Shown here piece by piece: positions 1 to 24,765 of a stretch of DNA of 24,765 nucleotides. Location: IMG/VR virus record IMGVR_UViG_3300028800_000300, positions 1-24,765 of that record; one strand, written 5' to 3'. Under the pieces are notes generated by a model. It saw nothing but the letters and a program-made list of their open reading frames with translations. It had not been told where the DNA came from and searched no databases. The translations under genes and the position numbers were made by a program. The DNA comes from a virus. Position 1 is the first letter of the stretch, and every line of letters starts with the position of its first letter.

Positions 1-2
1 CA

Positions 3-488
3 GCGGTAAGCAACACGGCTTCTGCCGTAGACCCAACAACAGGATTTGGTTTTAGCGGTATAGCTTGGGATACGACCGCAGACGGGACTTCTTGCGCAGG
101 AGGCACCGTCAGTCTGTTCGCAACGGCATGGCACGAATTGACCGAGGCGCTGGGGAGGTTGTCTGGATTAAACGGGGCAGCAGGCAGTACTAGCTGGTAC
201 TCGTTTATGGACCTGTTTACGTACAGCGCATCGGGGACGCGCAACATTTCGACGACCGGAACGCGCTACCTGTCGGCTGATAACGGTGTAACCGACATGT
301 CAGACATGAATCAGGGCACCGGCGATCAAGGCGACACGACCAACAGCAGTCCATACAATGCCAATGTTATTGTTGGTTTCGCGCCCATGGCGACCACTAC
401 GCAGCCAGTCCGTCAGCAAGACGTTAAAACTCTCTCGATCATCGGCCTTCCGCTGAGCGCGGCTGGCAAGACGGCGGCGGGAATTTAG
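3..488 (+). CDS. Putative HExxE metallopeptidase, 5'-truncated by the window edge
   Basis: The reading frame is open from position 3, so the gene starts left of the window; 161 codons remain before the TAG at 486-488. The zinc-binding-like motif WHELTEALGRLSG is followed by a segment reading MDLFTYSASGTRNISTTGTR, then YLSADNGVTDMSDMNQGTGDQGD, and a closing RQQDVKTLSIIGL. This order (HExxExxGR, then DLF-YSA-G-R, then G-T-D-N-GD, then a terminal D-ALG-like helix) resembles a family of secreted metzincin-like proteases that I recall being annotated as NF038122. In those proteins Glu commonly replaces the third position of HExxH. Role unknown: it could be a virion or exported protease, or a flanking host gene. 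The first ATG/TTG inside the window (TTG at 138) lies within the HE motif and is not the start. It ends 11 nt from the convergent methyltransferase gene. Family assignment is from memory and moderately sure. Confidence 0.5.
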   Translation, partial: AVSNTASAVDPTTGFGFSGIAWDTTADGTSCAGGTVSLFATAWHELTEALGRLSGLNGAAGSTSWYSFMDLFTYSASGTRNISTTGTRYLSADNGVTDMSDMNQGTGDQGDTTNSSPYNANVIVGFAPMATTTQPVRQQDVKTLSIIGLPLSAAGKTAAGI

Positions 489-499
489 TTTTATCGGTG

Positions 500-1420
500 T
501 TAAAATGCCGAAAACATTCCGACTGGCCTTATGAACCCATAAGTGCCATGCATTGTGAATATCGAGATAGAATCTTCTTTCTTCCCATACAGACCCGCTA
601 GGCGTTTAGCATTATTAAGAAATGCAGTCTGCATTTCAATCTCAAATAAGTCATCCCAGAGGATGACGCAGCCATTGGGATCGAGGAGGTTGTATTTCAT
701 AATAAAATCTAACTCGGAAGTGAGCGCATCCCCTGTATGAACACCGTCCGAATAAATGAGGTTAAACTTATCTGGGGGCAGTTTTGACCAAGTATCGTCG
801 CGGAATTGGTCGGCGCTCAAATACTTAACCGGTGAAAATCCGGAGCGAACTAGATTGCACATATATGGGGTCTTCTCACGGGGCCTGCCATCAAGTGTAT
901 CCACCATATATCTGGACGAGGATGACCATAGGTCCTCTCTGGAAAATGACCGCATAAGTGCTGGGCTTGGTTCTTCGATGTCTAGCCCGACAATATTCGC
1001 GGTTGTAAACTGTTCGCGTATTTGAAGTAGAGTCTTGCCGACAGAAACTCCGATTTCGAGGTACGAGAGAGCGCTGATCTTCGAAGCTATAAAAGCCAGC
1101 AAATCAGCTTGTGTCGGCTGACCTTCAATATCGTCCACGCCGGTTCTGTCAGACTGTTCGCCGGATGTCGCCTCCCACTCCGATGGAACGCCATACCGCC
1201 AATAAGATGAGGCCATAGACTCGTCGTCGGTCCATCTTGACACTCGCTTTAGCGTTTCGCGGTTTGCCTGGTAGCAAGTTGCAAAGCCAACGGGGTCTTT
1301 AGAAATTATTTCACGCCAAAGGCTCTTGGAGAACTGCTTTTCAATCCATGTTGGACGAGTGATCACGTACCCCCGGCGACGCATTTCGTTGCCGACGAAT
1401 TTTTTTACTGAAAGTTGCAT
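500..1420 (-). CDS. Class I SAM-dependent methyltransferase (Methyltransf_24/TylF-like)
   Basis: A 306-residue protein on the opposite strand to all the phage late genes around it. The Rossmann motif I reads LEIGVSVGKT (residues 121-130), the acidic post-II residue is in IVGLDIEE (143-150), and a later strand gives YSDGVHTGDALTSEL (223-237) and ILWDDL (253-258). The D-G-x-H and W-D-D signatures resemble O-methyltransferases of the Methyltransf_24/TylF/cephalosporin hydroxylase type acting on sugars or small molecules. Residues 1-110 form an N-terminal extension that I do not recognise. The start ATG (1418-1420) has GAGGG 5 nt upstream. The gene looks visibly richer in A+T than the neighbouring terminase and portal, which suggests separate acquisition. 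In a phage late region this fits a moron that methylates a host surface glycan, but the substrate is not visible. It could also act on a small metabolite. Confidence 0.75.
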   Translation of the reverse strand: MQLSVKKFVGNEMRRRGYVITRPTWIEKQFSKSLWREIISKDPVGFATCYQANRETLKRVSRWTDDESMASSYWRYGVPSEWEATSGEQSDRTGVDDIEGQPTQADLLAFIASKISALSYLEIGVSVGKTLLQIREQFTTANIVGLDIEEPSPALMRSFSREDLWSSSSRYMVDTLDGRPREKTPYMCNLVRSGFSPVKYLSADQFRDDTWSKLPPDKFNLIYSDGVHTGDALTSELDFIMKYNLLDPNGCVILWDDLFEIEMQTAFLNNAKRLAGLYGKKEDSISIFTMHGTYGFIRPVGMFSAF

Positions 1421-1438
1421 GACGCCCTCACTAAGTCA

Positions 1439-1468
1439 CTGACACAACTCTACCGCGCTATTTGTAAT
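1439..1468 (+). promoter_or_regulatory. Sigma70-type promoter for the late operon
   Basis: CTGACA (1439-1444; 5 of 6 to TTGACA) and TGTAAT (1463-1468; 5 of 6 to TATAAT) are separated by 18 nt, in the 120-nt gap between the leftward methyltransferase and the rightward terminase. The predicted transcription start near 1475 leaves a leader of about 65 nt before the ATG at 1541. It also makes upstream starts for the terminase frame (for example TTG at 1415) unlikely. Recognised by eye only. Confidence 0.5.
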
Positions 1469-1540
1469 GTGCAAACCGGCATTCATTCCTACATCTGCGC
1501 GTGCAATGTCGCGCCTGTAATTGGAATAGCACCGCACAAC

Positions 1541-2854
1541 ATGACATTTACAAGGGTGAAATTCCCTAAAAAGACAGCGTTTTTATTCGAGCCGCACCGC
1601 TTTAAGTGCCTGTATGGCGGGCGCGGAAGCGGCAAGAGCTGGGCCTTTGCGAGAGCCCTCATCATCCTCGGTCGTAGACGCAAGCTGTTTATCGTTTGCG
1701 CGCGTGAAATTCAGAAATCGATCAAGGAGTCGGTTCACAAGCTGATCGCCGATCAGGTCAATGAACTCGGTTACAACGATTTCTACCAGATCAAGGAAAG
1801 CGAGATCGTCGGTGCCAACGGGACGAAGTTTGCGTTTGTCGGCATCCGAAACAATGTGGCCTCTATTAAATCCATGGAGGCGATTGACGTTTTCGCGGTG
1901 TTCGAAGCGGCGACCGTCAGCGAAAATTCATGGGATGTGGTTCTCCCCACTGTTCGCCGTGATCCGCCGTTTGGACCGTTTGATCGCGGCTCCGAGGTAT
2001 GGATTGAGTTCAATCCGGAGTTAGAACGCGACGAAACCTATAAGAGGTTTGTACTCGATCCGCCGAGCGATTGCGTCTCAGTGGAAATGAACTGGGATGA
2101 CAATCCGTTCTTTCCCGATGTGCTTAGGCAGCAAAAAGACGAGATGCTCGCCAAAGACCCGGACAATGCGCGCACGGTCTGGGATGGCAAGCCAAGGAAG
2201 ACACTGAAGGGCGCGATCTTCGCCCGTGAGCTGGAGACGGCGATTAAGGAAAACCGCCTCAGCCCGCATATCCGTCTCGATCCGACAAAGCCATGCGTTT
2301 TTAGCTTCGACTTGGGTGATCATGACATCTGCGCCTGGTGGGCTTGGCAGCAGATCGGCATGGAGCACAACGCGGTCGATTACTACGGCAATACGGGCTT
2401 CGGCATCGATCATTATCTGGAAGAAATCGAGCGCCGAAGGCTGAAGGTCAAGACGATCCTGTTGCCGCATGACGCCTCTCAAGGCCATCAGAGTGCTCGC
2501 GGCAATAAAAACGGCAACACTATCGAGAAACAGGTCCGCGCCGTCTATCCAGACAAGGTGCGCATTGTTCCGAGAGTTAGCAAGGTCAACCGGATCAACG
2601 CCACTCGCGCACTATTCCCCCGGATAAACATTGCGCAGGGTGCCTGTGCTGACGGTGTGAATAGCCTGACGCGGTATCGCTACAAGATCAACGAACGCGG
2701 TCAGCGATCATCTGCTCCTGAACATGAAGACAGCGATCCGGCCGATGCGTTCACCTATTACCCGGTGTGGCTGAAAGAGGGACTTATGGAAACCAAGCCA
2801 CAGACGGCTGAACGCGTTTCGGCACAGCCTCATGCTTTGGGCTGGATGGGCTAA
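1541..2854 (+). CDS. terL: Phage terminase, large subunit
   Basis: The DNA-packaging motor: an ATPase plus nuclease that translocates phage DNA into the prohead through the portal. From ATG 1541 the product has 437 residues. Walker A is GGRGSGKSW (26-34). The Walker B region is IDVFAVFEAATVSENSW (115-131). A coupling-like segment WIEFNPE follows (154-160). The C-terminal RNase H-like nuclease shows the expected acidic residues in FSFDLG (D257), LLPHDAS (D311) and DSDPADAF (D399/D402). This is the PBSX/Terminase_3 type. The frame is open back to TTG 1415, but the extra residues look non-native, that start overlaps the methyltransferase start, and it lies upstream of the likely transcription start. 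The stop overlaps the portal start in TAATG. No small terminase gene is visible in the window. Odd point: Walker B has Phe (F121) where relatives usually have an acidic residue. Confidence 0.93.
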   Translation: MTFTRVKFPKKTAFLFEPHRFKCLYGGRGSGKSWAFARALIILGRRRKLFIVCAREIQKSIKESVHKLIADQVNELGYNDFYQIKESEIVGANGTKFAFVGIRNNVASIKSMEAIDVFAVFEAATVSENSWDVVLPTVRRDPPFGPFDRGSEVWIEFNPELERDETYKRFVLDPPSDCVSVEMNWDDNPFFPDVLRQQKDEMLAKDPDNARTVWDGKPRKTLKGAIFARELETAIKENRLSPHIRLDPTKPCVFSFDLGDHDICAWWAWQQIGMEHNAVDYYGNTGFGIDHYLEEIERRRLKVKTILLPHDASQGHQSARGNKNGNTIEKQVRAVYPDKVRIVPRVSKVNRINATRALFPRINIAQGACADGVNSLTRYRYKINERGQRSSAPEHEDSDPADAFTYYPVWLKEGLMETKPQTAERVSAQPHALGWMG

Positions 2855-5070
2855 TGGCCGGCGAACGGCTTAAGCCGATTATGGAAGACGACGACTCCGA
2901 GGACGACAAAATCCTCAAGGAGGCAAAGGAGAATTTCAAGCGCTGGCAGGATTGGGAGTCGGACTTTCGCTGGCGCTACATCAACGACGTGAAGTTCGCC
3001 AATGCCGACAGTGACAACGGCTGGCAGTGGCCGGATGATCTAAGAGCGGATCGCGAGGCAAATAAGCGCCCGGCTCTCACACTGAACAAAGTGCAGCGCC
3101 TGGTGGCGATGATCACCAACGACGCGCGCCAGAACAAGCCTTCTATCACGATCAAGCCGACCGGGAACGAATCCTCATATAAGTCAGCGCAGGTCTATGA
3201 AGGCCTTGTTCGTGACATCGAATATAAGTCGGCGGCGCAAAGCATTTACGACGAATGCACCGACAGTCAGGTTGAGGGCGGGATAGCCTATTTCCGTATC
3301 AATCAGGTCTATACCGATGACGATAGCTTCGATCAGGAACTACGCATTGAGCCGGTGAGGGATCATCTCGGCGTATTTCTTGATTGCGACATCAAGCAAA
3401 AGGACGGCTCTGACGCTTTGTGGGGTGGCGTGTTTGATGACATGCCCAAGGCGGAGTTTGAAAAGCTTAATCCTGATCTCGACATGGCCCAGATCGGACA
3501 GACCACGATCTTCGATGAAGGTGATACTTGGCTCAAGGAAGACTCGATCCGGATCGCTGAGTATTACCGCATCGTCCAAACCGAAGATGAACTCTATTGG
3601 GTCGAGGATGACAAGGGAGATAGCTCGACCTTCAAAGCCTCGGAGGCACCAAAGGGTTTCAAGAAGTCTCTCGTTGTTGGCAAGTTCAAGAAGCGCAAGA
3701 TCATCAACCGGCAATTGGAATGGTACAAGATCGCCGGCCACCAGATCATCGACAGACGGAAGCTGAAGGGGCGCTATATCCCGATTGTTCGGGTTGTCGG
3801 TGTCGAGCGCGTTATTGACGGGAAACTTGAGCGCAAGGGATTTGTGCGCCCGATCAAAGACGCGCAAAGGATGTACAATTACAACGCCTCGGGCGAGATA
3901 GAGTCCGGCGCGCTACAGACCAAAACACCATGGGTTGGCGCTGCGGCTGCATTCGAGGGGAATGAAACGGCTTGGAGTAACGCCAATACGCAGAACGCTG
4001 CCTATCTGACGTTCAAGCACCTCGATAGCGAGGGACAACCGCTTCCGCCACAGGCGCTTCCTCAGCGCCTTCAGCCGCCACAATCTGTTCCTGCTTTTAT
4101 TCAGGGGATGCAGATTGCCGACGCGCAAATGTCGATGGTCGGAGGGCAAGAGAACTCGACGCTCGGCAAGGAAGGGCAGGAAAAGTCTGGCATTGCCATC
4201 CAGCAGCGGCAACGCCAAGGCGATCTCGCAACCTACCTGTTCGTCAACAATCTGGCGCTCGCCATTCGATATGCCGGTCGGATCATCATCGATCTTGTCC
4301 CGCACATTTACGATACCAAGCGCGTTATTCAGATCCTCGGTAAGGACGGTACTCAGTCCAAGGTTACCGTCGATCCGAATGCCGACGACGCGTATCAGGA
4401 GGTTAAGGAAGCGGACATCGTGAATGTCCTGTTCAATCCTAGCGTCGGCAAATACGAGGTTGAGAGCGACATCGGGCCAGCCTATGCGACCCAGCGACAG
4501 GAGGCATGGAATGCCTTCGTCCAGATCGTCACGGGCGCTCCCGCTCTGATCGATGAGATTGGCGACCTGATGTTTCGGTCGGCTGATTTCCCGCTGGCCG
4601 ACAAGATTGCGGAACGCCTGCGCAGGAAAATACAGGCCAATGCTCCGTACCTACTTGAGGACGGAGCCGCCAATCCACAGACGGCGCAGTTGCAGCAGGC
4701 ATTGCAGGCAGCGCAGGGGCAGGTTGGCGAGCTGATCCAGAAGCTTGCCGAAAAGAACCTTGAACTGAAAAACCGCGACGATGAAAATGCTATCCGTCGC
4801 AATGAGGCGGACTCCAAGCGTCTGACGGCTGAGACCAACTCCATTGTCGATATGGCGAAGATGGGCCGTGAGTTGAAAGAGTTGCAGATGGCCATTCTGC
4901 AAACCTTGCGAGACATGGGGTCGGACTCTCTCGCTAACGTGCCTAATACCGACAATAGCACAGACCCTTCGGACACGGACGGCTCAAGTCCCTTGGTTGA
5001 GGGCAATGCCATTCCTCCGTTTCAGGATGCGGTCAAGGATCAGCAGGGTGCGTGGACCAGTGGGCAGTAA
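2854..5070 (+). CDS. P22-like portal protein
   Basis: A dodecameric portal ring at the packaging vertex. At 738 residues it is close to the 725 residues of P22 gp1. The N-terminal half carries a conserved portal pattern (LTLNKVQRLVAMITNDARQN, then PSITIKPTG, then the stretch beginning at DECTDSQVEGGIAYFRI). The middle includes NYNASGEIESGALQTKTPWV and the Q-rich SMVGGQENSTLG/GIAIQQRQRQGD region, where P22-type portals have the wing and crown-side helices. Residues from about 590 on are rich in Gln, Leu, Glu and Lys and predict a long helix. This matches the C-terminal barrel helix of P22 portal. The last 50 residues are Asp/Ser/Pro-rich and probably disordered. The ATG overlaps the terminase stop by one base, so the two are translationally coupled. 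The terminase-portal order is as in P22. Confidence 0.92.
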   Translation: MAGERLKPIMEDDDSEDDKILKEAKENFKRWQDWESDFRWRYINDVKFANADSDNGWQWPDDLRADREANKRPALTLNKVQRLVAMITNDARQNKPSITIKPTGNESSYKSAQVYEGLVRDIEYKSAAQSIYDECTDSQVEGGIAYFRINQVYTDDDSFDQELRIEPVRDHLGVFLDCDIKQKDGSDALWGGVFDDMPKAEFEKLNPDLDMAQIGQTTIFDEGDTWLKEDSIRIAEYYRIVQTEDELYWVEDDKGDSSTFKASEAPKGFKKSLVVGKFKKRKIINRQLEWYKIAGHQIIDRRKLKGRYIPIVRVVGVERVIDGKLERKGFVRPIKDAQRMYNYNASGEIESGALQTKTPWVGAAAAFEGNETAWSNANTQNAAYLTFKHLDSEGQPLPPQALPQRLQPPQSVPAFIQGMQIADAQMSMVGGQENSTLGKEGQEKSGIAIQQRQRQGDLATYLFVNNLALAIRYAGRIIIDLVPHIYDTKRVIQILGKDGTQSKVTVDPNADDAYQEVKEADIVNVLFNPSVGKYEVESDIGPAYATQRQEAWNAFVQIVTGAPALIDEIGDLMFRSADFPLADKIAERLRRKIQANAPYLLEDGAANPQTAQLQQALQAAQGQVGELIQKLAEKNLELKNRDDENAIRRNEADSKRLTAETNSIVDMAKMGRELKELQMAILQTLRDMGSDSLANVPNTDNSTDPSDTDGSSPLVEGNAIPPFQDAVKDQQGAWTSGQ

Positions 5071-5073
5071 TCA

Positions 5074-5433
5074 ATGACTGAACAGACCGTCCGTTCTATG
5101 GCTAAAGAACTCGCGGGTGTCTTTTACGAAGACAACCGCACGCCCGGGTTTCGCCAAGCTTTCCCGACGCTCAAGGCCTACATGCGCGGTCAGTGGCATC
5201 AACCGGATGGTTCGATCAAGGCGTATCGCCCCGGCTGGATGCATCACGTTGAACTGGCCCGCAAGGTGATGGCGCTCATGCTGGGAAAGCAGGATAGCGT
5301 TGTGCATCCGAACATTAAAAACGCGATCTTCAATGCGCTGATCGAGGACCGTGATCGGCAGTTCAAAGCCGAGACCACGACGCCGAAGGCTGTCAAAGAG
5401 CTATTCCAGGCAGGGATGCGCACCGATGGTTAA
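5074..5433 (+). CDS. Conserved phage protein of unknown function (119 aa)
   Basis: Begins 3 nt after the portal stop, and its last codons overlap the next small gene by 8 nt. The sequence is mixed alpha-helical with a basic and aromatic centre (MRGQWHQPDGSIKAYRPGWM) and no membrane segment or known catalytic motif. A central HHVELARKVMALMLGK and a C-terminal FNALIEDRDRQFK segment look helical. I do not recognise the family. The position between portal and scaffold suggests a head-assembly or packaging accessory role, but nothing in the sequence proves this. The compact spacing and codon use like its neighbours make it a convincing gene. Confidence 0.75.
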   Translation: MTEQTVRSMAKELAGVFYEDNRTPGFRQAFPTLKAYMRGQWHQPDGSIKAYRPGWMHHVELARKVMALMLGKQDSVVHPNIKNAIFNALIEDRDRQFKAETTTPKAVKELFQAGMRTDG

Positions 5434-5626
5434 CAAGCTTCAGAAGTTGGCCGGCATCAAAAGCAAGCCGACGGCAATGCCAGCATTGAGCGCCGAAGAG
5501 ATGAAATACAAGGCGCGCGATGCGCTGCATACCATTACGCGCGCGGAAGAGCATAAGCGTGATCGCGAGTTGATGAAGCACGTGAAGCATTTAGCCAAGA
5601 CGCAAGTCAAGGCAGTCTGCAAGTAA
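5426..5626 (+). CDS. Small basic helical protein (66 aa)
   Basis: Starts at the ATG inside the overlap ATGGTTAA with the preceding gene; the frame is open further upstream, but that reading is low-complexity Arg/Ser and overlaps the previous gene, so it is rejected. The product begins MVNKLQKLAGIKSK and is rich in Lys, Arg, His and Glu, with a long amphipathic helix (residues about 22-60, including RAEEHKRDRELMKHVKHLAK). No known domain. It sits just before the scaffold gene. A nucleic-acid-binding or head-assembly cofactor role is possible but unproven. Confidence 0.6.
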   Translation: MVNKLQKLAGIKSKPTAMPALSAEEMKYKARDALHTITRAEEHKRDRELMKHVKHLAKTQVKAVCK

Positions 5627-5669
5627 GCGGTCCTGGCCGCAGTAATCCAGTGCCCAGAAAGGAACACCA

Positions 5670-6464
5670 ATGGCTGACGACGATACTGTAACGCCCGAAC
5701 TCCCCCTCGAAACCCCGCAAGAACAACCGGCCGCTGAAGCACCCCCTGCTGAGGCTGCCGCTACTGAAGCGGCTCCTGTGGAAACGCCGGCAGAAACTGT
5801 CCCAGAGGCAGCCGCCGCCGAGGCTGAACAGCAGGATTGGCGCGACAAGGAACTGCGTAAAAAGCACGCGCAGCTCAAAGAGCGCGACCGAGAGCTAGAG
5901 CGCATCCGCAAGGAGAACGAAGACCTCCGCGTTTTGGCGCAGCGTCCCAAGCCAGCCGCAGGCGAGGAACCCGTCGTCGATCTTCCGCGCACAGCTGCGC
6001 CTGCCATGACGCAGGATCAGGTTAAGGAAGCGGCTAAGCAACTGCGTGAGCAGGAGCGGTATCAGGAAAATCTCGTCAGCATCAATAGCACTGGCGAAAA
6101 GAACTACGGCAAGGATTGGGCCAAGGCGCTCGATAACCTCGCAACTCTCGGCACCGTTGAGCCGCGCACGATGCAGGCCATCATCGGCACCGATGATCCG
6201 GCCAAGGTGCTCTATGAACTTGGCAAAAACCCGGCTGAATATCAGCGCATTATGGAATTGCCAGAGCATCGTCAGCATACGGAGTTCGTTAAATTGTCGC
6301 TCAAGCAGGCCCCCAAGTCGGTTGTTAGCGCGGCTCCCGAACCGGTTGAAACCGTTCGTGGCCGCGTGACGCCTTCGGCCATGCCGCAGGACAGCGACGA
6401 TGACGATACATGGTACGCGAAGTGGGAGGCTGCTCAGGCGGCCAAACGCAAGAAGTCGGCGTAA
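5670..6464 (+). CDS. Putative capsid scaffolding protein
   Basis: A 264-residue, highly charged helical protein. Residues 1-55 are Glu/Pro/Ala-rich and acidic, with repeated PAETVPEAAAAEAEQ-type runs. Residues 56-90 form a charged helix (ELRKKHAQLKERDRELERIR) that looks coiled-coil. The C-terminus ends in a basic, aromatic patch (WYAKWEAAQAAKRKKSA). A short basic helix at the C-terminus is how P22 gp8 (303 residues) binds coat protein. The order portal, scaffold, coat is the P22 order. AAAGGA lies 6 nt before the ATG, a good ribosome site. The product should drive procapsid assembly and leave or be degraded before maturation. Homology is inferred from composition and position, not from a strong motif. 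Confidence 0.75.
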   Translation: MADDDTVTPELPLETPQEQPAAEAPPAEAAATEAAPVETPAETVPEAAAAEAEQQDWRDKELRKKHAQLKERDRELERIRKENEDLRVLAQRPKPAAGEEPVVDLPRTAAPAMTQDQVKEAAKQLREQERYQENLVSINSTGEKNYGKDWAKALDNLATLGTVEPRTMQAIIGTDDPAKVLYELGKNPAEYQRIMELPEHRQHTEFVKLSLKQAPKSVVSAAPEPVETVRGRVTPSAMPQDSDDDDTWYAKWEAAQAAKRKKSA

Positions 6465-6511
6465 ATAAAATTCGCAGTCACTGTTCCACACACCAAAATG
6501 AGGTAAATATC

Positions 6512-6697
6512 ATGGCTAACGGAAAATCGTATCAAATCTCCAATCCAACTCAATCGCAGATTAACGCTAATAACCAGGACAGCAATGCATTGGCTCAGTC
6601 TCCATCGTCCAGTGCAATACAATCACATATCGCTGGCCAATCTCCATTGGTTCAGATCAGTACAATCCCTAAAGATTATTCTTCGTCCGATAAATAG
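6512..6697 (+). CDS. Small Gln/Asn/Ser-rich protein before coat (61 aa)
   Basis: ATG 6512 has GAGGT 8 nt upstream, the best start in this stretch; the frame is open further back, but that reading runs through the scaffold gene's end. The protein (MANGKSYQISNPTQSQINAN...) is strikingly rich in Gln, Asn, Ser and Ile, with no charged clusters, no Cys and no membrane segment, and it probably lacks a hydrophobic core. The DNA here is noticeably more A+T-rich than the scaffold and coat genes. I do not recognise it. Placement between scaffold and coat would suit a minor head or decoration protein. It could also be a recently acquired or non-functional small frame. Confidence 0.5.
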   Translation: MANGKSYQISNPTQSQINANNQDSNALAQSPSSSAIQSHIAGQSPLVQISTIPKDYSSSDK

Positions 6698-6790
6698 AGG
6701 CGTGACCTGTCGTTTGAAAACTAACATATAGAATAACAGTCTCGGCTGATCTTCCGATGCGCTCTTCCTTGGCAAGACTGATCAAATAGC

Positions 6791-6883
6791 CAAGCGTTCC
6801 GGGCCGAATATCCCGTGCTTGCTCGTGATTGTCCACTCACCCTTCGAGCAGGGTGCCAGCACCGACGACATGGAAAGGTCGTC
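6791..6883 (+). promoter_or_regulatory. Structured leader (three tandem hairpins) before the coat gene
   Basis: The 214-nt gap 6698-6911 holds no convincing gene. It can form three consecutive hairpins. The first is 6791-6821 (CAAGC/GCTTG outside CGGG/CCCG). The second is 6838-6855 (CACCCT, loop TCGAGC, AGGGTG). The third is 6864-6883 (GACGAC, loop ATGGAAAG, GTCGTC). The second and third are perfect 6-bp stems. The third ends 28 nt before the coat ATG. A TAGAAT (6729-6734) resembles a -10 box but has no convincing -35. A leader that stabilises or tunes coat mRNA is plausible. Confidence 0.4.
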
Positions 6884-6911
6884 AATCCCATAAGCACAGG
6901 ACACCCAAACC

Positions 6912-8135
6912 ATGGGTAACTCCCTTCTAACTATCAGTTCGATTACGCGACTGGCGATTCCGCTGTTCGTGAACACGAACGCGTTCATTAAGAACATTGA
7001 ACGCCAGTACGATTCGGACTTCGGCAAGAACGGCGAGAAGATCGGTTCGACGCTTCGTATTCGCCTGCCGAATGACTACACGACCAATTCCGGCCCGGCT
7101 ATTTCGGTTCAGGACACTGCGGAAGTGCAGACCGTCTTGACGATGGCCGATCAGGAAAACATCGCGGTCAGCTTCACGACTGCGGACCTTCTGCTTTCCA
7201 TGGATGATTTCCAGGAACGCATTCTGCTCCCCATGATGAACAACCTGGCCGGCAAAGTGGCCACGAACATCATGAACAACAATGCGGAAGGCATCTGCAA
7301 TATCGCGGCGAACCTCGACGCGAACGGCGGACTTCTGACCCCGAACGACGGCACCTATCTGGATGCGAAGGCCACGATGGCCATCAACTCCACGCCGCCT
7401 TCAATGCAGAAGATCATCAACGATCCGCGCACCGAAGCGCGTGTCGTGACCTCTCTCGCTGGCCTGCTTAATCCTGCGTCGGCTATCTCCGACCAGTATT
7501 ACGAAGGCGTGATGTACAAGGCACTTGGCGCGACCTGGTATTCGGACCAGACCGTCATCAAGCACACGACCGGTACGGCGACTACTGCGTCGGTGTCCGG
7601 CGCCGGCCAGACCGGCCCGTCGCTCACGATCAGTTCTCTCACGGGCACGATGGTTGTGGGTGACATCTTCACCATTTCCGGCGTCAACGCCGTCAACGCG
7701 GTGACGAAGCAGACCACCGGTGAAGTGCGGCAGTTCGTGGTCACCGTACTGGCCGCGAATGGTGCCACGTCGCTCTCCATCTTCCCCTCCATTATCCCCG
7801 GGGTGGTCGATGGCAATGGCGTGTCGCAGCCGGTGCAGTATCAGACCGTCGATGTGTCGCCGGCTGACGGTGCTGTGATTACGCCGTATCTGCCGGCCTC
7901 GACCGTCTACCGGAACAACTTCCGGTATTCGCCGCAGGCCATCACCATGGCGACCGGCGATCTTCCGCTTCCGGCGAACAAGGTTGCGGCTCGGCACAAG
8001 TACGACAACGTGTCGATGCGTATGGCCCGCGACTGGATGGTCGGCACGGACCAGGAGATCACGCGCGTTGACGTTTTGTTCGGAAGCTTGCTGATCCGAC
8101 CTCAGTGGAGTTGTCGCGTCCCTGACAAAATCTGA
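6912..8135 (+). CDS. P22-like major capsid (coat) protein
   Basis: The structural shell protein, 407 residues (P22 gp5 has 430). The N-terminus (MGNSLLTISSITRLAIPLFVNTNAFIKNIERQYDSDF) and the following GEKIGSTLRIRLPNDY are the typical start of P22-coat-family proteins with the HK97 fold. A beta-rich region with many Thr, Gly and Val residues in the middle (about 220-300) likely corresponds to the inserted domain. The C-terminus reads DQEITRVDVLFGSLLIRPQWSCRVP, the conserved end of this family. Ribosome site AGGA lies about 10 nt before the ATG. Strong hairpins lie both upstream and downstream of the gene, consistent with separate control of the most abundant virion protein. Confidence 0.93.
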   Translation: MGNSLLTISSITRLAIPLFVNTNAFIKNIERQYDSDFGKNGEKIGSTLRIRLPNDYTTNSGPAISVQDTAEVQTVLTMADQENIAVSFTTADLLLSMDDFQERILLPMMNNLAGKVATNIMNNNAEGICNIAANLDANGGLLTPNDGTYLDAKATMAINSTPPSMQKIINDPRTEARVVTSLAGLLNPASAISDQYYEGVMYKALGATWYSDQTVIKHTTGTATTASVSGAGQTGPSLTISSLTGTMVVGDIFTISGVNAVNAVTKQTTGEVRQFVVTVLAANGATSLSIFPSIIPGVVDGNGVSQPVQYQTVDVSPADGAVITPYLPASTVYRNNFRYSPQAITMATGDLPLPANKVAARHKYDNVSMRMARDWMVGTDQEITRVDVLFGSLLIRPQWSCRVPDKI

Positions 8136-8142
8136 CCAAACA

Positions 8143-8170
8143 GCCGGGAGGGCAATCCCGCCCTCTCGGC
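8143..8170 (+). terminator. Strong hairpin after the coat gene (partial terminator or mRNA stabiliser)
   Basis: GCCGGGAGGGC (8143-8153), loop AATCCC, GCCCTCTCGGC (8160-8170): an 11-bp stem with one G-U pair, starting 8 nt after the coat stop. No T-run follows, so it is not a classical intrinsic terminator. It could reduce read-through or protect the 3' end of coat mRNA. A second, smaller stem (ACCTT/AAGGT, 8171-8185) contains the likely AAAGG ribosome site of the next gene. Confidence 0.5.
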
Positions 8171-8192
8171 ACCTTCCTGAAAGGTTGCCTAC

Positions 8193-8525
8193 ATGCTTCG
8201 TGATATCCGCGATCATCTGCCGAAGACCGCGCAGACCGATCCGAACAAATTTCCGGCTTATGAGTACCGCCCTTATCCTCGCATGATGAAGGACGAAAAG
8301 GGCAAGCCGCGTTTGGGGCCGTCCGGAAATCCCGTCGTGGTCAATTCGGCTGAAGAGGAGCGCGCCTTCCTCGGAAAGAATGAGGCGCCGCACGCGGCCT
8401 CCGTCGAGATCGATACTGACGAACCGGCAACGCTGCAATCCATCGCTCCGGAGTCGTTGGTTGAAAAGCCACGCCGCGGTCGTCCCCCGAATGCGGCTAA
8501 GCTTCCGGCTGACCTGACCTCCTGA
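8193..8525 (+). CDS. Small head-tail region protein with AT-hook-like tail (110 aa)
   Basis: The N-terminal half is rich in Pro, Lys, Asp and Tyr (FPAYEYRPYPRMMKDEKGKP). Residues 45-85 are acidic, and the C-terminus reads EKPRRGRPPNAAKLPADLTS. PRRGRPP matches the core of an AT-hook, a short minor-groove DNA-binding motif, though it is also common in disordered basic tails. No membrane segment or enzyme motif. The stop overlaps the gp4-like gene start by one base (TGATG). The AAAGG ribosome site lies about 9 nt before the ATG. Similar small genes lie between coat and tail accessory genes in related podoviruses, as I recall. Function unknown. Confidence 0.65.
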   Translation: MLRDIRDHLPKTAQTDPNKFPAYEYRPYPRMMKDEKGKPRLGPSGNPVVVNSAEEERAFLGKNEAPHAASVEIDTDEPATLQSIAPESLVEKPRRGRPPNAAKLPADLTS

Positions 8526-9262
8526 TGACGACCGGCAGCGACATCGTAATTGCGGCGCTCAAGAAATCGGGCGTGACCGGCGTTGGCCGTGTGCCATCTG
8601 CCGATGATGCAAACGATGCGCTGGCCGACCTCAACGACATGCTGGCGCAGTGGAACACACAGCGCTGGATGATATGGCATCTACTCGACTTGGAGTTCGT
8701 CTCGACCGGTCAGCAGACGCCATACACGGTCGGGCCGGGGGGCAACTTCAATGTCTCCCGCCGTCCTGATCGGATCGAGTCGGCATATCTCAGGCAATTT
8801 GTCTCTACTGGTCTCAACGTCGATACGCCAATTGAGATCATCCCGTCCTATGAGGAGTATTCCCGTCTTTCGCTGAAGTCGCTGCAATCCTTCACCCTGT
8901 ATGGGTTTCTGGATTCATCTTGGCCCTTGGGGAAGCTCTCACTCTATCCATGGCCGAATGCCGCGCGCTACGGCGTTCATATCCAGCTCAAGGACGTGCT
9001 GCCGATCATCACATTGGTGACCGATCTGTCATCGATCCCGGATCATTACGTTGCGGCGATGAAGTTTAATTTGGCGCGTCGGCTACGGCAGGCTTACGGC
9101 AAGGGGATGACACCTGACCCGGAATTGAACAATCAGGCGCGCAATTCCCTTGATGTGGTCAAGCAGTCAAATATTCAGGTGCCCGAGCTAACCATGCCAA
9201 GAGGATTAATAACCATGTCGTCTGGGTACAATATTTTTTCTGATCAGTTCGGCAATGGCTAA
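8525..9262 (+). CDS. P22 gp4-like tail accessory / packaged-DNA stabilisation protein
   Basis: The protein has 245 residues and directly follows the coat region as P22 gene 4 does. The N-terminus (SDIVIAALKKSGVTGVGRVPSADDANDALADLNDMLAQWNTQ) has the helix pair with DLNDML-WN typical of the gp4 family, which plugs the portal after packaging and starts tail assembly. The later TDLSSIPDHYVAAMKFNLARRL segment is also a family feature. P22 gp4 is shorter (166 residues); the longer form has an added beta-rich centre. The start overlaps the previous stop by one base. The product would sit between the portal and the gp10-like protein. Confidence 0.85.
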   Translation: MTTGSDIVIAALKKSGVTGVGRVPSADDANDALADLNDMLAQWNTQRWMIWHLLDLEFVSTGQQTPYTVGPGGNFNVSRRPDRIESAYLRQFVSTGLNVDTPIEIIPSYEEYSRLSLKSLQSFTLYGFLDSSWPLGKLSLYPWPNAARYGVHIQLKDVLPIITLVTDLSSIPDHYVAAMKFNLARRLRQAYGKGMTPDPELNNQARNSLDVVKQSNIQVPELTMPRGLITMSSGYNIFSDQFGNG

Positions 9263-9299
9263 CGCTACCTAAGAAACTACCAACCCACAGGAGACTACA

Positions 9300-9701
9300 A
9301 TGTCAGTCGGTACTGCTCCCGCTCAGAATTCACGTCAGGCTCTCCAAGACGGCATTTGGCTCCGTGGCCTCGCCAACGGTCAGAACCGCAGTTATGTGAG
9401 TGGCATTACGGCCCATTCCGGCGGAACGAAGGCGGCGGCCTTCCAGCTTCCTGCCGCTGTATCCTTTATCGAAGTCGATACTGTCGCCGCCGATGCCGAC
9501 AGTGTACTGGCACCTCAAGCCACTAAAGGCTCGTCATTCGCCCTGTTTAACGCGAGTGCTCATACGCTGGATGTTTATGGGCGTGGTACCGATACGATCA
9601 ATCTCGCTGCCACGGCGACTGCATACGCGCTGACGACTGGCCAGACAGCGTTGTTCTTCTGTGCCAAGGACGGCTCTTGGGCGGCTGTTAAGACCGCCTA
9701 A
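9300..9701 (+). CDS. Beta-rich structural protein, module shared with 11283-11723
   Basis: A 133-residue protein, with AGGAG 7 nt before the ATG. The last 80 or so residues are beta-strand-like (SFALFNASAHTLDVYGRGTD, then TINLAATATAYALTTGQTAL, then FFCAKDGSWAAVKTA). They match, position for position in pattern, the C-terminal part of the protein encoded at 11283-11723. No enzyme motif and no signal peptide. Lying between the gp4-like and gp10-like genes, it is probably a virion component such as a decoration or tail-surface protein. The stop overlaps the gp10-like start by one base. Confidence 0.7.
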   Translation: MSVGTAPAQNSRQALQDGIWLRGLANGQNRSYVSGITAHSGGTKAAAFQLPAAVSFIEVDTVAADADSVLAPQATKGSSFALFNASAHTLDVYGRGTDTINLAATATAYALTTGQTALFFCAKDGSWAAVKTA

Positions 9702-11143
9702 TGCTCGTTCCGCTTACTTCGGGAGCCTATCAGGCGCGTTCGATAATTGCGAACGCACAGAGATGCGCGAACCTTTTTCCTGAGCTAAATCCTAAAGAAA
9801 CAAGCCCTCCCGTTCCCGTCACGCACTACCAGCGTCCCGGCAAAAAGCTTCTGTCCATTCCGCCGAAGCTTGGCGCCGGGCGCGGGCTCTATCGCGCAAC
9901 CAATGGCGATCTATACGCCACCATCGATGACACAATCTATTTTGTGAACAGCAATTTTGTCTTCACCGCTGTTGGTAATATAGGACACGGCACATCCATT
10001 GTCTCCATGGCTGATAATGGCCAGGATGTCGGAGATGAGATTTGCGTCGTAGACGGCTCATCCAATGGGTGGGTCATTACGATGTCTACTCACGCCTTCA
10101 ATCCGATTGTTGATGCGACTGGTCTATTCGTTGGATCGAACCGGGTTGATTATCTGCAAAGCTTCTTTCTGTTCAATGCTCCTGGGACGCCTTATTGGTA
10201 CATTTCACTTCCAAACAGCGTCACCTTCAACGCACTGGATGAGGCGTCGAAATCGTCCTACGCCGACAATATCAAGACACTCGGCGTCCGCCAGCGCGAG
10301 GTGTGGCTGATCGGTGAGTTGTCTACCGAGCCATGGTATCTCTCGGGCGCTCCTGATTTTCCATTCGAGGCCATTGCTTCGACCTTCGTTCCTTACGGTT
10401 GCATCGCCACCTATTCGATGATGTCGATTGATGTGTCCCTGTTCTGGCTGGGGCAGGATTTAAAAGGGCAGGGCATCGTCGTTAAATCGGACGGCTATAC
10501 GGCAAAGCGAATTTCTACCCACGCCATTGAACAAGAATTACAGAACTATTCAGACCTGACGGATGCTGTTGCAGGTTCTTATCAGGTTGACGGCCATACC
10601 TTTTATATCCTGTCGTTCCCAACGGCAGACAAGTCATGGGCTTATGACCTCGCCACAGACCAGTGGCATGAGTTGACATGGGCGGACAATGACGGCGTAG
10701 AGCATCGCGACCGGTGCCCATTTTACGCCCACGCCTATGGCAAGGTGATCGGACAAGATTGGGAAACCGGGCTGCTCTACGAGATCGACACCGGGACCTA
10801 CACGGATAATGGCCAACCGATCTATTTCCGGCGTGGTTTTCCGCACGTTCTCAGCGAGATGAACCGACTAACGCATTGGGCGCTCGTTGCCGATATTCAA
10901 TGTGGAACGACCACCGACAATGATGCCGAACCGCTCCTAAACCTGCGATGGAGCGATGATCGCGGTCAGACCTGGGGAGACCCGATCACTCAGACCATGG
11001 GTAAGATCGGTGAGTATCTCATCAGCCCGCAATTTCAGCGTCTCGGCATGGCTAGAGATCGAGTTTATGAGCTGTTCTGGTCCGAGAATGTCAAAACGGC
11101 GTTGAACGGCGTTTATATCGATGTCGAGAAATCAGGCTCATGA
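9701..11143 (+). CDS. P22 gp10-like packaged-DNA stabilisation / tail hub protein
   Basis: With 480 residues it matches P22 gp10 (472) in size and in position after gp4. The start VPLTSGAYQARSIIANAQRCANLFPELNPKE is the conserved opening of this family. The remainder is rich in short beta-strands with Trp, Tyr and Asp, ending in NRLTHWALVADIQCG, DDRGQTWGDPI and RVYELFWSENV, typical of the family's C-terminal beta domain. Gp10 forms a hexameric ring under the gp4 ring and helps close the portal. The ATG overlaps the upstream stop by one base, and the TGA overlaps the next start in ATGA. Confidence 0.88.
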   Translation: MLVPLTSGAYQARSIIANAQRCANLFPELNPKETSPPVPVTHYQRPGKKLLSIPPKLGAGRGLYRATNGDLYATIDDTIYFVNSNFVFTAVGNIGHGTSIVSMADNGQDVGDEICVVDGSSNGWVITMSTHAFNPIVDATGLFVGSNRVDYLQSFFLFNAPGTPYWYISLPNSVTFNALDEASKSSYADNIKTLGVRQREVWLIGELSTEPWYLSGAPDFPFEAIASTFVPYGCIATYSMMSIDVSLFWLGQDLKGQGIVVKSDGYTAKRISTHAIEQELQNYSDLTDAVAGSYQVDGHTFYILSFPTADKSWAYDLATDQWHELTWADNDGVEHRDRCPFYAHAYGKVIGQDWETGLLYEIDTGTYTDNGQPIYFRRGFPHVLSEMNRLTHWALVADIQCGTTTDNDAEPLLNLRWSDDRGQTWGDPITQTMGKIGEYLISPQFQRLGMARDRVYELFWSENVKTALNGVYIDVEKSGS

Positions 11144-11295
11144 CCAAAAAGCTTTATGGATGGGAAGAGAACGGAAAGTTCGTCCTGTCGCTGTTCAAAC
11201 GTATCGGCGGCAAGCCGATTAATGTCTATGACACTCAAGCGAAGGCCATAGAAGAGGCGGCCCGGCGCGGATTGCAGATTGAATGGCTTCTGTAA
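11140..11295 (+). CDS. Small protein (51 aa) between the gp10-like gene and the needle position
   Basis: ATG 11140 overlaps the gp10-like stop in ATGA, and the frame runs to TAA 11293-11295, overlapping the next gene by 13 nt. The product begins MTKKLYGWEENGKFVLSLFK and ends EEAARRGLQIEWLL: a short beta-hairpin-like half followed by an amphipathic helix. No known motif. The four-base overlap on one side and the overlap on the other are strong signs of a real, translationally coupled gene. Function unknown. A small tail-completion or chaperone role is possible. Confidence 0.65.
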   Translation: MTKKLYGWEENGKFVLSLFKRIGGKPINVYDTQAKAIEEAARRGLQIEWLL

Positions 11296-11723
11296 GCACC
11301 AGCCAGCCGCTTGCGATGCCTACGGCGGCTATGCCCGTCGTGGATCAGTCCGGCCTTCCATCGCAGCCCTGGTGGCGGTTCTTTTACGGCCTCTATACGC
11401 GGTCTGCGGCGAGCATTCCATATCTGGTGGCGACTGCGCTCACCGCAGCGGGGACTACGCAGGCTGATGCGCTGGCTCTTTCGTCGGAATGGAATGAAAT
11501 CACGTCCGCTCCGGCCGGTTCAGGGGTTGTTCTGAACGCTTTCGGTAGCGGCTTTGAGTCCACCGTGTTCAATGTTGGTGGGGCGACGCTGAAAGTCTAT
11601 CCCCCTGTGGGCTGCTCGATAGACGCTTTAGCTGCGAACACCGCATATTCGCTCGCAAACGGAAAATCTCAGGTGTTTTATCAACTGTCAGCGACGAAAT
11701 TCAGGTCGCTGCAACTCGGATAA
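11283..11723 (+). CDS. Tail protein at the needle position with repeated beta module
   Basis: A 146-residue protein. Residues 18-40 read PVVDQSGLPSQPWWRFFYGL; a PLVD-G-PSQPWWRFF-like segment recurs in tail-associated small proteins of short-tailed phages, as I recall. Residues about 60-146 form a beta module also found in the protein at 9300-9701 (VVLNAFGSGFESTVFNVGG, then ATLKVYPPVG, then LAANTAYSLANGKSQVFYQL). In P22 the gene after gp10 encodes the tail needle gp26. No long coiled coil like that of gp26 is visible, so this could be a short tail plug or fibre adaptor. Virion role inferred from position. Confidence 0.65.
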   Translation: MASVSTSQPLAMPTAAMPVVDQSGLPSQPWWRFFYGLYTRSAASIPYLVATALTAAGTTQADALALSSEWNEITSAPAGSGVVLNAFGSGFESTVFNVGGATLKVYPPVGCSIDALAANTAYSLANGKSQVFYQLSATKFRSLQLG

Positions 11724-11727
11724 TGCC

Positions 11728-11898
11728 ATGAAGAAAAGCTATAGTGCGAAAGCGGCTGCGAAGGGCAAGGATATCGGGAAAAAGGGCAAGAATTTCGGCA
11801 AGATCGAAAAGAAAGCCTCGAAAGAATATGGCAGCAAGGAAGCCGGCGAGAAAGTAGCCGGGGCCGTGCTGGCGAAGCTCCGAAAGAAGCGCCGCTAG
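11728..11898 (+). CDS. Lys-rich small protein (56 aa)
   Basis: ATG 11728 lies 4 nt after the previous stop, and TAG 11896-11898 lies 4 nt before the hydroxylase-like gene. The product begins MKKSYSAKAAAKGKDIGKKG and ends in AKLRKKRR. About a third of the residues are Lys or Arg, and there is no Cys, Trp or membrane segment. It resembles a small nucleic-acid-binding or histone-like tail. It could be an internal virion peptide that neutralises DNA, or a substrate of the two enzymes encoded next to it. Both ideas are inference. It is genuine by spacing and codon structure, but I do not recognise the family. Confidence 0.6.
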   Translation: MKKSYSAKAAAKGKDIGKKGKNFGKIEKKASKEYGSKEAGEKVAGAVLAKLRKKRR

Positions 11899-11902
11899 AC
11901 CG

Positions 11903-12436
11903 ATGAAGCACTTTTTCAAGGTCGGAGAGGTCAACGTTCAGCCTCTTCTGCACGCCATCCAGCGTCAGCCGGACTTGTGGAATAAGAACTCACTCCGGAC
12001 CAAGTTTCCTGGCACGCCGCATTCAGAGGCAGACGACATTTGGCTGTGGTTCAACTCCGAAAATTCGGACGATCCTGCCAATGATCGCGAGACGGTGCCT
12101 TATCCCGCTTGGGACTTCCTGCCACAAGCAAGGCAGATCGTGTTCGATCTGATGCGGGCTGTAGAAGCGTGCCAACTTGGGCGGGTCATCATTACGAAGC
12201 TTACACCCGGTAAGCAGATTACGCCTCATGTTGATGGCGGCGCACCCGCTCAATTCTACAAGCGCTACCAGATTGCGCTGCAAAGCCTACCCGGAGCCAT
12301 GTTCGCTATCGAGGACGAGAAGGTGAACTTCAAGTCCGGAGAAGTCTGGCTGATCAACAATCGTGCCGAGCACTCTGTTCAGAACAATAGCGCGGATGAT
12401 CGCATTGTGATGATTGTGGACGTAAGGCCGGGATGA
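11903..12436 (+). CDS. Asp/Asn beta-hydroxylase-like 2-oxoglutarate/Fe(II) oxygenase
   Basis: A 177-residue protein. The HxD pair of the iron site is in ITPHVDGG (H109, D111). The second His is in NNRAEHSVQN (H157), and the 2-oxoglutarate-binding Arg is in DDRIVMIVD (R167). This H-x-D...H...R spacing within a double-stranded beta-helix matches the aspartyl/asparaginyl beta-hydroxylase family (PF05118), whose known members hydroxylate Asp or Asn side chains. N-terminal residues 40-70 (EADDIWLWF, ETVPYPAWDFLP) are also typical of phage members. The stop overlaps the GNAT start in ATGA. Cytoplasmic, with no signal peptide. The likely target is a protein or small molecule, and virion-protein modification is attractive given the location. 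The family call is fairly sure; the substrate is unknown. Confidence 0.82.
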   Translation: MKHFFKVGEVNVQPLLHAIQRQPDLWNKNSLRTKFPGTPHSEADDIWLWFNSENSDDPANDRETVPYPAWDFLPQARQIVFDLMRAVEACQLGRVIITKLTPGKQITPHVDGGAPAQFYKRYQIALQSLPGAMFAIEDEKVNFKSGEVWLINNRAEHSVQNNSADDRIVMIVDVRPG

Positions 12437-12891
12437 TTTCAGCTCAGATTGAGAGTTTTGAGCACTGCATTTCCGAGCTTGTCGAGATATTCCCGCAACA
12501 TTGGGCAGAGCTTGCGCTGTTTCGCGGCAAGATGCCGCTTGCTCCTCAGTTCGATGAATACGTGAGACGGGAGCGCGAGGGTCAACTGTTCCTCGCCACT
12601 GTTCGATGGAATAGCAAAATCGTCGGGTACTACACTGCGCAGGTCGCTCCCGGTTTTCATTATCGAACGACGCTCACCGGCACGATGGACATGCTCTATA
12701 TCCTGCCAGAAGTCAGGGATCGCGGTCTTATAGTTCCTTTGATCAGGTGCGTTGAACGTGAATTGAGACGGCGCGGCGTTAAGCTATGGCATTCCGGCTT
12801 TAAGACGCTAAAGCCGAATGGGCTTCATGATCTTTACGCGAAGCTCGGATTTGTCCCCGCAGACACGTACCTTGCAAAGTGGCTCTCATGA
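12433..12891 (+). CDS. GNAT-family N-acetyltransferase
   Basis: A 152-residue protein with GNAT layout. After an N-terminal helical part there is a beta-strand pair (GQLFLATVRWNSKIVGYYTAQV). The acetyl-CoA region follows (MDMLYILPEVRDRGLIVPLI, then RCVERELRRRGVKLWHSGF), where R-D-R-G-L-I is the Q/RxxGxG/A-like pyrophosphate loop in variant form. The C-terminal HDLYAKLGFVPADT closes the fold (Y...K-L-G-F is a GNAT hallmark). It overlaps both neighbours by 4 nt (ATGA). The adjoining hydroxylase-like gene and Lys-rich peptide suggest one functional cassette. Small GNATs of this kind occur near phage structural genes, but their substrates are mostly unknown. Confidence 0.82.
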   Translation: MISAQIESFEHCISELVEIFPQHWAELALFRGKMPLAPQFDEYVRREREGQLFLATVRWNSKIVGYYTAQVAPGFHYRTTLTGTMDMLYILPEVRDRGLIVPLIRCVERELRRRGVKLWHSGFKTLKPNGLHDLYAKLGFVPADTYLAKWLS

Positions 12892-13718
12892 AACCAAACG
12901 TCTTCGATTGGCAAGAGTTTGAGCCGTCCTCGACTTGCCGCATTGCGGTGGCCATTGTCGGTGCTGGTGCACTCGGGGCCGGTGCCTCGATCTATGGCGC
13001 AAATGAAGCGGCCAATGCCCAGGAGAACGCCGCGAATACCGCGACCCAAGCGCAAATGTCGATGTTCAATACGGCGCAGGGCGAACTACAGCCATTCATT
13101 AACGCCGGCTCTGGTGAAATTCCACAACTGCAAAGCTGGCTTGACCCGAACAATGCATCTTCTCCGTTGTCGTCGCTGTTAAAGCTGACGACGCCGGGCG
13201 CGGACATGTCTTCAACGCTTGCGCAGACACCGGGCTATCAGTTCACCCTTCAGCAGGGCGAGAAGGCCACTCAGGACGCGCTTGCTGCGCGGGGTCTTGG
13301 AGGACCAGGCGGGGCTTTGGCCAAGGGGTCCGCTCAATACGCCGAAGGATTGGCCGGGAATACATGGCAGTCCGTCGTTAACGCTCTTCAAAACACTTTC
13401 ACGACTGGCGTTAATCCGATGCAAAATCTGGTCAATACGGGTGCCGGTGCTGCGGGCACTCTGACCGGTGCGGCGACCCAGACCGGTGGTCAAATCGGTT
13501 CCAATATTATCGGTGCCGGTAATGCGGCGGCTGGTGCCAGCGTTGCTGGTGCAAATGCCATTGGTGGTCTCGGCAATTCCGTGTCTAGCGCAGTGCTGTT
13601 GAACAAGCTGCTCGGCGGCGGAAGCACCGGCGGTCTGTATGGAAATGCCGCCGATGCTGGAATCGGCAATGGTGTAGGTACGGGCGGATTTAACTTCATG
13701 GACGCTGCGGCTCCATGA
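12888..13718 (+). CDS. Putative DNA-ejection / internal virion protein (gp7 position)
   Basis: I choose ATG 12888, which overlaps the GNAT stop in ATGA, over GTG 12879. The product has 276 residues. A hydrophobic, Gly/Ala-rich segment (RIAVAIVGAGALGAGASIYGA, about residues 18-38) may insert in the host envelope. It is followed by an Ala/Gln/Asn-rich helix. The segment QTPGYQFTLQQGEKATQDAL, then AARGLGGPGGALAKGSAQYA, is a signature of phage DNA-transfer proteins as I recall them. The rest is Gly/Ala/Asn-rich and low complexity. Position after the tail genes and before two further large helical proteins matches P22 genes 7, 20 and 16, whose products leave the virion and form the DNA conduit. 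Confidence 0.72.
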   Translation: MKPNVFDWQEFEPSSTCRIAVAIVGAGALGAGASIYGANEAANAQENAANTATQAQMSMFNTAQGELQPFINAGSGEIPQLQSWLDPNNASSPLSSLLKLTTPGADMSSTLAQTPGYQFTLQQGEKATQDALAARGLGGPGGALAKGSAQYAEGLAGNTWQSVVNALQNTFTTGVNPMQNLVNTGAGAAGTLTGAATQTGGQIGSNIIGAGNAAAGASVAGANAIGGLGNSVSSAVLLNKLLGGGSTGGLYGNAADAGIGNGVGTGGFNFMDAAAP

Positions 13719-13736
13719 CACGGACAGGTTAGCAGC

Positions 13737-14270
13737 ATGGCCGGAATAATGGATTTGCTGGCCGCCGCTAGAGGCGGACAGGCACCGCAGGGTGTTCCGC
13801 AAGCTGCTCCGCAGCAGGGCCAGCCACAGCAACCCGGAGCAAATCCGCTTGCTGCCTTGATGGCGCAACAGCAGCCACAGCAACCCGCGCCGACGCACGC
13901 ACAGACTGTCGCGGCCATACACAGGTTTGGCGAGATCAAGTCGGCGCTTCAGCCGGTCCTCTCTGATCCGAACTTGGGAAAGTCCAACATTCGTCCGAAG
14001 TTGCTGGATGCAGCGTCCAAACTCCTAGGTGCTAAGGTATTGTCCCTTCCGGAGATTATGAACAAAATAAAGGGATTGCCGGACGATCCAATTCAACAGA
14101 AGAACTTCGTCGAAGGCATCATCGATACGGCAAATAAGGCCGAGGCTGCGGTTCTCCAACATCATCTTAATGCCCCTCCTGAACCGGAGGGCACCGATCC
14201 ATGGTCGCGCGATAACCAGCAACAGCACATTGACGGCTTGATGAAGCATTATGGGGGCCGGAATGGCTGA
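13737..14270 (+). CDS. Putative virion or ejection-associated protein (177 aa)
   Basis: The N-terminal 55 residues are Gln/Pro/Ala-rich and contain a duplicated QPQQP-type block. The following 110 residues are helical (FGEIKSALQPVLSDPNLGKS, KLLDAASKLLGAKVLSLPEI, GIIDTANKAEAAVLQHHLNA). The end is a charged, hydrophilic tail. No enzyme motif. It lies 18 nt after the first ejection-type gene and overlaps the next by 8 nt. Probably an accessory of the ejected-protein group; family not recognised. Confidence 0.65.
   Translation: MAGIMDLLAAARGGQAPQGVPQAAPQQGQPQQPGANPLAALMAQQQPQQPAPTHAQTVAAIHRFGEIKSALQPVLSDPNLGKSNIRPKLLDAASKLLGAKVLSLPEIMNKIKGLPDDPIQQKNFVEGIIDTANKAEAAVLQHHLNAPPEPEGTDPWSRDNQQQHIDGLMKHYGGRNG
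13821..13886 (+). repeat. 15-nt direct repeat within the Gln/Pro-rich segment
   Basis: CAGCCACAGCAACCC occurs at 13821-13835 and again at 13872-13886. The copies are 51 nt (17 codons) apart, so the repeat is in frame and both copies encode a QPQQP-type block. It looks like a small internal duplication in a low-complexity linker. Confidence 0.7.
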
Positions 14271-15507
14271 TGCAGTCGATACGTCCATCTATAAAAATGT
14301 TGGGGCCGGCAATACGTCTATGTCGCCGCTGCAAGTGCTGCAACTTGTGGCTACTTCTAACCTTACAAAAATGCAGCAGCAAGAAATCAATGCCAGAAAT
14401 GGGCTGGCTGAAGCATATGCGGATAATCCAAACCCTGATTTATCAACTTTAGGCCGGCTGGCTGGATATCAGGCCGGCCCGGCGATTAATCAGCAGGTTA
14501 TAAACACGACTGCCCAATCGCAGCTTCACCAGGCACAACAAGACATCGTGCAGCGCCGTATCGGTGCTATTTCAGCGATGAAAAATCCTACACTTGACGA
14601 TCTGACGAATTTAGTTGTGCAGGCGGCGCACGATAACCCGTCTATTCCAGCCCAGATGTGGACCGACCGCCTCGATGAAGCACGAGCTATCGCGGGCGCT
14701 AATCCCAATGCATTAAAAAGTTGGGGTGTAAAGCAGGCTGTGACTGCGCCGAGCTTTGACGCTACCAAAACAACGAGCGGGCCTCCTGGACCCGAAAACG
14801 AACCGACCAACATCACGACAGCCGCACAACTACAAAATATCACTCAACCCGGCGGTATGCAGGCTGGCCTTTCTCCAGCCGTAACGGCTGCTACGGCCGC
14901 CGCCGGGCAGGCGTCCGGTGAGGCTAGCGCAAAGGCTGTCGGTGCTGCTGGTAACTATCGGTCAAGCATCACGCCCCTTACGAAGATCGTTCATCTTCTG
15001 GATACGGTCGGGCCGACGGGGCAGGGTATCGGCACTGAAGCGACAAACTCGATCAAGAATCTCGGCGTCGGGCTAGGGCTTCTGAAACCAGACACAACGC
15101 TGCCGATTGAGGAACTTAAGAAATACTACACGCAAAACGTCCTTCGAAACGCGGACATTTCATCAACAGATAAAATGGTGTCGGCTTTCCACGGGAATCC
15201 GAATATCGACTTGAATACAGCAAGCGCCAGCGACCTCGCTAAAACCGATCTGGCGCTTAGAAGGATGTCGCAAGCGCAAGCTCTTGAGGGGGCAGAACAG
15301 CCGAAGCAAAATTATCAAGCATGGGCCGCAAAATTCAACAATAACCAAGACCCGGCAGCCTACGGTTTCGATCTCATGTCGGCGGCCAACCAGCGAAAAT
15401 ATCTTGCTTCGCTAAAGCCTGGGAGCATTGAGTCACAGAGATTCCGAAACTCGCTGACTTTGGCTCACAAATGGCAACTTCTAGAAAAGCCTAATGCCGG
15501 ACAGTAA
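14263..15507 (+). CDS. Putative DNA-ejection protein (gp20 position)
   Basis: Starting at ATG 14263 (MADAVDTSIYKNVGAGNTSM) the product has 414 residues and overlaps the previous gene by 8 nt; ATG 14251 would add four residues. The protein is almost all helical and rich in Ala, Gln, Asn and Thr, with no Cys. There is an Ala-rich segment near 200-240 (SPAVTAATAAAGQASGEASA) and a conserved-looking helical C-terminus (LKPGSIESQRFRNSLTLAHK). No catalytic motif. Its size, composition and place before the hydrolase-bearing gene fit P22 gp20-like ejection proteins, which assemble in the envelope. Weak sequence signatures leave the exact homology open. Confidence 0.65.
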   Translation: MADAVDTSIYKNVGAGNTSMSPLQVLQLVATSNLTKMQQQEINARNGLAEAYADNPNPDLSTLGRLAGYQAGPAINQQVINTTAQSQLHQAQQDIVQRRIGAISAMKNPTLDDLTNLVVQAAHDNPSIPAQMWTDRLDEARAIAGANPNALKSWGVKQAVTAPSFDATKTTSGPPGPENEPTNITTAAQLQNITQPGGMQAGLSPAVTAATAAAGQASGEASAKAVGAAGNYRSSITPLTKIVHLLDTVGPTGQGIGTEATNSIKNLGVGLGLLKPDTTLPIEELKKYYTQNVLRNADISSTDKMVSAFHGNPNIDLNTASASDLAKTDLALRRMSQAQALEGAEQPKQNYQAWAAKFNNNQDPAAYGFDLMSAANQRKYLASLKPGSIESQRFRNSLTLAHKWQLLEKPNAGQ

Positions 15508-17452
15508 TATCTCCCCGTCCGACTTGGATATGATCGCGAGGACGGTCATAGGAGAGGCTGGAAACCAGCCGCCTATCGGGCAGGCTGCTGTCGCTCATGT
15601 CATTCTCAATAGGATGAACAGCGGCAAATGGGGCAATGACGCAGCTAGTGTCGTATTGGCACCGAAGCAGTTTGAGGCTTGGTCAGACCACCCTGACCAA
15701 TTGCGCTCAATCCCGCAAAATTCCGCTCAATACCAACGTGCTCTTGAAATCGCCAGACAGGCAGCCTCGGGACAGACTGAAGACCCAACTGGCGGCGCGA
15801 TGAATTTTGCCAATGTCGATACGGTCCAGAGGCGCGGAAATCAAAGCGCGATGGGCTGGATTAACGGCATGACGAATGTCACGAAAATAGGTGACCATAC
15901 ATTCGGAAATGCGGCAGGTTCGCCGCCAGCATCCAACACGCAGCCCCCGCAAATGAGCGATGCAGATATCATTCAGCAATATCTTAAGCCGGGCGCTGAC
16001 GTGCCTGCGGCACAGGTGCCTCCATCTGCACCGACAGTGCCGGCCCCACCAGAGGATGTTTCTCAAATCTATTTGAAGCCGGTTGATACGACGCAACCGC
16101 CAGTCAAAAAGAAGTTCACATGGGAAGACACTTGGCCAGTCCAGATCGCCAAAACCATCGCGAGCGGGCTTACCTATCCGGGCGATGTGTATCAGGGGAA
16201 GGCGACTGTCCCTCAATCTGATGGCATAAATGGTGAAGACACCTCTGGCATGGGGCGTCTCATGGCTCTTTCCGGCGTGGTTGGAACAGGTGCGATTCCC
16301 AGCGTGGCGAGCGCATCGGCACCCCTTATTGACCCGGCAACAGCTCAGCTTGCGAAGACCGCGAGAGACGTATTCGGCATTCCTGTTCGTGGGGGGCAAA
16401 TCTCGCAAAGCCCGACCGTCAACTATCTTGATAGTGTGCTGAAGGAAAAACCGTTCTCCGGCTATGCCGCGAATGTTGCTGACCAGCATACTGCATTCAA
16501 CCAGAATGTTGCAAAAGCCATTGGCGAGGACGCCGACAAGCTAACTCCTGATGTGATGGATGCGGCGAAAAAGCGTCTCGGCGCTCAGTATGAGGACATC
16601 GCGTCTAAGAGTACGATCAATGCGGATAATCAGTTTGGGTCGGACCTGCACCAGATCGCCAGCGATGCAAATACTGTTTTAGCGCCAAATGAGCGATCGA
16701 TCATTCATGGTCAAATTAGTAACGTAATGGATAAAGTCCAAGATGGACAGATCGACGGAAAGACGTATCAGGCGCTCATTAAGACAGGCTCCCCTCTGGA
16801 TCGCGCTACGAAATCAAACGACTCGAACGTCAAATACTATGCCGGCCAGGTGAAGCAATCCCTTTTGGATGCGCTTGGCCGATCTGTATCACCAGACCTA
16901 CAATCCCAGCTTCAGCAGACGAATTCTCAATACAAGGCAATGAAGACCATTGAGGATTTGGTCGAGAAGGCCCCTACAGGCGACATCAGCCCAGCTCTAT
17001 TGATGGGAGCGGTGCGCAAGTCCTATCCCGGAATGGCATATGGAAATGGTGGGCCACTGGCTGATCTAGCCAGGGTCGGACAGCAATTCCTGAAAGAGCC
17101 GCCAAATAGCGGGACTGCAAGCCGGCTCAGTGCAATGAAACTTCTGGGTCTTGGTGGCGCAAGTGGCATCGAAGCCGGGCTTGCATTCCACGACCCAATT
17201 CTCGCGGCCAAGCTTGGTGCCATTGCAGCAGTTGCTGGAGGAGCGAAGGCCGCAACAAATGCGGGTATCGGTTCAATTCTTCGCAGCAACTGGTACGCGA
17301 ACAGATTGATAAATTCGTCACTGCCGGGTCAGACGCCGAACGCTCTCCAGAAACTCATGAGCAGTGGCGCAATCTCTTATAATCCTGCCGCCGCGCCGCT
17401 CTTGCCATTTCCTCAATACGTACAGCCGCAAGAGGCTCAGCCTGCCCGTTAG
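15494..17452 (+). CDS. Ejection protein with N-terminal SleB-type peptidoglycan hydrolase
   Basis: A 652-residue protein. Residues about 10-140 form a SleB/Hydrolase_2 (PF07486) domain: IARTVIGEAGNQPPIGQAAV, then AHVILNRMNSGKWGNDAASV, then VLAPKQFEAWS, with E21 as the probable catalytic Glu, and later GGAMNFANVDTVQ. SleB enzymes cleave glycan strands in peptidoglycan. Residues 150-230 are a Pro-rich linker. Residues about 290-520 are long helices rich in Gln, Lys and Asp. Residues 545-595 are hydrophobic and Gly/Ala-rich (LGGASGIEAGLAFHDPILAA, KLGAIAAVAGGAKAATNAGI) and could insert in a membrane. This matches a T7 gp16- or P22 gp16-like virion protein that opens the cell wall locally at entry. 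The ATG overlaps the previous gene by 14 nt. Confidence 0.82.
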   Translation: MPDSNISPSDLDMIARTVIGEAGNQPPIGQAAVAHVILNRMNSGKWGNDAASVVLAPKQFEAWSDHPDQLRSIPQNSAQYQRALEIARQAASGQTEDPTGGAMNFANVDTVQRRGNQSAMGWINGMTNVTKIGDHTFGNAAGSPPASNTQPPQMSDADIIQQYLKPGADVPAAQVPPSAPTVPAPPEDVSQIYLKPVDTTQPPVKKKFTWEDTWPVQIAKTIASGLTYPGDVYQGKATVPQSDGINGEDTSGMGRLMALSGVVGTGAIPSVASASAPLIDPATAQLAKTARDVFGIPVRGGQISQSPTVNYLDSVLKEKPFSGYAANVADQHTAFNQNVAKAIGEDADKLTPDVMDAAKKRLGAQYEDIASKSTINADNQFGSDLHQIASDANTVLAPNERSIIHGQISNVMDKVQDGQIDGKTYQALIKTGSPLDRATKSNDSNVKYYAGQVKQSLLDALGRSVSPDLQSQLQQTNSQYKAMKTIEDLVEKAPTGDISPALLMGAVRKSYPGMAYGNGGPLADLARVGQQFLKEPPNSGTASRLSAMKLLGLGGASGIEAGLAFHDPILAAKLGAIAAVAGGAKAATNAGIGSILRSNWYANRLINSSLPGQTPNALQKLMSSGAISYNPAAAPLLPFPQYVQPQEAQPAR

Positions 17453-17548
17453 ACGGCGCGCGCGCCCGCTCCAAATCCACAGATAGACATTTGCCGCGGT
17501 CCATAGCGCGAGCATCTCAAGATCAATCGCGCGCATTCCCGCGTCCAT

Positions 17549-17574
17549 AAAGAAAAACCGGCGGTAAACCGCCG
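17549..17574 (-). terminator. Leftward intrinsic-terminator-like hairpin
   Basis: On the minus strand, CGGCGG, loop TTTA, CCGCCG is followed at once by GTTTTTCTTT: a 6-bp GC-rich stem plus a T-run, the classical intrinsic terminator. On the plus strand the same sequence has an A-run before the stem and no T-run after. No leftward gene ends just to the right; the nearest is the acyltransferase ending at 21073. The gap 17453-17611 otherwise shows a 12-bp perfect palindrome, GGCGCGCGCGCC (17455-17466), and no convincing gene. Confidence 0.55.
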
Positions 17575-17611
17575 CGACCTCTGATCCTGCCCTAAATCCG
17601 GAAAAAACGCA

Positions 17612-20173
17612 ATGTGGAAGCTCCTTTCGGGCGTGCTCATCTATGCCCTAACGGTCAGCCAAGTCTTTGGCCAAGCGGCGCTTTTGCCGAACGCCAAGCA
17701 GACCTTTTTGGGCACGACGGGCGCTCCTTTGGCGGGGGGCAGCGTTACTTTTTATGTCCCGGGATCGACCAATAAGAAGACCACATGGTTGGATTCGGGA
17801 GAAGCCTCGAACAACACCAATCCCATCGTTCTCGACGCTGCTGGCCGCGCGGTCATTTACGGACAAGGTGTCTATCGTCAGGTCGTCAAGGATGCCTCCG
17901 GCAATACGATTTGGGATGCGCCGACAACTGCCTATGGTTCGTCATCGCCTTCAGGTGCGACTGGTACTGATACTGCGCCAGTGGGTGCCATTCTTCCGTG
18001 GTCGAGTTTTACACTTCCGGTTAATTGGGCCTATGCGAACGGACAAGCTCTAAGCAGGACGAGCTTTCCGGACCTTCTGTCGGCCATCACAATAGCCGGC
18101 AGCGCCGTATCGTGCACGGCCAGTTCAGCGACCTTGGGCGGCTGGACTGATACTTCTCAAATGCGGGTCGGTGCGCCGATTGAGGCAACGTGTCTGCCAA
18201 CCGGCACAACCGTTGCGTCAATCACCAATAGCAGCACCATTACTGTCAGCAATAACGCCACGGCAACGGCCACCGGAACGGCGACTGTATTTCCTTGGGG
18301 GAACGGAGACGGCGTAACTACCTTTAACGTGCCGGACCTTCGGGGACGCGTGCCCGCTGGTTCTGACACGATGCAGACGACAGCGGCTGGCCGCTTGACT
18401 GCATCGACCACGATCAGCACGACGAGCGGGAGTCCTACTGCAACAGTAGCATCGGCCACGGGTCTTTTCCCCGGCATGATCGTCGTGTCGGCTAATGTGG
18501 TCCCCGGAACTACTGTTTCAAATATTAGTGGCACCACAATTACGTTGAGCGCGAATGCCACGTCTACGGCGAGCGGGACAGCGGCAACGTTTAAGGCGTT
18601 TACCGGTGCCGATGTTGCTGGAGGATTCGGAGGGGCGTCGGGGACTACTCTGATCACGTCTAACCTGCCGCCATATACGCCGGCAGGTGGTGTTGCTTTG
18701 ACCTTGGCTGCGCATGTGGGGGTCAGCAGCAATCTAGCCGGCAACCCGCCGAGTGGCGGCGCCACACAAGGCGCAGGCACCACGCCCGTGGTGTTCGACA
18801 CCGCGACCGCTGCTTTTACTGGCACCGCACAAGGGGGTACCTCGGTTCCTGCGGGCGTCATTCAGCCAACGGTAACGTTCAATTACATCATCAAAGTCAA
18901 ATCCAACACGACCGGAGCCGGCGGCGTCGTGTCGTGGGGTGGCTTAATTGGTGATATCGCGACCGACGCCACGTTGCAGGGGTATATATCAGGCACGACA
19001 AACTTTGCTGGCATCGCCAACGCTGCCAATCAGACATTCCTTGCAAACATTAGTGGCGGCACGGCGCAGCCGACACCGACGAGCTGGTCTGCGTGGATGG
19101 ATTCTGTCTGTGGTAGCGCGCAGGGCAATATCGTCTACCGCTCTGGATCAGCATGGTCATGCCTGCCGCCGGGAACGAATGGCTTTGTTTTGTCTACAAC
19201 TGGTGCTGGCTCAAATCCTCTATGGGTGTCAGCACCGACCGTCACGCCTCAATCGGCTAATACCGTTTATGCCGGGCCGACAAGCGGCAGCGCCACCAAT
19301 CCGTCATTTCGCGCACTGGTCGCCGCCGATTTACCCGGCACGTTCGCAGGCTTTGCCAATCCTTCCGCATCTGTCGGTCTTACCGCTAAGAATGGTACGG
19401 CCACGACTGCCATGCGGTCGGATGGCGCGCCGGCACTGGACCAGTCAATTGCGCCGACTTGGACGGGGCAGCATACCTTTAGCCTTGTCCCGATCTGGCC
19501 ATCGCAGACCGCGCATTTTGTCTGGATGGCACCTACGGCTGGCGGTGCGCCGGCATTTCGGGCGCTAGTTGGTTCCGATCTGCCAAATCCGGGGGCGTCG
19601 TCACTCGGTGGCGTGCAGTCGTTCGCGTCTGTTTCGCATCAGTTCCTAACACAGATTTCAACGGCGGGTGTTGTCTCTGCCACCCAGCCGGCGTGCGCGG
19701 ACATCTCAAATGCTGGCACGGTCTGCACGGCCAATACGGGAACGTCCGGCGCGAACATCGGGCTGTTGAACGGCAACAACACCTACAGCGGCACTAGCAC
19801 GTTTTCCGGCACGGCGAACTTCCAGAGCGCGTTCCAGATCGGCGGGAACGCGATGACGTTTCCGGCCGCTGCCGCGACCCTGACGCAAACTATTGCCTCC
19901 GGCGCATCTGCCTTGGGGACGGCCGCTATCGCGAGCGCGGCCTGCGCAACAGTTGTCACGGCGACAGCAACAGGCACCGCAACAACTGACGTTGTATCCG
20001 CATCGTTTAATGGCGATCCAACAGCAGTCACCGGCTACATCCCGTCCACGAGCGGAATGCTGACCATTTTTGCATATCCGACTCTGAATACGGTGAACTT
20101 CAAGGTCTGCAATAACACGGCAGGAGCAATTACTCCCGGAGCAATTACGCTTAACTGGCGGGTGGTCCGATGA
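17612..20173 (+). CDS. Tail fibre: signal peptide, head-binding region, tail-collar domain
   Basis: An 853-residue protein. Residues 1-22 (MWKLLSGVLIYALTVSQVFG-QA) look like a Sec signal peptide. Residues 23-102 (ALLPNAKQTFLGTTGAPLAG, then a segment ending NPIVLDAAGRAVIYGQGVYR, then QVVKDASGNTIWD) match the N-terminal head-binding type found in P22-tailspike-related fibres. Residues 122-360 form a tail-collar domain (PVGAILPWSSFTLPVNWAYA; FNVPDLRGRVPAG; NLPPYTPAGG). It is interrupted by two similar Thr/Ser/Val-rich beta inserts at about 161-227 and 266-328. The long C-terminal part holds Gly/Ser/Thr-rich repeats, including FRALVAADLPG and FRALVGSDLP. No lyase or esterase motif was seen. It should mediate adsorption to the host surface. 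The stop overlaps the next gene in ATGA. Confidence 0.85.
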   Translation: MWKLLSGVLIYALTVSQVFGQAALLPNAKQTFLGTTGAPLAGGSVTFYVPGSTNKKTTWLDSGEASNNTNPIVLDAAGRAVIYGQGVYRQVVKDASGNTIWDAPTTAYGSSSPSGATGTDTAPVGAILPWSSFTLPVNWAYANGQALSRTSFPDLLSAITIAGSAVSCTASSATLGGWTDTSQMRVGAPIEATCLPTGTTVASITNSSTITVSNNATATATGTATVFPWGNGDGVTTFNVPDLRGRVPAGSDTMQTTAAGRLTASTTISTTSGSPTATVASATGLFPGMIVVSANVVPGTTVSNISGTTITLSANATSTASGTAATFKAFTGADVAGGFGGASGTTLITSNLPPYTPAGGVALTLAAHVGVSSNLAGNPPSGGATQGAGTTPVVFDTATAAFTGTAQGGTSVPAGVIQPTVTFNYIIKVKSNTTGAGGVVSWGGLIGDIATDATLQGYISGTTNFAGIANAANQTFLANISGGTAQPTPTSWSAWMDSVCGSAQGNIVYRSGSAWSCLPPGTNGFVLSTTGAGSNPLWVSAPTVTPQSANTVYAGPTSGSATNPSFRALVAADLPGTFAGFANPSASVGLTAKNGTATTAMRSDGAPALDQSIAPTWTGQHTFSLVPIWPSQTAHFVWMAPTAGGAPAFRALVGSDLPNPGASSLGGVQSFASVSHQFLTQISTAGVVSATQPACADISNAGTVCTANTGTSGANIGLLNGNNTYSGTSTFSGTANFQSAFQIGGNAMTFPAAAATLTQTIASGASALGTAAIASAACATVVTATATGTATTDVVSASFNGDPTAVTGYIPSTSGMLTIFAYPTLNTVNFKVCNNTAGAITPGAITLNWRVVR

Positions 20174-21051
20174 GGCGCATTCTTTGGATTGCGCTTGGGC
20201 TGATCTTTGCAGTTGCGGCATCGGCCCAGGTTGGGCTGCCTTTCCCTGGGCCTGGAAACACAACGGGCGGCACGAATCCGTGCGACACGTCCACTGTTTC
20301 TGGCGGCACGATCACCACGGCCGGCGGCAATCGCATCTACACATTCACCGGGTCCGGCTCGATCACGTTCTCTGGATCGTGCTCTGTCAATTATCTTGTG
20401 GTCGCGGGTGGAGGGGCCGGCGGTGCTAACGCAGGTGGCGGCGGTGGTGCTGGTGGTGTCCTTACTGGCTCTACATCCGCTACTGCCGGGACCGTCACTA
20501 TAACTGTCGGCGGCGGCGGCGCAGGCGGCACAGGTAGCGGTGGCAACGGTAGCAATTCGGTTTTTGGAGCGGTTGCGACGGCGACCGGCGGCGGCGGCGG
20601 CGGCGGTGGCGGTGCGGCTGGCGCTGCAGGCGGCTCTGGCGGCGGCAGCGGCTCAGATATAGCCGCCGGTGGCGGCGCCGGCACTGTCGGCCAGGGGAAT
20701 AATGGCGGTGCGTCAGGATCGGTTCTCGGCGGCGGCGGCGGTGGTGGTGCTGGTGCGGTAGGTGCATCCACAGCCGGGTCTGCTGGTGGCTCGGGTGGCA
20801 GCGGCGTTTCGTCGTCCATCTCGGGAAGCGCCGTCACCTACGGCGGCGGCGGCGGCGGTGGCTCGCGCGCCAGCGGAAATGCTGGCGGCGCTGGGGGCAG
20901 CGGTGGTGGTGGCCATGGCGATGGCAGTACAGGCGGCCAGTCCGCAGGCACCGCCAACACCGGCGGTGGTGGCGGCGGCGGTTATGCCGTTGGGGCGACG
21001 AGCGGCAAAGCAGGCGGCTCCGGAGTTATAATTCTATCGCATTCCCTCTAA
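20170..21051 (+). CDS. Glycine-rich fibre-tip-like adhesin with signal peptide
   Basis: A 293-residue protein. The N-terminus MRRILWIALGLIFAVAASA-Q is a textbook Sec signal peptide with an A-x-A cleavage site. A short beta part follows (STVSGGTITTAGGNRIYTFT, then SGSCSVNYLVVAGG), then about 220 residues of glycine runs (GGGGGGGGG and similar). This is the Gly-rich layout known from fibre-tip adhesins such as T-even-like gp38, where polyglycine type-II helices pack in layers and variable loops bind receptors. The end is KAGGSGVIILSHSL. The start overlaps the tail-fibre stop by 4 nt, so the two are co-translated and probably act together in receptor binding. Whether the protein is in the virion or exported is uncertain because of the signal peptide. 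Confidence 0.78.
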   Translation: MRRILWIALGLIFAVAASAQVGLPFPGPGNTTGGTNPCDTSTVSGGTITTAGGNRIYTFTGSGSITFSGSCSVNYLVVAGGGAGGANAGGGGGAGGVLTGSTSATAGTVTITVGGGGAGGTGSGGNGSNSVFGAVATATGGGGGGGGGAAGAAGGSGGGSGSDIAAGGGAGTVGQGNNGGASGSVLGGGGGGGAGAVGASTAGSAGGSGGSGVSSSISGSAVTYGGGGGGGSRASGNAGGAGGSGGGGHGDGSTGGQSAGTANTGGGGGGGYAVGATSGKAGGSGVIILSHSL

Positions 21052-21072
21052 GGGCGGAAATACCGGGACGGG

Positions 21073-21588
21073 CTATTTGATCTGGCTGTGAACGGCAGGT
21101 GAGCCAATGGCTCGGCTATTCGACGGCACGTCTTTGTTGACGAATGAGAGGGCGCCGACTGCAACGCGGTCGCCAATCGTGACACCGCGCGCAATGACGG
21201 CATTGGGACCGATGAAGCAGTTGCTCCCGATCTTGGTCGGGGATTTATCGTAAGGCTCTATGCCACCGCTCAGCGCCCATTTTACGGAATCGTGGGAATA
21301 GATTTGCGCCCCGGCGCAGATGGTGCAGTTGTCACCTATTTCTAGGCCGCCAGAACCGTCGAGGACGACGTTCGGCCCGACCCATGTGTTCTTGCCGACT
21401 TTGACATCGCCAATGATGAGAACACTGTCGTAACAGGAAGTCCCTTCTCCAAAACCATACTCCTGCGCGTTGCGCCAACGATCCGTCACTAGATCGCCTA
21501 GCGGCACTCGACGCTTAAACTCCGCCATCTTCTTTGACTGAAGCGACCGTTGCGCATCAAGCAATAGCTCAATCCACTTCGCTGACAT
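21073..21588 (-). CDS. Left-handed beta-helix (hexapeptide) acetyl/acyltransferase
   Basis: A 171-residue protein on the strand opposite to the late genes. Hexapeptide turns are visible from residue 58: LIIGDVKVGKNTWVGPNVVL, then LEIGDNCTICAGAQIYSHD, then TKIGSNCFIGPNAVIARGVT, then IGDRVAVGALSFV. H99 in IYSHD is the probable catalytic His of WbbJ/maltose-acetyltransferase-type enzymes, and the closing GSPA motif is typical. Such enzymes add acetyl groups from acetyl-CoA to sugars of O-antigen, capsule or nodulation factors. Residues 1-50 form an N-terminal helical extension. Neighbouring the fibre genes, it may alter the surface glycan that the phage recognises (seroconversion-like) or block superinfection; this is inference. 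It converges on the glycine-rich gene with 21 nt between stops. Confidence 0.82.
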   Translation of the reverse strand: MSAKWIELLLDAQRSLQSKKMAEFKRRVPLGDLVTDRWRNAQEYGFGEGTSCYDSVLIIGDVKVGKNTWVGPNVVLDGSGGLEIGDNCTICAGAQIYSHDSVKWALSGGIEPYDKSPTKIGSNCFIGPNAVIARGVTIGDRVAVGALSFVNKDVPSNSRAIGSPAVHSQIK

Positions 21589-21618
21589 TTGGCTTACTCA
21601 TTGTTAGGCGGGGATATT
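21589..21618 (+). promoter_or_regulatory. Possible promoter for the lysis module
   Basis: TTGGCT (21589-21594) and GATATT (21613-21618) are separated by 18 nt, each 4 of 6 to the sigma70 consensus. They lie immediately upstream of the leftward acyltransferase start and 127 nt before the endolysin ATG. The match is weak, but the divergent layout makes a promoter in 21589-21744 likely. The rest of the gap shows no other clear signal. Confidence 0.25.
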
Positions 21619-21744
21619 CGTCACCAGGATGAAGTCCAGTTAATCGCGGTTCCGCCTTCGCCGCAAGACGTGATTTTTTCCAGTGAAACATGGGCTTCGA
21701 CACGTCTCGGCGACGGGGCGGCTACTCCGCTATGGGGAAATACA

Positions 21745-22245
21745 ATGACTGACGCTCCGGCTTGGTATCAGGCCGCACTCAAGGATGTCGGCTTCCATGA
21801 GTTGCCGGATAACCACGGCATTGAGCATTTCATCGAAACCGCTCATTGCGGCCAAGAAGGTGACCCCTGGTGCGCGATAGCCGTTAATAGCTGGCTAGAG
21901 CGTTCCGGCATCATGGGGAGTCGCTCCGCTTCATCCCAATCGTTCCGCTCAAATCCGAATTTCGTAAAGTTGGATGGTCCCGCGCTCGGTGCCATCGCCG
22001 TGTTCTGGCGCATCAGTCCAACGGCAGGCGTTGGCCACGTCGGCTTCTATGCCGGTGAACGGGGTGGCCTCGTGTGGATTCTTGGCGGCAATGAAGCCGA
22101 CCAAGTTCAAATCGAAGCCCTCCCGAAACTGTCTCAGCATTTCGGCCTGATTGGCTATTGGTGGCCGAAGGCTATCGATCTTCCGACCATTGCTCCAATC
22201 CAGATGGCGCAATCCGCGCCGAACGTGCTCCTGAAAGTAACTTAA
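21745..22245 (+). CDS. Endolysin: TIGR02594-type NlpC/P60-CHAP-like cysteine hydrolase
   Basis: Start ATG 21745 has GGGGA 7 nt upstream; the frame is open back to 21589, but the added residues do not look native and cross the divergent promoter region. The product has 166 residues. The Cys nucleophile is in EGDPWCAIAVNSWLERSG (C43), the His in GVGHVGFYAGE (H98), and the third polar residue in LGGNEADQV (N116). This architecture is that of small phage peptidoglycan amidases or endopeptidases of the TIGR02594/CHAP type. No signal peptide, so release through a holin is expected, and a two-TM protein is encoded 29 nt downstream. It is the first gene of the rightward lysis group. Confidence 0.82.
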   Translation: MTDAPAWYQAALKDVGFHELPDNHGIEHFIETAHCGQEGDPWCAIAVNSWLERSGIMGSRSASSQSFRSNPNFVKLDGPALGAIAVFWRISPTAGVGHVGFYAGERGGLVWILGGNEADQVQIEALPKLSQHFGLIGYWWPKAIDLPTIAPIQMAQSAPNVLLKVT

Positions 22246-22274
22246 CACCCAATGCAGACAAATAGGAGTTTGCC

Positions 22275-22514
22275 GTGACGATCGATCCACGAGTTGGTAT
22301 GTGGCTTAGCATTGTGCTCGCCATTTTAGGCGTTGCCGCAGGCTCTACCGATCAACTCAAAGTTATCTTTGGTGAACACACCGAAACGATCATCCTTGCA
22401 TGGATCGTTTTGGTGATGGGCATCGGCAACGCAATCAACGCGGTGCTGCACGCTATTCCGTCGCAATCTGGTCCAACCGCCGCTGCGGAATTCCCGCTCG
22501 GCCCAAAAAAGTGA
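22275..22514 (+). CDS. Holin candidate with two membrane segments (79 aa)
   Basis: GTG start 22275 has TAGGAG 6 nt upstream. Hydrophobic segments lie at residues 8-23 (GMWLSIVLAILGVAAG) and 37-59 (TETIILAWIVLVMGIGNAIN and following), joined by a short polar loop with Asp, Lys and Glu. The C-terminus is hydrophilic and ends in PKK. Two helices with a short loop and a basic tail fit class II holins, which form lesions in the inner membrane to time lysis. Placement directly after the endolysin supports this. Small holins share little sequence, so the name is based on topology and context. Confidence 0.7.
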   Translation: MTIDPRVGMWLSIVLAILGVAAGSTDQLKVIFGEHTETIILAWIVLVMGIGNAINAVLHAIPSQSGPTAAAEFPLGPKK

Positions 22515-22521
22515 GGCTACC

Positions 22522-23043
22522 ATGACAAATACCGATACGACCACCACTGCAACCAACTCCGCGCTTCAGTCATTTGAGAGCGTCATCGCTGCCGACTTCG
22601 CCGGTGCGGTGAGCTTCTTTCAGACGGCGTTTCAGGACGTGGGCGCGTTCCTGTCCAAAGTAGCGAGCGGCGCCGAAGTCGTCATTACCGACATCGAAAG
22701 CATGGCGTCATACATTGGGGCACATCTTGGCGTCATTCAGGCCAGCATTGCGTCCTTCGGGGCACTCGCCGGCGTCGTGGCCCCAGGCAATGCCACTGTG
22801 TCCAAGGTCATCGCTGACCTCAACACCGGGGCGGCGGATGTCGCTGCGCTGTCCAATGCGCTGTCGAATGGCTCCAGTGCCAGCGATCCGACTGTCGTGA
22901 CCAGCACCGTGACTGCAATTCATGCCGTTCAGCAGCTCTCGCAGATCGTCAGTAATGCAGGCGCGACGCTTACGGCCATGGCGATGAACTCGCCGACTGC
23001 CACGCAGGCCGTCACCGCGGCTTCTCCGTCGCCTACCGCGTGA
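22522..23043 (+). CDS. Ala/Ser/Val-rich lysis-module protein of unknown function (173 aa)
   Basis: GAGG lies 6 nt before ATG 22522. The product is rich in Ala, Ser, Val and Thr, with few charges and no Cys. Helical stretches include FESVIAADFAGAVSFFQTAF, VVITDIESMASYIGAHLGVI and ASIASFGALAGVVAPGNATV, mildly hydrophobic but without a clear transmembrane segment. The C-terminus (MNSPTATQAVTAASPSPTA) is a low-complexity tail. I recall similar Ala-rich proteins beside lysis genes in Bradyrhizobium prophages, function unknown. It may associate with membranes, or be a virion or lysis accessory. Spacing (7 nt after the holin candidate, 4 nt before the next gene) shows it belongs to the operon. Confidence 0.65.
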   Translation: MTNTDTTTTATNSALQSFESVIAADFAGAVSFFQTAFQDVGAFLSKVASGAEVVITDIESMASYIGAHLGVIQASIASFGALAGVVAPGNATVSKVIADLNTGAADVAALSNALSNGSSASDPTVVTSTVTAIHAVQQLSQIVSNAGATLTAMAMNSPTATQAVTAASPSPTA

Positions 23044-23047
23044 CGCC

Positions 23048-23299
23048 ATGTTCTCGTTTATGACGCTGATCGGCCTCATCCCCAAGATTATCCAGTTTAT
23101 CAAGTTGGGGGAGGACATCTATCAGGAACTCGTGGCGCAGGGCAAAGACCCTGCGTCCGCCAAGCAAACGACGGGTGCCCTTGTCATCCACGCGATTAAT
23201 GGCGCGATTGCGAAAGAGACCGGCGTTAATCTCGACTGGCATCCGATGACACCCGAGGAAGAACAGCTTTGGATGTCAAGGATGAACCCTGTCACGTAG
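23048..23299 (+). CDS. Small lysis-module protein (83 aa)
   Basis: The N-terminal 20 residues are hydrophobic (MFSFMTLIGLIPKIIQFIKL), a possible membrane-surface helix with Lys. Next come GEDIYQELVAQGKDPASAKQ, a helix, and the end VNLDWHPMTPEEEQLWMSRM. No catalytic motif. Starts 4 nt after the previous stop, and a strong hairpin begins 1 nt after its own stop. I do not recognise the family. Membrane association at the lysis stage is possible. Confidence 0.65.
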   Translation: MFSFMTLIGLIPKIIQFIKLGEDIYQELVAQGKDPASAKQTTGALVIHAINGAIAKETGVNLDWHPMTPEEEQLWMSRMNPVT

Positions 23300-23300
23300 C

Positions 23301-23334
23301 GGGCCGGTTCGGCGCGGGAACGCCGAACCGGCCC
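23301..23334 (+). terminator. Perfect 14-bp hairpin after 23299
   Basis: GGGCCGGTTCGGCG (23301-23314), loop CGGGAA, CGCCGAACCGGCCC (23321-23334): a perfect 14-bp GC-rich stem starting one base after the stop codon. No T-run follows (TCACCACC), so it is either a factor-assisted terminator or an mRNA stabiliser. It divides the lysis module in two. Confidence 0.55.
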
Positions 23335-23363
23335 TCACCACCAGCGACTAGCAGGAGCCGCCA

Positions 23364-23408
23364 ATGGCTGAGAGCAATGGAACCACGTCTGAATGGTGGA
23401 ACAGTTAA
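23364..23408 (+). CDS. 14-codon leader-like reading frame
   Basis: AGGAG lies 6 nt before ATG 23364, the best ribosome site in this stretch, and opens the frame MAESNGTTSEWWNS, which stops at TAA 23406-23408. It overlaps the start of the next gene in another frame, and the TAA lies 2 nt before an alternative start, ATG 23411. It may be a translational coupler, or the old N-terminus of the next gene separated by a frameshift. Confidence 0.3.
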   Translation: MAESNGTTSEWWNS

Positions 23409-23689
23409 CGATGGTAGTGGACGCGACAATTACCATCGGCAACATCGTTGAAATCACCGTTCTTGCCATCGGCGGCATCGGGGCAATTTCAGCTATCAGA
23501 AGCAGCGTCGGCAATATGAAGAATGATCTAACCGACCTAAAATCCGAGATTAAAAAGGTGGGCGAGGTCCTGATTAAAATGGCCGTCACGGACCAACGGC
23601 TAATGAATATCGAAGAAGACATCCGCGACCTGCAACGCGGCGAGGGGAAAGTGCTGCCCCTGAACAAAAGCGCCTACGAACTTCCCTAA
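23393..23689 (+). CDS. Membrane-anchored coiled-coil protein, spanin-like candidate (98 aa)
   Basis: A hydrophobic segment lies near residues 15-36 (NIVEITVLAIGGIGAISAIR), followed by a charged heptad-like helix (NDLTDLKSEIKKVGEVLIKM, then DQRLMNIEEDIRDLQRGEG). An N-terminal anchor with a coiled coil behind it is the layout of inner-membrane spanins (Rz) and of some phage membrane accessories. No lipoprotein partner (Rz1-like, with a lipobox Cys) was found nested in it. The start may be ATG 23411 (92 aa) instead, coupled to the leader frame at 23364. Context is the lysis group. Confidence 0.6.
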   Translation: MVEQLTMVVDATITIGNIVEITVLAIGGIGAISAIRSSVGNMKNDLTDLKSEIKKVGEVLIKMAVTDQRLMNIEEDIRDLQRGEGKVLPLNKSAYELP

Positions 23690-23711
23690 TCCCCCACAGG
23701 AGATGATCTGC

Positions 23712-24197
23712 ATGAAGCTGCGCTTTGCCGCAGCCGCGATGATGCTTGTCTGCATCGTCCCGGCCCACGCCAGCCATAAGCACCACCACAGGACTCAGGA
23801 AGCCGTCCAGTGCGTTCCGGACAATTCCGGCCACATGGACTGCTCCGGGGCAGAAAAACGCGCCCAGCGAGTCCGTATTGAGGATGCAAACGGGAATAGG
23901 GCCGATCCTCGCCCTCGGGCCTGGTGCGGCTGGTGGTTACGGCATCAGCTCGGCGTGGCAAACCGGGTGTTCAATCTGGCGATAGCCTGGGCGCGTTATG
24001 GAAGCCGGGCGAGCGGCCCGGCGCCGGGCGTTATCGCGGTTTATCGTCACCACGTCGGCATCGTGGTTGCTGTCCCCGGTCCCGGTCGGATGGTGATGAA
24101 ATCGGGAAATGACGGACACGCCGTCCGGACCCGTGAGCGATCCACCCGAGGCGTCATTGCGTGGCGCTGGCCTCCCCAGAGGATGGCCGGGCTATGA
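23712..24197 (+). CDS. Secreted NlpC/P60-like cysteine hydrolase candidate
   Basis: ATG 23712 has AGGAG 9 nt upstream; ATG 23703 sits directly on that site and is rejected. The product has 161 residues. Residues 1-20 (MKLRFAAAAMMLVCIVPAHA) are a Sec signal peptide, followed by a His-rich SHKHHHR. The probable Cys nucleophile is in RAWCGWWLRHQLG (C72), the His in RHHVGIVV (H113/H114), and the third polar residue in KSGNDGHAV. This spacing parallels the endolysin at 21745 (WC..., GHVG, GGNE). I recall this family as common in Bradyrhizobium and its prophages. It would act in the periplasm on peptidoglycan, or be an inactive relative that binds it. The TGA overlaps the next start in ATGA. Confidence 0.68.
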   Translation: MKLRFAAAAMMLVCIVPAHASHKHHHRTQEAVQCVPDNSGHMDCSGAEKRAQRVRIEDANGNRADPRPRAWCGWWLRHQLGVANRVFNLAIAWARYGSRASGPAPGVIAVYRHHVGIVVAVPGPGRMVMKSGNDGHAVRTRERSTRGVIAWRWPPQRMAGL

Positions 24198-24595
24198 TCC
24201 AGACCGCCATCGACCGCATCCGGTACGCCTCGCCAGCATTCTGGCGGGGCGTTGTTGTTTTTGGGGTTGCGCTGGCAGTTCTATATTCGCTCGCTGCTCA
24301 GGCTCGCGATCCTGATGGGCGCTATGCAGGAGCACCCTACGCCAAGTGGTTCAAATCACAGACGAACGAACAAGGCCAATGGTGCTGCGACGAGGCAGAC
24401 GGCCACTATTACGATGGTGCCTATACGCTCAATCAGGACGGCTCGGTAATAATCGGCACCGGCAAGGATGCCGCTAAGCTGCCGAGCTACATGGTACTGA
24501 AACATCCCAATCCGACCGGGCGCGCCGTGTGGTGGTATCTCGATGGCTATGGCGGGAGAATGTCGTTTTGCTTCGCGCCGGGGACACTATCATAA
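24194..24595 (+). CDS. Membrane-anchored WCCDEADGH protein (133 aa)
   Basis: ATG 24194 overlaps the previous stop in ATGA and is preferred to GTG 24161. A hydrophobic segment at residues 16-36 (FWRGVVVFGVALAVLYSLAA, ending before ARDPDG) acts as a signal anchor, and the ARDPDG start of the mature part is typical of exported proteins. The outer part contains WFKSQTNEQGQWCCDEADGH (C64, C65) and a later FCF (C126), so disulfide pairing is possible, followed by a small beta-like domain with GRAVWWYLDGYGG. I recall this WCC-D-H pattern from Rhizobiales genomes and prophages; function unknown. Coupling to the secreted hydrolase suggests a shared envelope role. Confidence 0.65.
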   Translation: MIQTAIDRIRYASPAFWRGVVVFGVALAVLYSLAAQARDPDGRYAGAPYAKWFKSQTNEQGQWCCDEADGHYYDGAYTLNQDGSVIIGTGKDAAKLPSYMVLKHPNPTGRAVWWYLDGYGGRMSFCFAPGTLS

Positions 24596-24638
24596 CGCTC
24601 ATCGCCGATCATCGACATGGCGGATGGGCGGGGTCTTT

Positions 24639-24765
24639 CTACTCAGATTTGAGAGACGATTTTGCGCGCCCGCTAAGGGGCGGGTTGTCTTGGATCGGGC
24701 AGTCGATCCGGCGACCGTCCGGCATGATGTGATACAGTGGACCGCCTTCGGCTCGGGGCAACGGG
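24639..24765 (-). CDS. Possible C-terminal end of a leftward gene, cut by the window edge
   Basis: On the minus strand one frame is open from the window edge to TAG at 24639-24641, 41 codons. It reads PLPRAEGGPLYHIMPDGRRI and then DCPIQDNPPLSGRAKSSLKS, which looks protein-like (a PLYHIMPDGRR beta turn and a polar tail). It would converge on the WCCD gene 43 nt away. Too short to assign, and chance openness at this GC content is quite possible. Confidence 0.3.
   Translation of the reverse strand, partial: PLPRAEGGPLYHIMPDGRRIDCPIQDNPPLSGRAKSSLKSE
24669..24690 (+). terminator. Weak terminator-like hairpin at the right edge
   Basis: CCCGC (24669-24673) pairs with GCGGG (24680-24684), extendable by a T-G pair, and is followed by TTGTCT. 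It lies 74 nt after the stop of the last rightward gene. The stem is short and the T-run poor. It also lies inside the tentative leftward frame, so the two readings compete. Confidence 0.3.

Follow-up and report, generated by a model that had tools for sequence, protein, structure and literature searches.

The window, by which we mean the whole 24,765-base virus record, contains the late operon of a P22-type podovirus, with genes in the order terminase large subunit (TerL), portal, coat, head-tail adaptor, Hc3 (gp10 type), small genes and ejection genes. Just upstream of TerL, a 306-aa ORF on the minus strand (500 to 1420) weakly resembles SAM-dependent methyltransferases (Methyltransf_24, E=0.005). 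A second minus-strand gene, opposite the late genes (21073 to 21588), encodes a left-handed beta-helix (hexapeptide) acetyltransferase of the WcaF/NeuD kind, possibly a moron that modifies surface polysaccharide.

On the plus strand, Hc3, a tail/head-closure protein of the P22 gp10 type (9701 to 11143; phrog_578, E=4e-97), provides the upstream virion context. It is followed by a small protein without an assigned function (11283 to 11723), a homologue of which lies immediately 5' of the hydroxylase gene in locus L023. Then come a 56-aa Lys-rich peptide (11728 to 11898), a 177-aa 2OG-Fe(II) oxygenase of the Asp/Arg hydroxylase family PF05118 (HYD, 11903 to 12436, assigned by profile, model and alignment) and a 152-aa GNAT-family N-acetyltransferase (GNAT, 12433 to 12891; PF00583). 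The ejection block begins with ejA, encoding a P22 gp7-like DNA ejection protein (12888 to 13718; phrog_598 'DNA ejection', E=2e-23). It continues with a protein of unknown family (13737 to 14270), a large protein that is probably an ejection protein from its P22 gp20 position (14251 to 15507), and an ejection protein that carries a cell-wall hydrolase domain at its N-terminus (15494 to 17452; PF07486, phrog_26400).

The preliminary description of this DNA had proposed that the peptide, HYD and GNAT form one protein-modification cassette, and the three ORFs and their spacing are as it gave them. The peptide and HYD genes are separated by a 4-nt gap, and the HYD/GNAT and GNAT/ejA frames each share 4 nt in an ATGA overlap, with start codons assigned by rule. 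Within the cassette, no promoter or terminator signal exceeded those of shuffled sequence.

The peptide is about one-third basic, as had been noted (30% Lys, 36% Lys+Arg), and a search of 50,697 phage records gave no match to it. In IMG/VR we found 68 relatives of the peptide, and 0/68 had HYD in the same locus (flank up to 6 kb); on the three contigs that carry both, the peptide lies ~8 kb upstream of HYD. The window's closest relative among the matches listed (L015/L223) has an unrelated Lys-rich peptide in the slot (phrog_16160 / DUF6582-like). Most relatives have no Lys-rich peptide before HYD, and a Lys/Arg-rich ORF was found upstream of HYD in at most 3 of 122 loci. This distribution indicates that the peptide is independent of the enzymes, which the preliminary description had allowed as an alternative, and we discarded it as a cassette member. 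The idea that it is a substrate of GNAT or of both enzymes draws on adjacency in the window only, and given the distribution we regard it as extremely improbable; the Lys-rich peptide is an unrelated passenger, a neighbour outside the conserved cassette. A family of ~112-aa proteins precedes HYD in 54/122 loci (L016 2967 to 3302, L017 4687 to 5025, L019 5666 to 6001, and others), and may be a second candidate substrate of the two enzymes, or a partner.

Active sites of HYD and GNAT

HYD matched PF05118 with E=2.4e-15 and 57.2 bits, passing the curated cut-off of 22.6. Its structure model (pLDDT 95.6) is a double-stranded beta-helix, and the best solved match was L-proline cis-4-hydroxylase (4p7w; E=6e-10, TM 0.73), with proline 3-hydroxylase and human AspH also among the best solved structures. 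The HxD, Arg-x-His/Gln and His...Arg elements of HYD align with those of 4p7w and AspH. The HxD...H...R residues, recognized earlier in the window's protein, are retained throughout: the metal ligands H109, D111 and H157 are invariant in 66/66 aligned relatives, R121 is unchanged in 66/66, and R167 in 65/66. R121 and R167 align to the region of AspH R688 and R735, which are studied variants according to PDB titles and which we infer to be 2OG ligands. From this alignment, R167 is likely the 2OG-binding Arg of HYD, together with R121. Judged from its sequence, HYD is a catalytically intact PF05118 2OG-Fe(II) oxygenase.

The common fold and the HxD...H...R active site are shared with L-proline cis-4-hydroxylase, human AspH and LpxO. 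Unlike these enzymes, HYD is a short stand-alone 177-aa domain in a virion operon. It lacks the substrate-binding TPR domain of AspH, and it scores far under the cut-offs of the NCBIfam models for LpxO and for non-proteinogenic amino-acid hydroxylases.

GNAT matched PF00583 with E=1.2e-7 and 32.5 bits (curated cut-off 20.7, passed). In the CoA region, which had been described as kept, Arg95 is invariant in 65/65 aligned relatives, but the loop is a variant. Compared with the canonical Q/R-x-x-G-x-G/A, Gly98 is found in 16/65 relatives and Gly/Ala100 in 60/65; this sixth position is Gly in 54/65, and in the window, where the loop reads RDRGLI, it is Ile, so that the second Gly is missing. Other polar residues invariant in 65/65 are H23, Y43, R58, Y66, H76, Y77, D86, R114 and K124. 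Catalytic residues are thus kept in the homologues aligned (66 for HYD and 65 for GNAT), with the variant CoA loop of GNAT as a caveat. The closest solved profile match of GNAT was N-alpha-acetyltransferase 30, and this match is too weak (E=1e-4) to name a substrate.

Distribution of the HYD-GNAT pair

Alignments of HYD and GNAT, scanned against IMG/VR, identified relatives in at least 515 and at least 570 loci, respectively. The best 80 of each were analysed, so the sample leans to close relatives. Some contigs were common to the two sets, and 109 distinct HYD sequences were obtained once near-duplicates had been removed; conservation over at least 109 distinct sequences excludes chance for both HYD and GNAT.

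Among these best matches, GNAT lies directly downstream of HYD in 84/85 HYD loci, the remaining locus being cut off, and HYD lies directly upstream in 72/74 further GNAT loci. In the two exceptions (L287 and L288), GNAT occurs without HYD and the upstream tail gene is complete. The HYD and GNAT frames overlap by 1 or 4 nt in 113/158 loci, and the P22 gp7-like ejection gene is next downstream in nearly all HYD-GNAT loci. Hence the co-occurrence foreseen for three genes holds for two of them: HYD and GNAT are strictly paired and tied to the ejection gene, and the peptide is not part of the association.

The pair is also found in prophage-like bacterial loci, in all five close relatives there (Sphingomonadales, Sphingopyxis, Sphingobium, a Hyphomicrobiales MAG and Achromobacter). 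Distant PF05118 matches in bacterial genomes (e.g. L139) had no accompanying GNAT. Two isolates, Pseudomonas phage PfAn1 and Limnohabitans phage DC33, have the pair adjoining ejection or virion genes, and the PfAn1 genes and DC33 ORF8 are members of the same HYD-GNAT pair as in the window. In DC33, the pair is located between TerL and the connector, beside a 107-aa protein that is not recognised as an ejection protein. The DC33 record (L002, PQ492659.1) carries the taxonomy line Inoviridae, yet its genome is 39 kb long and has genes for a terminase large subunit and a head-tail connector, so this assignment looks wrong.

Either gene can occur alone with the slot kept. GNAT alone is seen in L004, L006, L287 and L288, and in Zobellviridae-type phages; HYD alone is seen in L003 and in MW202665, and in MW202665 it lies immediately 5' of a DNA-ejection gene. 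HYD and GNAT distances showed a weak correlation (rho 0.24). Distance-matrix co-evolution of HYD, GNAT, ejA and Hc3 was discarded as evidence, since correlations were low (0.14 to 0.50) and loci redundant.

Phage papers treat such genes one at a time and give them a metabolic or an uncertain role (PMC12195039, PMC11288001, PMC6918029), and the published DC33 text mentions the hydroxylase only, as metabolic potential, with no virion-linked pair. We found no description of the HYD-GNAT pair in open-access literature. The two genes might accordingly be auxiliary metabolic genes (AMGs), with HYD hydroxylating and GNAT acetylating a free amino acid or small molecule and host metabolism or resistance being altered. 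This fits the closest solved structure of HYD, which is the hydroxylase of free L-proline, as well as the metabolic or auxiliary label given to such genes (PMC12195039, PMC11288001; for GNATs, PMC6918029). However, a fixed slot is not expected of AMGs, and HYD and GNAT have one, between the tail genes and the ejection genes, with frames that overlap. We therefore regard a metabolic role as improbable.

The slot before the ejection genes

In T7, the gp13 gene precedes the internal virion proteins, and in P22, the gp14 gene precedes gp7. T7 gp13 (PF11090, 'internal virion protein A' or probable scaffold) has the same position as the window GNAT, after tail tubular B and before the internal virion proteins. 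A podovirus GNAT has been assigned to T7 gp13 from position and domain (PMC6775973), and a 'putative acetyltransferase, DUF2833' has been given at this position (PMC7326022). SIO1-like cobaviruses and Pseudomonas phage YA3 also have GNAT genes in the slot.

For P22 gp14 (gene 14, L008 8911 to 9366 / L025), which lies directly upstream of gp7 much as the window GNAT precedes the phrog_598 gene, we predicted a structure from 20 sequences (pLDDT 86). The best solved matches of the model were spermidine (SpeG-type) and other GNAT acetyltransferases (E=4e-9, TM 0.78), and its viral matches included phage GNATs, a DUF2824 protein and an 'internal virion protein A'. P22 gp14 (PF11039 DUF2824, 'virion stability factor' or 'head morphogenesis') is therefore predicted to have a GNAT fold. 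Neither phage has a hydroxylase here: there is none between T7 genes 12 and 13, and none at this position in P22.

The window GNAT had no PF11090 or phrog_308 match to the T7 gp13 family (hhalign probability at most 0.3%), and no sequence or profile similarity to the P22 gp14 family (PF11039 / phrog_651). Small and larger alignments alike gave no homology to either. The agreement is limited to fold and position: the window GNAT would share the place and the fold of gp13 and gp14, and its sequence does not support membership of either family. Given this lack of profile similarity, GNATs that are not related to each other may occupy the slot. It may hold other divergent GNATs too: a weak resemblance to T7 gp13 (phrog_308, E=0.04) and to an acyl-CoA N-acyltransferase family (E=0.02) was seen for the slot proteins preceding the ejection gene in Xanthomonas phage PBR31 (L011 9776 to 10147) and Pseudomonas phage PAE2 (L009 9362 to 9769). 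In VvAW1 and DSL-LC05, tail fibre-type proteins are in the slot before ejA, so the slot is not always enzymatic. The GNAT half of the pair is thus a known kind of gene at this position, and its obligate hydroxylase partner appears to be undescribed in the open-access literature.

The comparison with T7 raises the possibility that the pair are assembly factors that modify nothing, GNAT acting like T7 gp13 as a scaffold or chaperone for internal proteins and HYD being mainly a binding partner. In line with this, Pfam names T7 gp13 a 'probable scaffold' (P22 gp14 is entered as of 'unknown function'), and for virions of phiPsa17, a T7-like phage, the detected proteins shown include gp14 to gp16 but not gp13 (PMC4517105). 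The variability of the GNAT CoA loop at position 98, together with the missing second Gly in the window, points the same way. Against it, the invariant residues of HYD and the ten polar residues of GNAT conserved in 65/65 relatives argue for catalysis over a scaffold role, which we thus consider rather improbable.

Some other phages are known to inject enzymes along with their DNA, and the pair sits inside the ejection block. Both enzymes might be packaged, enter the new cell together with the ejection proteins and there work on host targets, for instance by weakening a defence or commandeering a host protein. This sits poorly with the T7-like phage, whose detected virion proteins, as shown, do not include T7-type gp13 (PMC4517105), and we consider it quite unlikely.

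A possible role in maturation of the ejection apparatus

A link to the ejection apparatus is suggested by the fixed position, by the overlap with ejA and by loci in which HYD or GNAT stands alone in the slot; chemistry is suggested by the invariant active site of HYD. Taken together, these favour modification of a virion precursor. We are fairly confident that HYD and GNAT are a morphogenesis- or ejection-linked pair. That they act on the ejection apparatus during assembly by modifying a virion precursor is, in our estimate, evenly balanced, and for covalent modification of a virion protein as such the chances appear somewhat short of even.

In the model that we propose, HYD and GNAT would be a single functional unit of the virion-morphogenesis operon, presumably produced late, linked to the gp7-like ejection protein by the overlapping frames, and acting while the ejection apparatus is assembled. 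GNAT would occupy the slot of T7 gp13 and P22 gp14, both of which are tied to virion assembly or stability and not to metabolism, and HYD would bring a probably active Fe(II)/2-oxoglutarate hydroxylase into this slot. The likeliest target would be a virion precursor, either the ejection proteins or neighbouring small tail proteins. The chemistry would be hydroxylation of one side chain and acetylation of one amine; the Lys-rich peptide would play no part. Against modification of a protein, the nearest solved relative of HYD, as matched by the structure model, acts on free L-proline. The place of the pair in DC33, the lack of profile similarity between GNAT and gp13 or gp14, and the weak HYD-GNAT distance correlation also count against the model.

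A glycine-zipper-like stretch (MVAAAVIGSAVVGG) opens the ejA-type proteins downstream of the pair. A search of ejA for a residue specific to HYD-carrying phages turned up conserved Pro, Lys and Asn positions among the HYD-carrying loci, none of which could be singled out. Some ejA proteins have an N-terminal extension of ~15 to 30 aa that ends in Cys at or beside the start of the glycine-zipper stretch. It was observed in the window (...SSTC-RIAVAIVGAG) and in L222, L223, L242, L267, L268, L290, L292, L146, L149, L170, L187 and L189. From P22 gp7, a 20-aa N-terminal piece is removed by the host OpdA, so the Cys extension of ejA may mark a site of processing or modification.

Neither T7 gp13 nor P22 gp14 has so far had a well-defined molecular function. 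Should the slot that they occupy be one for GNAT-fold proteins, coupled in a large phage group to an intact 2-oxoglutarate hydroxylase, the role of gp13 and gp14 becomes testable by virion mass spectrometry, and a set of genes would pass from the list of auxiliary metabolic genes to virion morphogenesis. The broadest form of the proposal is that, in hundreds of P22-type podoviruses, a dedicated gene pair matures the DNA-ejection machine by hydroxylating and acetylating an ejection or tail-core protein; we hold this to be unlikely, though not markedly so. If true, the two-step hydroxylation and acetylation would be an undescribed step of phage maturation. It would also suggest that T7 gp13 and P22 gp14 belong to this step, as enzymes or as remnants of them.
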